Assembly (NCBI GenBank): GCA_937121175.1
Contig: CAKZKD010000039.1
Span: forward strand, 124,001-188,000
DNA from: an uncultured Flavobacteriales bacterium
GTDB lineage: Bacteria > Bacteroidota > Bacteroidia > Flavobacteriales_G > Salibacteraceae
Direction of reading: 5' to 3'
Length of the DNA stretch: 64,000 bases
In this document: positions 1 through 64,000 of the stretch, one piece after another
How the letters are laid out: every line of letters starts with the position of its first letter
Numbering within the stretch: the stretch's first letter is position 1
The notes under the pieces: model-generated
Told to the model about the DNA's origin: nothing
Database searches by the model: none
The model's input: the letters and a program-made list of their open reading frames with translations, nothing else
Position numbers and translations under genes: made by a program

Positions 1-1130
1 TTGCCGTATTTGTGCCCATTATCGAGTTTATATTTTAGGTATAAATCTTTTGCTTTGTTGTCTTTATCTTCCTCAATAAAAGATTCTATTTCCTTCTCTA
101 CTACCTCGTTATAGAGTTTATGGTAATTTGATATTCTATTACTTTTTACAATTTGCTTCTTCACATCTTGGTATCGCTTGTATGGACGTTCTATTTTACC
201 ATCACTTTCGGCCATTAACGTTTTACCAAAACTGTTTTTAACAAAAGGTAAACTCTTCTTGGAAACCCCTTTTTTGAAAACCTCTTCATTGCTGTAATAG
301 AGTGAAGCCGCCTTTTGATAATTACCTGATAGTCTAAAAAAATCTGCCTTTAGTACGTATAAATCTGCAAGGTCAACTTGACGTTTTTCGTAGAGCTTTT
401 TCTTAATTTTTATTTCTTTTTTCTTTGCCGTAGTGTCTCTGTTCGGAAATTTTCGTTGAGTAATACTTGCCTGATATTTCACAAGTTTTTCAGCGTCGCC
501 AGCGGCTTCATTAAACAGCCCCTTTTTTAATTCTACCAGTAATCGCTTTTTAAGAATATGCTGATACAACAACGAATCTGCATTATTTGCTGGGTCGGAA
601 ATAAATGCGGCTCTTTTTTTACGCGCTTTCTTTTCCAACGAATCGGGAATAGTGAATGGTGTAGCTTTGTCCAATTGGACTTTAACCAATTCTTCAGCTT
701 GCTTCAGGTAAATATCGGCTTCAACCGTATTGTTGTTTTCTAGGTGAGATTCACCTAATGCTAAAATCGATTTTATGTATAGCGAACTATCCGGTTTTAC
801 AAACTGATTAAAATAAAACTCCGCATTTTCCAGACTATCTCTAACTTCTGCCAGCCTTCCTAATCCTTCAATGTATCGACAATTCAGAATGGAAATATAG
901 GTGTAATATTGACTCTGGGCTTGCCCTTTTCGGCTTAGCTTTTTTAGCCAACGTTTTGCTCTTAGGTGTGCCGTTAGGTAGTCTCCGGTTTCAAAGTCTG
1001 CTTCATTTTTTTCAATAACATCTTCATTCTTTTTCACCCATTTATCTTGAGCAAATGTTGTATTGAAAACAGAAAGTAAAGCCAACACAGCTGTTACCTT
1101 CCAAACTTTAGATATCAATTGCATTTTCAT
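1..1130 (-). CDS. Secreted TPR-like repeat protein, 3' end outside window
   Basis: The reading frame is open from the ATG at 1128-1130 to the window edge, giving about 376 residues of the N-terminal part. The start has a signal peptide (hydrophobic stretch, then a cleavage-like FAQ at about residue 28). The mature part is helical, charged and lysine-rich, with TPR-like segments around residues 40-200. No catalytic motif is visible. The start lies 2 bases downstream of the stop of the barrel gene ending at 1133, so it is the third gene of a lipoprotein / barrel / repeat-protein operon. A periplasmic or secreted scaffolding role is inference. The specific family is not recognised. Confidence 0.7.
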   Translation of the reverse strand, partial: MKMQLISKVWKVTAVLALLSVFNTTFAQDKWVKKNEDVIEKNEADFETGDYLTAHLRAKRWLKKLSRKGQAQSQYYTYISILNCRYIEGLGRLAEVRDSLENAEFYFNQFVKPDSSLYIKSILALGESHLENNNTVEADIYLKQAEELVKVQLDKATPFTIPDSLEKKARKKRAAFISDPANNADSLLYQHILKKRLLVELKKGLFNEAAGDAEKLVKYQASITQRKFPNRDTTAKKKEIKIKKKLYEKRQVDLADLYVLKADFFRLSGNYQKAASLYYSNEEVFKKGVSKKSLPFVKNSFGKTLMAESDGKIERPYKRYQDVKKQIVKSNRISNYHKLYNEVVEKEIESFIEEDKDNKAKDLYLKYKLDNGHKYG

Positions 1131-1132
1131 AT

Positions 1133-2512
1133 TTAATTCTGGCTGAAGTTGTTACCGAATGTGAGATTTATTCCGAACCTGAGATGAACGTTTTTACTTT
1201 TTTCTGGCAGTAGAAATGCAATAACATTATCTGTAACCGTGTAAAATTGAACAGGACCACCATTTATAGTGAACCCAGCACCAACATTTGCCGCACTATT
1301 ACCATAAATACTATAGTTGACAGTAGCCATTAAAAAATTACGGACTTTTTGAGTGACCGCTACACGAAGCGATGTTTTAAATCTTCCGTTGTAATATTCA
1401 TTGTAAGTTAACGCACTTAAATTAGTCTTAGGTAATATTCTGTAATCTCCTCCTAAGTATATTTTAACTGGTAATAGTGTGGTAAATGATTCTTCTTTTT
1501 CATCAAACTCAATGTTTGAAACAAGTGTATCCAAAGTTCCAATCAGGTTTTCAGGTTCAGCAGACCCTTCGCTAAAATCAGTGAGCGGCAGACCATCGTA
1601 CGTATAAGAAATAGGCTTAGATGTTTTGGTTTTTGCAGATGCAGACCAATTTATAAGGCCTACATCTAACACTGAAGCACTTGCAGACAATACTTCGTTG
1701 ATTTTATAGGTTATTCCTAAATCTATTGCCCCTCCGTGATTGCCGGTTCCTGAAGTAATAATTTGATCACCCAATTCATCAATTCCTAACCCACCAAAAC
1801 CAAGTAAGGAGTCTATTAAAACACCTGGAATTCCTGCAGCTTGAACCGCCAATTGACCATCCAAGGTTATAGCGTAGTTATCGGCATTGGTTGAAATGCC
1901 AAGAGTACTTTCTGTGGTTCTCAAAAAACCTTGACCACTCAAGTACTTTGCTTTTAGTCCTACTGTCCACTTGTCATTAAAATCACGAGCGTAACCAAAA
2001 GCAACCTCAGTATATTGCATGTAATCAATGCCTAAGCCGTCGAAACTGGCTCGTTGACCTAAAAATTTAGGATCTCCATTTCCGAGCCATAAAAACTCAA
2101 AAAAGGATTTGGGAATTGCAAACCGAACCGAAGTCTTGTTTTCAACTGCAAATGAAGCAAAGCCTGCACCAGCCCTGAAACCAAACCCCAAAACAGTGGT
2201 TCTGAAATCAAAATTTACACTGTTTATGTCTTTCATTCTGTCTATTGCCTTATCTAGAGTAACATCCAATTTGCCAGTTGACTCGTTCGGTTGCACTGCA
2301 TCTGATAGCGTAAATCCTTCGGAGTTAATAGCGGTATATCCACCACTTAAAACCGGCAGCAACACATACCCTTTCGATAGTGGTATTTTAGATGGATTGA
2401 GTCCGTGAGATTGTGGCGCTGACCGCAATTCATACAGCGTTAAGTCTTGTTGTGCAAAGACTCCATAACTCGTCAGGGCTATGCAAAAAGTAAGTAGAAC
2501 TAATTTTTTCAT
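1133..2512 (-). CDS. DUF5723-like outer-membrane beta-barrel protein
   Basis: A 459-residue protein with a signal peptide (cleavage near FAQQ, residue 20). An early motif (LYELRSAPQSHGLNPSKIP) and the LPVLSGGY segment match what I know of the Bacteroidota DUF5723 family, predicted outer-membrane barrels related in fold to FadL/PorV-type proteins. Many alternating beta segments follow, and the C-terminus (HLRFGINLTFGNNF) looks like a terminal barrel strand. The start overlaps the stop of the upstream lipoprotein gene (ATGA at 2509-2512), so the two are translationally coupled. Function is unknown; a role in envelope transport or protein surface display is inference only. Confidence 0.65.
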   Translation of the reverse strand: MKKLVLLTFCIALTSYGVFAQQDLTLYELRSAPQSHGLNPSKIPLSKGYVLLPVLSGGYTAINSEGFTLSDAVQPNESTGKLDVTLDKAIDRMKDINSVNFDFRTTVLGFGFRAGAGFASFAVENKTSVRFAIPKSFFEFLWLGNGDPKFLGQRASFDGLGIDYMQYTEVAFGYARDFNDKWTVGLKAKYLSGQGFLRTTESTLGISTNADNYAITLDGQLAVQAAGIPGVLIDSLLGFGGLGIDELGDQIITSGTGNHGGAIDLGITYKINEVLSASASVLDVGLINWSASAKTKTSKPISYTYDGLPLTDFSEGSAEPENLIGTLDTLVSNIEFDEKEESFTTLLPVKIYLGGDYRILPKTNLSALTYNEYYNGRFKTSLRVAVTQKVRNFLMATVNYSIYGNSAANVGAGFTINGGPVQFYTVTDNVIAFLLPEKSKNVHLRFGINLTFGNNFSQN

Positions 2513-4047
2513 TCTTCTTCGTCTTTAAGTAAGTTTATATTCCCAGTAAGTTTAATTCCTACAGACACTTCAAGTTTATAGTCCGATTGAATTTTAATGA
2601 TGTCCTTTCCAAAGTTCGAGGTATTCATTGAAGCTCTAAGTTGAACAAACCGTGCTAGCGGCAGGCTAGCCAAAACCTCCTCATCCACCAACTGATGTTC
2701 AATGCTACTTTCTGCAGAACTGGTAACGACACCGCTGCCATCAACAGGAGCTGCGGCAGTAAACAATTCATCGAGCAGCACCATCGGTGAACCATCCGCC
2801 TTGGTCATAATCTGCTTTTTTTCATTCATAAGAATAAGCGAAATATTCGTTTCAAGTGGAAAGCCATTGTTGGTATAGGTTTTCATAACAAATTCTTTAA
2901 TTAGGGTAAGGTCAGTGGTAACTTGCATATCAATTGTATCTAACACCTCAAATGCAGAAATTTTCCCTTCTAAAGGCAGTTCGAGTGATATGCTTAAATC
3001 GCATTTCGAATCTTTAAAGACCGTCTGTGGGGCTGGTGGATTATTTCCTGCCTGCATACCTAAATTGTAGGTAATTGTTTTAGGAGATATACCAATAAAT
3101 CGAGATAAATTCGAATTGGTTCCGTTCAATTCTATTCGACTATTGACAAACTCACCTGATTTGGTACTGGCCTTAATTTCACCTATGGCGACATTCGGGT
3201 TTTTTACCAGTGGTATAATATCGTTGGAGGCGGGGTTCGTTGCAAATACGCTATCAAATACAGGTAAAATAGAAAATCCAAAACTATTACTCGCTTCTAT
3301 GGCAAGAATGGGATTGCTAACCTCAATATCTCCTTTAGCCGCAATATTCTTAAATAAATGCAATTGAAAGGACTCTTCTCCAACCCGTTGGACTGCAGTA
3401 CTAAAATCACCCGTAACACTTTGGTAGTCCAATCCTTTTATTTCGATTTGCCCATCGCAACTGCCTGTATTACTACCTTGAATTTGAATGCGAATTTCAC
3501 CGTTTGTTGGTTCAATACTGTAATTGTTTAACGACCGTGTTTCGGTCTCGCCAGCTGTAACTTCAACCCTTAGTGCAGTACCTCCTTCATTCTTGATGTC
3601 TAAAAATTCAAAAGTTATTTGATCCGTTCCATTGCCATTGCTGGTTGCAATCGTTAATTCCCCCGCGGAAAGCAAAACGGACTGAATTTGAACTGTCCCA
3701 TTAACATCAAATGGAATTGGAGGCAATAAAGTAGGGTTTGTGGTATATCCAAGCGGACCATTGGGAGTAGATACATCCTGAAAAGCCACTACATTATTCA
3801 GTTGAAATGATGCCTTTTTACCACCATAAATTAACTTTATGTCCTTACCATTAATATTTACTGCATTGCTATCTGTAGCACCAAATAGTTGGTAAACCCC
3901 AACTTCACCTTTTAAAAGCGGAATAGCCACTTTTGGGTTCCATGAAGTCTCTGAAATTTTATCAAATTCGAAATACTCTTTATTGAGGCATGCCGTAAGC
4001 ATGAGAGCACTACTGAGAATCAAGAAGGGGAATTTTAGCTTTCTCAT
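2509..4047 (-). CDS. Large predicted lipoprotein, unknown function
   Basis: A 512-residue protein. The N-terminus has a lipobox (LTAC, Cys20), so it should be lipid-anchored after signal peptidase II cleavage. The mature part is beta-rich with Asn/Ser/Thr-rich stretches and no catalytic signature. It is the first gene of the three-gene minus-strand operon, upstream of and overlapping the DUF5723-like barrel. A -7 promoter motif (TAAATTTG) sits 15 bases before the start. Pairing of a lipoprotein with a barrel suggests an outer-membrane complex, but no known complex is recognisable. Confidence 0.65.
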   Translation of the reverse strand: MRKLKFPFLILSSALMLTACLNKEYFEFDKISETSWNPKVAIPLLKGEVGVYQLFGATDSNAVNINGKDIKLIYGGKKASFQLNNVVAFQDVSTPNGPLGYTTNPTLLPPIPFDVNGTVQIQSVLLSAGELTIATSNGNGTDQITFEFLDIKNEGGTALRVEVTAGETETRSLNNYSIEPTNGEIRIQIQGSNTGSCDGQIEIKGLDYQSVTGDFSTAVQRVGEESFQLHLFKNIAAKGDIEVSNPILAIEASNSFGFSILPVFDSVFATNPASNDIIPLVKNPNVAIGEIKASTKSGEFVNSRIELNGTNSNLSRFIGISPKTITYNLGMQAGNNPPAPQTVFKDSKCDLSISLELPLEGKISAFEVLDTIDMQVTTDLTLIKEFVMKTYTNNGFPLETNISLILMNEKKQIMTKADGSPMVLLDELFTAAAPVDGSGVVTSSAESSIEHQLVDEEVLASLPLARFVQLRASMNTSNFGKDIIKIQSDYKLEVSVGIKLTGNINLLKDEEE

Positions 4048-4062
4048 TTTAACTAGTTTTCA

Positions 4063-4089
4063 CAAATTTAAGAATTGTAGTGTCTCCAA
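4063..4089 (-). promoter_or_regulatory. Predicted promoter of the lipoprotein/barrel operon
   Basis: On the minus strand TAAATTTG (4070-4063) matches the Bacteroidota -7 consensus TAnnTTTG, with TTG 16 bases upstream (4089-4087). The predicted transcription start is about 10 bases before the ATG at 4047. This rests on the motif alone. Confidence 0.45.
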
Positions 4090-4135
4090 CGGAGATTAGG
4101 TATAGAATACTGATACATGGTTTCGAAGCATTGCT

Positions 4136-6889
4136 CTAGTTCAAAACATAACAGTATAATGAGCCTTCCTTGCTCCCAATTACCATTTCGTACCTATTGT
4201 CAATATTTATATCGGAAATTAGTGCTTTTCCTAGGCCATAAAAAGGGCTTCCCTCCATTGAGTTCAATGTTTTATCAAATAAAAAGGCTTGATTCCTATT
4301 GTTTGAAATACTTACAAACCCTTGTTCCTGATTTTTGCTTTGGTAGGCTAACAATGTTGGTAAATAATCCCCTTCTGATTGAACTTCCCAAATGAGCTTA
4401 AACTCATGGTTGTAAACTTTTACTGATTCTTTGTCGGTAAAACAATAGTCCATTTTTCCATCAAAATTTACATCCAAATAATCGAACGCATCTAAGCCCT
4501 CCGTTTGTTTTACTTGGGCTGTTTCTAATTTATCCTTTAAACTCAAACGATACACTACACCGTTGCTGTCTGAGCAAATAATAGTGGTACTTGACAGGTC
4601 TTTGCCCACATCCACACTGAAGCTAGAATTCGGGAAAATTTCTATTTTTCTTGACAACTTCATTCTGTTTTCTCCCCGACGGCTAACGACCCTAATCAAA
4701 CCGTTAGACTGCACTCCAATGAGATAGTCTTTTTTGTTCATTCGAGTATAAATTATGGGTTTAACCAAAGGCTTACCGCGTTTATATTTCCAACCCTTCA
4801 CAAAGTTTCCTCCTACATCCAAACATTGGACATCGCCATTCTCCTGTGCTATAAAAATTCTGTACTTGCGATTATTGTCATAGTCGAAAAGCGAGAGCGG
4901 TTGGGTCATCTTATTCTTCAATTTAACAGGGTATCCTTCTACATTTTTTCCATTTCTATCGAGCATATAAATTTTGGAGGCGGTATTGAAAAGAAGCTGA
5001 TATTTTTCGTTTTTGTAGCGATCAACTTCTTTTACTTTTCCCAAAATAGGTTCGCCAATTGCTCGTGACCACAACACACGACCTGTATTGGAAATAAGAT
5101 AAATTTTACCATTCGCATCTTGAACCACAATATCTTTTGCTTTGGTATAATGATTTGTAAACGGCATGGGTTCAGTGGCCAAAATGGTATCGAGTGGCAC
5201 TTCCCATAAGCTGCTTGATATTTTCTTGTAACTTGGGTTATGTTCCAAGTATAAACTATTGTAATACAGGTTATTAGCCCCCTTTTCGATTTGCAATGAC
5301 ATGCCACCGAACTTCCGAAAAAGTTCAATGTTTTGGTTTACCGTGTCGGCATAATTATCGCCCATAAAGTAATGCAACAGACGCGGACTTCTGGCCACAT
5401 TGCTGTACAAGGTTATGTTCGATTGGTCCGATAGGTAATCCCTAAAGTTATCGAAATGGTCATCGGAAGCAAGAATTTTATCGCCTTTGTAGGTATTTAT
5501 GAAATCCCGCATAGATGCCAATTGGTCACCGAATACCACATAGTTTTCAATCATCATAAGGTAATTACAAGCTACCGCTTCGAAAGGACGGCCAAATGCT
5601 TGACGCATAAACTTGGGGTATCGCATGGCATATATTTCAATTTCTCTGTAATTTGTCAAAGAATCAGCCTCACCATCAGACCCAAGAAGTGGAGTCATGC
5701 TTTCTAAAAATGCGGTTTTATTAATGATTCGAATTAACCCGTAAGTTTTAGATTGAATTGCCCCTATACCTTGTCCTTTTATTTCGGTTGGAATTTCTGA
5801 AATGCACATGGCTACTTCCCCAACCATATGCTGACTTAGCAATTCTCCTGTATTTACACCCGCTGATTTTAAAGTTTCTAAGGCCGCATTTCGCTTACCT
5901 AACTTGTTGCGCACCATCAAATAGTTTTGGTAGGCAACATCAAAACTTTTGTAATCGCTAATTCCATAATGCAAAAAGAATGCGGTTGAAGCGGGTAAAA
6001 TATCCACAACGTCAAGGTTTTGTGACTTCTGGTTTTCGAATACCGTTAAATATCCGCCCAATGAATCTATTGCGTGACTGTATCCATTTAATAAAACCCC
6101 ATTCGATTTCGTGATTATATCCAACTCGGTCCAACCAGCAAAAGTTTCCAGTTGTCGAAAGGCATTTTTTCCGCTTTTATCCAAGAACTTGCTCACGAAT
6201 TGAGAAAAATACTTTTGGTTTATATACAGGTTGACGTCTTTCGATTTTCCTGCGGTTGCACGAACTTTCTGAAAACCAGCATCGTCAACAGCCAAACTGA
6301 TTTCACTGTTAAGTTGCCTTATTGCATCCTCGATTCCCATTTGGGTGTTACTTACCAGACAAAATCCCTTGTAAATGCTTACATACCACGTTTCATTAAT
6401 TGAATTTGAATACTGAGAGATGTCTGCACCATCATATTTGTCCTGCTTTTCAGTCCATTCAGCATTAAATAAAGCGTTTACTTTTTCAGCTGTTTTTTTG
6501 TCAGACACCGAATTGGGGATAAGCACAGATAAGAGTAGCGAGTGTTTGTCTTTACCGGCCGGAATTATTGCAGCCACCAAACGGGTTGAATTCCAACGTT
6601 CATCAAAGAATTTATCCTTTAAAATAAGGCTGTCCAATTGAGCTATTGTCTGGTCGAAATTTTTGAGCCATCCTACTCGTTCAAACTCATCGTAAATAAG
6701 GTTTGTGGATGCTACCGATTGAAAAAACTGAGTAGGTTCCTTAATGTCATAAACCATTGCCACTTGGTAAGGTACGGCAGCAAAATAGTCTTCCGAAATG
6801 GGTTTGTTTTCAGTGAATCGTTGGTACATAAAAAACGAAAGTCCCGCAAAGGCAACAAAAACGATTACAAGTAAAATTTTACGCAGCAT
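4136..6889 (-). CDS. Membrane-anchored protein with C-terminal beta-propeller-like repeats
   Basis: A 917-residue protein. Residues about 5-22 form a single N-terminal membrane segment, and the rest should lie in the periplasm. Residues about 30-580 resemble DUF3352-type proteins in general layout (repeated alpha/beta units with phrases such as AFFLHYGISD), though I hold that only loosely. From about residue 590 to the end, repeated units such as IYLISNTGRVLW and IYMLDRNGKNVEGYP look like PQQ-type or FG-GAP propeller blades, with a DxNxDxKxD calcium-loop-like motif (DVNFDGKMD) and a second copy near the C-terminus (DINIDNRYE). It is monocistronic by spacing: 98 bases separate it from rnhB upstream and about 90 from the lipoprotein gene downstream. 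Function unknown. Confidence 0.65.
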   Translation of the reverse strand: MLRKILLVIVFVAFAGLSFFMYQRFTENKPISEDYFAAVPYQVAMVYDIKEPTQFFQSVASTNLIYDEFERVGWLKNFDQTIAQLDSLILKDKFFDERWNSTRLVAAIIPAGKDKHSLLLSVLIPNSVSDKKTAEKVNALFNAEWTEKQDKYDGADISQYSNSINETWYVSIYKGFCLVSNTQMGIEDAIRQLNSEISLAVDDAGFQKVRATAGKSKDVNLYINQKYFSQFVSKFLDKSGKNAFRQLETFAGWTELDIITKSNGVLLNGYSHAIDSLGGYLTVFENQKSQNLDVVDILPASTAFFLHYGISDYKSFDVAYQNYLMVRNKLGKRNAALETLKSAGVNTGELLSQHMVGEVAMCISEIPTEIKGQGIGAIQSKTYGLIRIINKTAFLESMTPLLGSDGEADSLTNYREIEIYAMRYPKFMRQAFGRPFEAVACNYLMMIENYVVFGDQLASMRDFINTYKGDKILASDDHFDNFRDYLSDQSNITLYSNVARSPRLLHYFMGDNYADTVNQNIELFRKFGGMSLQIEKGANNLYYNSLYLEHNPSYKKISSSLWEVPLDTILATEPMPFTNHYTKAKDIVVQDANGKIYLISNTGRVLWSRAIGEPILGKVKEVDRYKNEKYQLLFNTASKIYMLDRNGKNVEGYPVKLKNKMTQPLSLFDYDNNRKYRIFIAQENGDVQCLDVGGNFVKGWKYKRGKPLVKPIIYTRMNKKDYLIGVQSNGLIRVVSRRGENRMKLSRKIEIFPNSSFSVDVGKDLSSTTIICSDSNGVVYRLSLKDKLETAQVKQTEGLDAFDYLDVNFDGKMDYCFTDKESVKVYNHEFKLIWEVQSEGDYLPTLLAYQSKNQEQGFVSISNNRNQAFLFDKTLNSMEGSPFYGLGKALISDINIDNRYEMVIGSKEGSLYCYVLN

Positions 6890-6987
6890 ACTTTTCCTCA
6901 GTTGGGGTAAAAGTACTTGTTGAATGGCTGACTTGGTTGGTAATGAAGAGGAGTTATTAAGTCTGAATCGTTGGTTGTTTGTGTAAC

Positions 6988-7575
6988 TTATTTTTCCGCT
7001 GCAAGCAGCCTAAAACTCATGCGATGATACTTGCTAGGGCCGTGTTCTTTTATCCCTTCTCGGTGGGCGATAGTAGGATACCCCATGTTGTTTTTCCAAT
7101 TATACATCGGAAACTCTTTGTCAATTTTTTGCATGTATTCGTCACGGTAGGTTTTGGCTAAGATGGAGGCCGCGGCAATACTTAAAAACTTAGCATCTCC
7201 TTTAACTACTGTGGTGTGAGGAATAAAATTGTAGGGTTTAAAGCGGTTTCCATCAACAATAATATGTTCCGGGAATGGCTCTAATTTGTCTAGTGCATGG
7301 TGCATGGCCAAAATGGACGCTTGCAGAATGTTTATCTCATCAATTTTTTTGTGATCCAGAAAAGCGACTCCGTATGCCAGTGCTTTTGATTCGATGTACT
7401 TGCGCAATTCATTCCGATTTGCTTCGGTTACTTGTTTGGAGTCGTTGAGTAATTTGTGTTTAAACCCTTTAGGAATAATTACCGCGGCTGCAGTTACGGG
7501 GCCAGCTAAACAACCGCGTCCCGCTTCATCGCAGCCTGCTTCAATTACTCCTTTGGTAAAATAGCTTTTAAGCAA
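6988..7575 (-). CDS. rnhB: Ribonuclease HII
   Basis: Cleaves the RNA strand of RNA-DNA hybrids and starts ribonucleotide excision repair in the cytoplasm. The 195-residue length is normal. The catalytic DEAGRG motif is at residues 16-21 (Asp16, Glu17). The further conserved acidic positions are in VDGNR (about residue 110) and [17 protein letters not shown] (about 125-140), the latter also typical of RNase HII. The gene lies 6 bases downstream of secA on the same strand and is probably cotranscribed with it. Confidence 0.95.
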
Positions 7576-7581
7576 CGTAAA

Positions 7582-10500
7582 CTACGCTTGCGCTTGCTGT
7601 ACAACAACCCATTCCCCTGTACCCAAAAGCGGTTCGGCTTGCTTGTATTTCATCGACTTTTTCTCACCACTCATAACGTGCTGAATGTCTATACGCTCGT
7701 TCCTATTTATTTTCTTTTCAACCTTAACAGGCTCCCTTTTCGGACGTTGTTGTGCAGAAGGGTCATTGTACTCATTCTCTGTTGGCAATTGCTCTTGCCC
7801 CCCAGGTACGGTACCTCGTCCAGCTTGCGTTTTTGGCGCTTGCTGACGTTGAACCTCACCTTGTTTAACGGCACTATTATCTGCGGGTAAGGAAGCTTTT
7901 GCTAAGAACGAAGTAACTTCATTATTTACTTTGGCTAATACTTTTTTGAATAACTCAAACGACTCGAATTTGTAAATCAAAAGCGGGTCTTTTTGTTCGT
8001 AAGTTGCCGATTGAACCGACTGACGCAAATCGTCCATTTCTCGTAAATGCTCTTTCCAATGTTGGTCAATCATGGCTAGAATTACTCCTTTTTCCAGAGC
8101 ACGAACGGCTTCTACGCCTTCAGTTTTAACTCCACGGTCAATATCAGCAGTAACTTGAATTGACTTTTGTTTATCCGTAAAAGGAATGACAACTCGTTTG
8201 AAGTTTGTATCCGCTTCGTCTGCGATACCCTTAATTACCGGGAACGCACTTCTGGCAATCATCTCAGATTTTTCTTCGTACGATTTACGAACAGTTGCGT
8301 ACAATTTCTTGCCTAATTCATCTGGATTTGTAGCTAAAAATTCTTGTTCAGTGAATGGCGATTCAATACCAAAGATTTTGATAAGCTCCAATCTCAGGCC
8401 TTCATGATCTTTCAAGTCTGAATAGGCAAACGCAATGTCAAATGCAACATCTTGCATCATATTAGCAACATCAACCTGGATTCTTTCTCCGTACAATGCG
8501 TGACGCCTTCTTGTGTAAATTACCTCACGCTGAGAATTCATTACATCATCGTATTCCAACAGACGTTTACGAACCCCAAAGTTATTTTCTTCCACTTTTT
8601 TCTGAGCACGTTCAATAGACTTAGAAATCATGCTGTGTTGAATAACTTCACCTTCTTCAAGACCCATTCGGTCCATCAGTTTTGCGACTCGGTCAGAGCC
8701 GAACATACGCATGAGGTTATCTTCCAAAGACACAAAGAACTGAGATGAACCTGGGTCTCCTTGACGACCAGCACGCCCACGCAACTGTCTGTCAACGCGA
8801 CGCGACTCATGACGTTCCGTACCAATAATTGCTAAACCACCGGCTGCTTTTACTTCGTCCGATAATTTAATATCTGTACCACGACCTGCCATATTGGTTG
8901 CAATTGTTACCGTTCCACCCTTACCTGCTTCCGCAACAACGTCTGCTTCTTTTTGGTGTAGCTTGGCATTTAGTACTTGGTGTTTGATGTTTTTTCTTTT
9001 GAGCATTCTGCTCAATAGTTCCGAAATTTCAACAGAGGTCGTACCTACTAAAACCGGTCTTCCTTCTTGAACCAATTTCTCGGCTTCATCGATTACCGCA
9101 TTGAATTTTTCACGTACAGTTTTATAGACAAAATCTTGACGGTCGTCTCTTGCGATTGGGCGATTGGTAGGAATTACGACCACATCCAATTTATAGATTT
9201 CGTGGAATTCCCCAGATTCGGTTTCTGCCGTACCCGTCATACCAGCTAATTTGTGGTACATTCTAAAGTAATTCTGCAAGGTTATGGTTGCATAAGTCTG
9301 CGTTGCAGCCTCAATTTTTACATTCTCTTTTGCTTCAATGGCTTGGTGTAATCCATCCGAATAACGACGCCCATCCATGATACGGCCAGTCTGTTCATCC
9401 ACAATTTTTACTTGGTTATCCATTACCACATACTCCACATCTTTTTCAAACATGGCGTACGATTTCAGCAATTGATTTACTGTGTGAATCCGCTGACTTT
9501 TAGTAGAATAGTCACTTATTAAAGTGTCTTTTTTGGCGATTTTTTCTTCGTCTGATAAATCTGATTTTTCAACTTTATCAATATCAAAACCGATGTCAGG
9601 CATAATGAAGAAGTTCGAATCTTCCATTTCTCCGGTCATTAGCTCAATGCCCTTGTCGGTCATCTCTACCGAATTTTGTTTTTCGTCGATAACGAAGAAC
9701 AGCTCAGAGTCCACGAAAGGCATTTCCTTGCCTTGGTCCTGAATGTAAAACCCTTCTGTTTTGGTTAACTGAGCTTTTATTCCCGGCTCACTCAAAAACT
9801 TAATAAGCGCCTTATTTTTCGGCATAGATCGGTAAGCTCGATAAAGTGCTAGTCCACCTTCTTCACGAGTTTTCTTATCAACTCCGTCAGCCAATTTTTT
9901 CTTAGCTTCTGAAATTAGGGAAGTAAGTAATTTCTTCTGGTGATTGACCAATACTTCAATTCTTGGTTTGAGTTCCATGAATTCGTGTTGGTCGCCCTTA
10001 GGGGTTGGGCCAGAGATGATTAGTGGTGTTCTTGCATCGTCAATCAATACCGAATCGACTTCATCAACAATAGCGTAATGGTGCTTGCGTTGAACTAAAT
10101 CTTCAACCGAAGTAGCCATATTATCACGCAGATAATCGAAGCCAAATTCATTATTTGTTCCGTAGGTTATGTCTGCTAAATACGCTTGCCTTCTATCTTC
10201 AGAGTTAGGTTGGTGTTTGTCAATACAATCAGTGGTCAGTCCATGAAATTCGAAAATTGGAGCGTTCCATTCCGCATCACGTTTCGCTAGGTAATCGTTT
10301 ACTGTTACCAAATGAACTCCTCGGCCAGTAAGAGCATTAAGGAAAACAGGTAAGGTAGCCACAAGGGTTTTACCTTCTCCCGTTGCCATCTCCGCAATTT
10401 TTCCTTGATGCAAAACTACACCACCAATCAGTTGCACATCATAGTGCACCATATTCCAAAGAATTTCGGTTCCAGCGGCATCCCAGCTGTTTTTCCAGTT

Positions 10501-10968
10501 TGCTTTTTCGCCATCAACAACAACGTGTGGTTTCGTAGTTGCCAATCGTTTGTCGTTTTCAGAAGCAGTAACTTCAATGCTTTCGTTTTCGGTGAACCTA
10601 CGCGCGGTTTCTTTTACAACTGCAAAAGCTTCCGGCAAAATCTCAAGAAGCACCTCTTCAATTTTCTCTAAAACAACCTTGTCCAACTCATCAATACGGG
10701 CATAAGCTGCCTCTTTGTCTTCAATAGAAAGACTATCGTCCTCTTGAGTTTTGTTTTTTAGGTCGTCAATTTCTTTTTGTTCGTCCGCATAGTTTGCATG
10801 AATTTTTAATCTTAATTCATCAGACTTAGCACGTAATTGGTCGTTGCTTAATGAAGAAAGAGTAGCATATACAGCGTTAGTTTGCTCTACAATTGGCTTA
10901 ATTTCTTCTATATCTTTTTCCGATTTGTTGCCAAAAAACTTTGCAACTATGTTCGTTATAAAATCCAT
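7582..10968 (-). CDS. secA: Preprotein translocase ATPase SecA
   Basis: The motor that pushes preproteins through SecYEG. At 1128 residues it is longer than E. coli SecA (901), which is normal for Bacteroidota and comes from insertions in the nucleotide-binding and helical regions. Walker A (TGEGKT) is near residue 193, the DEVD box and [13 protein letters not shown] near 305, and the second motor domain carries [15 protein letters not shown] and [14 protein letters not shown]. The C-terminus ends in a basic, Gln/Pro-rich linker and a short conserved block ([19 protein letters not shown]). The cysteine-rich zinc/SecB-binding tail of proteobacterial SecA is absent. A -7 motif lies at 11003-11010. 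Confidence 0.98.
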
Positions 10969-11002
10969 GATTTGGAGTGTGTTTTTGCTTTAAAAAAGGC
11001 TG

Positions 11003-11010
11003 CAAAAATA
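11003..11010 (-). promoter_or_regulatory. Predicted -7 element of secA
   Basis: Minus-strand TATTTTTG matches TAnnTTTG exactly, 34 bases upstream of the secA ATG. No TTG is seen at the expected -33 distance, so support is partial. Confidence 0.35.
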
Positions 11011-11173
11011 GCAGTTTTATGCGGATAGCTGGGTGGCTTTGGCTGTGTAAAAATGGTAAAAAAGGACAAATGTAATTACCTTGTTTTCAGCTATTAAGCA
11101 AGATGTTTGACTGCTGTGGTTTCTTGGGATGCATACGAGTTGTAAAAATGATATGGTATTTAATAACTCCTTG

Positions 11174-11181
11174 TACTTTTG
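11174..11181 (+). promoter_or_regulatory. Predicted -7 element of the pseudouridine synthase gene
   Basis: TACTTTTG matches TAnnTTTG. Its final G is exactly 5 bases before the A of the ATG at 11186, so transcription would start at or next to the start codon (predicted leaderless mRNA). There is no clear -33 TTG at the usual distance. Confidence 0.45.
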
Positions 11182-11185
11182 CAGC

Positions 11186-12283
11186 ATGGAAAAGAGAGGT
11201 GGCAAAAGAGGTGGATTAAAAGGCAGCGGGAAAATCGGAAGGCGTTCTACAAGTGGTGTAGGTCGTGGTAGAGCTGATGAAAAAAAGTCATTGAGCAATC
11301 CTAACTCAAAACGAACTTCACGCCGTGAGAGCGCTGAGGAGGAAGAGAAGAAACCCTTTAAGAAATTTGAAAAAAAGCCTTTTGCCAAAAAACGCTTTGA
11401 AGGAAAATCAAAATTTGGCTCTGACGAAGTTACTGAGTCAAGGTCGAGAACAATTAAGGCTAAGTATTCTGAAGATAAAACAGGTGAAGACCGTGTAAGA
11501 AGACCTCGATTAAAAGGTAAGTCATCCGCCGGACGTCCTGCACCAATTGCTCAACAAACCGAAGTTCACGAAACCCGCTTAAACAAATACATTGCTTCCA
11601 GCGGTATTTGCAGCAGAAGGGAAGCTGATAAGTTAATCTCTGAGGGTATGATTTCGATTAACGGCGAAGTAGTTACCCAATTGGGAACCAAAGTTCAACC
11701 TGGTGACGAAGTTCGTTATGCCGGTGAGCTGCTTTCATTCGAGCGATATGTATATATCCTGCTCAACAAACCGAAAGACTTTATTACAACAGTTGATGAC
11801 CCGCAAGGCCGAAGAACCGTTATGGAATTGGTGAAAAATCACATTCCAGAGCGTATTTACCCAGTGGGTAGGTTAGATAAAAACACAACCGGATTATTAC
11901 TCTTGACCAACGATGGAGATTTGGCAAAAAAGCTGACGCATCCTTCGCATGGTGTTCGCAAAATTTATCATGTAGTAACCGACAAGCCCGTTAGCAAAAC
12001 TGAAATGAAGCAATTGGCTGAAGAGGGCATCGAATTGGAAGATGGACTTGCAAAAGTGGATTCAATTGCATTTGTTGGAGATGGAATTAACAAACGCGAA
12101 TTGGGTGTTGAATTACATTCAGGTAAAAACAGAATTGTAAGAAGAATGTTTGAAGGTCTTGGTTATAAGGTAACCAAACTCGACCGTGTAAGTTTTGCAG
12201 GATTGACTAAGAAAAGCATTTTAAGAGGAAAATTCCGACACCTCAATGAAAAAGAGATCGGAATGTTGAAGATGGTAAAATAA
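11186..12283 (+). CDS. rluB: rRNA pseudouridine synthase, RsuA/RluB family
   Basis: Converts a uridine in ribosomal RNA to pseudouridine. The 365-residue protein has a long N-terminal extension (residues 1 to about 115) rich in Lys, Arg, Gly and Ser, likely disordered and RNA-binding, as is common in Bacteroidota members. An S4 RNA-binding domain follows (TRLNKYIASSGICSRREADKLI, then the INGEVVTQLGTKV strand region), then the synthase domain with catalytic Asp in VGRLDKNTTGLLLLTNDGD. I chose the ATG at 11186 because the -7 motif ends 5 bases before it; an upstream in-frame ATG at 11129 would precede the promoter. RluB is the best fit, but RsuA, RluE and RluF are close relatives. Confidence 0.9.
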   Translation: MEKRGGKRGGLKGSGKIGRRSTSGVGRGRADEKKSLSNPNSKRTSRRESAEEEEKKPFKKFEKKPFAKKRFEGKSKFGSDEVTESRSRTIKAKYSEDKTGEDRVRRPRLKGKSSAGRPAPIAQQTEVHETRLNKYIASSGICSRREADKLISEGMISINGEVVTQLGTKVQPGDEVRYAGELLSFERYVYILLNKPKDFITTVDDPQGRRTVMELVKNHIPERIYPVGRLDKNTTGLLLLTNDGDLAKKLTHPSHGVRKIYHVVTDKPVSKTEMKQLAEEGIELEDGLAKVDSIAFVGDGINKRELGVELHSGKNRIVRRMFEGLGYKVTKLDRVSFAGLTKKSILRGKFRHLNEKEIGMLKMVK

Positions 12284-12310
12284 AAAAAGGGACTTCGGTC
12301 CCATTTTTTT
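12284..12310. terminator. Bidirectional rho-independent terminator
   Basis: Stem GGGAC / GTCCC with a TTCG loop (12289-12302), flanked by an A-run upstream and a T-run downstream (12304-12310). It sits between the converging pseudouridine synthase gene and the barrel gene ending at 12334, and can serve both. Confidence 0.85.
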
Positions 12311-12333
12311 GCTCAAGATATGTAAGTTCCAAT

Positions 12334-13170
12334 TTAAAACCCTCCAATAGTCACTCCGATAGAAAATGGATAAAGCTCAGGAGCCCTACCTGCTTCAAAT
12401 AATTCGGTGAAGGAGTACTTTGCATAGAACCCAAAGTCATCGACAGAAAGACGAGCAATTGCTTCTAATTTGAAGGGGTTTAAGTTGTAATCATCTCTTA
12501 TTTTATCTTTTATTTTGCTCCCAGCAACGGTGTACTTCTGCTTAACCGCTGACCCAATTTTATAGCTTCCTACCACGCCAAATTGAACTCCAAACGGGTT
12601 ATCCAGGTTACCCATTCTGAACCCCATTAGTAAGGGAACTTGAAGATAGGTAGCTCTTAATTTATTTTTAGAAAAATCTCGAATGGTGTCTAGTGTAAAT
12701 GCTGTAGTATCGCTTCCTGTAGAGATATTTACTGGATTATCGAAATGGTAGTTTGTCCAATTAACACCAAGTCCCGAGCGCACATACCAGCGCTTTTTTA
12801 TGAGATTAGCTTCCTTGAACATTATAGTAAGCCCTATCGTGTTCGACCGTGCCGTATTTAGTTCCATAAGGCTCTGGTTCGCTGGAAGGCTAGTTGAACC
12901 TACTGGAGTTAAGTATCCAGCCATACCAAAGTCAATGGCTAAGTCTGTATTATCATCGTCCTCATTTTTTTTCTTTTTTGCCGCCTTGGTCGAATCAGTT
13001 GAGTTAAAATCGTAATAGACATCTGAATCATCATCCCCAATTATTATTACTGTAGATTTTCCGATTCGGATTTTTGTGGTATCCGGCTCTTTTTGCTTTA
13101 AGCTATCTTCTTGCGAAAATCCAATTGTGCTAAACAATACCAATCCAATAATTAATGTAACTGTTTTCAT
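12334..13170 (-). CDS. Outer-membrane beta-barrel protein (PorT-like fold)
   Basis: A 278-residue protein with a signal peptide (cleavage after IGFSQ, about residue 19), then an acidic and lysine-rich linker (residues about 25-75), then a barrel of alternating strands from about residue 78 to the end. The last strand is PFSIGVTIGGF. The layout fits the PF13568-type outer-membrane barrel family of Bacteroidota. It begins 59 bases after the anti-sigma gene on the same strand, so it is probably the third gene of the sigma / anti-sigma operon and may be a target or partner of that envelope-stress circuit. Confidence 0.7.
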   Translation of the reverse strand: MKTVTLIIGLVLFSTIGFSQEDSLKQKEPDTTKIRIGKSTVIIIGDDDSDVYYDFNSTDSTKAAKKKKNEDDDNTDLAIDFGMAGYLTPVGSTSLPANQSLMELNTARSNTIGLTIMFKEANLIKKRWYVRSGLGVNWTNYHFDNPVNISTGSDTTAFTLDTIRDFSKNKLRATYLQVPLLMGFRMGNLDNPFGVQFGVVGSYKIGSAVKQKYTVAGSKIKDKIRDDYNLNPFKLEAIARLSVDDFGFYAKYSFTELFEAGRAPELYPFSIGVTIGGF

Positions 13171-13229
13171 AATACTTTTTGTTTGTTGTGATTTGGGGTA
13201 AGACGCCCAACTCTTAGAATAGTTACAGC

Positions 13230-14306
13230 TTAGTTACTTTTTGTTCGAGAAATACTGAACTTCCCAATAATAACAGTGTATGTAGCGTTTTTTTGATTCG
13301 AAGATTGCGTAAATGCCAGCGTAGAATTTGTTTTTTCTTGTATCACATTTGATGCTCCGACAAGCAATTCCGTTCCTTGAATTTTTTCATCTGTTGGTTG
13401 CTCTTCTTTAAAAATTCGTTTTCGAATATTCTGGTTCAACCATTCACCGATAGACAAAGGTTCATCAGACTGAGCAAGCAACGGCTCAGCAACAGTTGCT
13501 GGTATAGTCGGGGTTTTCTCAATTGATGAATTGTCTGGTTTCAACTCGGCTATTTCATCGTTTGAAAAATCAACATGAATATTATTTACCGATTTACGAT
13601 TCAATTTTTTCATGGAAACTCGTTCTGGAGAAGTTGAGTTATCTAGTTCAATACTTTTTGGAGAACTTGCAGCAACTACGAGGTTAGGTTCACTAGTCCG
13701 TTGGACTTCTTTACTGATTTTTTTATTGAACCTTAGCGTGTCATCAGAAATTTCAATCTCAGGAATAGAATCAATTGTTGACTCCTTTTTCAATTTTTCA
13801 TTATCCGCAACCTGTATTGCTTCTTCTTCATTAAAAAATGGAATCAAAGCCAAAAGAAGTATCGCAACGGCAGCTACTCTGCGCATTGGAGTCATGAAAA
13901 GAACAATGCCCGCTTTACGTTTAAGTTTTGCTTTGTACGGAAATTCAATCAGCGTTTTTGGTAAGATTGTCTTTTTATATCGATTAGCTAATTTTTCAAC
14001 GTGAATGTCAATTGCAATTAAAGCGGCAAGTTCCTTTTCATCTTCTTTGTTTAATTCACCTTCAAGTGAGCCAATAATAAAATCTTCAGCATTGGTTGCT
14101 GATATTTGTTGCTTCAACTCTGAAAAATCTGCTTTCTCTGCTGGTGCAGTGTCAAGTGTAATCAACTCAACATCTTCCAACTCAGATTTTAAGGCTGAGT
14201 TATTTTCTAGAAATAACAAAAGCTCCGCAATCTCCTCAGCGTCTAAGTTTCCTTCGATATAATCTAGGTAAAACGCCTCATAGTTATGTAGGTCTATTTT
14301 ACTCAT
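13230..14306 (-). CDS. Predicted transmembrane anti-sigma factor
   Basis: A 358-residue protein. The N-terminal 70 residues (YEAFYLDYIEGNLDAEE and a helix-rich acidic segment) match the start usual for Bacteroidota anti-sigma proteins. One membrane segment (RVAAVAILLLALIPFF) is near residue 145-160, leaving the N-terminus in the cytoplasm to hold the sigma factor and a periplasmic C-terminal domain of about 195 residues that is Ser/Thr/Glu-rich. No zinc-binding HxxxCxxC motif is present. The start overlaps the sigma gene stop by 4 bases, the typical coupling of such pairs. What signal it senses is not visible. Confidence 0.75.
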   Translation of the reverse strand: MSKIDLHNYEAFYLDYIEGNLDAEEIAELLLFLENNSALKSELEDVELITLDTAPAEKADFSELKQQISATNAEDFIIGSLEGELNKEDEKELAALIAIDIHVEKLANRYKKTILPKTLIEFPYKAKLKRKAGIVLFMTPMRRVAAVAILLLALIPFFNEEEAIQVADNEKLKKESTIDSIPEIEISDDTLRFNKKISKEVQRTSEPNLVVAASSPKSIELDNSTSPERVSMKKLNRKSVNNIHVDFSNDEIAELKPDNSSIEKTPTIPATVAEPLLAQSDEPLSIGEWLNQNIRKRIFKEEQPTDEKIQGTELLVGASNVIQEKTNSTLAFTQSSNQKNATYTVIIGKFSISRTKSN

Positions 14307-14791
14307 TCTAATACCGTTTCTATACTTTTTAAATACTGTTGTAATGCCTTTCTGCCCCTGAAAATATAGACCTTAACTTGTGATTCGCTAAGGCCAACAA
14401 TTTCACCAATTTCTTGATAATTGTATCCTTCATAGTCGCGCAGCATAACTACACTTCGTTGCTTTTCTGGTAATATTTTTAAAGCTTCTTCAAGTATTTC
14501 TCCGAGGTCAGAGTATTGTTTCGAGTGAGCGTGCAGGTTGGCAGCCGAATCATCCATTTGAGTCATGCGTTTATTTTTTCTAAACACATCAATCATGGTA
14601 TTGTAACCCGAAGTAAAAATGTATGATTTGGATTTGTTGAATTCTACAGTTTCATGTTTTTCCCAAAGTTTGGTGAAAACATCTTGTACAACATCTTTAG
14701 CCGCTTCGCCGTCTTGCATGCTTTTGAGGATGAATCTGTACAATCCATCCGAATGCAAATCAATAGCCTTGTTGTATTCTGTTCGGGTCAT
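14303..14791 (-). CDS. ECF-type RNA polymerase sigma factor
   Basis: A 162-residue group 4 sigma-70 factor. Region 2 runs from about residue 10 to 75 (DVVQDVFTKLWEKHETVEF and the YNTMIDVFRKNKR promoter-melting segment). Region 4 runs from about 105 to 155 (LPEKQRSVVMLRDYEGYNY followed by the EIGEIVGLSESQVKVYIFRGR helix-turn-helix). It heads an operon with the overlapping anti-sigma gene and an outer-membrane barrel gene. A perfect 16-base palindrome lies 20 bases upstream of the start, a possible regulatory site. Confidence 0.93.
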   Translation of the reverse strand: MTRTEYNKAIDLHSDGLYRFILKSMQDGEAAKDVVQDVFTKLWEKHETVEFNKSKSYIFTSGYNTMIDVFRKNKRMTQMDDSAANLHAHSKQYSDLGEILEEALKILPEKQRSVVMLRDYEGYNYQEIGEIVGLSESQVKVYIFRGRKALQQYLKSIETVLE

Positions 14792-14810
14792 TTAAATAAC
14801 TGAGCTCAGG

Positions 14811-14826
14811 GGTATGACGCCATACC
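14811..14826. promoter_or_regulatory. Palindrome upstream of the sigma-factor gene
   Basis: GGTATG / CATACC arms around ACGC. It is centred about 28 bases before the sigma ATG, a position suited to an operator or a 5' hairpin. No regulator is identified. Confidence 0.35.
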
Positions 14827-14940
14827 ATCCTAAAAGTTACAGCCAGCTAAAAATAAATTTATTTTTTCCTCAACTTACCATTTAACGGTTCGATGTTAGC
14901 AGAATACGAAATCCTTAATTACCAGCGTTAGCCTGTCGGT

Positions 14941-14948
14941 TAGATTTG
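14941..14948 (+). promoter_or_regulatory. Predicted -7 element of the AsmA-like gene
   Basis: TAGATTTG matches TAnnTTTG. The last G is exactly 5 bases before the ATG at 14953, again predicting a leaderless transcript. No -33 TTG at the expected spacing. Confidence 0.4.
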
Positions 14949-14952
14949 TTTT

Positions 14953-17625
14953 ATGCGGTTTTTACGCTTTGTATTTACATCGGTATTTTTTATAGCTGTT
15001 GCCTTTTTAGGTGCGGGCTGGTATCTGTCTCAAAAGTATAGCGACGAGATTAAGCAGCTTGTAATTACTGAACTGAACAAAAACTTAAATGCCGAAATAA
15101 AAATAGCCTCTGTTGAGTTTTCCTCCGTCCGAAAAATCCCCTACTTAAGTCTTTCGTTTAGCGATGTTTTGGTGTTTGAGAATAAAAATTTCACCAAAAC
15201 CCCTGATACTTTATTGTATGCCAAGTCCATTGGTTTACAGTTTGATTTGTGGGACATTTATAACAAGCGATACGAACTCAAACACTTGGATATAGCCAAT
15301 GCCAAATGTTACATGAAGGAAAGTAAAAATGGAATTTCTAATTATGAGGTGTGGAAGCCTGTTGAAGATAATTCTTCTACTGAATTTTCATTGAAACTTG
15401 ACGCTATAAATCTTGAAGGCATTACCTATTCTTACAAAGACACCAAAAACAAAGTATTTGTAAAAACGTTAGTAAAAAACTTAACTATAAAAGGTGATTT
15501 TTCCAGTGAAGAACTGAAGCTTATGTTTCAAGGAAACATGCAGCAATCCACCGTTCTGGCAGCCGGAGTTTATGCCCTGCGTAACCAAGATTTGTCAGTT
15601 AACTCTGGAATAATTTACCATAACGACGAGTCCACATTTGAATTGCAAAATGGAACCGTTTTGTTAGACAACTCTGTCGAGTTAATTCTTGGTGGATTTG
15701 TGGCCCCGAATTCTTATCAGTTTGAGGCCAATACAGAAGAAGCAGAGTTGGGGACGGTATTGCAATTGCTGCCCAAATCTTGGAACAAATACTGGGTTGA
15801 TTACGAGCCTTCTGGTAAGGCAATTATCAACTTTAAAATAGCCGCTAAATCCAATCAAACTCCTAAAATCGACCTGGCCTTTCATCTAAAAAAGGGTTCA
15901 CTATTAACTAAAAGCAAACCTCAAATTGAGTTAAAGGAACTGAACGTTGCTGGAACTTACAGCAATGGAAAAAAACGTAATTCCAAAAGTTCTGTTCTCG
16001 ATTTGAGTGCATTAAGAGGGAGCTTTCCATCCGGAAAATTTGAGGGTAAACTTAAGGTTTCCGACTTTTCAAACCTCAGGCTAAGAGGCAGCTTAGAGGG
16101 TAATCTTGCATTACAGGAACTTGTTCATTTTCTTAAAGTCGAAACGATTGACAGTTGTACTGGTGATGTAATATTTAAGTTGCAAGGAGATATTTATTGG
16201 GATAAAATTATTGAGGAATCGGTCGTAATTTCAAAAAGCAAGCTCAATGGCGTTGCCGATTTTAGCAATGTTTCGTTGAAGTTGAAATCTAGTTTAACCG
16301 CATTAAGAAAGTATAGAGGAAAAGTATCTTTTGACAAGCAAATGGTTCGGTTTGAGAAAAGTGAAGGGCAACTAAATTCAACCAATTTTATTTTGAATGG
16401 AAGTGCGGATAACTTTTTTCAATGGGCATTAGAAGACGATGAGGTTCTTAGGGTTTTGGCGGAAGTAGAAGCTGATAATTTGAAATTGAGTGAGTTTTTA
16501 ACTTCAAATTCAGCCTCAGAAAGTGGTAAAAGCAGAACACTGGCCTTGCCCGGAATGGAGTTGCAACTCTCCGCTAAAATTGGTGAATTGAACTATGAAG
16601 AATTCACGGCCAAAAACATAACTACCAAACTGTTTATTGGTCAAAAGACCTTAAAGGCAAATCCAATAAAGTTGGAAGCAATGAATGGCACTGCTCGTGG
16701 AAAACTTGCGGTGATACGTTACCCAAAAGGCGGGTATAATATGAGCTTTATTGGTGATTTTAAATCGGTAAATATTCAAGAGCTATTTCGGCAATTCAAA
16801 AATTTTGGGCAAGATGAAATCAAATCTGAAAATATTGAAGGACTTGCAGATGTTGACCTAAACTTGGAAGGTAAATTAAACGACCAATTTGAAATAGTTT
16901 CTTCTTCCGTTTTTGCCAATGCAGGTATTGACATTCGAGAAGGGAAATTGGTGAATTATAAAACCTTACAAAGTATTTCCGATTATTTTAAAACAAATGT
17001 TGTTCTAAAGAAAGTGTTTCATGCTGATGAACTGTCTAAGCGACTACAAAGTGTTTCTTTTCAGGAATTGCAAAACACCCTGTTTGTTAGAAATAGCAAA
17101 CTGTATATTCCAAAAATGCAACTAAAATCGAATGTGTTAAATGTGAATATTGCTGGCCAACATAACTTCAACGATAGTGTGGATTACAAAGTTGATTTTG
17201 ATATCTCTGACCTTTTGGTGCGAGAAAGGAATTATGAAACCGAACATGGCGAGGTAGTAGATGATGGAACTGGGCGGTATAGGGTATTTATGTTACTAAC
17301 TGGCACCACAGAAAACTTAGAAATAGAATTGGATAAATCAGCGAAAAAAGCACACAAAAAACAGCACCGTTCTCAAGAAGGAAAGGAACTTAAGAAGGTT
17401 CTAAACAAAGAATTTGGCTGGTTTGATAAGGATACTACACTTAAGTCAGAAGAACATAAAACAAAATTTGACATTGAATGGGAGGAAGCCGATTCAGACA
17501 CAACATCTTATTCAAAGGTTGAAGTAGGAACAAAACAAAAAAAGAAGAAAAAAGGCATTCGTGGCTGGCTCGAACCCAACGAAGGTGTAGAGGAATTCTT
17601 TGATTTTGAGGATGATGATTTTTAA
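14953..17625 (+). CDS. AsmA-like envelope protein
   Basis: An 890-residue protein with one N-terminal membrane anchor (residues about 5-24), then a long beta-rich periplasmic region. The first 120 residues have the AsmA-type start (a conserved SVRKIPYLSLSFSDVLVFE region), and the part around residues 640-770 matches the AsmA C-terminal pattern (GLADVDLNLEGKLN, IREGKLVNYKTLQSISDYF). Proteins of this superfamily are thought to bridge inner and outer membranes and move lipids; that role here is by family. The C-terminal about 110 residues are highly charged, with KKKKK and acidic runs. Transcribed alone. Confidence 0.8.
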   Translation: MRFLRFVFTSVFFIAVAFLGAGWYLSQKYSDEIKQLVITELNKNLNAEIKIASVEFSSVRKIPYLSLSFSDVLVFENKNFTKTPDTLLYAKSIGLQFDLWDIYNKRYELKHLDIANAKCYMKESKNGISNYEVWKPVEDNSSTEFSLKLDAINLEGITYSYKDTKNKVFVKTLVKNLTIKGDFSSEELKLMFQGNMQQSTVLAAGVYALRNQDLSVNSGIIYHNDESTFELQNGTVLLDNSVELILGGFVAPNSYQFEANTEEAELGTVLQLLPKSWNKYWVDYEPSGKAIINFKIAAKSNQTPKIDLAFHLKKGSLLTKSKPQIELKELNVAGTYSNGKKRNSKSSVLDLSALRGSFPSGKFEGKLKVSDFSNLRLRGSLEGNLALQELVHFLKVETIDSCTGDVIFKLQGDIYWDKIIEESVVISKSKLNGVADFSNVSLKLKSSLTALRKYRGKVSFDKQMVRFEKSEGQLNSTNFILNGSADNFFQWALEDDEVLRVLAEVEADNLKLSEFLTSNSASESGKSRTLALPGMELQLSAKIGELNYEEFTAKNITTKLFIGQKTLKANPIKLEAMNGTARGKLAVIRYPKGGYNMSFIGDFKSVNIQELFRQFKNFGQDEIKSENIEGLADVDLNLEGKLNDQFEIVSSSVFANAGIDIREGKLVNYKTLQSISDYFKTNVVLKKVFHADELSKRLQSVSFQELQNTLFVRNSKLYIPKMQLKSNVLNVNIAGQHNFNDSVDYKVDFDISDLLVRERNYETEHGEVVDDGTGRYRVFMLLTGTTENLEIELDKSAKKAHKKQHRSQEGKELKKVLNKEFGWFDKDTTLKSEEHKTKFDIEWEEADSDTTSYSKVEVGTKQKKKKKGIRGWLEPNEGVEEFFDFEDDDF

Positions 17626-17660
17626 AGTCAGACCGTAATCCAATATTAGCGATTTAGGCG

Positions 17661-17699
17661 CAATGGGAAAATCATGGACACAAACTAATCGTTCTGTAG
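17661..17699 (+). pseudogene. Remnant of a T9SS-protein 3' end
   Basis: Positions 17667-17699 match the last 33 bases of the LamG gene (20070-20102) at 28 of 33 positions, in the same orientation and ending at a stop codon. The remnant reads WENHGHKLIVL-stop and the intact gene reads GENHQHKLIVQ-stop. An in-frame stop (17655-17657) cuts it off from anything upstream, so this is the leftover end of a lost gene that ended in a sorting domain. It lies between the AsmA-like gene and the LamG gene. Confidence 0.6.
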
Positions 17700-17786
17700 G
17701 TTGATCTCTAGTTAAAAAATTTTACCCGCTTTATTATCAAGTACTTAATCAATTAATTTCGTATCTATATAGTTAACACCGAAATC

Positions 17787-20102
17787 ATGCACACACGTAT
17801 TTATCCATTTTTCATCGTATCTAGAGTTCTATTTATTTTATGCACATGGATTATTTCAACTAATTCTTTAACTGGCCAAATCATAAGTCATGACTTTAAT
17901 GCTTCGAATGATGGGTGGACTACATCAGACAATTGGATAAGAAACTCGGCTTCATTTGCAGGAAATGCCACCAATGAATGGCATTGCAATCCATACAATA
18001 ATTATAGCTCTAATCAAAGTGAATATGTTACGAGTGGAAGCATGGACCTTTCAGGCTTTGAGAATATGACCGTGTCGGTTGATATTGCATACAAGACCAA
18101 CAATAACGACGGGTTTCGACTGGAGTATAATGCAAATGATGGAGGAGGGTGGATTGTTCTCGGAACTAATGCGGACGCAAATTGGTACACTGATGGCGAT
18201 GTAAACGCCCTCGGAGGAACTCGTGATGGTTGGGGAGATAATAAGCAAACAAGTCCACATTGGTCCGCTTTTACACATACATTACCGGCGGCATGTAACG
18301 ATAATTCTAATGTCCAATTCAGGTTCTATTTTGCTTCAAATGGTTCTAGCCAAGACGATGGAGTAGCTTTCGACGATTTTATTATCACTGGTACCCCTGT
18401 AGCCGTTGCAATTAATCAGCCAGGGAGTGGCTATGCGCTCGATTTTGATGGCTCAAATGATTACGTTTCTTTAGGAACTAGTGCTACCTTGCGACCTGCT
18501 AATACGGTTAGTGTAGAAGCATGGGTTTATGCTCATACAGCAGGCACGTGGGTTGCGATTTTTGGTAATTTATTTGATACTGGATCAGATGAAGCTGGAT
18601 ATGGGCTTTTCACTTATGACAATACAGGAAATATGATGTTTTGGGTTCAAACATCAGGTGGTACGACTAATGGGTATGGTAACTACCCTCAAGCAACGTT
18701 ACCTTTAAATGAATGGACTCATTTCGCAGGGACATATGATGGTTCCAATTTGAGGTTGTATGTAAATGGTGTGTTAGAAGACACTGATGCCAAAACAGGT
18801 AGTATCGATTACTCCTCGAGCCCTCTAGACGCACGCATAGGCCAGTACTATGATGACAATGAAAGTGAAGAATTTAACGGTTTAATTGATGAATTAAGGA
18901 TTTGGAATGATGCAAGAACTCAAACTGAGATTCGGGATAACATGTGCAAAAAACTAGCGGGTAATGAAGCCGGTTTGTTAGCCTACTACCGAATGGACAA
19001 TGCTTCAGGAACGACAATAGTTGACCGTACATCAAATTCTTTAAACGGCACATTAAACAATATGAACAACTCTGATTGGGTACTATCCGGAGCAGCTATA
19101 GGTGATGATAGTGATTATAGATATACTGGCTCTTGGATAGGTCAAACCGTGGATATCACCTCAAACAATAAGGGAACCTTTGAAGTTAGTAATATTCTTG
19201 GGAACCCTGATGGTGTTCACACCTATAGAGTAGATGAATCCCCGAACACAACTTCGGGAATTACTGCAGGTGCCGGATCAAATGACACTTATTTTGGAAC
19301 CTTTGTAGTTAACGGAACTTTACCTACTTATACTGCCGAAGTTGACTACACGGATTACCCAGATGCAATAACAGAAGAAAACAATTTGCTTATGTACAAC
19401 AGAGCCGACAATTCTGCAAATTCTTGGCTAGATTTAGTAGGCACTTTATCAATAGCTAGTAATTTAATAAACAGGCCGCTTGTTGCCAGCAGAAGAGAAT
19501 TTATGATTGCAAGTAGTGCAAACCCATTACCTGTAGAGCTAGTTGATTTTAAAGCAACACCTGATGCAGAAGAAAATGAGGTTCATTTATTCTGGGTCAC
19601 TTCCAGTGAAATTAACAACGACTACTTTACCGTAGAACGTACTGCAGATTTAAACGAATTTGAATTGGTCACTCAAGTCGGTGGACAAGGCACTACGAAT
19701 GAAACAACTGAATACAGAGAAACTGATTACAATCCTGTTCAAGGCATTAGCTACTATCGTTTAAGTCAGACAGATTATGATGGAAATACTGAATATTTTG
19801 ACTTAGAAAAAGTATTGATGGAATTGGGCAAGTCTGATGAAAATTTAGAAATTCAATTGTACCCAAACCCGAACAATGGTCACAATTTGTACTTGAAAAT
19901 TCCTAATTCACAGAATGAGGATTTAAAAGTATTGGTAAACGACTTTTTAGGTAAAGAGTTCTTGATCGATTTTACCGTAATAAATCAAGGGAACTACTCT
20001 GTAGTGGCCGTTGAAATGAGCCAAAAACTTGCCGCTGGTAGTTACATAATTAACATTTCCGTTAACGGCGAAAATCACCAACACAAACTAATCGTTCAGT
20101 AA
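17787..20102 (+). CDS. Secreted LamG-domain protein with T9SS sorting domain
   Basis: A 771-residue protein. It has a signal peptide (residues about 1-31), then a beta-sandwich region (about 32-205, with DGVAFDDFIITG), then a LamG/concanavalin-like domain at about 212-390 (YALDFDGSNDYVSLG, TVSVEAWVYAH, NEWTHFAGTYDGSNLRLYVNG, GLIDELRIWNDARTQTEI). A fibronectin-like segment follows (about 590-680), and the C-terminus is a type IX sorting domain starting at LYPNPNNG and ending HKLIVQ. It should be exported and attached to the cell surface or released; glycan or glycoprotein binding is inferred. It sits between two gene remnants, suggesting it is an acquired gene. Confidence 0.85.
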   Translation: MHTRIYPFFIVSRVLFILCTWIISTNSLTGQIISHDFNASNDGWTTSDNWIRNSASFAGNATNEWHCNPYNNYSSNQSEYVTSGSMDLSGFENMTVSVDIAYKTNNNDGFRLEYNANDGGGWIVLGTNADANWYTDGDVNALGGTRDGWGDNKQTSPHWSAFTHTLPAACNDNSNVQFRFYFASNGSSQDDGVAFDDFIITGTPVAVAINQPGSGYALDFDGSNDYVSLGTSATLRPANTVSVEAWVYAHTAGTWVAIFGNLFDTGSDEAGYGLFTYDNTGNMMFWVQTSGGTTNGYGNYPQATLPLNEWTHFAGTYDGSNLRLYVNGVLEDTDAKTGSIDYSSSPLDARIGQYYDDNESEEFNGLIDELRIWNDARTQTEIRDNMCKKLAGNEAGLLAYYRMDNASGTTIVDRTSNSLNGTLNNMNNSDWVLSGAAIGDDSDYRYTGSWIGQTVDITSNNKGTFEVSNILGNPDGVHTYRVDESPNTTSGITAGAGSNDTYFGTFVVNGTLPTYTAEVDYTDYPDAITEENNLLMYNRADNSANSWLDLVGTLSIASNLINRPLVASRREFMIASSANPLPVELVDFKATPDAEENEVHLFWVTSSEINNDYFTVERTADLNEFELVTQVGGQGTTNETTEYRETDYNPVQGISYYRLSQTDYDGNTEYFDLEKVLMELGKSDENLEIQLYPNPNNGHNLYLKIPNSQNEDLKVLVNDFLGKEFLIDFTVINQGNYSVVAVEMSQKLAAGSYIINISVNGENHQHKLIVQ

Positions 20103-20122
20103 CTGGCTTTCGAAAAATTAAA

Positions 20123-20262
20123 TTAAACCTTCATCGGTTCAATAATACTCAAGGCTTCTTCCAATGAAGTAATTCCCTCAAACAACGTACAACCGTTCCT
20201 TGCGCTCTTTCATTTGGGTCTTGCCCGGCCTTGCATTTACGTATTGAATGATAAGGTTCAAA
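20123..20262 (-). pseudogene. mfd: Frameshifted remnant of the mfd 3' end
   Basis: The minus strand reads QYVNARPGKTQMKERKERL, then YVV, then after a 2-base deletion EGITSLEEALSIIEPMKV and a TAA stop at 20125-20123. The intact mfd C-terminus (21934-22070) reads QYVNANPAKTQMKERKERL followed by the matching residues. DNA identity includes an exact 17-base run (TTGCGCTCTTTCATTTG). Homology fades near 20262. It has the same orientation as mfd and lies 1.8 kb from mfd's own 3' end, so it is a displaced copy. It starts 20 bases beyond the LamG gene stop. Confidence 0.88.
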
Positions 20263-20349
20263 ACTTAATACCCAAACAACCAGCACCCACTCTATTCTTA
20301 GGACTTACCGCTGAATACTTTACTTTAGTCAGTCGAATAAATAACCATT

Positions 20350-21894
20350 ATGAAAACTCTTATTAATACACTTATACTTGGTTTGGTGCTACTAACTGGC
20401 TCTTTAAATGCACAAAAACTAACGGGACAAGCACTCATAGATTCTTTACGCACCGAACTAGTAAAACTGGATGACGACACCCATAAGGTAAGGGTATTGG
20501 GAAAACTCAGTTTTAAGTATTACCGTGTTAACCCCGACTCAGGAATTTTCTTTGGGCAACAAGGTGCAGAGCTGGCACTGGCAATTGACTACCCAAAGGG
20601 AGCAAACCGTAACTATAATAGTCTAGGTGTTTGTTATCATGTTAAAGGCAATCATGACAAAGCCTTGGATTATTATCATGCAAGTTTGAAGATGTATGAA
20701 GAATTAGGAAATAAAAGAGGACAGGCTGGCTCATGCAACAACATTGGAATTATTTATAATAGTCAATCCAACTACCCTAAGGCCTTGGAATATTATCAAA
20801 AAAGTTTGAAGATGTATGAAGATTTGGGCGATAAAAAAGGACAGGCTGCCTCATACAACAACATTGGAGCTATTTATTCCCTCTTACTCGAATACTCTAA
20901 AGCCCTGGAATATTATCGGAAAAGCTTGAATATTAGAGTGGAACTGGGAGACAAACTGGGCCAGGCTAGCATGATAAATGGCATAGGAGGCATTCTTTCA
21001 ATGCAGTCTAGGAACATCAAAGCCTTGGAATATTATCAAAAAGCTTTGAAGATGTATGAAGATTTGGAAGATAAAAGAGGACAGGCACTTTCCAATGATA
21101 ACATTGGAATTATTTATGAAAAACAATCCAATTACCCCTTGGCCCTTGAATACTTTCAAAAAAGTATGAGGTTGAGTGAAGAATTAGGAGATCCATTTGG
21201 TGTAGCGAGCGCTTTCTGTAACATTGGTATGCTGCACTTAGCCTTAGCTGTAGACAGCAACCGAATAAAACAACCCGAAAAGGTTCAGTTTGAGCTCTAC
21301 GACAAAAAGCAGTACCTGAAAGAAGGAATTTTCTATTTGCAGCAAGGCGTAGCTGCCTTCGATAGCATTGGAGAATTGACTTATCAAGGGGATTTCACAA
21401 AAGAACTTGCTTCAGCTTATGCCCAGCAAGGCGACTATAAGCAAGCCTATCAAATGCACATAGCCTATAAAGCGTTAAGCGATTCAATTCATTCAGAAAA
21501 AAAAGCCAAAGAGTTGGGGCATCTGGAGGCAGAGAGAGAACAGCTGGAAGCCCAATATGAAGCAGAACATCAAGCCAAAATAACCATAGAAAAACAAACG
21601 CAAAGGAATCTACTTCAATATTTAGGTTTGGGAGTAGGTGTAATAATACTCATAATGTTTATGCTTTTTGCTAGGGTCATCAACATGAAAGAATGGGTAG
21701 CGCAAGGGTTAGTATTTGTAACCATTATTTTTCTTTTTGAGTTTGTGTTGGTGCTGATAGACCCTATAACTGATAAATACTCAGAGGGCATACCCATTAT
21801 AAAGTTTGGGATAAATATGGCCTTGGCCCTAGTATTGTTTCCTATGCACCATTATTTTGAGAAGCTGGCACATCACAGAATTGTTAAAAATTAG
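20350..21894 (+). CDS. TPR protein with C-terminal membrane segments
   Basis: A 514-residue protein with a signal peptide (residues about 1-21, ending LNAQ), then TPR repeats of exactly 40 residues from about residue 95 to 295 (pattern KALEYYQKSLKMYEDLGDK), a coiled-coil stretch (about 375-420, EREQLEAQYEAEHQAK), and three or four hydrophobic helices from about 425 to 510. The front half resembles the sensor part of Bacteroidota TPR histidine kinases (compare the gene at 44094), but there is no kinase domain; the helices replace it. It lies between the displaced mfd remnant and mfd itself, so it was probably brought in by the same event. Function unknown. Confidence 0.75.
   Translation: MKTLINTLILGLVLLTGSLNAQKLTGQALIDSLRTELVKLDDDTHKVRVLGKLSFKYYRVNPDSGIFFGQQGAELALAIDYPKGANRNYNSLGVCYHVKGNHDKALDYYHASLKMYEELGNKRGQAGSCNNIGIIYNSQSNYPKALEYYQKSLKMYEDLGDKKGQAASYNNIGAIYSLLLEYSKALEYYRKSLNIRVELGDKLGQASMINGIGGILSMQSRNIKALEYYQKALKMYEDLEDKRGQALSNDNIGIIYEKQSNYPLALEYFQKSMRLSEELGDPFGVASAFCNIGMLHLALAVDSNRIKQPEKVQFELYDKKQYLKEGIFYLQQGVAAFDSIGELTYQGDFTKELASAYAQQGDYKQAYQMHIAYKALSDSIHSEKKAKELGHLEAEREQLEAQYEAEHQAKITIEKQTQRNLLQYLGLGVGVIILIMFMLFARVINMKEWVAQGLVFVTIIFLFEFVLVLIDPITDKYSEGIPIIKFGINMALALVLFPMHHYFEKLAHHRIVKN
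20641..21240 (+). repeat. Five 120-base tandem TPR units
   Basis: The segment starting AAAGCCTTGGAATATTATC recurs at about 20659, 20779, 20899, 21019 and 21139 with an exact period of 120 bases and no indels. Units 1, 2 and 4 are nearly identical over more than 50 bases, pointing to recent duplication or gene conversion between them. Confidence 0.85.
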
Positions 21895-21933
21895 GGGCTT
21901 ACGTTTACAGAAATTGATTAGACATTCAATTTA

Positions 21934-24900
21934 TCACACGCGCATCGGCTCAATAATACTCAATGCGTCCTCCAATGAACCAACCCCTTCAAATACAACA
22001 TACAAACGCTCTTTGCGCTCTTTCATTTGAGTTTTGGCAGGGTTTGCATTTACGTATTGCACAATAAAATGAAATTGGTTGGATTGATAAAATCTTGATT
22101 TTGGATTAGATACAAAGTAGCAAAGCAGCTTCTTGTTTTTCAAAACAAGTTTTTCGAAACCCAGTTTTTCCGCCAGCCATTGCAATCGAACACCACTAAT
22201 TAGCTGATGCGTTTCTTCAGGAATAGGACCGAAGCGGTCTGTCATGTCCTTTTCGAATTTCTCGAGTTGATTTTCTGTTTTTATATCGGATAATTCTCGG
22301 TACAACTGCAATCGTTCGTTTACGTTGCGCACGTATTTATTTGGAATCAGTATTTCCAAATCGGTATCCAACTGGCAGTCCATAACAAAGGTTTGCAACT
22401 CGGCTTCTTCTTTAAACAGGTCTTTGAATTCGTTTTCTTTCAATTCGTGAATGGCTTCATCCAAGATTTTCTGATAGGTTTCGAAGCCTATGTCTGACAT
22501 AAATCCGCTTTGCTCACCGCCCAATAAATTTCCCGCTCCGCGGATATCCAAATCGCGCATAGAAATATTGAATCCCGAACCTAAATCGGAGAATTGCTCA
22601 ATGGCCGTCATCCTTTTTCTGGCCTCTGGAGTCAATGAACTCATTGGTGGAGACAGTAAATAACAAAATGCTTTTCGATTGCTTCTTCCTACTCTGCCAC
22701 GCATTTGGTGCAAATCGCTTAACCCAAAATTGTGCGCGTTATTTATGACAATGGTATTAGCATTCGAAATATCTAACCCAGACTCGATAATCGTGGTGGC
22801 AATCAACACATCAAATTCGTGCTCCATAAAACCGTACATGGTTTTTTCTAATTGGTGGCCATCCATTTGTCCATGTGCAATGCCAATTCGAACCTCTGGA
22901 ACCAGTCGCTGAATCATTCCAGCAACTTCCTTAATATTCTCGACTCTATTGTGCACTACAAAAGCTTGTCCGCCCCTGCTTACTTCATAATAAATGGCAT
23001 CACGAATAGTCTCTTCGTTAAATGGTTTTAATATCGTTTCAACTGGTTGACGGTTTGGAGGAGGTGTATTTATTACACTCAAATCTCTCGCTTTCATCAA
23101 TGAAAATTGCAGCGTTCTAGGAATTGGAGTTGCCGTTAAGGTGAGCGTATCTACATTCTCTTTAATGGTCTTCAACTTGTCTTTTACCCCCACTCCAAAC
23201 TTCTGTTCTTCATCAATTATCATTAAACCCAAGTCCTTAAACTTAACGTCTTTTCCAACAATACGGTGCGTTCCGATAATGATGTCAATCTTCCCTTCTG
23301 CAAGGTTTTTGAGCGTTTCTTTTTGCTCTTTCGGAGTTTTAAAACGATTGATGTAATCAACCGTGCAAGGCAAATCGCCCAAACGGTCTCTGAAAGTTTT
23401 CCAATGCTGGTAAGTAAGCACGGTAGTAGGCGCCAAAACCGCAACTTGCTTGCTATCGATGACTGCTTTGAAAGCCGCGCGAATTGCTATTTCTGTTTTC
23501 CCAAAACCTACATCACCACAAATTAATCTATCCATTGGATGCGGCTTTTCCATATCCGCCTTTACATCAATCGTTGCTTTTTCTTGATCTGGCGTATCTT
23601 CATAAATAAAGGAGCTCTCCAACTCATGCTGCATGTAATTATCTGGTGAGTATGAAAATCCAGGAGCTGCCTTTCTTTTTGCATACAACTTGATTAAATC
23701 GTAGGCAATTTCTTTTACTTTTTTCTTGGTCTTTTGCTTGAGTACTTTCCACGTTTGAGTACCCAACTTATTCATAGTTGGCGCAGTACCGTCTTTACCT
23801 GTAAAACGCGCAATTCGGTGAAGAGAATGAATGCTCACATACAAAATATCGCCGTCTTTATAGAGCAAACGAATTGCCTCTTGTTCTTTACCGTCGTTTT
23901 CAATTTTTTGTAGTCCATCGAATTGCCCAACGCCATAATCTATGTGCGTAACGTAATCGCCTTTTTGAAGACTTGTAAGCTCTTTTAAAGTAATGGCTTG
24001 TTTGGCTTTATTAAAACCCTCTTTTAGTCGGAATCGGTGGTAACGTTCAAAGATTTGGTGGTCGGTATAAACCGCAATTTTAAGGTCTTTGTCAATAAAC
24101 CCTTCGTGAGCCGTTTGCAGAATTGGGGAAAACTCAACTGCGGCATCAACGTCCTCAAAAATCGCATGCAAACGCTCCATTTGTTTGGCTTGGCTTGACA
24201 GAATAAAATTGGTCAGTTTTTCAGCCTTATTGGCGTGTAGGTTTTCTGCCAATAAATCAAATTTTTTATTGAAGGTAGGTTGCGGCTTTTGGTTGAATTC
24301 GACTGTCAATGAAGCGTTGGTTTCAAACGTTCCACCGTATTCCAAAACTCGGTGCTTTTCCAGTCCCAAATCAAAATGTTCTGGTTTTGTGTAAAGTTCT
24401 TCTGGTTTTGATTGTGCAGTGTCTTTCGAAAGCTTATTGTAGGCTTCTTCCGCAATATCAAACGACTTCTCGATTTGCCCTTTCGATACATCCCTTTCTT
24501 TTAAATAGACATAAGAATTGGCAGGCAAAAAATCCAAAAATGCCTCACGCGATTCCATTAAATCGTGGTCTTGCACATTAGGCAAAATGTGAATTTTCTT
24601 GTAGTTCTTTTTTGACAATTGACTCGCTGGGTCAAAGGTCCGAATGGAATCGATATCGTCACCAAAAAACTCAACCCGATAAGGGTCGTCGTTGGCAAAG
24701 GAAAATATATCTACAATACCGCCACGAATAGAAAACTGACCCGGACCAGTTACAAAATCCACACGTTCGAAATGATATTCGTACAACAACTCGTTGATAA
24801 AATCAATCGTGATTTCGTCGCCAACTTTTAATTCTAGAATATTCTTTTTGAGCTGTTTTTTTGTAACCACTTTTTCGCTTAGCGCCTCTCCATAAGTCAC

Positions 24901-25272
24901 TACCACCAACCACGACGGTTTTTTGACAATCATGTCCAACGTTTCGGCACGCATAAGCACGTTCGTGTTATCTACCGATTCTTGTTTGTATGGATATTTA
25001 AAAGGCGATGGAAAAAAGAGCACTTTATCTTGTCCTAGCTGGTCTTGCAAATCGTTTAGCGCATAAGCAGCGTTTTCCTTGTCATTAAGCACAACTACAT
25101 GAATACCATGCAGTTGCTTTGCTAGTGCTGCCACAAAAAATTGAGAAGCACTACCCCGCAATCCTTTAAGGTGAATCAGCGGACTGTCTTCTTCTTTTAA
25201 ATGGTATTCAACTTGCGCAAGCTGCGGCCAAGTGGTAAAACTGGTATTAAATTCTGCTTTTGTTACGGACAT
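21934..25272 (-). CDS. mfd: Transcription-repair coupling factor
   Basis: Removes RNA polymerase stalled at DNA damage and recruits UvrA. The 1112 residues are the normal length. The N-terminal part is UvrB-like (about 1-330), the RNA-polymerase-interacting CarD-like domain is near 440-500 (GDYVTHIDYGVGQFDGLQKI), Walker A (GDVGFGKTEIAIRA) is near 587, and the DEEQ box (LMIIDEEQKFGVG) near 685. The RecG-like helicase half contains VIASGLDISN-type motif VI elements (TTIIESGLDISNANT), and the TRCF C-terminal domain ends in SIIEPMRV. It converges with the TPR gene with only 39 bases between them. A second, broken copy of its last 140 bases lies at 20123-20262. Confidence 0.98.
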   Translation of the reverse strand: MSVTKAEFNTSFTTWPQLAQVEYHLKEEDSPLIHLKGLRGSASQFFVAALAKQLHGIHVVVLNDKENAAYALNDLQDQLGQDKVLFFPSPFKYPYKQESVDNTNVLMRAETLDMIVKKPSWLVVVTYGEALSEKVVTKKQLKKNILELKVGDEITIDFINELLYEYHFERVDFVTGPGQFSIRGGIVDIFSFANDDPYRVEFFGDDIDSIRTFDPASQLSKKNYKKIHILPNVQDHDLMESREAFLDFLPANSYVYLKERDVSKGQIEKSFDIAEEAYNKLSKDTAQSKPEELYTKPEHFDLGLEKHRVLEYGGTFETNASLTVEFNQKPQPTFNKKFDLLAENLHANKAEKLTNFILSSQAKQMERLHAIFEDVDAAVEFSPILQTAHEGFIDKDLKIAVYTDHQIFERYHRFRLKEGFNKAKQAITLKELTSLQKGDYVTHIDYGVGQFDGLQKIENDGKEQEAIRLLYKDGDILYVSIHSLHRIARFTGKDGTAPTMNKLGTQTWKVLKQKTKKKVKEIAYDLIKLYAKRKAAPGFSYSPDNYMQHELESSFIYEDTPDQEKATIDVKADMEKPHPMDRLICGDVGFGKTEIAIRAAFKAVIDSKQVAVLAPTTVLTYQHWKTFRDRLGDLPCTVDYINRFKTPKEQKETLKNLAEGKIDIIIGTHRIVGKDVKFKDLGLMIIDEEQKFGVGVKDKLKTIKENVDTLTLTATPIPRTLQFSLMKARDLSVINTPPPNRQPVETILKPFNEETIRDAIYYEVSRGGQAFVVHNRVENIKEVAGMIQRLVPEVRIGIAHGQMDGHQLEKTMYGFMEHEFDVLIATTIIESGLDISNANTIVINNAHNFGLSDLHQMRGRVGRSNRKAFCYLLSPPMSSLTPEARKRMTAIEQFSDLGSGFNISMRDLDIRGAGNLLGGEQSGFMSDIGFETYQKILDEAIHELKENEFKDLFKEEAELQTFVMDCQLDTDLEILIPNKYVRNVNERLQLYRELSDIKTENQLEKFEKDMTDRFGPIPEETHQLISGVRLQWLAEKLGFEKLVLKNKKLLCYFVSNPKSRFYQSNQFHFIVQYVNANPAKTQMKERKERLYVVFEGVGSLEDALSIIEPMRV

Positions 25273-25296
25273 TTACACTAATACAATCGAGCGCGG

Positions 25297-25304
25297 CAAA
25301 TGTA
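25297..25304 (-). promoter_or_regulatory. Predicted -7 element of mfd
   Basis: Minus-strand TACATTTG matches TAnnTTTG, 24 bases before the mfd ATG. No TTG at the expected -33 distance. Confidence 0.35.
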
Positions 25305-25349
25305 GTTAAGCGCTGTATTTAATAATGGTAGGAAACGTCAAATTAAACT

Positions 25350-26402
25350 CTAGCAGCAATCCTGCGCTGCACCACCTTCTGCTACTGAAAAAGGCATTGC
25401 ACCTCCACAGCCTTCAAAAATCCCGTAATGGGTATCCCAAGTTCCGAAGAACGTAAAGTGCGATTTAAAGCGAGTGTCGTGCAGCATTTTGTAGCTGTTT
25501 CCACAAACGGTCATCACCTTTCCTTTTGGGAAATAATGGTGGTCATCTAATTCCATTCCGTGTTCTTCTCCACTAATTCCGCCGTTGTACATTACTGCTT
25601 GACCGTAATCTTCACAATCAGATTCGAGACCTTCAACCTTAAACAACCTATAGGTAACTGAGAAGAACTTAAGGTCGCCAACTTTTTCTTCTAGCTTCTT
25701 ATTTTCAATTGTAATCGGTTTATTCTCAACTGCCCTAGGGTCAGTAAATCCCGCTTTTTTAGCGAAGTTCAGAAAATCATTCCAATACAAAGCTCCACTC
25801 AAACATTCTCCCCATAGAATTGGGTCGTTCTGCAATTCCTGCGAAACGCGTCTTTCGCTATACACATCAGAGAAGTACATTTCTCCTCCTGGCTTTAGTA
25901 ACTTGTATGAATCATCCAAAACCTTTTGTTTGTCCTTTGCCAAGTTCACCACACAATTCGAAATAATTAAATCAAAACTCCCTTCTTCCAAACCCAATTC
26001 ATCAAGTGCTTCAATATTGCCTTTAATGAACTCGATATTTGGTTTTGAATATCCAAATTTTTCGGTATGATAATCAATGTGTTTATTCGCAACATCCAAT
26101 TGCTCATCAGTCATATCCACACCAACCACATATCCGTTTGGGCCAACTAACTTGCTAGCTATGTAGCAATCGCGACCGCTACCAGAACCTAAATCCAATA
26201 TGCGCAAACCCTCTATCTGAAATGGAATAGTAAGTCCGCAACCGTAATACTTGGCTTGAACTTCATCGTGAACCTCGCGCAAAGCATTTAGAATGTACTC
26301 TGGCGGAGCCGTTAGCGTACAGCAGGCGTTTGTTTTCAAATCGTCTGTAGATGCAAGTTCTTTTCCGTAATAATCTTGAACTTCTTGATGTAGGGTTTCC
26401 AT
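25350..26402 (-). CDS. arsM: Arsenite S-adenosylmethionine methyltransferase
   Basis: Methylates As(III) to volatile or exportable forms, a detoxification reaction in the cytoplasm. The 350-residue protein has the SAM-binding motif ILDLGSGSGRDCYIAS (about 68-83) and three cysteine sites matching the arsenic-binding cysteines of the family: NACC (27-28), SNCVVNL (about 148) and GECLSGALYW (about 196). A C-terminal domain (about 265-350) carries a further conserved Cys (MTVCGNSYKML) and ends in DCC. No arsR, arsB or arsC is in the window, so this is a lone resistance gene beside fbp. I am confident of the family from the cysteine pattern. Confidence 0.9.
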   Translation of the reverse strand: METLHQEVQDYYGKELASTDDLKTNACCTLTAPPEYILNALREVHDEVQAKYYGCGLTIPFQIEGLRILDLGSGSGRDCYIASKLVGPNGYVVGVDMTDEQLDVANKHIDYHTEKFGYSKPNIEFIKGNIEALDELGLEEGSFDLIISNCVVNLAKDKQKVLDDSYKLLKPGGEMYFSDVYSERRVSQELQNDPILWGECLSGALYWNDFLNFAKKAGFTDPRAVENKPITIENKKLEEKVGDLKFFSVTYRLFKVEGLESDCEDYGQAVMYNGGISGEEHGMELDDHHYFPKGKVMTVCGNSYKMLHDTRFKSHFTFFGTWDTHYGIFEGCGGAMPFSVAEGGAAQDCC

Positions 26403-26556
26403 ATCGTTTTATTTTGGAAGTGCAAAGGAACTACTTTGAAACCAGAATTTGGTTTCCTTATTGACAATTTAACTTTAGCTAAATGTAAATTCGGATTTCC
26501 TCTGCAGCCTATCTTGATACATTTCAAGGCAGAAATGACAGCACAAGGTCAAGCAA

Positions 26557-27537
26557 TTACTTTAACAACACTTCAATATCCGCAACCATATTTTTTGAGC
26601 CCACATAATACGCACATCGCTGGTGCAATTCTGTTGGCTTAATTTCCATAGTGCGTTGAAAACCGTCTGAAGCACTTCCACCAGCCTGCTCAGCAATAAA
26701 TGCTAGTGGACTGCATTCATAAAGTAACCTCAGTTTACCGTTTGGAGCTTTAGTAGTTGAAGGGTACAAATACACTCCACCTTTAATCAGATTCCTGTGA
26801 AAATCTGCTACCAATGAACCGATATATCGAGCCGTTTTTTCTTCCTTTTTACAGCTGTCCAAATATGTTTGAATTCCCTGTGGGGACAAGTGATAATTCC
26901 CTTCGTTCATGGAATAAATCTTCCCACTTTCCGAGGTTTTCATATTTGGATGTGATAAACAAAATTCACCAATGGAAGGGTCGAGCGTAAATCCGTTAAC
27001 GCCATTTCCTGTGGTATAAACCAACATTGAAGAGGAGCCATACAACACATAACCTGCAGCTACTTGTTCGGTTCCAGGTTGAAGAAAATCGTCCATAGTC
27101 GCTAAAGTTCCCACTTCAGATTTTCTTTTGAAAATTGAAAAAATAGTTCCAATTGAAACGTTTACGTCAATGTTTGAAGAGCCATCCAATGGGTCCATAG
27201 CCAAAACATACTTTCCTTGTTTCGATTTTTCGTTCTCAAAAGCAATAAAGTCATCGTTTTCTTCAGAAGCAATTCCACAAACTTCTCCTCCATTTTTGAG
27301 TGCCTTAATGAACACCTCATCGGCCAACACATCTAATTTTTGCTGTTCTTCGCCTTGAATATTTTCTGAGCCTATAGCTCCTGCTAAGTCAACTAGACCA
27401 GCCATGTTTACTTCTCGGTTTACAATTTTTGATGCAAAACCTATATCTCTCAACAGTCGAGATAAATCTCCAGTTGCAAAAGGAAAATCGTCTTGTCGGT
27501 CAATAATAAATTCGTCGAGGGTAGTAACTCCAATCAT
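26557..27537 (-). CDS. fbp: Fructose-1,6-bisphosphatase class 1
   Basis: Hydrolyses fructose-1,6-bisphosphate to fructose-6-phosphate, the committed step of gluconeogenesis. It has 326 residues from the ATG at 27537; the frame runs on upstream to a TTG at 27558, which overlaps the -7 motif and is unlikely to be used. The metal-binding loop [20 protein letters not shown] is near residue 110-130, and the substrate-binding part includes [15 protein letters not shown] and [14 protein letters not shown]. Length and motifs are typical. A 154-base gap separates it from arsM on the same strand, with no clear terminator between them. Confidence 0.97.
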
Positions 27538-27555
27538 AGCTTTTATTTGGGTTTG

Positions 27556-27563
27556 CAAATATA
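27556..27563 (-). promoter_or_regulatory. Predicted -7 element of fbp
   Basis: Minus-strand TATATTTG matches TAnnTTTG, 18 bases before the ATG at 27537. This supports that ATG rather than the upstream TTG. No clear -33 element. Confidence 0.4.
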
Positions 27564-27636
27564 GGAGGGTTCGTTAGTTGAAATTCTTTCAATCGGAGAT
27601 TTTGAAAAACCAAGAGCGACTCAAAAAAGAAACGTC

Positions 27637-29433
27637 CTAGTCAACCCCTTGATAGAAATCTTTCAATAGCTTACGGTATTCTGAATACAATCGTGATTTA
27701 GAAACGAAACCAACATACCTACCCTCTTGGACAACTGGTAGGTTCCAAGCACCACTGGATTCAAACTTTTCCATTACTGTTTGCATCCCGTCTTTTGTTT
27801 CTATATGATCGGGTGCCATGTGCATAAGTTGGTGGACTAGTGTAGTTTCATACTTATCTCTATCAAACATAATTTCACGAATATCGTCCAGCGTTACCAC
27901 ACCCAAAAACAATCCGTCTTTGTCCACAACTGGAAACAGGTTACGCTTACTTTTCGTAACTTCTTTCACCAAATTTCCGAGAGTATTGTATGGTTCAATT
28001 GACCTGAAATTAGTTTCAATTTCTTGCTTTAGATCCATTAGGGTCAGTACTGCTTTGTCCTTATCGTGTGTTATCAGTTGACCTTTTTTTGCCAATTGTG
28101 CTGTGTAAATTGAGTGTTCGGTAAAATATTTTACCGTCAGAAAACTGATTGAAGTGGCGAGCATTAAAGGAATAAACAACTCGTACCCTCCTGTAATTTC
28201 TGCAATAAGGAAAATAGCGGTTAAGGGGGCTTGAAGAATTCCGGCCATTAAAGCAGCCATACCTACTAAAGAAAAATTGGCCTCGGAAAGTTTACTCAAT
28301 CCGGTTTCATTGATAAACCGAGAAAAAACAAAACCCATAATGCTGCCCATAAATAATGTAGGGGCAAAAATTCCTCCTACACCACCTGCTCCAAAGGTTA
28401 TTGAGGTTGCGAACGCCTTAAAGAAAATTACGAGGCTCAAGAAGCCTAGAATAATCCAAATGTTGTCTTTGAATCCTTCGAATTGACTATTTTCAAGAAC
28501 CGCAGATGCACTTCCTGAAATCAGTTGGTTTATTGTAGAATAACCTTCACCATAAAGTGGAGGAAACATGAAAATTAGAAAACCGAGCAGTAGGCCACCC
28601 ATCAGAATTTTCATGGGTTGCTTTTTCATTTTTCCAAAAACACGCGCAACTAGAAAGTTCACTTTGGTAAAATACACTCCAACAAACCCGCCAATGAGTC
28701 CAAGAAGGACATAAAAAGGCATATCGACAAACTGTATGTTTTCATGGATTTGAAATTGGAATAGCAAATCGTCTCCAAAAAACAATCGAGAAAATAACGC
28801 CGCAGTAACACTTGCCAATAAAAGTGGAATCAGGCTAAAGGTGGTTATGTCCAGCAGAATAACCTCCATTGCAAATACAATGGCAGCTACTGGGGCTTTA
28901 AAAATTGCAGAAAGTGCCGCTGCTGCACCACAGCCAATAAGTAATTTCCTGGTTTTTTGATTTAAGCGTAATGCCTTGCTCAAGTTCGACCCGATGGCAG
29001 ATGTGGTTCCAACGGCTGGCCCTTCTAACCCACATGAGCCTCCAAAGCCTACAGTAAAAGCCGCCGTGATTACTGAGGAATAGGTTCGTTTTTTAGAAAT
29101 CATTCCATTGCCCTTACTCAATGCATAAAGCGTATTTGGAATGCCATGTCCTACCTCTTCTTTAATTACATATTTTATAAGCAAACGAGCAATTACAATT
29201 CCTATAATTGGCAACAAGAAATAAAGTGCGTATCCACTTTGTTTTATAACAGTATCCACAAAAAAGGATTCTACTAAATGAACCCCTTGTTTTAGACAAT
29301 ATGCGCCAACTGCGCACAAAAAGCCCATTACTACTGAAAGTATAAGCACAAAAGGCTTGTTCTTGATGTTGTGGCTTCGCCATAACAAAAATGCCTTTAA
29401 GTATTTATTCCAGTTTTTTAGGTAGCGCAACAT
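27637..29433 (-). CDS. ClC-family chloride channel/transporter with CBS pair
   Basis: A 598-residue membrane protein. About 10-12 helices span residues 25-440 with the family signatures GHGIPNTL, GSCGLEGPAVG (gating Glu) and GGIFAPTLFMG. Two CBS domains follow (about 460-590, e.g. FRSIEPYNTLGNLVKEV and NLFPVVDKDGLFLGVVTLDDIR), which in relatives bind adenine nucleotides and regulate gating. At the position of the inner proton glutamate of E. coli ClC, my hand alignment (FAMEVILLDIT) gives Val, so it may conduct chloride without proton exchange; this is tentative. Probably monocistronic. Confidence 0.92.
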   Translation of the reverse strand: MLRYLKNWNKYLKAFLLWRSHNIKNKPFVLILSVVMGFLCAVGAYCLKQGVHLVESFFVDTVIKQSGYALYFLLPIIGIVIARLLIKYVIKEEVGHGIPNTLYALSKGNGMISKKRTYSSVITAAFTVGFGGSCGLEGPAVGTTSAIGSNLSKALRLNQKTRKLLIGCGAAAALSAIFKAPVAAIVFAMEVILLDITTFSLIPLLLASVTAALFSRLFFGDDLLFQFQIHENIQFVDMPFYVLLGLIGGFVGVYFTKVNFLVARVFGKMKKQPMKILMGGLLLGFLIFMFPPLYGEGYSTINQLISGSASAVLENSQFEGFKDNIWIILGFLSLVIFFKAFATSITFGAGGVGGIFAPTLFMGSIMGFVFSRFINETGLSKLSEANFSLVGMAALMAGILQAPLTAIFLIAEITGGYELFIPLMLATSISFLTVKYFTEHSIYTAQLAKKGQLITHDKDKAVLTLMDLKQEIETNFRSIEPYNTLGNLVKEVTKSKRNLFPVVDKDGLFLGVVTLDDIREIMFDRDKYETTLVHQLMHMAPDHIETKDGMQTVMEKFESSGAWNLPVVQEGRYVGFVSKSRLYSEYRKLLKDFYQGVD

Positions 29434-29496
29434 TACCTTGCAAAGGTTGGTTTTTTAAACAAATCCATCACCTGTCAATAGGTGAAATAAAAGCGG

Positions 29497-30174
29497 TTAA
29501 ATACTCCCCATTCCGCCATCTACTCCCCAAATTTGACCAGTGATATTTTTAGCTTTTTCTGATAAAAGAAAACTTGCCACCGCGGCAACTTCATGCGCTT
29601 CTCCAACACGTTTTAATGGGTGATTATTTCCTAGTGCTTCTTTGCGCTCTTCATTCTTCAACAAATGGGCCGCTAGAGGTGTATCCGTAATGCTTGGCGC
29701 TATGCAATTCACTCGAATTGTTGGGGCAAATTCTGCAGCCAACGATTTTGTAATTCCTTCAACACCTGCTTTTGCAGCGGCAACTGAAGCATGGAAAGCC
29801 ATTCCTCTTTTTACAGCTACGGTGCTAAACAACACAATACTTGGGTTATTTCCTTTCTTTACTTTTCTAAAGTAGTGTTGAATTACGCGCACTGCTCCCA
29901 ATACATTTACCTCAAAATCTTGCTGAAAATCTTCTTGTTTCAAGGAGCCAATTGGCTTCAGGTTTATACTTCCTGGGCAATAAACAATACCATCAATTTC
30001 TTCAATTTCAGGTAATTCATCTTTGAGCGCATCTAACTTGTAGTGAGTCAAGTTTGCATGTTGAATATTAGGTTCGGTTCGGCTAATATTTACCACCTTT
30101 CTCTTTTCTAATTCCATTTCAAGCAACGCCCTGCCAATTCCTTTGCTTCCTCCTACGATTAATAAAGCTCCCAT
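29497..30174 (-). CDS. Short-chain dehydrogenase/reductase-like protein without catalytic Tyr
   Basis: A 225-residue Rossmann-fold protein from the ATG at 30174; the longer frame starting at 30204 adds 10 residues that do not fit the family. The cofactor motif GGSKGIG is at residues 8-14, and the SDR Ser is in VLFSTVAV. The segment FHASVAAAKAGVEG aligns with the usual HAAYSASKAG, so Val stands where the catalytic Tyr of YxxxK should be while the Lys is kept. The end (GQIWGVDGGMGSI) is typical. Substrate unknown; the enzyme may use a different proton donor or be non-catalytic. It is divergent from the hypothetical gene at 30260. Confidence 0.88.
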   Translation of the reverse strand: MGALLIVGGSKGIGRALLEMELEKRKVVNISRTEPNIQHANLTHYKLDALKDELPEIEEIDGIVYCPGSINLKPIGSLKQEDFQQDFEVNVLGAVRVIQHYFRKVKKGNNPSIVLFSTVAVKRGMAFHASVAAAKAGVEGITKSLAAEFAPTIRVNCIAPSITDTPLAAHLLKNEERKEALGNNHPLKRVGEAHEVAAVASFLLSEKAKNITGQIWGVDGGMGSI

Positions 30175-30259
30175 TTTGTTTCGTTTGATTTTATAACAAT
30201 TCAATCAAAAAAAGGTGAACCTGATATTAACTTTTGCGAAAATAAACTGTTTAATTGGT

Positions 30260-30694
30260 GTGCTAAGAAACGTATCATACAATCACAAAAAGATTACTCA
30301 GGAGATAAAAAAGGCGGTGGGGCCGTCATTTCCTTTTTGGACTAGACTTAAAATGGGAGGAATTGGCTCGTCAAAAATGTTGATTTCAAACTGCTCGCCC
30401 GATATTGCTAAAGAACTAAACAAAGACAAGTACCCAAACAAAGCCTACATTGAACTCCGGCCAAAAGGCATTTGCATTTACTTTAGAAGTTTGCTGGAGA
30501 CGTTTTCGCTTACGATTCCATACTACCGATTGACGATATACAACAACAGTGGCCGATTTAAGATTTACGGCGGTTCCAGTTGGATTGAATTTGCTCAATC
30601 TGAAAACGCAAAACATTTTTTTGATAAACTCATGGTACAACGACTGGCCTACCTAACTAAGTTTAGTGCAGTCGTCGATTTGAACAGTATTTAA
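30260..30694 (+). CDS. Hypothetical protein
   Basis: About 144 residues if the GTG at 30260 is used; a GTG at 30215 would add 15. I prefer 30260 because an imperfect -7 motif (AACTTTTG) lies about 24 bases before it and inside the longer version. The protein is soluble, mixed alpha/beta and basic, with a central IELRPKGICIYFRSLLETF and PYYRLTIY segment. No known domain or catalytic residues are recognised. It lies between the divergent SDR gene and the aldehyde dehydrogenase gene, 42 bases upstream of the latter, and could be cotranscribed with it. Confidence 0.55.
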   Translation: MLRNVSYNHKKITQEIKKAVGPSFPFWTRLKMGGIGSSKMLISNCSPDIAKELNKDKYPNKAYIELRPKGICIYFRSLLETFSLTIPYYRLTIYNNSGRFKIYGGSSWIEFAQSENAKHFFDKLMVQRLAYLTKFSAVVDLNSI

Positions 30695-30710
30695 GAGCGG
30701 AGTTAAATCC

Positions 30711-30718
30711 TAACTTTG
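30711..30718 (+). promoter_or_regulatory. Predicted -7 element of the aldehyde dehydrogenase gene
   Basis: TAACTTTG matches TAnnTTTG, 19 bases before the ATG at 30737. A TTTG occurs further upstream (30679-30682), but at 28 bases it is too distant. Confidence 0.35.
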
Positions 30719-30736
30719 TATCCTCAAATCTTGCGT

Positions 30737-32182
30737 ATGCTAAAGCTTCAGAATTACATTAATGGTGAGTTGGTTGCACCCAAATCAAGCGATTATATTG
30801 ATAATTATAACCCATCAACCGGAAAGGTATATTCCCTAATCCCAGATTCGGATGCAAGCGATGTAAAAGAAGCTGTAAAGGCGGCTAAAACAGCTTATCC
30901 AACATGGTCGGTGACTCCAAAAGAAAAGCGTTCAGCTATTATGCTGAAAATAGTTGAGCTCATCAACAAAAACTATGATAAACTAGCAGAAGCCGAAGCA
31001 ATCGATAATGGAAAACCACTTTGGTTAGCAAAGAAAGTTGACATTGCAAGAGCAGCCTCAAACTTTGAGTTTTTTGCTACAGCTATCCTTCATTTTGCTT
31101 CTGAAGCACACATGATGGAGGATAAAGTGATAAACTACACCCGCCGAGACCCTCTAGGTGTTGTAGGGTGTATTTCGCCATGGAACTTGCCATTGTATTT
31201 ATTTACCTGGAAAATAGCTCCCGCTGTTGCTGCTGGAAATTGTGTAGTTGCTAAACCCTCAGAAGTTACCCCCATGACAGCCTATTTATTGTCGGAGTTA
31301 TGTATTGAAGCTGGATTGCCAAAAGGCGTTTTGAATATCGTTCATGGCTTAGGCCCTAAGGTAGGCGCCGAAATTTCTGAAAACGATGATATCTGTGCCG
31401 TTTCGTTTACAGGTGGAACTTCAACAGGTGCTCAAATAGCTAAAGTGGCTGCTCCAAAATTCAAAAAACTCTCGTTAGAATTAGGTGGTAAAAATCCAAA
31501 CATCATTTTTGATGATTGCAATTTTGATAAAATGTTGGCCACCACTATGGCGTCTTCGTTCGCCAACCAAGGTCAAATTTGTCTGTGTGGTTCAAGAATC
31601 TTTGTGCAGCGTGGCATTTACGACAGGTTTAAGACTGCTTTTGTAGAAAAAGTGAGCAAGCGAAAAGTGAGTCATTCACTTGACCCTGATGCAAAATTGG
31701 GTGCGGTAGTTTCTAAGTCCCACATGGAAAAAGTGTTGTCGTATATTCAGCTAGCAAAAGAAGAAGGTGGAACGGTTTTAACAGGTGGAAATCAGGTGCA
31801 TTTAGAAGGCGAATACGCCGAAGGATACTACATTGAGCCTACTGTAATTGAAGGCTTGAGCTACGACTGCAGAACCAACCAAGAAGAGATCTTTGGACCT
31901 GTTGTCACTATTATGCCTTTTGATACTGAAGAAGAAGTGTTAATGATGGCCAACTCTACCGAATATGGTTTAGCTGCCACCGTTTGGACAGAAAACTTAA
32001 CTCGGGCTCATCGAATTGCCAATAATTTAGAATCGGGAATTGTCTGGATAAACTGCTGGCTGGTGCGCGATTTAAGAACCCCTTTTGGAGGAACCAAAAA
32101 CTCTGGCGTAGGCCGAGAAGGTGGTTTTGAAGCACTAAAGTTCTTTACTGAGCCTAAGAATGTTTGTATTTCAATTGGTTAG
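30737..32182 (+). CDS. NAD(P)-dependent aldehyde dehydrogenase
   Basis: Oxidises an aldehyde to the acid. The 481-residue protein closely follows the hydroxymuconic/aminomuconic semialdehyde dehydrogenase branch (ALDH8-like). Key parts are GCISPWNLPLYLFTWKIAPA, the cofactor site SFTGGTSTGAQIAK (about 235), the general-base Glu in LELGGKNP (about 260) and the nucleophilic Cys in NQGQICLCGSR (about 295). The FGPVV and WINCWLVRDLRTPFGGTKNSG blocks complete the domain. I place the start at the ATG 30737; the frame also includes a TTG at 30716, which overlaps the -7 motif. No kynurenine or meta-cleavage genes are nearby, so the substrate is open. Its stop overlaps recJ's by 4 bases. Confidence 0.93.
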   Translation: MLKLQNYINGELVAPKSSDYIDNYNPSTGKVYSLIPDSDASDVKEAVKAAKTAYPTWSVTPKEKRSAIMLKIVELINKNYDKLAEAEAIDNGKPLWLAKKVDIARAASNFEFFATAILHFASEAHMMEDKVINYTRRDPLGVVGCISPWNLPLYLFTWKIAPAVAAGNCVVAKPSEVTPMTAYLLSELCIEAGLPKGVLNIVHGLGPKVGAEISENDDICAVSFTGGTSTGAQIAKVAAPKFKKLSLELGGKNPNIIFDDCNFDKMLATTMASSFANQGQICLCGSRIFVQRGIYDRFKTAFVEKVSKRKVSHSLDPDAKLGAVVSKSHMEKVLSYIQLAKEEGGTVLTGGNQVHLEGEYAEGYYIEPTVIEGLSYDCRTNQEEIFGPVVTIMPFDTEEEVLMMANSTEYGLAATVWTENLTRAHRIANNLESGIVWINCWLVRDLRTPFGGTKNSGVGREGGFEALKFFTEPKNVCISIG

Positions 32183-33891
32183 GTAAACTTCAAATCCTTT
32201 ATCATTAACTGCAAACTCACCCTTCCTTGCCATTCGTTTTCTTCAATAGTGTAAACAATGTCAAACGGCTCTTTTGCTTTGATTTTATCGATTAAATGCC
32301 CTTGGTTAAATGCAATTCCGGCGATTTTTAGTTTCGGGTTACCCTGCTGACAAACGTCTAATTTTAAATGGGTTGAGTCTCCACCAACGGCCTTGCTCCA
32401 ACCCCCATCAATGCAATTTCGGGTAACAAAAACGGGTTTCATATTGTCAGGTCCAAAGGGAGCAAACTGCTTTATCAAACGCCAAAATTTATCGTCGATT
32501 TGGTCCAAGTTAATTTCTTGGTCAATTTCAATGGTTGGGATTAACAAGTCTGGGTCAATAGTGGAAGAAACTACCTCCTCAAAACGTTTTTGGAGTTTCG
32601 GCACATTCTCTATTTCTAAAGTCATTCCGGCAGCGAATTGGTGACCACCAAACTGCTCCAAAACATCCGAGCATTGCATGAGCGCTTCGTGAATATCGTA
32701 GCCTTTTACAGAACGAGCAGAACCAACTGCTTTCCCATTGGATTCGCACAAAACAATAGTCGGTCGATAATAGCTTTCGGTTAACCTAGAGGCAACAATT
32801 CCTACAACACCTTTGTGCCAAGAGGCGTCGTAAACCACCGTTGATTTGGAATTTTCGATTCCGCTTTCTTGGATAACTGAGAGGGCTTCTTCGGTTATGG
32901 TTTTGTCCAATTCTCGCCGTTCCAGGTTTCGTTCTTCTAATATTTTACTTGCTTTTTCGGCAATATCACCTGTATCGGAAAGCAGTAACTCAACTGCTTT
33001 TTTAGCGTGTTCAATTCTTCCTGCAGCATTAATTCTTGGACCTATGGTAAAAACTACATCCGTAACTGAAAGTTGACCTTTTTTACCCGAGAGTTCAATC
33101 ATGCTCTCCACTCCACGTCGTGGCGAAGAATTTATTTGCTCCATTCCTAGATGGACCAACACTCTATTTTCACCGGTAATTGGAACTATATCACATGCAC
33201 TTGAAATAGCCACCAAATCCATTAAGTCTTGCCAAGTGTGGTCTTCCAAATTCAGTTCGTGAGCCAGCGCTTGACATAATTTAAAGCCAATTCCACAACC
33301 AGAAAGTTCTTTATAAGGATACTCGCAATCAGGTCGCTTATGGTCTAATACAGCGACTGCTTTTGGCAATTCTCCATGCGGCAAGTGGTGGTCACAAATA
33401 ATAAAATCAATTCCTTTTTCAGAAGCGTACTCCACTTTATGGTGGGCCCGAATGCCGCAGTCTAAGGCAATAATTAATGCGCAATTATTTTCATTTGCGT
33501 AATCCACTCCTTGAAATGAAACTCCATAGCCTTCAGTGTACCGATCTGGAATGTAGTAATCGACATTCTCCGGATAAAAATGCTGAAAGAAGGTAACCAT
33601 CAGCGCTACGGAAGTTGTCCCGTCAACGTCGTAATCACCATAAATCAAAACCTTTTCACCCTGCTCTACTGCATCCAAAATTCGGCTGACAGCTTTGTCC
33701 ATATCCTTCAATAGATATGGGTCGTGTAAGTAATCTACAGAAGGTCTAAAAAACTCTTTAGCCTTATCAAAAGTTGTGATGCCGCGGTTCACCAACAAAT
33801 CCGCTACCGTTTCATTAATACCAAGTTCGTGAATCAGCTTTTGAGTCGTGGTCGTTTCTGGTTTTTCGGCAAGTTCCCATCGGTATTCCAT
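32179..33891 (-). CDS. recJ: Single-stranded-DNA-specific exonuclease RecJ
   Basis: Degrades single-stranded DNA 5' to 3' in recombination and mismatch repair. The 570 residues are usual. It has the DHH-family motifs: YGDYDVDGTTSVALM (about 83), ALDCG (about 142), ICDHHLPHGELP (about 160), and a DHHA1 domain with VVGIVASRLTESYYRPT and the GGHQFAAGM glycine motif. The C-terminal OB-like domain ends in KDLKFT. The gene ends tail to tail with the aldehyde dehydrogenase gene, with stops overlapping in TTAG. A promoter-like pair lies at 33906-33939. Confidence 0.97.
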   Translation of the reverse strand: MEYRWELAEKPETTTTQKLIHELGINETVADLLVNRGITTFDKAKEFFRPSVDYLHDPYLLKDMDKAVSRILDAVEQGEKVLIYGDYDVDGTTSVALMVTFFQHFYPENVDYYIPDRYTEGYGVSFQGVDYANENNCALIIALDCGIRAHHKVEYASEKGIDFIICDHHLPHGELPKAVAVLDHKRPDCEYPYKELSGCGIGFKLCQALAHELNLEDHTWQDLMDLVAISSACDIVPITGENRVLVHLGMEQINSSPRRGVESMIELSGKKGQLSVTDVVFTIGPRINAAGRIEHAKKAVELLLSDTGDIAEKASKILEERNLERRELDKTITEEALSVIQESGIENSKSTVVYDASWHKGVVGIVASRLTESYYRPTIVLCESNGKAVGSARSVKGYDIHEALMQCSDVLEQFGGHQFAAGMTLEIENVPKLQKRFEEVVSSTIDPDLLIPTIEIDQEINLDQIDDKFWRLIKQFAPFGPDNMKPVFVTRNCIDGGWSKAVGGDSTHLKLDVCQQGNPKLKIAGIAFNQGHLIDKIKAKEPFDIVYTIEENEWQGRVSLQLMIKDLKFT

Positions 33892-33905
33892 GTTCCGAAA
33901 GTAAA

Positions 33906-33939
33906 CAAACCTATTTTTAACCCAAAACTAACAGAGCAA
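33906..33939 (-). promoter_or_regulatory. Predicted promoter of recJ
   Basis: Minus-strand TAGGTTTG (33913-33906) is an exact TAnnTTTG, with TTG 23 bases upstream (33939-33937), at the long end of the accepted spacing. It lies 14 bases before the recJ ATG. Confidence 0.45.
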
Positions 33940-33989
33940 TCAATTTTTAAAGAAATTCATACCTTGCATGGACTATTCAATTTGCTACA

Positions 33990-34643
33990 ATGAACTGTTG
34001 GTTTTGTATTTTTTTTACAGGTGTATCTGCACTTTTCCTTCTCGATGGGAACGCACAAGTTAAACTTGATAGCGTCTTAATTAAAGTCTCGGATAAGGAA
34101 ATTCGAATTTCGCCTTTTGTTTCTAATACCACTCTTATCCAGTCCAATAATTTCAATAAAGAACCGGTCTTAAGTGGGGACACTATTTATCTGGACTTAT
34201 GCTTCAGAATACTAACATTTACAGCAATCGATTATTGGGATACAACCATGGTGCAAAATATCTCTAGCGATTCCTTGACAAAATACTACCTTAAAATTCG
34301 TCTATTTGACGGCGATGCAATCGCCTCTAGCTGCGATAACCTGCAAGATACATTTGATACCATTATTGTTAAACCAGTATCCACTAGTTTACCAACTTCT
34401 TCAACTCGTTCAATACGTGTTTTTCCTAACCCAGCAAAGGAGACAATTAAACTGGAAATTCCAGATAATAAAACATCTATTTCAGTAACCATTATAAACT
34501 CTATCGGAAACGTTATTCGAACTTATAATACTGAAAAAGCAGAATACGAAATATCAGTTGAAAACCTACCTGAAGGTATTTACTATCTACGAGTAAATAC
34601 CCCTTTTCTCAATGAAATTAAACGGATAATTGTGGCAAATTAA
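33990..34643 (+). CDS. Small secreted protein with T9SS sorting domain
   Basis: A 217-residue protein. It has a signal peptide (residues 1 to about 22, ending DGNAQ), a short N-terminal domain of about 110 residues with no recognised fold, and from about residue 140 a type A sorting domain (SIRVFPNPAKETIKLEIPD through YYLRV and the closing IKRIIVAN). It should be exported through the type IX system. It converges with the OmpA-type gene with only 2 bases between stops. Function unknown. Confidence 0.8.
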   Translation: MNCWFCIFFTGVSALFLLDGNAQVKLDSVLIKVSDKEIRISPFVSNTTLIQSNNFNKEPVLSGDTIYLDLCFRILTFTAIDYWDTTMVQNISSDSLTKYYLKIRLFDGDAIASSCDNLQDTFDTIIVKPVSTSLPTSSTRSIRVFPNPAKETIKLEIPDNKTSISVTIINSIGNVIRTYNTEKAEYEISVENLPEGIYYLRVNTPFLNEIKRIIVAN

Positions 34644-34645
34644 TT

Positions 34646-35749
34646 TTATTCTGGCTTGCTTATATCATCATCAGATTCTTCATCATCTCCCTCCTCACCA
34701 GAATTTGGGTCTAGCTTCTGAGCCTCCTCGTCCAAAATTTTGAATAACTGGTCCAAATTAGGGGTAAGAATAATTTCGATTCGCCTATTCTTAGCTTTTG
34801 CTTCAGCGGTTTTTGCTGGATCAAGCGGCACAAACTGACCTCTTCCCGCTGCCGTCAATATCGAAGGGTCAATCTTCGAATTTTTAAGCATTAATTTTAC
34901 TACCGAGGTTGAACGCATAACCGACAAATCCCAATTGTCTTTTATACAACCCGCACCGCTCATGGGGTCAATATCTGTATGGCCTTCAACCAAAATGGTA
35001 ATATCCGATTGCTTTTCGAGTACTTTGGCTAACTCTACCAAAGCTCCCTTACCTTCTGAATTTACAACCGTACTTCCACTAGGAAACAACAGCTTAGCTT
35101 CCATAGAAACGTAAATTCTTCCGTTCTTTTGAGTTACAGTAAGACCTTTGTCTTTGAAGTTTAACAACGCATTTGCTACTTTGTCTTTCAATGCACGAAC
35201 AGCAGCATCTTTATCTGCAATCATTTGCTCCAATTCGTTTATCCTCTTGCTACGAGCATCCAAATCTTTTTCCAATTTCTGTAAATCCGACTTGTAACCA
35301 TCCAATTGGGCCGCAACTTTGTTGAGTTCCGCTTCTTTTCGGTTTAACTCATCTTCTTTTTTCTGCAAATCTTCTTGCGCCTTTATCATTTCTTTCAGCA
35401 GCTGTTGATTTTCCATTTTAGAAACCGCACTCGATTTTTCCTGATTGGCCAGTAGCTGAGCCTTAAACTCATCCAGTTTTTTGTACTTATCCTTCAGTAA
35501 ATCATGATCTTGTTTAACATCATTATGTTCCATTGATAGAGCGTCTAAATCTTTGGTTAATTTTTCAACTTGAGCTTTGAGCTCGTTTCGTTCAGTCTCA
35601 AGGTCTTTAACTGCTCCAGAAAGGTATTTACGTTCTGCTTCGCTTTTATCGTAATTCTTTTGCAGCTCTGCATATTTCTTCTGAGGAACACAACTACCCA
35701 GAAATGCAATGGATAATCCAGCTATTATAACTTTCGAGAATATTGACAT
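34646..35749 (-). CDS. OmpA-family peptidoglycan-binding lipoprotein
   Basis: A 367-residue protein. The lipobox LGSC puts the lipid-modified Cys at residue 20. A long coiled coil (about 25-185, heptads rich in Lys, Glu, Leu) separates it from an OmpA C-terminal domain (about 205-335: LFPSGSTVVNSEGKGALVELA, LVEGHTDIDP and NRRIEIILTPNLDQL). The OmpA domain binds peptidoglycan non-covalently. A short acidic tail (EEGDDEESDDDI) closes the protein. The domain contains an unusual Cys (GAGCIKDNW). It probably tethers the envelope; monocistronic. Confidence 0.9.
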   Translation of the reverse strand: MSIFSKVIIAGLSIAFLGSCVPQKKYAELQKNYDKSEAERKYLSGAVKDLETERNELKAQVEKLTKDLDALSMEHNDVKQDHDLLKDKYKKLDEFKAQLLANQEKSSAVSKMENQQLLKEMIKAQEDLQKKEDELNRKEAELNKVAAQLDGYKSDLQKLEKDLDARSKRINELEQMIADKDAAVRALKDKVANALLNFKDKGLTVTQKNGRIYVSMEAKLLFPSGSTVVNSEGKGALVELAKVLEKQSDITILVEGHTDIDPMSGAGCIKDNWDLSVMRSTSVVKLMLKNSKIDPSILTAAGRGQFVPLDPAKTAEAKAKNRRIEIILTPNLDQLFKILDEEAQKLDPNSGEEGDDEESDDDISKPE

Positions 35750-35974
35750 AGTATATTGTTTTGCTAACTAACAAAGATGCTGAAAGGCTTAATCAGGGTT
35801 TTTGAATGTTTCGGATTTTATAAACAGTGATTAGTTATTTCAAAAGTCGTGATTCAAAGTCTGCACAAGAATGCGCAGATTTGAGTTGTCGTTGTGAAAG
35901 ATTCCGTTTTTTAATGAATTGTAATGCGTGCGGCGAAATATACTTTGCTAAATCAAATTAGATTTTATGATGTG

Positions 35975-36892
35975 CTATGCACCCAACAAACCCTCCAAGG
36001 CCAACCCTAAACTCGGATATTTAAACTCAAACCCGCTTTTCTTCAGTTTCTCCGAAGAAACATGGGCTCCATTTAATAGCATCTCATTTGCTTTTTCTTT
36101 TCCAAGGATTAGATGTAAAACAAAGGCTGGAACATTGGGTGCCCAATATGGACTTTTCATTTTTTTCGCTAAAATTTTAGAGAATTGAGCATTGGTAAGT
36201 GGTTCCGGTGCAACTGCGTTGAATGTTCCGTGGTATGCTTCATTTTTGACCGCCTTCAAAATTGCATTCGTTAAATCCTCAATGTGAATCCAGGGTAAGG
36301 GTTGTTTTCCCGAACCCATTGGCGAACCTACTCCAAACTTAAACGGCAATTGCAATTGTGGTAATGCGCCCCCTTCCTTACTTAATACCACTCCGATTCG
36401 ATAAATTACCCGACGCACATTTTCATTTTCGAAAACGGCTGAAGCTTCTTCCCATTTTTTACTTACTTCGGTCAAAAAACCCTCACCAGCAGACTCTTCT
36501 TCCGAAAACACTTTCGATGAATTGTCAAAGCCATAAAATGCAGTTCCTGAAGCGGATATCACAGATTTCGGAAAGGAATTTAACTCCTTACATTTCTTGT
36601 AAATTAGTTGAATCGAATCTACTCTGCTTCTAACTATTTCCTTTTTATATAATGGTGTCCAAGGTTTATCAGCAACGCCAGCACCCGCTAGATGAATGAT
36701 ACAGTCTATTCCCTTAACCGCATTCTCATCGATTATTTGCTCCTTCACATTCCATTGATAAAATTCTATGTCTTGCTTTTTTTGCTTTTTTGACCGAGAG
36801 AATATTCGCACTGTATTTCCGTCAGAAATCAGCTTTTTTGTGAGTTGCTTTCCAACCAAACCAGTTCCGCCAGTAATAAGAATAGTAGCCAT
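35975..36892 (-). CDS. TIGR01777-family NAD-dependent epimerase/oxidoreductase
   Basis: A 305-residue extended SDR. The Rossmann motif ILITGGTGLVGKQL is at residues 4-17, and the usual IIHLAGAGVADKPWTPLYK stretch of the TIGR01777/YfcH group is near residue 65-85. The C-terminal DUF1731-like part includes the APNVPAFVLHLILGKEKAN and VSSEKLKKSGFEFKYPSL segments. The substrate is unknown in the family. It is divergent from the small gene at 36940, sharing a 47-base intergenic region. A 225-base gap precedes the OmpA gene downstream, in which I see no gene or clear signal. Confidence 0.9.
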   Translation of the reverse strand: MATILITGGTGLVGKQLTKKLISDGNTVRIFSRSKKQKKQDIEFYQWNVKEQIIDENAVKGIDCIIHLAGAGVADKPWTPLYKKEIVRSRVDSIQLIYKKCKELNSFPKSVISASGTAFYGFDNSSKVFSEEESAGEGFLTEVSKKWEEASAVFENENVRRVIYRIGVVLSKEGGALPQLQLPFKFGVGSPMGSGKQPLPWIHIEDLTNAILKAVKNEAYHGTFNAVAPEPLTNAQFSKILAKKMKSPYWAPNVPAFVLHLILGKEKANEMLLNGAHVSSEKLKKSGFEFKYPSLGLALEGLLGA

Positions 36893-36939
36893 AGTTTTAT
36901 ACCTTCGTTTGCCTACGAAACAAATCGTATTTACAAAAG

Positions 36940-37314
36940 TTGAAAGCTACAACAACAAATAGTATTGACCTGAATGGCTACAAAAATCGCCGAGATATTA
37001 TTGAAAAGGTGATTCGGCAAACTAGCAAAGATTTAGGTTTAGAGATTGAGTTGAACTTGTCGAATCCAGCAACCGAATTATACAATAACCTTGTGAGTCA
37101 ATTACGGCCTGTAATTGGTAAACTAATCTATCAAGGAGGTGGAAAAGTTGAACAAATGCTTTACAAGATAGATGTATCAGAACATAAGGTTAAGGAGGCA
37201 TTAGATACTGCCCAAGATACCGATCCGGCTCTTATTTTCACACATTTAATTCTAGAAAGAGAATTACAAAAGGTGGTTTTTAAAATACTGTACAGTAAAG
37301 GTCTAGCTCAATGA
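36940..37314 (+). CDS. Small uncharacterised protein coupled to a histidine kinase gene
   Basis: A 124-residue soluble protein, helical and charged, with no membrane segment or signal peptide. The start is a TTG at 36940; no ATG occurs in frame until about residue 70. It overlaps the propeller kinase gene by 4 bases (ATGA), so the two are translationally coupled. A central segment (YNNLVSQLRPVIGKLIYQGG) looks like a helical hairpin. No family is recognised. By context it may be an adaptor or regulator of the kinase pathway; that is inference. Confidence 0.6.
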   Translation: MKATTTNSIDLNGYKNRRDIIEKVIRQTSKDLGLEIELNLSNPATELYNNLVSQLRPVIGKLIYQGGGKVEQMLYKIDVSEHKVKEALDTAQDTDPALIFTHLILERELQKVVFKILYSKGLAQ

Positions 37315-40067
37315 GAATTCTACTTACCACACTCTTCTCCGTCTTTTGTCTTAACTTAATAGGTCAGCATTTTTTTACGAATAACCTCAGTGCTGAACAG
37401 GGGCTTCCGAGTAATCAAGTTTATGATATACTGCAAGATAAGAAAGGGTTTATTTGGATTGCTACGGACGCCGGTATTTCAAGATATGATGGTAATGAAA
37501 TAACTTCATTCCAACAATCAGATGGATTAGCAGACAATTCCATTGTACAAATGAATCAATCGAAAGATGGCACACTCTGGTTTCTGGGGTTTAATAAATC
37601 TTTCACGATTTACAAAGATTCGTTTCAGCATTTTAGATGGAACAATCGACTCAATGAAGTACTTCAAAAGCAACTGATCACTTCCTTCTATCCATTTAAT
37701 GATGACTCACTCCTAATAGGACTCAATTCTCCTTGCGGGACTAAGTGGTCCGGTTTATTGGTCTCGAATGGAGAAATTCAATCGTACAAAAACCAACCTG
37801 ATTCTTGGCTTGAAGAATCATTAGAGGTTTTCAATACGTCGGGGTGCGCCGAAGAATCGCAGAAATATCCAAAACAAATTCAAGCAATTAGTACCCAAGG
37901 CGACCGGACTGTAATTACTGGCGGTAAGCAATTATTGGTGCAAGAAGGCGGAGTATTAACCCAGCAGAGTACTACAACAGCTCCAATTACCAAAGCCCTA
38001 TTGAATGATTCTAAAGGTAACGTTTGGGTAGGAACCTACAGTGGATTACTATACTACCCTAAAGGAGACCTAACTCAAAAACCTTGGGTTATTAAATCTA
38101 AACAACCAATTTCATGCATAATGGAGGACCGGGATGGTAGTATTTGGTTCGGTACTTTTTCAAATGGTGTTTTCCATATTCCATCTGCATCTATCCAATA
38201 TTATTCGAATTTAACAACAAATGGAAATAACGATTTTCAGGGACTAGCTCAAAGTAAAAACAAGCTTTTTGCTTTTAACCGAAACAATAGTTTGGTGCAG
38301 CTAGCAGTAGCTGGCAATAAATTAGTATTAGAAAAAACGGAAGCAATTGATGATAATATTAGTGAGCTTTTGGTCAACAATGGCGAACTAACAATCTTGA
38401 CAGAAAACCAATTTTCAGAGGCTCCAAACGTTGCAAAATTCAAGGGAATAACTGCCATTAAAAGCTCTGAAAAAAACACGTATTGGGTCGGTGGGTTATA
38501 TTATTTCAGCAAAATTTTTAACAGTAGAGAAGTATTCAATTCTGTTCAAATCGATTTTCAAGAACGCGTGAACTGCCTTGCTGAAATCGATAAAAATCAC
38601 CTTTGGCTAGGCACCGTTAATGGCGTCTATGAATATGTAGATGGGAAAATTCGGCATGTAGAATCGACTAAAAACCTAAACATCACATGCCTAGCTTACA
38701 AAAATGAACAGCTAATATTTGGCACACGCGGACAAGGGCTTGGAATACTCACTGACACCATAAAATGGTACAACAGAGAAAATGGGCTCTCCAACAATTT
38801 TGTGAACTGTATTCTGCTTGACGAACAATCTTTTTGGGTTGGAACCAAAGCGGGCATCAACCAAATCAATGAGGATAGAACTACTTCCTTCACCAGAACG
38901 AAAGGGTTGCTTTTTGAGGAAACTACCGATATCAAAAAAATGAGCAATCAGTTGGCATTATCTACTTCTAACGGAATCGTTCTTGTTGATGTTGATTATC
39001 TTAATTCTAAAATTCCTTTGCTGAATACAATCATTATTTTAAACGGAAAACCCGTTGAAAAATCACAAGAAAGCACTTTTAATTATGATCAACAGAATAT
39101 ATCGCTAGAGTTTATCACCCATGATTACTTTCAGCTTGAAAAAACAACCTTTCGATACCGATTAAATGCTGATAGCACATGGAATACGACCCAACAAAGG
39201 CTGGTGAGGTACGAAAGCCTCCCTCCGGGTAAATATTTGTTTGAAGTGCAGGCCAAAAACCGCAACGGAATTTTTAACTCTAAAAGCAGCACATTTAGCA
39301 TTATTGTGTCTTCGCCATATTACCAAACAACCTGGTTCTACTGTCTCGCCGCTATAATAATAGGTTTTGTTTTCTACGTCGTTCTCAAATGGCAAGTGGA
39401 TAAAAACAATAAAAGAATGCAGATGGAAAATGAACTTTCTGCTCTTAAAATAAAAGCACTAAGTGCGCAAATGAACCCTCATTTTATTTTTAATAGTCTA
39501 AACTCCATTCAGAATTTTTTAATTGACAGCGACCTCCGAAAATCGAATAAGTACTTAACCAAATTTGCCAAGTTGATGCGTTTGGTGCTTAATAATTCCG
39601 ACAAAACGTTTGTTCCAATCAAGGACGTTCTCTCAAGTCTTGACTTATACTTGGAATTAGAAAAACTGCGCTTTAATGACCGATTTGATTATACATTCAA
39701 TATTGACCCAAAAATTGAATTAGAAACTACACACATTCCATCGATGCTCATTCAACCTTTTGTAGAAAATGCCATTTTGCACGGTATTTTACCACGAGAA
39801 GGAAAAGGAAATATTAAAGTATCAATAGAATACGTAGCTGACCATTCTTTACTCTGTACTATTGTTGATGACGGAGTTGGCCGCGACTTTCATTCCGGAA
39901 AATTGGGCAAAAAACATAAGTCTCAGGGCTTGCGAATTACAAAAGAAAGACTAGACGTATTCAAACAGCTATTCAAAAGCGAGTTCGAATTTTCTTTTCA
40001 CGACCTCAAAGACGATTTTGACAAACCGAAAGGAACCAAAGTTGAATTAACAGTACCTTCAAGGTAG
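37311..40067 (+). CDS. Two-component propeller sensor with LytS-type kinase domain
   Basis: A 918-residue sensor. It has a signal peptide (about 1-19), then two-component-regulator propeller repeats (typical unit GFIWIATDAGISRYDG, about 48-63; further units such as NVWVGTYSGLLYY and SIWFGTFSNGVFH), then a Y_Y_Y-like domain (about 580-665), one membrane segment (about 673-694) and a His_kinase domain (PF06580 type). The phosphorylated His lies in NPHFIFNSLNS (about 721) and the ATP-binding region contains FVENAILHGI and DDGVGRDF. The periplasmic propeller is expected to sense an extracellular cue. Downstream lie two LytTR regulators, likely partners. Confidence 0.92.
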   Translation: MRILLTTLFSVFCLNLIGQHFFTNNLSAEQGLPSNQVYDILQDKKGFIWIATDAGISRYDGNEITSFQQSDGLADNSIVQMNQSKDGTLWFLGFNKSFTIYKDSFQHFRWNNRLNEVLQKQLITSFYPFNDDSLLIGLNSPCGTKWSGLLVSNGEIQSYKNQPDSWLEESLEVFNTSGCAEESQKYPKQIQAISTQGDRTVITGGKQLLVQEGGVLTQQSTTTAPITKALLNDSKGNVWVGTYSGLLYYPKGDLTQKPWVIKSKQPISCIMEDRDGSIWFGTFSNGVFHIPSASIQYYSNLTTNGNNDFQGLAQSKNKLFAFNRNNSLVQLAVAGNKLVLEKTEAIDDNISELLVNNGELTILTENQFSEAPNVAKFKGITAIKSSEKNTYWVGGLYYFSKIFNSREVFNSVQIDFQERVNCLAEIDKNHLWLGTVNGVYEYVDGKIRHVESTKNLNITCLAYKNEQLIFGTRGQGLGILTDTIKWYNRENGLSNNFVNCILLDEQSFWVGTKAGINQINEDRTTSFTRTKGLLFEETTDIKKMSNQLALSTSNGIVLVDVDYLNSKIPLLNTIIILNGKPVEKSQESTFNYDQQNISLEFITHDYFQLEKTTFRYRLNADSTWNTTQQRLVRYESLPPGKYLFEVQAKNRNGIFNSKSSTFSIIVSSPYYQTTWFYCLAAIIIGFVFYVVLKWQVDKNNKRMQMENELSALKIKALSAQMNPHFIFNSLNSIQNFLIDSDLRKSNKYLTKFAKLMRLVLNNSDKTFVPIKDVLSSLDLYLELEKLRFNDRFDYTFNIDPKIELETTHIPSMLIQPFVENAILHGILPREGKGNIKVSIEYVADHSLLCTIVDDGVGRDFHSGKLGKKHKSQGLRITKERLDVFKQLFKSEFEFSFHDLKDDFDKPKGTKVELTVPSR

Positions 40068-40098
40068 TTGGCACTAGTTTCAAAACTTTATTATTCTC

Positions 40099-40106
40099 TA
40101 CATTTG
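40099..40106 (+). promoter_or_regulatory. Predicted -7 element before the first LytTR gene
   Basis: TACATTTG matches TAnnTTTG, 23 bases before the ATG at 40129. TTTC, one mismatch from TTTG, lies 17 bases upstream. It would let the regulators be expressed apart from the kinase. Confidence 0.4.
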
Positions 40107-40128
40107 AGAAAAGCATAAAATCAGGGTT

Positions 40129-40887
40129 ATGAGTAGTTCGCAAATTTCATGTGTGTTAGTGGATGATGAAGAAAACGCCACAAAAGTGTTGTCAAAATTC
40201 ATTGAATCTTATTGTCCAGATGTAAACGTGTTGGCCATTGCAAACAACATGGATAATGGTATTAAGGCTATTGAAGAGAATAACCCCCAATTGGTTTTTT
40301 TAGACATTGAAATGCCCATGGGAACTGGTTTCGATTTATTAGAAAAACTAGGAGACAGGAAGTTTCATGTGGTATTTGTAACTGCTTACGATCACTACGC
40401 AATTCAAGCGATTAAAAATCATGCGATTGATTACATTCTCAAACCCGTTGACATCGATGATTTGGTTGCAGCGGTAGAGAAGGTTAAAAAGAAAATCAAA
40501 GAGCCATCTTCAGTAAAAGAAGTATTGAAGCGAGTTAGAGTCGAAGAAAATGCAAAGTTGGCGGTGCCGACTTTATACGGTCATAAATTTATTGACCCTA
40601 AGAACATTGTTCACATAAAAGCTGAAGGGTCCTACAGCATTATTTTTACGGAAACGGATGGACAAATAATGATTTCCAAAAACCTCAAGAGCATAGAAAA
40701 CGCATTGAAACAAGATAATTTTTTGCGTGTTCACCGATCTCATATCGTAAACCTTGATAAAGTAACCGAATTTCACAAAAATGATGGCGGCTACTTAGTA
40801 ATGGAAACAGAAGATAGAGTCGAAATTGGTTCCTCTAATAGAGCGCAGATTGTAGAAACGCTCAATTCTAGGCTTAACTTTATTTAG
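40129..40887 (+). CDS. LytTR response regulator 1
   Basis: A 252-residue protein. The receiver domain (about 5-125) has the acidic pocket in LVDDEEN, the phosphorylated Asp in LVFLDIEMPMG (about 65) and the conserved Lys in YILKPVD. The LytTR DNA-binding domain (about 150-250) has the usual FIDPKNIVHIKAEGSY start and FLRVHRSHIVNLDKV. It follows the propeller LytS kinase by about 60 bases and is its probable output. It is paralogous to and in the same reading frame as the next gene. Confidence 0.93.
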   Translation: MSSSQISCVLVDDEENATKVLSKFIESYCPDVNVLAIANNMDNGIKAIEENNPQLVFLDIEMPMGTGFDLLEKLGDRKFHVVFVTAYDHYAIQAIKNHAIDYILKPVDIDDLVAAVEKVKKKIKEPSSVKEVLKRVRVEENAKLAVPTLYGHKFIDPKNIVHIKAEGSYSIIFTETDGQIMISKNLKSIENALKQDNFLRVHRSHIVNLDKVTEFHKNDGGYLVMETEDRVEIGSSNRAQIVETLNSRLNFI

Positions 40888-40908
40888 TCTAGTAAGTTAC
40901 CGATAGTC

Positions 40909-41649
40909 TTGATTACCGCTTACATCCTTGATGATGAACAGCATGCACACGTTGTATTGCAAACGTTGTTAACGCGTAACTTCCCAGATGTTCGGCTAGT
41001 CGGAGAATCACTTCATGCAGCAACGGCACTTAAAGAAATTCAGGAACTAAAACCAGACATTCTTTTTCTAGACATTGAAATGCCAAAAATCAATGGCTTG
41101 GAGATGATTACGCATGTTAATACCAGTGATTGCGCAGTAATCTTCGTAACTGCTTATGATAACTATGCAATTGATGCATTTTCTGAAAGAGCAAGAGGAT
41201 ATATTCTTAAACCAGTCGATAAAGAACAATTTATTAAAACAGTTTCGGACGTAGTTAAGCGTGTTGAAATCAAAAAATTGGTGACAAAAAATGATCTTAC
41301 CTCTGAGCGTGAGAACGAAACAATTTCGGTACCCACTGGCGACGAAAAAAGGTTGGTGCGCAAAAGCGATGTACTTTACCTAAAGGCTGATGGAAGTTAT
41401 ACGAGCATTGTGACCAAGGAAGAGACTTTCTTGATTTCAAAAAACTTGAAGGTTGTTGTGCAACAATATGGATTTGAGCATTTTGTAAAAGTAAATCGAT
41501 CGTTTGTTGTGAACCTTAAACACGTTTCAAGTCTTGGAAAAGGCACGGGTGGATATGTAAAAATTAGCGATGGTGAAGAAATTTCTATTGGTAAAACGTA
41601 CAAGAAAGAGGTAAGGAATATTTTAAATTCTCGAGGAATTCGTTTCTAA
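40909..41649 (+). CDS. LytTR response regulator 2
   Basis: A 246-residue receiver plus LytTR protein, paralogous to the gene before it. The receiver has YILDDEQHAH, the phospho-Asp in ILFLDIEMPKIN (about 57) and the Lys in YILKPVD; the LytTR part includes VLYLKADGSYTSIVTK and HFVKVNRSFVVNLKHV. No ATG fits: the receiver begins immediately, and the only usual start codon after the preceding stop is the TTG at 40909 (then ATTACCGCTTACATC). It is in the same frame as the preceding gene, separated from it by one TAG and seven codons. It may answer the same kinase. Confidence 0.9.
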   Translation: MITAYILDDEQHAHVVLQTLLTRNFPDVRLVGESLHAATALKEIQELKPDILFLDIEMPKINGLEMITHVNTSDCAVIFVTAYDNYAIDAFSERARGYILKPVDKEQFIKTVSDVVKRVEIKKLVTKNDLTSERENETISVPTGDEKRLVRKSDVLYLKADGSYTSIVTKEETFLISKNLKVVVQQYGFEHFVKVNRSFVVNLKHVSSLGKGTGGYVKISDGEEISIGKTYKKEVRNILNSRGIRF

Positions 41650-41775
41650 TAGTTCCATTCACAAAGAAAACTAGTCAGTTCACAAAGTATTCTGGATTCT
41701 TCATTTTTAAAAAGTTACTTATGTATCTAATTATCGCAACGGATAAGTGTCCCAATCGACCTTAACCTTCCTTTT

Positions 41776-42225
41776 TTAACCCCTTTTCTTTTTAAAAAAC
41801 GATTGTAACACAGTTGCACACTCTGTTGACATTACCCCTGAAATTACTTTAGTTTTTTTATGCAGGATAGACTCATCAATCATTGAAAACCCCTTTTTAG
41901 TATCCGATGCTCCAAACACAATTGCATCGATTTGTGACCAAGCCAATGCACCAGCGCACATTACACAAGGTTCTAACGTTACATAGAGTGTACAACCTCT
42001 AAGGTATTTGCCTCCTAAATAATCCGCCGCCGAAGTAATAGCTTGCATTTCGGCGTGAGCCGTTACATCATTTAACCGTTGAGTGAGGTTGTGCGCACGT
42101 GCTATTACTCTCCCTCCGGCAACAACAACTGCCCCAACCGGAACCTCATCCATTTCGGCTGCTTTTTCGGCTTCGATTAAAGCCATTTTCATGTAGCGTT
42201 CGTGTTCTTTATTTGGGTCTTCCAT
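41776..42225 (-). CDS. tadA: tRNA-specific adenosine deaminase
   Basis: Deaminates A34 of tRNA-Arg(ACG) to inosine, an essential step in decoding. From the ATG at 42225 it has 149 residues, the family norm; the frame's upstream extension to 42288 has no homology-like content and precedes the -7 motif. The zinc and catalytic sites are VTAHAEMQAI (His, Glu) and TLEPCVMCAGAL (two Cys). Divergent from aspS. Confidence 0.95.
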   Translation of the reverse strand: MEDPNKEHERYMKMALIEAEKAAEMDEVPVGAVVVAGGRVIARAHNLTQRLNDVTAHAEMQAITSAADYLGGKYLRGCTLYVTLEPCVMCAGALAWSQIDAIVFGASDTKKGFSMIDESILHKKTKVISGVMSTECATVLQSFFKKKRG

Positions 42226-42233
42226 CAGGTTGT

Positions 42234-42241
42234 CAAATATA
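42234..42241 (-). promoter_or_regulatory. Predicted -7 element of tadA
   Basis: Minus-strand TATATTTG matches TAnnTTTG, 8 bases before the tadA ATG, and supports the shorter start. No -33 TTG is visible. Confidence 0.4.
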
Positions 42242-42306
42242 GACTTAGCGCACTTAAATCGAATAAGAAAAGCTAATTTCGCAGTCACAAAAATTTAGAT
42301 TTTACC

Positions 42307-44055
42307 ATGTATAGAAGTCATACTTGCGGGCAACTAAGAATTGAAAACAAAGACAATAAAACTACACTTGCTGGATGGGTGCAAAAATCCCGAGATTTAG
42401 GTGGAATGACCTTTATTGATTTACGCGACCGCTATGGAATTACGCAATTGGCTTTCAACATGGAAACCAATCAAGAATTGTGTTTAGCTGCAAGAAATTT
42501 GGGTCGCGAATTTGTGATTCAAGTTGAAGGAACTGTTGTAGAGCGAGAGAGTAAAAACAAAAATATTCCTACTGGTGAAATTGAAATACATGTTTCTGCG
42601 CTTACTATTCTGAACGAAGCAAAAACGCCTCCATTTACAATAGAGAATGAGACCGACGGTGGTGAAGATATTCGCATGAAATATCGCTACTTAGATTTAA
42701 GAAGAAACCCCCTTCAAGATAAAATTCGCTTACGTCACCAAGTTGGCATTCAAACCAGAAGTTATTTGAATGATATTGGTTTCTACGAAATTGAAACTCC
42801 CTACCTAATAAAATCCACTCCAGAAGGTGCGCGAGATTTCGTGGTTCCTTCTCGGATGAATGAAAACGAATTTTACGCTCTCCCGCAGTCTCCACAAACC
42901 TTTAAGCAACTGCTTATGATTAGCGGATTCGACAAATATTTTCAAATTGTAAAATGTTTTAGAGACGAAGATTTAAGAGCGGATAGACAGCCTGAATTTA
43001 CTCAGATTGACTGTGAAATGAGCTTTGTTGAACGCGACGATGTACTAAACACTTTCGAGGGACTAACCAAACATCTTTTCTCAAAAATTAGAAACGTCGA
43101 ACTACCCGATTTTCCAAGAATGGACTACGATGATGCTATGGAAAATTACGGTATCGACAAACCAGACGTCCGTTTTGAAATGAAAATTCGTAACCTCAAC
43201 TCCATTGCTCAAAACAAAGGCTTTAACGTTTTTGATACTGCCGAATTTGTAGGTGGAATTTGCGCTAAAGACTGTGCAACGTATTCAAGAAAGCAGTTAG
43301 ACGCACTTACGGAATGGGTAAAACGACCACAGATTGGCGCCAAGGGATTGGTTTACGTAAAATGTAATGAAGACGGTAGTTTTAAGTCTTCAGTCGATAA
43401 ATTTTTCGACCAAGATGCTTTACAAACGTGGGCCAACGAGTTCGATGCTAAAGCTGGCGATTTATTGCTGGTGTTGAGTGGCGGCAAAGAAGCTACTCTA
43501 AAACAATTGGGTGAGCTCCGATTAGAAATGGGAAATCGTTTGGAATTAAGAGACCCGAATGTATTTAAGCCATTATGGGTTGTGAATTTCCCGCTAGTTG
43601 AAAAAGACGAAGAAACTGGTCATTGGCATGCGATGCACCATCCGTTTACCTCACCAAACCCTGAGGATGAACACTTAATGGAAACCGACCCTGGAGCAGT
43701 TCGAGCAAATGCCTACGATATGGTAATCAATGGTGTTGAAGTTGGTGGGGGTTCTATTCGTATTCACGATAAAGAACTTCAGTCCAAAATGTTCGATTTA
43801 TTAGGATTTACTCCTGAAGAAGCAGCCGCACAATTTGGGTTTTTAATGAATGCCTTTGAATACGGCGCACCTCCTCATGGTGGAGTTGCTTTTGGCTTTG
43901 ACAGACTCTGTGCTTTAATGGGTGGAACAGATTCTATTCGAGATTACATTGCATTCCCAAAAAACAATTCTGGAAGAGACGTTATGATTGACGCTCCGGC
44001 CGAATTGGATAAAAATCAGCTATTAGAACTGGGAATTGATACCATTAACGGATAG
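42307..44055 (+). CDS. aspS: Aspartyl-tRNA synthetase
   Basis: Charges tRNA-Asp with aspartate. The 582 residues are typical of the bacterial type. The N-terminal OB-fold anticodon-binding domain (about 1-105, [20 protein letters not shown]) is followed by the class II core with motif 2 ([19 protein letters not shown], about 215-235), the bacterial GAD insertion (about 285-400) and motif 3 ([20 protein letters not shown], about 525-545). A near-match to the -7 motif (TAGATTTT) ends 4 bases before the ATG. Divergent from tadA. Confidence 0.98.
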
Positions 44056-44093
44056 TTCAACTTGTTTCAAAAAATCAAACTAAATTCGTAGAG

Positions 44094-45905
44094 ATGCGGT
44101 TTGTAGGGTGTATTATTTTCAGTTTATTTTTTTGTCTGCAAACTATTGGACAAAACGTAGATAGCCTAGAACAGGCTCTTGAGACTGTTGTTGATGACAC
44201 CGTTCAAGTTGATATTTATTATGACCTGTTAAGAGCAAACGAATACTCCAACCCTCAAAAGGCGCTTTATTATTCGAAGCAAATTTTAAATCATCCTCTT
44301 AATCAGGAGCCTTACTACAAAGCAAGGAATTACATTAATGTTGGAAAGCTATTTAAGAATGTGGGCCAGTTTGACTCTGCAGTAGCCAATATGCTTACTG
44401 GAATAAAAATCGCCGAAAAAGAGAATGATTTTAAGAATAAGGCCATGGGCTACAACAGCTTAGGCATTATTTATAAAGCAAATTCCGATTGGAAAAATGC
44501 ACTTAAGTTTTATCGGCTGTCATACATTGAGTGCAACAATAACGATTTCGCAAATGGAGTTGCTATGACATTAAATAACCTTGGTACTATTCACGATGCC
44601 TTGGAAAATAGAGATAGCGCAATCTATTATTATGAAAAGGCTGCAGGAATTGCAGAAGAAAATGACCTGATTGGAGCAAAAGCAGTCTCTTACAATAATT
44701 TAGGCGAGATTTTGGCCAAAGATGGTAAGAACAATGAAGCTCTTGAGTACTTCTACAAAACACTTGCTTGTGATAGTATTACCAAGAATTTTATGGGCAT
44801 GTCCTACACACTTTACAATATTATCACCTGTCAAAAGCTACTCGGTAACACTAAAGAAGCATTTACAACATTAGAAAAGGCGGAACAAATTTCAAAGGAA
44901 TTGGGAAGTAAACAGATTGATTTACTGTACCAAAGGAGTCTTTCTGATATGCTTGAAGTAAAAGGCGATTATAAAGGCGCGCTCAAGGCTCATCAGAGAT
45001 TTAAAGCACTGAACGATTCGGTGTATAATTCTGAAAAAAGTGCGCAGATTGCTGAAATGCAAACCAAGTATGAAACCGAAAAAAAAGAACTTGAAATTGA
45101 GAATTTATCTCAAGAAAATGAAATAAATGAACTAGCCATTCAGCGAAAAAATGGAATTATTCTTGGCGGTGTTGCCGTAGTTTTACTAATTCTATTAATG
45201 ACCTACTTCTTCATATCTCAGTTAAGAGCTAAACAACGCCAAAAAATGGCGGAAGCGGTATTAAATGAACGCGATAAGGGTATTGCAGCAATGATTAAGG
45301 GAGTTGAAGAAGAACGTAAAAGAATAGCGCAAGACTTGCACGACGGGGTGGGTCAACAGCTTAGTGGACTGAAATTATCCATGTCTCACCTTCAATCAAC
45401 CGTTGTAAAAGAAGGAACGGATGAAAGTGATGCTTTTAATTTATTAGTATCTAAACTGGATAACACGTGCAAAGAGGTGCGTGAAATTTCACATCAAATG
45501 ATGCCAAAAGCATTAATTGAAAATGGGGTGCTAAGCGCAATTGAGGATATGCTGGAAAACACCTTAGTCGGTACTGGAATTAATTACAACTTAGAGCATT
45601 ATCAACTCAAGGAACGGCTTCCAGAAAACATTGAGCTAACGATGTTCAGAATCTGCCAAGAGTTGATTAACAATACCATAAAACACGCTAAGGCATCAGA
45701 GATTGTGGTGCAACTCATTAAGAGTAAAAAGAATGTTGTACTTATTGTTGAAGATAATGGTGAAGGATTTGACCAAAAAAAATCTTCTGATGGTATAGGG
45801 TTGTTAAATTTGACTAGTAGATTGAATACCATTAACGGTGAAGTCAGTTATGAAAGTAGTCCGGGAAGTGGTACTTCAGCAACAGTTAGAATTCCATTAG
45901 TATGA
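44094..45905 (+). CDS. TPR sensor histidine kinase (NarX/HisKA_3 type)
   Basis: A 603-residue protein. It has a signal peptide (about 1-19), TPR-type helical repeats in the periplasm (about 40-300, e.g. AMGYNSLGIIYKANSDWKNA), a coiled coil, one membrane segment (about 353-374) and a cytoplasmic kinase. The dimerisation/phosphorylation motif is EERKRIAQDLHDGVGQQLSG, with His near residue 415, and the HATPase part contains ICQELINNTIKHAKAS and GIGLLNLTSRL. The overlapping NarL-type regulator at 45902 (4-base overlap) is its partner. Its sensor half resembles that of the kinase-less TPR protein at 20350. Confidence 0.93.
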   Translation: MRFVGCIIFSLFFCLQTIGQNVDSLEQALETVVDDTVQVDIYYDLLRANEYSNPQKALYYSKQILNHPLNQEPYYKARNYINVGKLFKNVGQFDSAVANMLTGIKIAEKENDFKNKAMGYNSLGIIYKANSDWKNALKFYRLSYIECNNNDFANGVAMTLNNLGTIHDALENRDSAIYYYEKAAGIAEENDLIGAKAVSYNNLGEILAKDGKNNEALEYFYKTLACDSITKNFMGMSYTLYNIITCQKLLGNTKEAFTTLEKAEQISKELGSKQIDLLYQRSLSDMLEVKGDYKGALKAHQRFKALNDSVYNSEKSAQIAEMQTKYETEKKELEIENLSQENEINELAIQRKNGIILGGVAVVLLILLMTYFFISQLRAKQRQKMAEAVLNERDKGIAAMIKGVEEERKRIAQDLHDGVGQQLSGLKLSMSHLQSTVVKEGTDESDAFNLLVSKLDNTCKEVREISHQMMPKALIENGVLSAIEDMLENTLVGTGINYNLEHYQLKERLPENIELTMFRICQELINNTIKHAKASEIVVQLIKSKKNVVLIVEDNGEGFDQKKSSDGIGLLNLTSRLNTINGEVSYESSPGSGTSATVRIPLV

Positions 45906-46555
45906 GTAACATAAAAATATTGCTTGCTGATGACCACCAAATTGTTTTGGATGGACTAAACTCGCTGTTATCTAGCATACCAGATTTTGAAATAATTGGA
46001 GCAGTGAATAATGGAAAGGAAGCTGTTGATTTTATTGCCACCAATCAAAAACCAGACATTGTACTGATGGACATAGACATGCCCGTAATGAATGGCATTA
46101 ATGCTGCCAGAGAGATTAAAAAGAACTTCGAAGGCATACGAATCCTGACGCTGTCTATGCACAACGAAAAAGGGGTTATTCAAACCTTAATGGACGCCGG
46201 AGCGGATGGCTACATTCTTAAAAACTCAAGCAAAGAAGAATTAGAAAAGGGAATCAGAACCATTTGTAAGGGTGAAACATTCTTTTCTACCGATGTTACC
46301 ATGAGTTTGCTCAATCAAAGCAGTGAAATCACACAAGAAAAAGAATTACCTCAAGAAATTAAAGACCTCACCGAAAGAGAAATTGAAATCTTGAAATTGG
46401 TTGCAGAGGGTTATTCGAACAAAGAAATTGGCGAACGCCTATTCATCTCACACAGAACTGTTGACACACACCGAACCAACTTGATGAAAAAAATGAACGT
46501 GCATAACGTTGCTGGCCTAATTCGATTTGCATTGAAGAGTGGTTTGGTGGAATAA
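45902..46555 (+). CDS. NarL/LuxR-type response regulator
   Basis: A 217-residue transcription regulator. The receiver domain (about 3-122) has LLADDHQ, the phospho-Asp in IVLMDIDMPVMNG (about 57) and the Lys in YILKNSS. The LuxR-type helix-turn-helix is at about 150-212 (LTEREIEILKLVAEGYSNKE, then HRTVDTHRTNLMKKM). It overlaps the TPR kinase gene by 4 bases and is followed at once by a terminator, so the pair forms a closed two-gene operon. Confidence 0.95.
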   Translation: MSNIKILLADDHQIVLDGLNSLLSSIPDFEIIGAVNNGKEAVDFIATNQKPDIVLMDIDMPVMNGINAAREIKKNFEGIRILTLSMHNEKGVIQTLMDAGADGYILKNSSKEELEKGIRTICKGETFFSTDVTMSLLNQSSEITQEKELPQEIKDLTEREIEILKLVAEGYSNKEIGERLFISHRTVDTHRTNLMKKMNVHNVAGLIRFALKSGLVE

Positions 46556-46577
46556 AAAAAGGCCTTTCGGCCTTTTC
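46555..46577. terminator. Bidirectional terminator
   Basis: Stem AAAAGGCC / GGCCTTTT with loop TTTC (46557-46576), preceded by A's and followed by T's. It serves the regulator gene on the plus strand and the frr end of the translation operon on the minus strand. Confidence 0.85.
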
Positions 46578-46581
46578 AAAA

Positions 46582-47145
46582 TTATACAGTAAGTATCTCT
46601 TTTTCTTTTTGGTCGAGTAATTCTTCCACGTTTTTGGAATACGTATCGGTCATTTTCTGAACCTCGTCTTCAGCATCTTTGGCCGTATCTTCAGGAAGTC
46701 CATCATTTTTTAGTCGTTTTACCTCATCGTTTGCATCTTTTCTACCATTGCGAATAGAAACTTTTGCATGCTCGCCTTCGGCCTTAGTTTGCTTTACTAA
46801 CTCCAATCTACGCTCTTCAGTCAAAGCTGGAAGGTTGATAATAATAAATTCGCCGTTGTTATGAGGGGTTAATCCCATATTTGAATTAATAATAGCTCGT
46901 TCAATAGGTTCTAGCATAGGCTTTTCCCATGGTTGAACAGAAATTGTGCGAGCATCAGGCGTGTTAACGTTAGAAACTTGATTTAAGGGAGTCATGTTTC
47001 CGTAATAATCAACAAGAATACCGTCCATCATTTTCGGGGTTGCTTTACCTGCTCTTATCTTACTTAACTCTTTAACTAAATGTGCAATGGCATCATCCAT
47101 CGATTCCTTTGCCACACCAAATACCATTTCTAATTCTTCTTCCAT
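46582..47145 (-). CDS. frr: Ribosome recycling factor
   Basis: Splits post-termination ribosomes together with EF-G. The 187 residues are typical. The protein has the three-helix-bundle sequence with KELSKIRAGKATPKMMDGIL near residue 25-45 and NLPALTEERRLELVKQ near 100-120. Last gene of the translation operon, 11 bases after pyrH and just before a bidirectional terminator. Confidence 0.98.
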   Translation of the reverse strand: MEEELEMVFGVAKESMDDAIAHLVKELSKIRAGKATPKMMDGILVDYYGNMTPLNQVSNVNTPDARTISVQPWEKPMLEPIERAIINSNMGLTPHNNGEFIIINLPALTEERRLELVKQTKAEGEHAKVSIRNGRKDANDEVKRLKNDGLPEDTAKDAEDEVQKMTDTYSKNVEELLDQKEKEILTV

Positions 47146-47156
47146 GACTATCTAGA

Positions 47157-47864
47157 TTATCCTTCTACTATTGTTCCTATTTCTTCTCCAACGACAACTT
47201 TTCTCAAATTGCCTGGCTTGTTCATATCAAACACAATAATGGGCAGTTTGTTTTCGTGACACAAGGTAAAAGCTGTCATATCCATAACGTTTAATTCTTT
47301 GTCCATTACTTCTTTAAATGTAATTGAATCAAACTTCTCTGCTGTTTCATCTTTTTCAGGATCAGCGGTATAGACACCATCAACACGAGTGCCTTTCAGA
47401 ATGACTTCTGAATTTATTTCAACTGCTCTAAGCGCTGCAGCAGTATCGGTAGTGAAGTATGGATTTCCCGTTCCAGCCCCAAATATGACAACTCTACCTT
47501 TTTCTAAATGGCGAACTGCTCTTCTTTTAATGAATGGCTCAGCTATCTGTTCCATTTTTATTGCAGAAAGCAAACGAGTTTTAACACCAGCACCTTCCAA
47601 TGCACTTTGCAATGCCATTGAATTAATAACCGTAGCAAGCATTCCCATATAGTCACCTTGCACTCTATCAATAGCGCTATTATCCTCTTGAACACCTCTA
47701 AAAATGTTGCCACCGCCGATTACAATAGCGACTTCAACTCCAGCCTGTTGTATTTCTTTTATTTCCTGAGCATAAGTGTAAAGTCGGCTATGGTCAATGC
47801 CAAAGTCTTTAGCACCCATTAATGCTTCTCCACTCAGTTTCAGTAAAATTCTTTTGTACTTCAT
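47157..47864 (-). CDS. pyrH: Uridylate kinase
   Basis: Phosphorylates UMP to UDP in pyrimidine synthesis. The 235 residues are usual. It has the amino-acid-kinase fold, with [17 protein letters not shown] at residues 7-23, [10 protein letters not shown] near 50 and [19 protein letters not shown] near 150. Follows tsf in the operon, with a hairpin terminator between them, so it may be transcribed in part from its own promoter. Confidence 0.98.
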
Positions 47865-47892
47865 TTGCTCAATTTGATTGCGAAAATTAGGA

Positions 47893-47925
47893 CAAAAAAA
47901 AAGAGAATTTTTAAAATTCTCTTTT
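47893..47925 (-). terminator. Terminator or attenuator after tsf
   Basis: On the minus strand an AAGAGAAT / ATTCTCTT stem (loop TTTAAAA) is followed by a long T-run ending near 47893. It separates tsf from pyrH within an otherwise continuous operon and would reduce read-through into pyrH-frr. Confidence 0.7.
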
Positions 47926-47938
47926 CTTATTTTTTGTT

Positions 47939-48757
47939 TTATGAAAGGGTTATCAACTTAAACCCTTTTACCTCAAGGTCACTGTCAACCTCTTTAAGAT
48001 ATTGTTTAACTGACTTCTTAGAAGTCTTAATGAACTCTTGGTTCATCAAGGTTCTTTCTTTTAAGAACTTGCCCAATTTTCCTTGAGCAATTTTTCCAGC
48101 CATCTCAGCTGGTTTTCCTTCAGCAATTGCTTGCTCAGTTCCTATTTCGATTTCTTTTGCCTTAACTTCTTCAGAAACTTCAGATTCGTCTAATGCAATA
48201 GGGCTCATCGCTGCTACTTGCATTGCAATGTCTCTTCCTACTTCCGCATTGTCTTTAGATAAAGCAACAATTGCAGCCGTTCTGTTTCCTGGGTGATTGT
48301 ATGCAACCACTTTTTCAGCAGAAAGAATACCGTAGTCAGAAACTTCAAGTTTCTCACCAATTTTTCCCATTTGCTCTTCAATAACGTCTGCTACTTTTCT
48401 TCCGTCCCAATCTTTAGTGTAGAAATCATCTTTAGATGAAGCACCTGTAGATAAAGCCAAATCAACTAATCCTTGAACAAAATCAACAAACTGTTGGTTC
48501 TTCGCAACGAAATCAGTTTCACAGTTTAAAACTAGATTAACTCCAGTTTTACCATCTTCGGAAGTTTTAGCAATTACAAAACCTTCAGAAGCTTCATTGT
48601 CACCTCTTTTAGCGGCAATCTTTTGACCTTTCTTTCTTAATAGTTCAATTGCTTTTTCGAAATCTCCGTCAGTTTCAACTAACGCTTTCTTGCAATCCAT
48701 CAAACCTAACCCGGTTTGTTTTCTTAATTTATTTACGTCTGCTGCTGTAATAGCCAT
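47939..48757 (-). CDS. tsf: Elongation factor Ts
   Basis: Guanine-nucleotide exchange factor for EF-Tu. 272 residues. The N-terminal UBA-like domain ([17 protein letters not shown]) is followed by the [10 protein letters not shown] segment that contacts EF-Tu, then the dimerisation core. It starts 24 bases after rpsB and is cotranscribed with it, the standard rpsB-tsf arrangement. Confidence 0.98.
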
Positions 48758-48781
48758 CTTAGTAATTCTTTTAAGTATTGT

Positions 48782-49549
48782 TTATGCTTTTGCTTCTTCT
48801 TTTTCTTCAGTAGCTGCTTCGGCTTTCGCTTTTGTTTCAGCTCTTCTGTCTTCCTTAGTTGCTTTTCTTTCAGAAAGACCTTCATTGATAGCTCCAGTAA
48901 CTATTTCCATGATCTTAGCAATAGATTTTGCTGCATCATCATTAGCAGGAATAGGGAAATCAATCAATTTTGGATCTGAATTTGTATCAACGATAGCAAA
49001 CGTTGGAATATTCAAACGCTTTGCCTCTTTTACCGCAATGTGCTCTTTTTTCACATCTACAATAAATAAAGCAGCCGGAAGACGATTCAATTCAGAGATA
49101 GAACCTAAATTCTTCTCTAATTTTTCTTTCTGACGCTTAAGTAATAGTCTTTCTTTTTTGTTAACACCTGTGGCCTCCGGGTCATTAAGAACTTTCTCAA
49201 TTTGAGTCATCTTACGGATAGCCTTTCGAATAGTAACGAAATTCGTTAACATTCCACCAGTCCATCTTTCAGTTACGAAAGGCATATCTACAGAACCTGC
49301 AGCTTCAGAAATAGCTTCACGAGCTTGTTTCTTAGTAGCAACGAACATTACTTTTTTGCCAGAAGCAGCAATTTGCTTAAGTCCGTTACAAGCTTCATCA
49401 AGCTTAGCAACTGTTTTATGTAAATCGATAACGTGGATACCGTTACGCTCCATAAAAATGTAAGGAGCCATGTTTGGATTCCACTTTCTTTTAAGGTGAC
49501 CAAAGTGTACACCTGCCTCCAAGAGGTCTTGATAATTAGTTCTCGCCAT
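48782..49549 (-). CDS. rpsB: 30S ribosomal protein S2
   Basis: 255 residues with the S2 signatures (LLEAGVHFGHLKRKWNPNM, FVTERWTGGMLTNFVTIRK, IPTFAIVDTNSDP). The C-terminal 35 residues are a charged Lys/Ala/Glu tail (KAEAATEEKEEAKA) beyond the globular core. Coupled to tsf. The 132 bases before it hold two small inverted repeats that might be a leader. Confidence 0.98.
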   Translation of the reverse strand: MARTNYQDLLEAGVHFGHLKRKWNPNMAPYIFMERNGIHVIDLHKTVAKLDEACNGLKQIAASGKKVMFVATKKQAREAISEAAGSVDMPFVTERWTGGMLTNFVTIRKAIRKMTQIEKVLNDPEATGVNKKERLLLKRQKEKLEKNLGSISELNRLPAALFIVDVKKEHIAVKEAKRLNIPTFAIVDTNSDPKLIDFPIPANDDAAKSIAKIMEIVTGAINEGLSERKATKEDRRAETKAKAEAATEEKEEAKA

Positions 49550-49568
49550 TTTAAATAATTTACGAATT

Positions 49569-49651
49569 CCTAGAATCTGCTAGGCCAGGTTATCGCTCAC
49601 ATTCCGCCGACTCCACTAATAAGAGCATCCCGATATCCCGATAACAATCGG
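49569..49651 (-). promoter_or_regulatory. Possible structured leader of rpsB-tsf
   Basis: The gap between rpsI and rpsB (49550-49681) contains two perfect inverted repeats: CCTAG / CTAGG (49569-49584) and CCGAT / ATCGG (49638-49651). Ribosomal protein genes are often regulated by leader structures, but no known leader family is recognised and the stems are short. Confidence 0.3.
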
Positions 49652-49681
49652 AACGAGATTGGATACTGAGCTAAAAAATTT

Positions 49682-50068
49682 TTAACGCTTGCTAAACTGA
49701 AATTTCTTACGAGCTTTCTTCTGTCCTGGCTTCTTACGTTCAACCATTCTAGGGTCACGAGTCATAAGGCCTTCAGCACGTAATACTGGCTTATGTTCTT
49801 CGTTCAATTCAACCAAAGCTCTAGAGATAGCCAATGCAACTGCATCTGCTTGTCCAGAAATTCCACCACCGTGTGCGTTTACTTTAACATCGAATTTACC
49901 AACATTTTCTGTAGCAACAAATGGTCTGTTTACTACTTGAACAAGCATATCTGATGAAAAATAATCTTTAACATCACGTTTGTTTACAGTAATGTTTCCT
50001 TTTCCTTCAGACAAATAAACTCGCGCTACCGCTGTTTTTCTTCTGCCTAATGTATTAATAACAGCCAT
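49682..50068 (-). CDS. rpsI: 30S ribosomal protein S9
   Basis: 128 residues, ending in the conserved [12 protein letters not shown] tail that reaches the P-site tRNA. It contains the core motifs [19 protein letters not shown] and [20 protein letters not shown]. It follows rplM by 5 bases, the conserved L13-S9 pair. Confidence 0.98.
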
Positions 50069-50073
50069 ACAAC

Positions 50074-50529
50074 TTACTTAATAGTATTGATATCAAATTG
50101 TGCTGGTTTTTGAGCTTCTTGTTCGTGCTCAGTACCTGCATATACTTTCAAATTTCTAAATAAAGCGCTTCCTAATTTGTTCTTAGGCAACATTCCTTTT
50201 ATTGATTTTTCAAGAACACGGTGCGGGTGTTTCTCCAACATCACTTTTACCGACATACTTCTTTGACCGCCAGGGTAACCTGTGTGTCTTAAGTATTCTT
50301 TAGTGTCCATTTTATTTCCACTCAATACAATTTTCTCTGCGTTGATAACAATTACGTTATCACCACAGTCTGCATGTGGAGAATATGATGGCTTATGTTT
50401 TCCTCTTAAAAGTTGTGCAACTTTCGAAGAAAATCTACCTAATGTTTGTCCTTCTGCGTCAACAACCAACCAATTCTTATCAGCTGTTTCTTTGTTAACG
50501 TACGTTGTTTTATAGCTTACTGTATCCAA
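50074..50529 (-). CDS. rplM: 50S ribosomal protein L13
   Basis: 151 residues with the L13 signatures ([59 protein letters not shown]). First gene of the operon rplM-rpsI-rpsB-tsf-pyrH-frr. A well-formed promoter and an overlapping hairpin lie just upstream. Confidence 0.98.
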
Positions 50530-50562
50530 TTTGCTTCAGTTTAGCGTAATCAATAAATAATA

Positions 50563-50582
50563 CACCCCCAAAAACGGGGGTG
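50563..50582 (-). terminator. GC-rich hairpin overlapping the rplM promoter region
   Basis: Stem CACCCCC / GGGGGTG with a 6-base loop, followed on the minus strand by TATTATTTATT. The expected rplM transcription start (about 50578) falls inside the stem, so the full hairpin can form only in transcripts entering from the YceI-type gene upstream; it probably stops that read-through. Confidence 0.55.
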
Positions 50583-50615
50583 CAAATTTAGAATTTATTT
50601 TTTATGAATACCAAA
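50583..50615 (-). promoter_or_regulatory. Promoter of the rplM operon
   Basis: Minus-strand TTTG (50615-50612), then 21 bases, then TAAATTTG (50590-50583). Both elements match the Bacteroidota -33 / -7 consensus at accepted spacing, the best promoter in this window. Confidence 0.65.
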
Positions 50616-50694
50616 CTTTATTTAGGTTAAAATCAACCTTTTACGTTTGGGCGTTTTTAAAGCGGAATTTCCCCACTTTAATTCAGTGATTCAG

Positions 50695-51348
50695 CTAGTT
50701 ACAATCCCTACTTAATACGGCAGAAACTGCGATATCAACAGTGGGCCACAGTACCGACTCGCCATTTTCGCCTTTGTGTAACTCTTCGCAAACTTTATTT
50801 AACGCTGAAATTGCATCGTTACCGTTCCAGTTTCCAACGTCGATGGTGCCCGTTAAACTAACTTGGCTTCCTTCGATGTTATAATTGAGTTCTTGTTGGT
50901 AGGTACTATCATTCATGGAAAGGCTAACCATAGCTGTACCGGAATCATTATTTCCTTTCATGCTCATAACAGTTCCAGAAATTACATCGGTGTTTGCTAA
51001 AGTCCCGAAGAACGACTCCCTAATTTTTTTATCCCTGTCCGGATTGTTGGTATTCACAGAGTTAATTGGAATTTCGAAAGAAAGTCCACCTAGAATTTTC
51101 TCCGGTGAATCTACCGTTCCCGATGTTTTAACGGTTACTGAATCAAATTGACCACCAACGCCGGCTTTTTCTGTGAACTTAAATGCGGTCCAGGCTGCTT
51201 TGACATTCGTAGGGTCGTATGTGTAGGTACATGTTTCTTCAGCAAATTTTAGTTCCTTTTTTTCTTCGGTTTCTTTTGGTTTTTGTTCAGAGTCGCAACT
51301 CATAAGTCCCAAAACAGAAAATGCAATTACTAGTGTGTTTAATTTCAT
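50695..51348 (-). CDS. YceI-like lipoprotein
   Basis: 217 residues from the ATG at 51348, with a lipobox ending at Cys18 (LMSC); the frame runs on upstream but the added residues would spoil the signal sequence. The mature part is a YceI-type lipid-binding barrel (AWTAFKFTEKAGVGGQFDSV, the hallmark start, then SFEIPINSVNTNNPDRDKKI and FFGTL). Relatives bind isoprenoid-like lipids in the periplasm; the ligand here is unknown. Probably transcribed from its own promoter. Confidence 0.85.
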   Translation of the reverse strand: MKLNTLVIAFSVLGLMSCDSEQKPKETEEKKELKFAEETCTYTYDPTNVKAAWTAFKFTEKAGVGGQFDSVTVKTSGTVDSPEKILGGLSFEIPINSVNTNNPDRDKKIRESFFGTLANTDVISGTVMSMKGNNDSGTAMVSLSMNDSTYQQELNYNIEGSQVSLTGTIDVGNWNGNDAISALNKVCEELHKGENGESVLWPTVDIAVSAVLSRDCN

Positions 51349-51374
51349 GTGATTCAAATTTGAATTTAGGGAGG

Positions 51375-51382
51375 CAAAAATA
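51375..51382 (-). promoter_or_regulatory. Predicted -7 element of the YceI-like gene
   Basis: Minus-strand TATTTTTG matches TAnnTTTG, 26 bases before the ATG at 51348 and downstream of the longer alternative start at 51393, which supports the shorter protein. Confidence 0.35.
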
Positions 51383-51485
51383 AACGACTGCACAACAATG
51401 CGTTAAAGAGTTCAAAGTAATTTAATGTCCTTTTGCACAGTTGTTGTTTATTTAGAACTTTGAATTCTTTTAAATTCTAACCCGT

Positions 51486-51896
51486 ATGCGAAAAATGAAG
51501 TTTTTGATTGTATGTGCACTACTTGTAAGTATTCAGATGCTTTCAGCGCAAGAAACAAAACATACTTTAATCATATCGTTTTCTAATCTTGAGGAAGATG
51601 AAGGTTTTGTAATGCTGAAAGTTGAGGATGAATATCAAAAGGTGGTTGCTAAATTTAAAATACCAGTTGAAAACCAACATGCAAGCGCCTCGGTAAAATT
51701 AACTGATGGCAAATACGGTGTTAGTGCGTATCACGATGTAAATGGGAATGAGGAATTAGATTTCAACTTTATTGGCGTTCCAACTGAACCGTATGGCTTT
51801 GGTAATGACGCTAGAGGTACATTTGGAAAACCCGATTATTCTAAAACCCTTATCGAGGTCAGAGGCGACACAAAAACTTCATTCAAATTGCTATGA
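51486..51896 (+). CDS. DUF2141 secreted protein
   Basis: 136 residues with a signal peptide (ending LSAQE, about residue 22) and the DUF2141 domain (VMLKVEDEYQK, GKYGVSAYHDVNGNEELDFN, then GIPTEPYGF-like GVPTEPYGFGNDARG). The DxNxNxxLD loop may bind calcium. Function is unknown in the family. It overlaps moeA by 4 bases (ATGA), so the two are translationally coupled even though no functional link is known. Confidence 0.88.
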   Translation: MRKMKFLIVCALLVSIQMLSAQETKHTLIISFSNLEEDEGFVMLKVEDEYQKVVAKFKIPVENQHASASVKLTDGKYGVSAYHDVNGNEELDFNFIGVPTEPYGFGNDARGTFGKPDYSKTLIEVRGDTKTSFKLL

Positions 51897-53083
51897 ATCT
51901 CATTTCTATAACTGACGCGTTACAAGCTGTTGTGAGCAACATTATCCAAGGTGCTGTGGAGAAAGTGTCGCTCAAAAATGCTTCAAATGGTTACTTGGCT
52001 CATGACGTTATTGCACCAATTAACTTACCCAGTTTTAATAATTCTGCAATGGACGGCTGGGTGTTTAGATTCGAAGATTACGAAAATGAACAGCGGACTT
52101 TTATTCAAACAAAAGAAGTAAAAGCAGGAGACGAAATCCCAGAAAATATTGACGAGGGTTGCTGTTACCGCATTTTTACAGGAGCGCCTGTACCTGAAAA
52201 TGGCACGTTGGTTATTATGCAAGAAAATATTCAAACTGTCGGAAGCAGTGTTTCAGTTAAAGAGGAAGGTGCTTCGTTTTTTAAAAACATTCGAAAAACT
52301 GGTGAGCAAATAATGTCTGGAGAAGTGGCCCTTAAAAAAGGAACACAGCTTTCGCCTGCGGCAATTGGTTATATGGCGTCTCTAGGGGTTTCAAGGTTAA
52401 GCGTAACTGAGCAACCTAAAGTTACTATTCTTACTACTGGAAACGAATTAGTAGAACCCGGTAATGCGCTTGAGTCTGGTCAGATATACGAGTCTAACTC
52501 TGCTGCTTTAGTTGCTGGGTTTAAGGAAATGGGAATAACCTCGGCAGCTGTGAACAAAATACCAGACGAATACAGTGCGGTTTTTAATCAAATAAATAAC
52601 CAGATTAAAGAGAATGACTTTTTGGTTTTGACAGGTGGAATATCGGTTGGCGATTATGATTTTGTTAGTAAGGTTTTGAATGAACTTGGAGTGAAAACCA
52701 TCTTTTATAAGGTAAATCAGAAACCAGGGAAACCTTTCTTCTTCGGCAAAATTGGAAATTGTTCAGTTTTTGCTCTACCAGGAAACCCTGCTGCTGCAAT
52801 GTCTTGCTTCTACTATTACATTAGGCCTTCTATTCGCAAATTCATGGGTGCACTAAACCCATTCAACGATTGTGTTGAGCTTCCTTTAAAGGAAAATTTT
52901 ACTGTAAAGGGTTCTCGTGATTTGTTACTAAAATCTCGTATCCATCAAAAGGAAGTTGAAATTCTGGATGGGCAAAGCAGTAATATGATGCACACGTTTG
53001 CTTTAGCAAATTCCTTAACTCAAATTGAAGCTAATCAAGTAGCATTGAAAAAAGGAGATTTGGTGAAGGTCTTTCCTTTTTAG
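51893..53083 (+). CDS. moeA: Molybdopterin molybdenumtransferase
   Basis: Inserts molybdate into adenylated molybdopterin. The 396 residues are typical. Motifs: LPSFNNSAMDGWVFR (about 45-60), IFTGAPVPENGTLVIMQE, TILTTGNELVEPG, LTGGISVGDYDFV (about 250) and ALPGNPAAAMSCFYYY (about 297). No other cofactor genes (moaA-E, mogA, moeB) are in the window, and no molybdoenzyme is nearby, so the gene stands apart from the pathway. It converges with the ABC permease gene. Confidence 0.95.
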   Translation: MNLISITDALQAVVSNIIQGAVEKVSLKNASNGYLAHDVIAPINLPSFNNSAMDGWVFRFEDYENEQRTFIQTKEVKAGDEIPENIDEGCCYRIFTGAPVPENGTLVIMQENIQTVGSSVSVKEEGASFFKNIRKTGEQIMSGEVALKKGTQLSPAAIGYMASLGVSRLSVTEQPKVTILTTGNELVEPGNALESGQIYESNSAALVAGFKEMGITSAAVNKIPDEYSAVFNQINNQIKENDFLVLTGGISVGDYDFVSKVLNELGVKTIFYKVNQKPGKPFFFGKIGNCSVFALPGNPAAAMSCFYYYIRPSIRKFMGALNPFNDCVELPLKENFTVKGSRDLLLKSRIHQKEVEILDGQSSNMMHTFALANSLTQIEANQVALKKGDLVKVFPF

Positions 53084-53086
53084 GAA

Positions 53087-54355
53087 TTAACTCGAACGAA
53101 TAGCTTCGACAGGGTCTAATTCGCTGGCAGATTTTGCTGGCCAGATACCAGATATTAATCCGATTGAAGCAGAGATTCCCAACCCAAGAAATACGTTTTT
53201 CCAAGAAAGAAACACTTCGAAATCTAGCCCTTTTTGAATTCCAATAACAATTACCCAAAGAAAACCTAAGCCAATTAGGCCACCAATTATGCAAAGAATT
53301 ATAGCCTCAGAAAGAAACTGAAAAAGGATAAAGGTGTTTTTAGCTCCTAATGATTTTTGAATGCCAATGAGTCGCGTTCGCTCCTTTACTGATACAAACA
53401 TAATATTGGCAATTCCGAAGCCACCAACCAATATGGAAAACATACCAATGATAATTCCAGCCCAATTAATGACACTAAACAACTGCGCAAATGTGTTGAT
53501 GAGCATAGAGATTTGATTGAGCGCAAAGTTTTCTTCTGCTTTTGGTTTTAACCGTCGTACACTGCGCATTATTCCGGTCAGCTCATCAATTAACTCTCGA
53601 TTAGTAACATCAGGCTTTGCTTTTACCATCAAAAATGGGTTGTGTTGCTGGCTTCGAATATCCATAAAATTAGAGGCGAAGTTGGTTGGTATGAATATCT
53701 GCAAATCAACACTCTCTCCTAAAAAACTGTCACCCTCTCGCTGAAAAACACCAATCACCAAAACTTTTCTTCCCTCAATTTTTATCTGCCTTCCTACTAT
53801 TGAGGGATTTCCAAAAAGAACTCCAGCCACATCATATCCAACCAGGCAAACTGCTTTTCCGGTTGCCGCTTCGTTGGCTGAAAAGTAACGACCTGCGTGT
53901 AACTCAAAGTCCTTCACACGATTGTACTCGTAAGAAACTGCACTCAACGAGATTGACTCTAATGAATTTTGTTTGTACGTAGCATTAATTGAAGTACTGG
54001 CTAAAAAACAAACCGCAGCGGCCTTCTTCGATTTTTTTTCAATGAATTCTTTCTCTCGAACACTTGGCACTGGTCTATTCATGTATTTCCACCAAGGATA
54101 ATCTGAACCAAAAGTCCATGGCCATTTTTGCACGAAAACTACATTATCGCCCAAGGATTCAATGCTACCCCGAATGTTTCCCTCTAAGGAATCGACCATA
54201 GTAAAAACGGAAATGATGGCAAAAATGCCAACTGTGACACCTAATACAGATAAGGCAGTTCGTAATTTGTTTACCCGTAAAGCATGCAATGCAAATCGCA
54301 ACGATTCGAAAAGAAGTGTGATGGATAATTGAATACCTGTTTTATTCTCTGCCAC
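53087..54355 (-). CDS. MacB-type ABC transporter permease
   Basis: 422 residues. An N-terminal membrane helix (about 28-55, LRTALSVLGVTVGIFAIISVF) is followed by a large periplasmic MacB_PCD domain (about 56-280) and a FtsX domain of three helices (about 290-420, with IGIQKSLGAKNTFILFQFLSE). Proteins of this type drive efflux or lipoprotein-related steps through periplasmic movement. The matching ATPase is not adjacent, so the partner must be elsewhere. Substrate unknown. No gene or clear signal is seen in the 208 bases upstream. Confidence 0.9.
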   Translation of the reverse strand: MAENKTGIQLSITLLFESLRFALHALRVNKLRTALSVLGVTVGIFAIISVFTMVDSLEGNIRGSIESLGDNVVFVQKWPWTFGSDYPWWKYMNRPVPSVREKEFIEKKSKKAAAVCFLASTSINATYKQNSLESISLSAVSYEYNRVKDFELHAGRYFSANEAATGKAVCLVGYDVAGVLFGNPSIVGRQIKIEGRKVLVIGVFQREGDSFLGESVDLQIFIPTNFASNFMDIRSQQHNPFLMVKAKPDVTNRELIDELTGIMRSVRRLKPKAEENFALNQISMLINTFAQLFSVINWAGIIIGMFSILVGGFGIANIMFVSVKERTRLIGIQKSLGAKNTFILFQFLSEAIILCIIGGLIGLGFLWVIVIGIQKGLDFEVFLSWKNVFLGLGISASIGLISGIWPAKSASELDPVEAIRSS

Positions 54356-54563
54356 GATTCAAAGGTATTATTACCTAACCAAATAAAACCGTGTAAGTGA
54401 AGAACGGGAATGCATTGGTCTGGGCGGGTAATTAAAATTGGGCGGCTTTGTTTTCGATACAAATTTTTCTCATTGCAATCGTAAAATTCACTCAAACTGA
54501 CAGCCGTTCACAACTATAAAACTGAATACAATTAAGTTGAATTAATCAATGACAATTTTGAAC

Positions 54564-56360
54564 TCAAGCAAATTTTCGAAGGGCTTTTAATTGCTTTAAA
54601 GTGAGCACTTCAAGCAAAGAGTCATCAGTCGCTTCTTTAATTCGCTTGAATGAACGAAATTTTTTGAGCAACTTTTCTTGAGTAATCTTTCCAATTCCTT
54701 CTATTTCTGTCAAACCAGATTTAATGGTTCCTTTTGACCGTTGGTTTCGATGATGAGTAATTCCAAAACGATGTGCCTCATTTCTTAAGTGCTGTATTGT
54801 CTTAAGGCTTTCTGACCGTTTATCTATGTATAATGGATACGGATCTCCTGGAAAAAAAATTTCTTCAAGGCGCTTTGCAATTCCGACAATGGTGATTTTT
54901 CCCATTAAATCCAATTCTCGCAAACTTTCCACGGCTGAACTCAACTGACCTTTTCCACCGTCAATTATAATTAATTGCGGCAAGGGTTGACTTTCGTCCA
55001 GCAATCGTTTGTACCTGCGGTAAACAACCTCTTTCATGCTGGCAAAATCATCAGGGCCAACTACGGTTTTAATATTGAAATGTCTGTAATCCTTTTTCGA
55101 CGGTTTAGCATCCTTAAACACAACGCAAGCCGCTACCGGAAATGCTCCTTGAATGTTTGAGTTGTCAAAACACTCGATATGGGTTGGAAGCACCTTCATT
55201 CTCAAGTCCTTTTGGATGGTTCCCAAAATTCGGTTTTTATGTCGGTCAGGGTCAACTTTTTCCTGCTGTTGCTGTCGGTCGCGCATAAAGTATTTCACAT
55301 TGCGAAGCGACATATCAATAAGTCGTTTTTTATCGCCTCGTTGCGGAGTATGCACGTGAATATCGGGCATTTCCATATCCATAGTAATAGACGTAAAAAT
55401 CTCTTTTGAAGTGCTATTAAACCGGTTTCGAATTTCAAAAATGACCGACGACAAAATATCTTCTTCGGTCTCCTCTAGTTTCTTTTTCACCTCCACCGTA
55501 TGTGCTTGAATTATAGCTCCATTCGCCATTTTCATATAGTTGATATAAGCAAACTTATCGTCGCTCAGTATGGAAAACACGTCAACATTGTTGATACTCG
55601 GATGCACAACTGTTGACCGCATTTGGTAGTCTTCGAGCAACTGAATTTGCTCCTTTGCTTCTTGCGCTTCCTCAAATTTTAGGTTTTCAGAGAAATCGTT
55701 CATTTGGCCCTTCAAATCCTTGATTACATCTTGAATACTCCCCTTCAAAATTTTTCGAATATGAGTAATTCCTTTTTCGTAATCCTCTTCAGATTGCAAC
55801 CCTTCGCAAGGGCCTTCGCAGTTTTTAATGTGATATTCTAAGCAAAGCCTGAACTTCTTGGCGTCAATATTTTCTTCCGATAGATTGAAATTGCAGGTGC
55901 GCAGTTTATAAAGTTTATTGGCAAATTCTAAAACCGTTCGCATGGTTTTGAAGGATGTGTAGGGGCCGTAATATTCAGAACCATCTTTTATCAGTTTTCT
56001 TGTATAAAAGACCCTTGGGAAGCGTTCGTTTTTAATACAAATCCAAGGGAAGGTTTTGTCATCGCGGAGCAAAACATTGTAGCGCGGCTTGTACTTTTTT
56101 ATGAGCGTGTTTTCAAGTATTAAAGCGTCATACTCAGAGTCGGCAATAATAAATTTTATATCCTCAATTTTGCCAACCAGAATTCTAGTCTTCGGGCTAT
56201 CTTCATGTTTATTTACGAAATAGCTTTTTACTCGGTTACGGAGAACTTTAGCTTTTCCCACGTATAAAATCTCGCCATCTTTATCGAAGTATTGATAGAT
56301 TCCAGGCGATTTCGGTAATGATTTTAAAATACCTTCTATATGTGAGGATGTTTCGCGCAC
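54564..56360 (-). CDS. uvrC: Excinuclease ABC subunit C
   Basis: Makes both incisions in nucleotide excision repair. 598 residues. GIY-YIG nuclease domain at residues about 14-95 (SPGIYQYFDKDGEILYVGKA), UVR segment near 205-240, the RNase-H-like second nuclease with LPTHIECFDNSNIQGAFPVA and IIDGGKGQLSSA, and helix-hairpin-helix motifs at the C-terminus (LTEIEGIGKITQEKLLKKF). I place the start at GTG 56360: the -7 motif TACCTTTG ends exactly 5 bases before it, while the TTG at 56363 would lie before the expected transcription start. No in-frame ATG is available near. Confidence 0.96.
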   Translation of the reverse strand: MRETSSHIEGILKSLPKSPGIYQYFDKDGEILYVGKAKVLRNRVKSYFVNKHEDSPKTRILVGKIEDIKFIIADSEYDALILENTLIKKYKPRYNVLLRDDKTFPWICIKNERFPRVFYTRKLIKDGSEYYGPYTSFKTMRTVLEFANKLYKLRTCNFNLSEENIDAKKFRLCLEYHIKNCEGPCEGLQSEEDYEKGITHIRKILKGSIQDVIKDLKGQMNDFSENLKFEEAQEAKEQIQLLEDYQMRSTVVHPSINNVDVFSILSDDKFAYINYMKMANGAIIQAHTVEVKKKLEETEEDILSSVIFEIRNRFNSTSKEIFTSITMDMEMPDIHVHTPQRGDKKRLIDMSLRNVKYFMRDRQQQQEKVDPDRHKNRILGTIQKDLRMKVLPTHIECFDNSNIQGAFPVAACVVFKDAKPSKKDYRHFNIKTVVGPDDFASMKEVVYRRYKRLLDESQPLPQLIIIDGGKGQLSSAVESLRELDLMGKITIVGIAKRLEEIFFPGDPYPLYIDKRSESLKTIQHLRNEAHRFGITHHRNQRSKGTIKSGLTEIEGIGKITQEKLLKKFRSFKRIKEATDDSLLEVLTLKQLKALRKFA

Positions 56361-56364
56361 CAAA

Positions 56365-56372
56365 CAAAGGTA
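56365..56372 (-). promoter_or_regulatory. Predicted -7 element of uvrC
   Basis: Minus-strand TACCTTTG is an exact TAnnTTTG in the 23-base gap before uvrC. Its final G is 5 bases from the GTG at 56360, predicting a leaderless mRNA. No -33 TTG at the usual distance. Confidence 0.45.
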
Positions 56373-56383
56373 CTAATGGTAGG

Positions 56384-57511
56384 TTATGTACTTGTTGTTG
56401 TTTCGGGTAACATATCAATCCTATTTGGAATTCGAATCTCAAAGGCAGACCCTTGTTTCAATATCGATTTCAACTCAATTGTACCACCCAACAAATCAAC
56501 AGCTTCTTTAACGATATAAAGGCCGATTCCAGCTCCTGTGCTCTGCTTGCTGCCTCTGTAATAAATGTTGAAAATTTGAGCTTGGGTTTCTACATCAATA
56601 CCAATTCCGTTGTCTTCGATTTTCAGTAGGAGTTCATTCTCCTGAGCTTGCACAACAATTTTAATTCTCTTTGATGGCTTCTTCTTATCTTGATATTTAA
56701 TAGCATTGGAAATCAGGTTATTTAAAATATAGCGCAGTCGTGATTTATCAGAACAAAAGACACCGTCTTGCTGCACACTAACATCAAAAGTAACTTCCGA
56801 AGCGTTCTCGAAATATTCATATTCTTTTAAAACCGATTGCATTAATTGCTTGAACCTAATGTTCTTATAGGTAAGAGCAGTTCGTTTGTTTCGATGAAAG
56901 GTAAGAACGTCCTTAACCAAGTGCCTTAGTTTTTTTGCAGTATATTCAATTAAATTGAGGTACTCACCAGACTCGTCCCCCTCCATTTTGGTTAAAGAAA
57001 TTAAACCCATGATATTCGATAACGGGCCAGTTATATCATGCGCTGTGCTAAACACTAGACGATCTAACTCCAAGTAAGCTTTTTTGAGTTCTTCATTTCG
57101 AGCACTTAGCTGAATCTTTGTATAGTACAAATCAAACGCCGCAGCAATTGCATTTCGAACATCTCTTTCACTCCACGGCTTCACCAAAAATCTAAATATT
57201 TCACTTCGGTTAATGGAATCAACAATGGCTGGTAAATCTGCATGACCAGTAAGCATTATTCTAACCGTATTTGGAAATCGTTCTTTAACCTGCTCTAAAA
57301 ATATGACCCCGTTTTGCTCCGGCATCTTAAAATCGGAAACAATAATCGGAATATTGTTTTCATGAATTAACCTATAGCCTTCTTCCGGAGTAAGTGCGGT
57401 GTATATTTCGAAATCTCGTCTAAAATTTGCACGAAAAGAATTAAGATTATGCTCGTTATCATCGATGTATAAAATTCTCTTAGTTTCCAATCTGTCTCTA
57501 TTGTCTATCAT
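56384..57511 (-). CDS. Receiver-histidine kinase hybrid
   Basis: 375 residues, cytoplasmic. An N-terminal receiver domain (about 10-125: ILYIDDNEHNLNS, phospho-Asp in PIIVSDFKMPEQNG near 58, Lys in LVKPWSE) is joined by a short coiled coil to a kinase (HisKA at about 150-215, phospho-His in STAHDITGPLSNIMG; HATPase with NNLISNAIKY and GAGIGLYIVKEAVDLLGG). Lacking a sensor, it likely takes its signal by phosphotransfer from the 7TM kinase encoded just upstream, which it overlaps by 4 bases. The receiver closely resembles the lone receiver protein at 61547. Confidence 0.9.
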   Translation of the reverse strand: MIDNRDRLETKRILYIDDNEHNLNSFRANFRRDFEIYTALTPEEGYRLIHENNIPIIVSDFKMPEQNGVIFLEQVKERFPNTVRIMLTGHADLPAIVDSINRSEIFRFLVKPWSERDVRNAIAAAFDLYYTKIQLSARNEELKKAYLELDRLVFSTAHDITGPLSNIMGLISLTKMEGDESGEYLNLIEYTAKKLRHLVKDVLTFHRNKRTALTYKNIRFKQLMQSVLKEYEYFENASEVTFDVSVQQDGVFCSDKSRLRYILNNLISNAIKYQDKKKPSKRIKIVVQAQENELLLKIEDNGIGIDVETQAQIFNIYYRGSKQSTGAGIGLYIVKEAVDLLGGTIELKSILKQGSAFEIRIPNRIDMLPETTTST

Positions 57512-59646
57512 TCACCGATAACTTTCGGTAATGTAATTTTAAATTCTGTTCCGTTTGGCGGATTGGAGTTTACCTCAATATTTCCCTTATGGGCTTCAAT
57601 AATAGAAAATACGATTGAAAGCCCAAGCCCGGTTCCTTCACCAACTTCTTTAGTGGTAAAAAATGGGTCAAATATCTTGTCGATTAGTTTTTGAGGAATA
57701 CCCGGGCCATTATCAGAAAATGAAATTTCTACGTGTTCAGTCAGCTCCTTAGTTTTGATAATCATTGTTGCCGGCTTTTCCTGTTTATTTACTTCCATTG
57801 CCTGAAATGCATTTGACAGGATATTAGAAAACACTTGGTTCAACTTTCCTGGGTAGCACTCAATATCTCCAATGGTAGTATCATAATCTTTTATCACCTC
57901 TACTTTTACCTTAGAACCACTGAGCAAGATAAGCAAGGTAGAATCTATTCCTTGATGTAAATCAGCCGTTTTGGCTTCAAGTTCATCCAGTCGGCTGAAG
58001 TTTTTTAGGCCTTTTACAATTTCCGCGGTTCGGGCTGCTCCTTCTTCTATTCCGTTTACCAATTGATTTATTTCTTTAATGACGTATTCGTAGTCTATCT
58101 CTTTTAAGAATTGGATAACTTCATTTTGCTTTTGTTCAAATTCTTCAGCAGAGGCTATTGATCTATATTTTTCAATTACTTCTTTCAAGTCTTGGATATC
58201 TCGTTTTAGGGGATTTACATTGGAGGACACAAAATTTATAGGATTATTAATTTCATGCGCTATACCAGCTGTTAATTGACCCAATGAAGCCATTTTTTCC
58301 TGACTTACCAATTGAGTTTGTGCGTTTTTCAAATTGTAAAGTACCTCCTCCAACTCTTTGTTAGCAGATGAGAGCTCTTGTGTTCGTTCGTCAACCTTTG
58401 ATTCTAACATCACGTTTTGCTCCTTTATCAGAATTTCATTCTCTTTTAACGCATTGAGTTCACTTGTTTTTGCCTCTTCTTTTTCTAGAGTCAGTACATT
58501 AATCTTATCCGCTAAAGCAAATGACAAAAGAATTACCTCAATTGCAGAGCCGATGGGGATGGCATACACCGTGTAAGAGTTATATGGTAATACTCCGACG
58601 TCCTTAAGAACAAAAATCACGATTGAACCCATGAAAAACGACCAAGCGACTATGAAAAACTTTGCAGGTCGAAAGCCTTTACGTGCAATATTTATTGAGC
58701 CTATTAATAAAACTATTACGCCAATTGATGCAGTCGCGTTTATTAAATTGTAGCTTAGTATTGGGAATCCAAGAGCCAATATTACTAGCGTTAAAAAATA
58801 TGCACTGCCTATACCAATGAGTGCTTTTTGAAACCAAGGGGCATATTTTGTTACATTTAGGAAAAAGTAGGCAAACCCAACCACGGAAAGCCCTGAAAAA
58901 ATCCCAGCAAGATGTATAGAATAGGTAGAAATAAAATTTGAATCAATTTGAATTGTTTTTTCCAAAACCCCATTTAACGTAAGCTGGGTAATACCAACCG
59001 ATATCAAATAGAGCAGGTACCATAAATAATTATGATCGCGTGTAGAGGTGTAAATAAACAAATTGTACAGCAGCATTACCAGAATAATTCCTCCGTAAAT
59101 ACCTAATAAGTGCTCTTTAAGAAGTATTCGTTCTTGAATGCTTTTCTGGTTGCTTATGTTTATTGGAAACAATAGTTGCGAGTTGTTTTTTAATCTAAAA
59201 TAAACCTCCGTAACTCCCGAAATTTTAGGTGTCGAAATAATGAAGTCTTGGTGGTTAATTTCTCTATTATCAAAAGGTCGAAGAGTTCCCGTTTCTACTT
59301 TTTTTACAATTTGGCCATCAACAAGAAAATAAACATCCAAAAATTGAATTGAAGTATATGGTATTTGAAACTGCGCCAATTCATCTGAACTATTTTGAAA
59401 TTTAAACCTGAACCAATGATTTTTATTAGAGACATCTAAATTTGGCACCTCTTCTGTAACTGGATAAAAGTCTCCCTGCAGTATAGTGTCGGTAAGTATT
59501 GAACTTGCGCCACAAGTATTGCAATACCCAAATTCTTTGGCTGCATTAGAGATGAAACCTCCCTCGAAGTTGATAACCTGTCCGGTCAAGAACAAATTAC
59601 AACACAAAAGAACAGCTGTTAGTAGTTTATTTAATTTTGATTCCAT
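57508..59646 (-). CDS. 7TM-DISM sensor histidine kinase
   Basis: 712 residues. It has a signal peptide (about 1-23), a periplasmic 7TMR-DISMED2-like domain (about 35-170, carbohydrate-binding-like fold in relatives), seven membrane helices (about 178-375), a coiled coil (about 380-440) and a cytoplasmic kinase (HisKA with SLGQLTAGIAHEINNPINF near 450-470; HATPase with NILSNAFQAM and FFTTKEVGEGTGLGLSIV). The N-terminal domain of this class is thought to bind small extracellular ligands. It overlaps the acyltransferase-like gene by 16 bases and the receiver-kinase gene by 4, making it the centre of the operon. Confidence 0.92.
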   Translation of the reverse strand: MESKLNKLLTAVLLCCNLFLTGQVINFEGGFISNAAKEFGYCNTCGASSILTDTILQGDFYPVTEEVPNLDVSNKNHWFRFKFQNSSDELAQFQIPYTSIQFLDVYFLVDGQIVKKVETGTLRPFDNREINHQDFIISTPKISGVTEVYFRLKNNSQLLFPINISNQKSIQERILLKEHLLGIYGGIILVMLLYNLFIYTSTRDHNYLWYLLYLISVGITQLTLNGVLEKTIQIDSNFISTYSIHLAGIFSGLSVVGFAYFFLNVTKYAPWFQKALIGIGSAYFLTLVILALGFPILSYNLINATASIGVIVLLIGSINIARKGFRPAKFFIVAWSFFMGSIVIFVLKDVGVLPYNSYTVYAIPIGSAIEVILLSFALADKINVLTLEKEEAKTSELNALKENEILIKEQNVMLESKVDERTQELSSANKELEEVLYNLKNAQTQLVSQEKMASLGQLTAGIAHEINNPINFVSSNVNPLKRDIQDLKEVIEKYRSIASAEEFEQKQNEVIQFLKEIDYEYVIKEINQLVNGIEEGAARTAEIVKGLKNFSRLDELEAKTADLHQGIDSTLLILLSGSKVKVEVIKDYDTTIGDIECYPGKLNQVFSNILSNAFQAMEVNKQEKPATMIIKTKELTEHVEISFSDNGPGIPQKLIDKIFDPFFTTKEVGEGTGLGLSIVFSIIEAHKGNIEVNSNPPNGTEFKITLPKVIGE

Positions 59647-60374
59647 TCAAAAACCAAAGGGTCTAAATTATCAATATCAAGCTGATAGTCCACCTCTAGC
59701 TTTCTACCACGGTTTTCTTCGTAGCGAACTACCGTTAAATTCTTTCGCAACTCAAAAATTACATCTGTTTCAGAGGGGTTACCTCCTTCTAAAGAATTTG
59801 TATCTTGGATTAAACATGCGGTAGCAATTAAATCAATTTTGGGATAATAAAACTTTCCTTCGTCCCCTACATCAGTGTATTTAATAAAAGAGTAGTTTCT
59901 GGCAATTCGGGTGGTGAACGGAGAACATAGTGCCCATAAGGTACCAATGCCAATAGCTGGACAAATTGCAATTGCGCATCTAATTAGATATACCGCGCCT
60001 ATCCCTAAACCTGCAACTTCCATGGAGTTCCACAAACCACACAATTCTCCGGTTCCCTGAGGAGCATACTTTCTAATGTGCCTAGGTACCGAGCCATCCA
60101 TCTCTACAGTTGCCTCTTCAATAGGAAGCGGTTGAGTCCCACCTAATCCATGTACTCTGGATCCTCCATATATCTTGGAACCGTCTGGTGACTCACAAAT
60201 AATTACAAAAGACGCTGGGTTATTTTTCCATTCATGGCTTGATGATGTAACCTGCTCTACTCCAACTGAACTGAGCACTCGGCTATGACCTTCAATAAAG
60301 CGTTCACACTCCTCTGGAAAGTCAACAGCTCTGAATGCCTTTATCCGGACGTAATTTTTATCGTCAGGATTCAT
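59631..60374 (-). CDS. GNAT/autoinducer-synthase-like acyltransferase
   Basis: 247 residues from the ATG at 60374; longer starts up to 60491 lie inside the preceding gene. The layout suggests a GNAT fold: an N-terminal strand/helix with RIKAFRAVDFPEECERFIEG, a GGSRVHGLGGTQPLPIEE block (about 75-95) and a central glycine-rich helix start (GELCGLWNSMEVAGLGIG, about 120-137) reminiscent of the acyl-donor loop, then a G-rich helix IGIGTLWALCS and the aromatic YSFIKYTDVG. LuxI-type and FeeM-type N-acyl synthases share this order, with an acyl thioester as donor. The match is by pattern only. It overlaps the ThiF gene by 11 bases and the kinase gene by 16. Confidence 0.55.
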   Translation of the reverse strand: MNPDDKNYVRIKAFRAVDFPEECERFIEGHSRVLSSVGVEQVTSSSHEWKNNPASFVIICESPDGSKIYGGSRVHGLGGTQPLPIEEATVEMDGSVPRHIRKYAPQGTGELCGLWNSMEVAGLGIGAVYLIRCAIAICPAIGIGTLWALCSPFTTRIARNYSFIKYTDVGDEGKFYYPKIDLIATACLIQDTNSLEGGNPSETDVIFELRKNLTVVRYEENRGRKLEVDYQLDIDNLDPLVFEWNQN

Positions 60375-61440
60375 TTGCAATAAGAGTTTCTGTATCCATA
60401 AAAAATCTACCTGAAGGTACTTTTTCTCCCAACAAAATGCGGCGCGCCACTTCCGTGCAATTTCCACCGCCTGCAACAACCGCCGAAGCAAGTTGCGGCC
60501 ATGTTGAAATGCTCTTCCCTATTTCGGTCAATGAATGCTGTCCTCTTTTAGAAAGTTGAGAAATGTCTAAGATTTTGCTGAATAAACCCATTCTTTCTTC
60601 GGGTAATGGTCTCCAAGTATATGGAGGGTCAAAATCACCAATTCTTCCATGAAAATAGTGCAGATTTGGGTCTAAATCGTATCGTTCAATGTCCAACATT
60701 CCTCTATCGCTGGTATCCATTAATACTGGTATGCCCATTTCTTTAGCCTTCTTTCGTATCAATACTTTCATTCCTAAGTCATCACATTCATCAATCACCA
60801 AATCTAATTGACTACCAGACGAAAAGAAGTCGTTAATATTATTAGCGGTCAAGCCTTCGCTGTAACACGTAAGCTCGAAATAAGGATCAATCTCTGAAAT
60901 TTCACGAGATAAGCTGGTAGTTTTTAATTCTCCTAAATCGAATATTGGGGCCTTAATTCGATTTAAATTACTAAGGTCTAATTCATCAAAATCAGCAACT
61001 CGAAGTTCACCACAAATTTTTTCCATGGCTATAGTAGTCGAAACCGTTCTTCCTACTGAGAGCCCAACAACCCCAATTTTTTTTGTCAATAGTACTTCTT
61101 GTTCTTCTGCGGTAATTTTATGCTTGTTTCGGTTGGTTACCACATCTAAAAATTTGGGCTGGTCAATAATTCTAACTAATTGATTTCGCCAAGGATAATA
61201 GAAAAAATTGCCTGCAAATTCCGACAATGAATAGTATTCAGCTAAAAAGTCAACCTTTGATTTATTCTTCGTTGGGTAGCGTAGCATTTTCCACTCCAAC
61301 CACTGCTGTTTGTGCAAATCCAAGAAGGTAACGTTCGAATTGGCATCCAAAAACGTGGATAAATGGGAGGGTTCTGTGAACGTTAACTGCTTCGGAATAC
61401 GAATCGAATTCTTGTTGTTTTCCATATTAGCATGAGTCAT
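60364..61440 (-). CDS. ThiF/E1-like adenylyltransferase
   Basis: 358 residues from the ATG at 61440 (an ATG at 61425 would give 353); a TTG at 61467 lies in the -7 motif. The first about 120 residues are a helical domain of unknown fold (YSLSEFAGNFFYYPWRNQLV). The ThiF nucleotide-binding domain is at about 125-290: KIGVVGLSVGRTVST, VADFDELDLSNLNRIK (the usual DxDxVxxSNLNRQ region), LVIDECDDLGMK and PVLMDTSDRG. The domain activates carboxyl groups as acyl-adenylates. The glycine-rich loop is altered (GLSVGR instead of GxGGxG) and no CxxC zinc sites are seen. It most resembles the Rv1355c/MoeY-like group, without its nitroreductase domain. Confidence 0.75.
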   Translation of the reverse strand: MTHANMENNKNSIRIPKQLTFTEPSHLSTFLDANSNVTFLDLHKQQWLEWKMLRYPTKNKSKVDFLAEYYSLSEFAGNFFYYPWRNQLVRIIDQPKFLDVVTNRNKHKITAEEQEVLLTKKIGVVGLSVGRTVSTTIAMEKICGELRVADFDELDLSNLNRIKAPIFDLGELKTTSLSREISEIDPYFELTCYSEGLTANNINDFFSSGSQLDLVIDECDDLGMKVLIRKKAKEMGIPVLMDTSDRGMLDIERYDLDPNLHYFHGRIGDFDPPYTWRPLPEERMGLFSKILDISQLSKRGQHSLTEIGKSISTWPQLASAVVAGGGNCTEVARRILLGEKVPSGRFFMDTETLIANES

Positions 61441-61464
61441 TTCAAAATGACTTTTCAGACTAGT

Positions 61465-61491
61465 CAAATATAATCAGCAACTCAATACCAA
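61465..61491 (-). promoter_or_regulatory. Predicted promoter of the ThiF signalling operon
   Basis: Minus-strand TATATTTG (61472-61465) with TTG 16 bases upstream (61491-61489). The predicted start, near 61460, is 20 bases before the ATG at 61440. It lies in the 106 bases between this operon and the divergent receiver gene. Confidence 0.5.
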
Positions 61492-61546
61492 TTTGGAACG
61501 GGTATATTATTTAATTTTATTGTTCTATTTATTTAGCATTAAGGTT

Positions 61547-62050
61547 ATGTCGGAAAACGGGATTGATACAAACAAAAAAATAAAGTTGCTTTACATTGAT
61601 GACGAAGAAAATAACCTCACCGCATTAAAAGCAACATTCAGAAGAGAGTTTGAAATTGACACCGCGATAAGTGCGAACGAAGCCCGGAACCTGATGATTG
61701 ATAATGTTTATGAAGTAATTATCTCGGATCAGAGAATGCCCGAAACCACTGGTGTAGAATTTTTTCAAGAGATAAAACAAACCCACCCCGATCCTGTTCG
61801 AATTTTACTTACTGGATACGCAGATATTAATGCAGTTGTAGCTGCAATTAATCAAGGAGAAATATATCGGTATTTACAAAAACCATGGAAAGAATTTGAC
61901 CTTAAAATCAACATCAAGGGTGCGAGTGAAATATATCGTTTACGTGAGGCTAATAGAGACTTAACTGAAGAATTGCAAGAGGCAAATAAAAAACTGAAAA
62001 CTGTAAATAAACAAATGGAGTTTTTGGTTAGACAAAGTATGCTTTCTTAG
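61547..62050 (+). CDS. Receiver-domain protein with coiled-coil tail
   Basis: 167 residues from the ATG at 61547; upstream in-frame codons to a TTG at 61493 add a hydrophobic stretch that is probably not translated. The receiver domain (about 12-128) has LLYIDDEENNLT, phospho-Asp in EVIISDQRMPETTG (about 60) and the Lys in LQKPWKE, then a coiled coil of about 35 residues. There is no output domain, so it may act as a phosphate sink or by binding partners. It is a close relative of the receiver in the hybrid kinase at 56384, and divergent from the ThiF operon. Confidence 0.9.
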   Translation: MSENGIDTNKKIKLLYIDDEENNLTALKATFRREFEIDTAISANEARNLMIDNVYEVIISDQRMPETTGVEFFQEIKQTHPDPVRILLTGYADINAVVAAINQGEIYRYLQKPWKEFDLKINIKGASEIYRLREANRDLTEELQEANKKLKTVNKQMEFLVRQSMLS

Positions 62051-62664
62051 CCCAATCCTAGAAGGATTGCAACTAAAATAGAGCTAAACCCCACAAAACT
62101 ACCTAACAAAAGCTGACCGTTTGAGTGGGCTTTTAATTTGAGGCGTGAGGTTCCAATAATACCCCAGACTAGAACTAATAAAACGACCCAAGGTGCTAAT
62201 TGTGTTCCAAACAAAATTTGCAATCCCAAAAAAGCTCCTATTAGCCCACTAATTCCGGTCATATGAGCGCTTATCTTGTAACGTAAGGTTATAAAAAAAA
62301 CTGCAAAAACCGAAAGCGCCAACCCGAAGTACATGTCAACTATTACGGCTGGAACGGTTAGTTTTTTTATCAATAAATACGTGAGTAAATAAAAAAAAGT
62401 GGCGATTGCAAAGGGAACAATCCTGTCTTTTCGCTCCGTCATTTGTATCGATGAAATACTGTTACGGTAACGCATAATCAATACAATTAAGGCTGGGAAC
62501 AAATAGGTGTTCAAGAACACAATCAAATAAAGGAAATTTTTAACAGTAGGGCTTACCGCGTACCTCAAATAGGTATCTGCATTGAATAACAGGAATAAAC
62601 CGATTGTTGGCATTATACCCGGATGAAAAATGTAAGATAGTAGCTGAGCGACCTTAATGCTCAT
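62047..62664 (-). CDS. PAP2-like integral membrane protein
   Basis: 205 residues with about six membrane helices. Motifs KISAHMTGISGLIG (about 130-143) and SRLKLKAHSNGQLLLG (about 172-187) resemble the PAP2 phosphatase sites (a PSGH-like region and SRxxxxxH). The fit is loose: AHMTG stands for PSGH, so activity is not certain. Possible substrates are phosphatidic acid or isoprenyl diphosphates. The ATG overlaps the rpoN stop by one base (TAATG), so it is coupled to rpoN; at its end it overlaps the receiver gene by 4 bases in TTAG. Confidence 0.7.
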   Translation of the reverse strand: MSIKVAQLLSYIFHPGIMPTIGLFLLFNADTYLRYAVSPTVKNFLYLIVFLNTYLFPALIVLIMRYRNSISSIQMTERKDRIVPFAIATFFYLLTYLLIKKLTVPAVIVDMYFGLALSVFAVFFITLRYKISAHMTGISGLIGAFLGLQILFGTQLAPWVVLLVLVWGIIGTSRLKLKAHSNGQLLLGSFVGFSSILVAILLGLG

Positions 62665-64000
62665 TAGATTTCTTTACGCAAACGGGCGACAGGAATGTTC
62701 AATTGCTCTCGGTATTTAGCCACCGTTCTCCGTGCGATATTGTAGCCTTTTTCTTTCAGTAAATCCGCCAGGGACTGATCGGTTAATGGCTTCTTCTTAG
62801 TTTCACCATCAATAGCTTCTTGCAAAATTTTCTTGACCTCTCGTGTACTAACTTCCTCACCATCGCTGTTCGTCAATGACTCACTAAAAAATGTTTTCAA
62901 TAAAAACGTTCCGTAAGGGGTTTGAATGTACTTGCTATTTGCAACACGGCTTACTGTTGAAATATCCATCTCAATAATATCCGCGATATCCTTAAGAATC
63001 ATAGGCTTCAGTTTGGTTTCATCTCCACTTAAGAAATACTCACGCTGAAAATCAAGAATGGTTTCCATGGTGTATAGTAAAGTATTCTGACGTTGCTTAA
63101 TCGCATCAATAAACCACTTAGCATTATCCAACTTTTGCTTTACAAAAAGCAATGCTTCTTTTTTCTTTTTATCCGGTTTTGATTTACTGCTTTGGTATTC
63201 TTCAATTAGGCTAGAATATTGCCTGCTTACTTTTAAATCTGGCGCATTTCTGCCATTCAAACGAACATCAAACTCACCGTCTTGAATTTCCATTATAAAA
63301 TCAGGGATTACCACCTGACTTGCCTTTCCAGTAGAACTTGAATTCCCCGGTTTTGGATTTAGTTTCTTGATTTCTTCGTCGGCTCCTTTAAGTGCGATTT
63401 CATCAATTTCTAATCCTTCTAAAATTTTTTTGTAGTGCTTTTTAGTGTAAGCTTCAAAGTAATCTTTGATAATTGCCTGAGCTGTTAACGACTCAACAGT
63501 ACGTTCTTTTCTTCTCCTTAATTGAAGTAATAGACACTCCTGTAGTGAACGTGCTCCAACTCCAGCAGGCTCAAACGTTTGAATAATAGACAGAAGTCTT
63601 CTTATTTCAGCCTCTTCGGTAAATATGTTTTGTGTAAATGCCAAATCATCAACTATGGCAGAAACTTCCCTTCTTAAATATCCTGACTCGTCAAGAGAGC
63701 CAATCAAATGATCTGCAATTAAATACTCGCCTTCGTCGAGGTCTTGCATATCCAATTGGTCTTCAAGCAACTCCGTAAAGGTTTTTCCGAATGAAACCGG
63801 CATTGATTTGTCCTCAACATCAGCACCATGATTTTTGGCAGTGTATTTATAGGCTGGTTCATCGTCTTGATAATCGGAAAAATCAAATTCCTTTTCAGCT
63901 TCCGTTTGTTCATTTGCTACATCGCTGTATTGGTCTTGCTCAGCTCCAAATTCATCTTCTTCTTCATCGCGGCCTTCTTCTAGTGCTGGATTTTTTTCAA
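62664..64000 (-). CDS. rpoN: RNA polymerase sigma-54 factor, N-terminal end outside window
   Basis: Sigma-54 directs RNA polymerase to -24/-12 promoters that need an AAA+ activator. The reading frame is open to position 64000. At that edge it reads EKNPALEEGRDEE, the ENPxLEE pattern near the end of region I, followed by an acidic stretch. The core-binding and DNA-binding regions follow (SLDESGYLRREVSAIVDDLA, GVGARSLQECLLLQLRRRKE, then the helix-turn-helix). The RpoN box lies near the C-terminus (NIARRTVAKYREQLNIPVARL; the usual form is ARRTVAKYRE). Only about 45-50 residues of the start should be missing. Confidence 0.95.
   Translation of the reverse strand, partial: EKNPALEEGRDEEEDEFGAEQDQYSDVANEQTEAEKEFDFSDYQDDEPAYKYTAKNHGADVEDKSMPVSFGKTFTELLEDQLDMQDLDEGEYLIADHLIGSLDESGYLRREVSAIVDDLAFTQNIFTEEAEIRRLLSIIQTFEPAGVGARSLQECLLLQLRRRKERTVESLTAQAIIKDYFEAYTKKHYKKILEGLEIDEIALKGADEEIKKLNPKPGNSSSTGKASQVVIPDFIMEIQDGEFDVRLNGRNAPDLKVSRQYSSLIEEYQSSKSKPDKKKKEALLFVKQKLDNAKWFIDAIKQRQNTLLYTMETILDFQREYFLSGDETKLKPMILKDIADIIEMDISTVSRVANSKYIQTPYGTFLLKTFFSESLTNSDGEEVSTREVKKILQEAIDGETKKKPLTDQSLADLLKEKGYNIARRTVAKYREQLNIPVARLRKEI

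Follow-up and report, generated by a model that had tools for sequence, protein, structure and literature searches.

A five-gene cassette found in a 64,000-nucleotide stretch of DNA from an uncultured Flavobacteriales bacterium (hereafter the window) probably constitutes a self-contained system that makes and senses its own signal, which appears to be a small fatty-acyl amino-acid molecule. We consider production and detection of its own signal likely because the enzyme presumed to finish the molecule and the receptor half of the adjacent kinase have been swapped together among relatives of the cassette. No description of such a cassette was found in open-access papers, and to our knowledge no synthase/receptor pair for a lipid autoinducer is known in Bacteroidota.

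All five open reading frames of the cassette were recovered at the coordinates and on the strands that had been proposed for them, and the four minus-strand genes overlapped by exactly 11, 16 and 4 bases. Pfam domains bore out the naming of four of the products. These were a ThiF-like cyclase/adenylating enzyme, here called the finishing enzyme (60364..61440, about 358 aa, PF00899 at 65.8 bits); a sensor histidine kinase of the 7TMR-DISM type (57508..59646, 712 aa, PF07696, PF07695, PF00512 and PF02518, with phospho-acceptor His464); a protein combining a receiver with a histidine kinase (56384..57511, 375 aa, PF00072, PF00512 and PF02518, with receiver Asp60 and His158); and, divergently transcribed on the plus strand, a single-receiver protein with a coiled C-terminus (61547..62050, 167 aa, PF00072 at 66 bits, Asp61). 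The fifth product, encoded on the minus strand between the ThiF-like enzyme and the kinase (59631..60374, 247 aa), had been called GNAT-like and is assigned below by its predicted structure. Membership of the kinase in the 7TMR-DISM group was seen from its scores (PF07696 77 bits, PF07695 149 bits, HATPase 90 bits) with the sensor domains located N-terminal to the output part: the extracytoplasmic 7TMR-DISMED2 domain (aa 56–164, 59155..59481, 77.3 bits), the 7TM domain matching PF07695 (aa 180–381, 58504..59109) and the HisKA/HATPase kinase core (57517..58296). The single receiver had been thought to nearly match that of the receiver-kinase protein, but the two were just 47% identical. Both promoters presumably lie in the divergent intergenic region at 61441..61546, as judged by its position, and alignment suggests that the ThiF-like protein may start at an inner ATG at about 61425. 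Neither a DNA-binding regulator nor an exporter was found among the five genes, Pfam and NCBIfam gave no LuxR-type receptor or regulator domain in them, and Rfam had no match anywhere in the window.

The order and content of the cassette recur over tens of genera, far beyond chance, thereby answering in the affirmative the question raised in the original prediction of whether the gene order is conserved in other Bacteroidota. A profile search of genome contigs with the GNAT-like protein gave 366 relatives, while a search of the same kind of contigs with the single window sequence gave no matches. A 7TMR-DISM kinase adjoined the GNAT-like gene in all 59 class-level loci and in 74 of the 76 loci of named genomes, with the two loci lacking an adjacent 7TM kinase both being close to contig ends, and the single-receiver protein was present in 52 of 59 and 73 of 76 loci, respectively. 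Of the 196 genera of the class that were sampled, 43 carried the cassette, and its linkage was maintained while the flanking genes differed between lineages. Plasmid carriage was not supported, with no match to the GNAT-like protein among 72,556 plasmids, and the thousands of plasmid hits that tblastn gave for the receiver-kinase protein were unspecific kinases, all below 29% identity.

The gene in the finishing slot varied among relatives, being either ThiF alone (360 aa), a ThiF-oxidase fusion (750–780 aa), a class I methyltransferase, another O-methyltransferase or an ICMT-type carboxyl methyltransferase, or, in one cassette (L121), missing altogether. ThiF and class I methyltransferase are mutually exclusive, as they were found together in 0 of 135 loci. 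The gene order was ThiF-GNAT-7TM in the family of the window and GNAT-methyltransferase-7TM in the alternative arrangement. The class I methyltransferase, modeled with a pLDDT of 92.7, resembled many class I methyltransferases including the carboxyl methyltransferases LahSB and JHAMT, with a fold that does not reveal which atom becomes methylated.

The 7TM domain tracks the finishing enzyme; the kinase domain and the GNAT-like protein track the species. Among named Sphingobacterium genomes, 330 pairs with differing types of finishing enzyme had 7TM domains of 26–39% identity together with kinase domains of 64–91% identity, the DISMED2 domain diverging along with the 7TM domain, while the 7TM domains of same-type pairs were 45–100% identical. 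Comparing S. faecale with S. paucimobilis, DNA identity fell from the end of the GNAT-like gene to the end of the 7TM region and recovered thereafter. Both S. faecale and S. yanglingense share their flanks with S. paucimobilis while differing from it in type, one side being of the ThiF type and the other of the methyltransferase type. Another same-genus pair, having a ThiF-oxidase and an O-methyltransferase, respectively, showed identities of 77% for the GNAT-like protein, 87% for the kinase core and 51% for the 7TM domain. In phylogenetic terms, among 73 cassettes the methyltransferase type required 2 changes on the 7TM tree and 6 each on the kinase-domain and GNAT trees, and in the joint set of 146 cassettes the numbers were 2 versus 20. 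Constraining the methyltransferase type to one clade was not rejected on the 7TM tree (lnL 37.7 better, P = 0.92), but was rejected with the kinase domain (P = 2e-78) and the GNAT-like protein (P = 7e-41). A clade of the 7TM tree consisting of 10 ThiF-only rows, picked out post hoc once the tree had been seen, was likewise rejected by the kinase-domain tree (P = 8e-13). The presence of an oxidase was weakly linked to the 7TM domain, with the ThiF-oxidase label requiring 13 versus 11 changes and thus not being clearly better than with the kinase domain, and the two ICMT-type cassettes, with 7TM domains 41% identical, had no evident common 7TM domain. That the finishing enzyme and the 7TM sensor are exchanged jointly gives strong and independent support, on evolutionary grounds, to the original prediction that the two enzymes would make what the kinase senses.

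Could this pattern reflect linkage only, with the finishing gene and the adjacent 5' half of the kinase gene recombining together and the kinase sensing an unrelated cue? The exchanged block is contiguous in Sphingobacterium, and as the exchanged pieces are neighbours in the GNAT-X-7TM order, their joint transfer could partly be due to linkage. In the family of the window, however, the GNAT-like gene has been retained between ThiF and the sensor and yet the association of types holds, and 7TM domains of the methyltransferase type cluster even between distant families, requiring no more than one extra change over the 146 cassettes. Linkage as the whole explanation is therefore very unlikely.

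By its sequence, the ThiF-like protein corresponds to the cyclase half of Rv1355c/TrzS-family proteins. Its best match, near full-length, was to NCBIfam PRK07877 ('Rv1355c family'; 392 bits, positions 3–340 of 722), short of the full-length cut-off of 476 owing to the missing oxidase half, and the ATP-site residues D150, R161, K173 and D220 were kept in 96–97 of 97 relatives. The ThiF fold would also suit an enzyme that activates a protein modifier in the manner of an E1, or a ThiF/MoeB of thiamine or molybdopterin synthesis, with an ordinary acetyltransferase alongside that acts upon the kinase or another protein, and PADLOC models of E1-E2 conjugation defence indeed gave matches to the E1 part. 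Those matches were weak, however (28 bits or less), ThiF/MoeB models scored 60 bits or less, the cassette holds no gene for ThiS, MoaD, a ubiquitin-like protein or an E2, and ThiF is exchanged for small-molecule methyltransferases, so that we regard such a function as very unlikely. While many relatives carry a flavin oxidase fused to ThiF, the window cassette has none, either fused or adjacent. Elsewhere in its own genome only two plain nitroreductases were found, and nothing matched the oxidase of cassette L099 at an E-value of 0.1 in a search run without a positive control.

For the GNAT-like protein no Pfam or NCBIfam model matched, nor did searches of PDB sequences using either the single sequence or a profile yield anything meaningful. 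Its predicted structure (pLDDT 90.3), by contrast, agreed with the GNAT-like label. The fold was thus resolved only by structure prediction, after sequence searches had failed. Structure comparison placed the model closest to FeeM (2g0b, Z 17.0, rmsd 2.5 over 174), followed by LasI (Z 15.6) and BjaI (Z 15.5). The predicted fold is that of the FeeM/LuxI/BjaI acyl-transferring synthases, so that the structural check proposed in the original prediction came out in its favour as judged on fold, and an activity as N-acyl amino acid synthase seems plausible.

We infer the following course for the chemistry of the signal, for its binding and the phosphotransfer, and for the output and any use between cells. 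The FeeM/LuxI-fold protein would, considering its fold and its partner enzyme, couple a fatty acyl group with an amino acid, whereupon the finishing enzyme would mask or alter the carboxyl end of the acyl amino acid. The ThiF-like enzyme of the window would activate the carboxylate by adenylation and cyclise it, and the product would most likely be a saturated N-acyl oxazolone because the flavin oxidase is absent; in relatives having a methyltransferase in the slot, it would most simply be a methyl ester. Having reached the membrane or the outside, the product would be recognised by the adjacent kinase via its 7TM domain and possibly also DISMED2, and phosphate would then pass to both the receiver-kinase protein and the single-receiver protein, following the scheme proposed for Phc quorum sensing. 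We further lean towards the view that these cassettes represent a Bacteroidota-wide family of lipid autoinducers with a common N-acyl amino acid core, where the head groups (saturated oxazolone, dehydro-oxazolone or methyl esters) are given by exchangeable finishing enzymes, each moving with a matching 7TM half, so that close relatives fall into different signalling groups.

An acyl amino acid or oxazolone could instead stay within the membrane of its producer, with the 7TM kinase providing feedback on how much of it is present or on the condition of the envelope, and with no signalling between cells. In agreement with this, the cassette lacks an exporter, and tryptazolones are mostly cell-associated and found less in the supernatant, with oxazolones being linked to stress responses by the same authors (PMC12856293). 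The acyl-tryptophan intermediates were, however, mainly found in the supernatant (PMC12856293), and the repeated, allele-like exchange of enzyme and receptor among close relatives is the pattern of communication specificity groups; we therefore find such envelope monitoring rather unlikely. Should the cassette make and sense its own signal, it would be a candidate cell-signalling system in those 43 of 196 sampled genera, one in which oxazolone lipids have a function and a class of endogenous molecules serves as ligands of 7TMR-DISM kinases. The purpose of acyl oxazolones and the ligands of these kinases thereby become directly testable questions, for which the natural exchanges among cultured Sphingobacterium species are ready-made pairs with regard to signal specificity.

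With the LuxI synthases of acyl-homoserine lactones and the N-acyl amino acid synthase FeeM, the cassette has its acyltransferase fold in common, at only 10–15% sequence identity; unlike LuxI systems, it has no LuxR-type receptor and a separate enzyme would finish the molecule. Closer in gene content are OxzAB of Pseudoalteromonas rubra, TyzACB and TrzAS of Mycobacterium tuberculosis, which likewise have an adjacent pair of a FeeM/LuxI-fold N-acyltransferase and a ThiF-like cyclase of the same family. Rv1355c/TrzS-family ThiF proteins act together with such acyltransferases to produce N-acyl oxazolones (PMC12856293, PMC10404671), the physiological role of which is considered a major unresolved question (PMC12856293). 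Oxazolones are reported to decompose in acid or alcohol (PMC12856293). The flavin oxidase fused in OxzB and TrzS is seen in many relatives of the cassette but not in the window, and the cassette differs from the oxazolone pathways in including a dedicated 7TMR-DISM kinase with two receiver proteins and in that methyltransferases may take the place of ThiF.

The sensor architecture of DISMED2 and 7TM domains is shared with 7TMR-DISM receptors of the type of NicD in Pseudomonas aeruginosa, the DISMED2 domain of which is reported to bind carbohydrates (PMC8544897). In contrast to NicD, the receptor of the cassette is genetically linked with a pair of putative synthases, and it is the 7TM domain itself that has the clearest pattern of specificity. 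As in the Phc system of Ralstonia, the cassette has a presumed enzyme of signal synthesis beside a membrane kinase. On domain layout, its 375-aa protein matches PhcR (receiver plus kinase; PMC8578825) and its 167-aa protein matches PhcQ (single receiver with a further C-terminal part), with the receiver layouts also being compared with those in PMC10653808. The finishing enzyme of Phc is a methyltransferase, as in the methyltransferase versions of the cassette, whereas the window uses ThiF and a SAM-dependent methyltransferase is found only in related cassettes. In contrast to Phc, the cassette also adds an acyltransferase, and its kinase is of the 7TMR-DISM type.

The four minus-strand genes, encoding a ThiF-like protein (60364-61440), a GNAT-like protein (59631-60374), a 7TMR-DISM kinase (57508-59646) and a receiver-kinase (56384-57511), as well as the divergent plus-strand gene for a single receiver (61547-62050), were found where the original prediction had placed them; the overlaps of 11, 16 and 4 bases also agreed exactly, and the domain assignments of the ThiF, 7TMR-DISM kinase, receiver-kinase and receiver proteins were confirmed. 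The two receivers, earlier described as nearly matching, were related, at 47% identity, but less alike than that. The single receiver had as its top NCBIfam match the receiver part of a NosR-family c-di-GMP phosphodiesterase model (168.6 bits), which may hint at the direction of the output. A small extra receiver of about 130–140 aa, seen 3' of the receiver-kinase in many related cassettes (e.g. L121:5886-6281 and L058:13641-14045), was absent from the window.

None of the Pfam or NCBIfam models matched the GNAT-like protein. Structure prediction, which had been proposed as a check on this protein, gave an AlphaFold2 model with a pLDDT of 90.3, to which the nearest structure was that of the N-acyl amino acid synthase FeeM (174 residues superposed with Z 17.0 and rmsd 2.5), with the AHL synthases LasI and BjaI also resembling it. 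The ThiF-like protein matched the NCBIfam ‘Rv1355c family’ model at 392 bits, covering its first half. Rv1355c is TrzS, in which a ThiF domain uses ATP to close N-acyl tryptophan, with TrzA as N-acyltransferase partner, into a ring that the flavin oxidase half desaturates to tryptazolone (PMC12856293), while the related TyzACB and OxzAB yield tyrazolones (PMC10404671). Unlike TrzS, the window protein has no flavin oxidase half, so that a saturated, cyclic product would be the simplest expectation. No oxidase of the TrzS type turned up when the genome that contains the window was searched, a scan run without a positive control, and two ordinary nitroreductases were encoded elsewhere in it. Residues D150, R161, K173 and D220, which correspond to the ATP-site residues of ThiF/MoeB proteins, were kept in 96–97 of 97 relatives. 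Residue 101, beside a conserved RN motif, is valine in the window and arginine in 95 of the 97; the nearby R104 is retained.

Relatives of the GNAT-like protein were present in 17/35 genomes of the window's family, in 76/395 genomes of the class (43 of 196 genera) and at 366 sites across a set of named genomes, among which were Sphingobacterium, Pedobacter, Mucilaginibacter and Parapedobacter. Since neither Pfam nor NCBIfam has a matching model for this family, of which named genomes contain 366 members or more, it is probably labelled hypothetical in most of them. The predicted gene order of ThiF, GNAT, 7TM kinase and receiver-kinase did recur, even in another class of the phylum (locus L245), and gene maps, based on a simple ORF script and partly incomplete genomes, showed receiver, finishing enzyme (the one presumed to modify the end of the GNAT product), GNAT, 7TM kinase and receiver-kinase staying together amid differing flanks. 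The 7TM kinase adjoined GNAT in 59/59 class loci and 74/76 named loci, both exceptions being close to contig ends, and ThiF preceded GNAT in 50 loci and followed it in 44. At one locus of the window's family (L062:7671-8780, genome G013), a single ORF combined the first half of ThiF and the kinase half from the receiver-kinase, as would result from deletion of the cassette middle, with the divergent receiver still adjoining. Another cassette, from the window's genus, looks mid-rearrangement (L049:8144-10655, genome G034): its ThiF is preceded by a complete GNAT gene and an ORF of 98 aa, and followed by what is left of a second, broken GNAT. A further genome of this genus, G033, had no match to either GNAT or ThiF.

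The finishing slot was variable, with types assigned by ORF length and profile scores. Its usual occupants were a stand-alone ThiF of about 360 aa, the form found in the window, or a ThiF-oxidase fusion (about 750–780 aa), and the C-terminal piece at one locus, L099, scored 176 bits against Rv1355c. In many Sphingobacteriaceae, as well as in three genera belonging to the window's family and in three more families from the class sample, the slot was taken by a class I SAM methyltransferase, which was never found together with ThiF (0/135 loci). Single cases had a different O-methyltransferase (L127; PF00891, 99.8 bits) or no finishing enzyme (L121). Two genomes carried a membrane enzyme of the ICMT family, named after carboxyl methylation (L109:8818-9459 and L246:7262-7903; PF04140, 70.6 and 66.2 bits); these were 41% identical to each other, and the accompanying 7TM domains were no nearer each other than to those of other types. 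We infer that the shared target of the slot enzymes is the carboxyl group of an N-acyl amino acid, which ThiF would activate and close into a ring, and which a methyltransferase could cap, the atom methylated by the class I enzymes being presumed.

Our sequence comparisons indicate that the 7TM sensor and the finishing enzyme are exchanged together. Four genera of the window's family, about equidistant by UvrC (69–72%) and RpoN (73–76%), had kinase domains 62–68% identical regardless of type, whereas their 7TM identity was 58% between ThiF types, 56% between methyltransferase types and only 36–38% across types. Among 73 cassettes, the six top 7TM matches of each methyltransferase-type kinase shared its type, even across families (five of six for L055), while the kinase domains mostly matched their own lineage. 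In quick-mode trees of these cassettes, type changed 2 times for the 7TM, against 6 each for the kinase domain and GNAT; the 7TM data did not reject holding the methyltransferase types as one group (likelihood higher by 37.7, p 0.92), whereas those of the kinase domain (p 2e-78) and of GNAT (p 7e-41) did. With named genomes added (146 cassettes, FastTree), the 7TM tree needed 2 changes, compared with 20 for the kinase domain.

The hypothesis of joint exchange predated retrieval of the named genomes, in which Sphingobacterium offered 37 cassettes, 22 of methyltransferase and 15 of ThiF type. Across types (330 pairs), 7TM identity was 26–39% and kinase-domain identity 64–91%, whereas within types (336 pairs) 7TM identity was 45–100%, with no overlap between the two 7TM ranges. 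Between the ThiF-type S. faecale and the methyltransferase-type S. paucimobilis, the flanks were shared and GNAT was 87%, the kinase core 91% and the 7TM 31% identical, while the 7TM of S. faecale was 92% identical to that of S. yanglingense, also of ThiF type. DNA identity of the former pair fell from 72–96% to about 29–54% between the end of the GNAT gene and that of the 7TM, returning to 74–89% at the start of the kinase core. The pattern was the same in one other genus, between ThiF-oxidase and O-methyltransferase neighbours (GNAT 77%, core 87%, 7TM 51%). Because the exchanged pieces are contiguous in Sphingobacterium, block transfer is the likely route there; linkage alone, however, is unlikely to explain the joint exchange, as the type association also holds in the window's family, where a retained GNAT gene separates ThiF from the sensor. 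That this association lasts across distant families argues for function.

In the mechanism we propose, GNAT would synthesize an N-acyl amino acid whose carboxyl end the finishing enzyme would then mask or alter, and the 7TM half of the kinase, perhaps with DISMED2, would read that modified end, with phosphate passing from the kinase to both the single receiver and the receiver-kinase. Every protein family in the cassette is already known, and we found no description of the system or its enzyme-receptor exchange in the open-access papers searched. We describe it, on its predicted functions, as an acyl-signal system that includes a sensor kinase, and see a serious chance of its being a separate signalling class. 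By analogy of layout, its receiver-kinase and single receiver match PhcR, a receiver and kinase without a DNA-binding domain, and PhcQ, whose receiver is followed by an additional C-terminal part. Both belong to phcBSRQ, an operon for quorum sensing in Ralstonia that also encodes the methyltransferase PhcB and the sensor kinase PhcS (PMC8578825, PMC10653808, PMC6989110).
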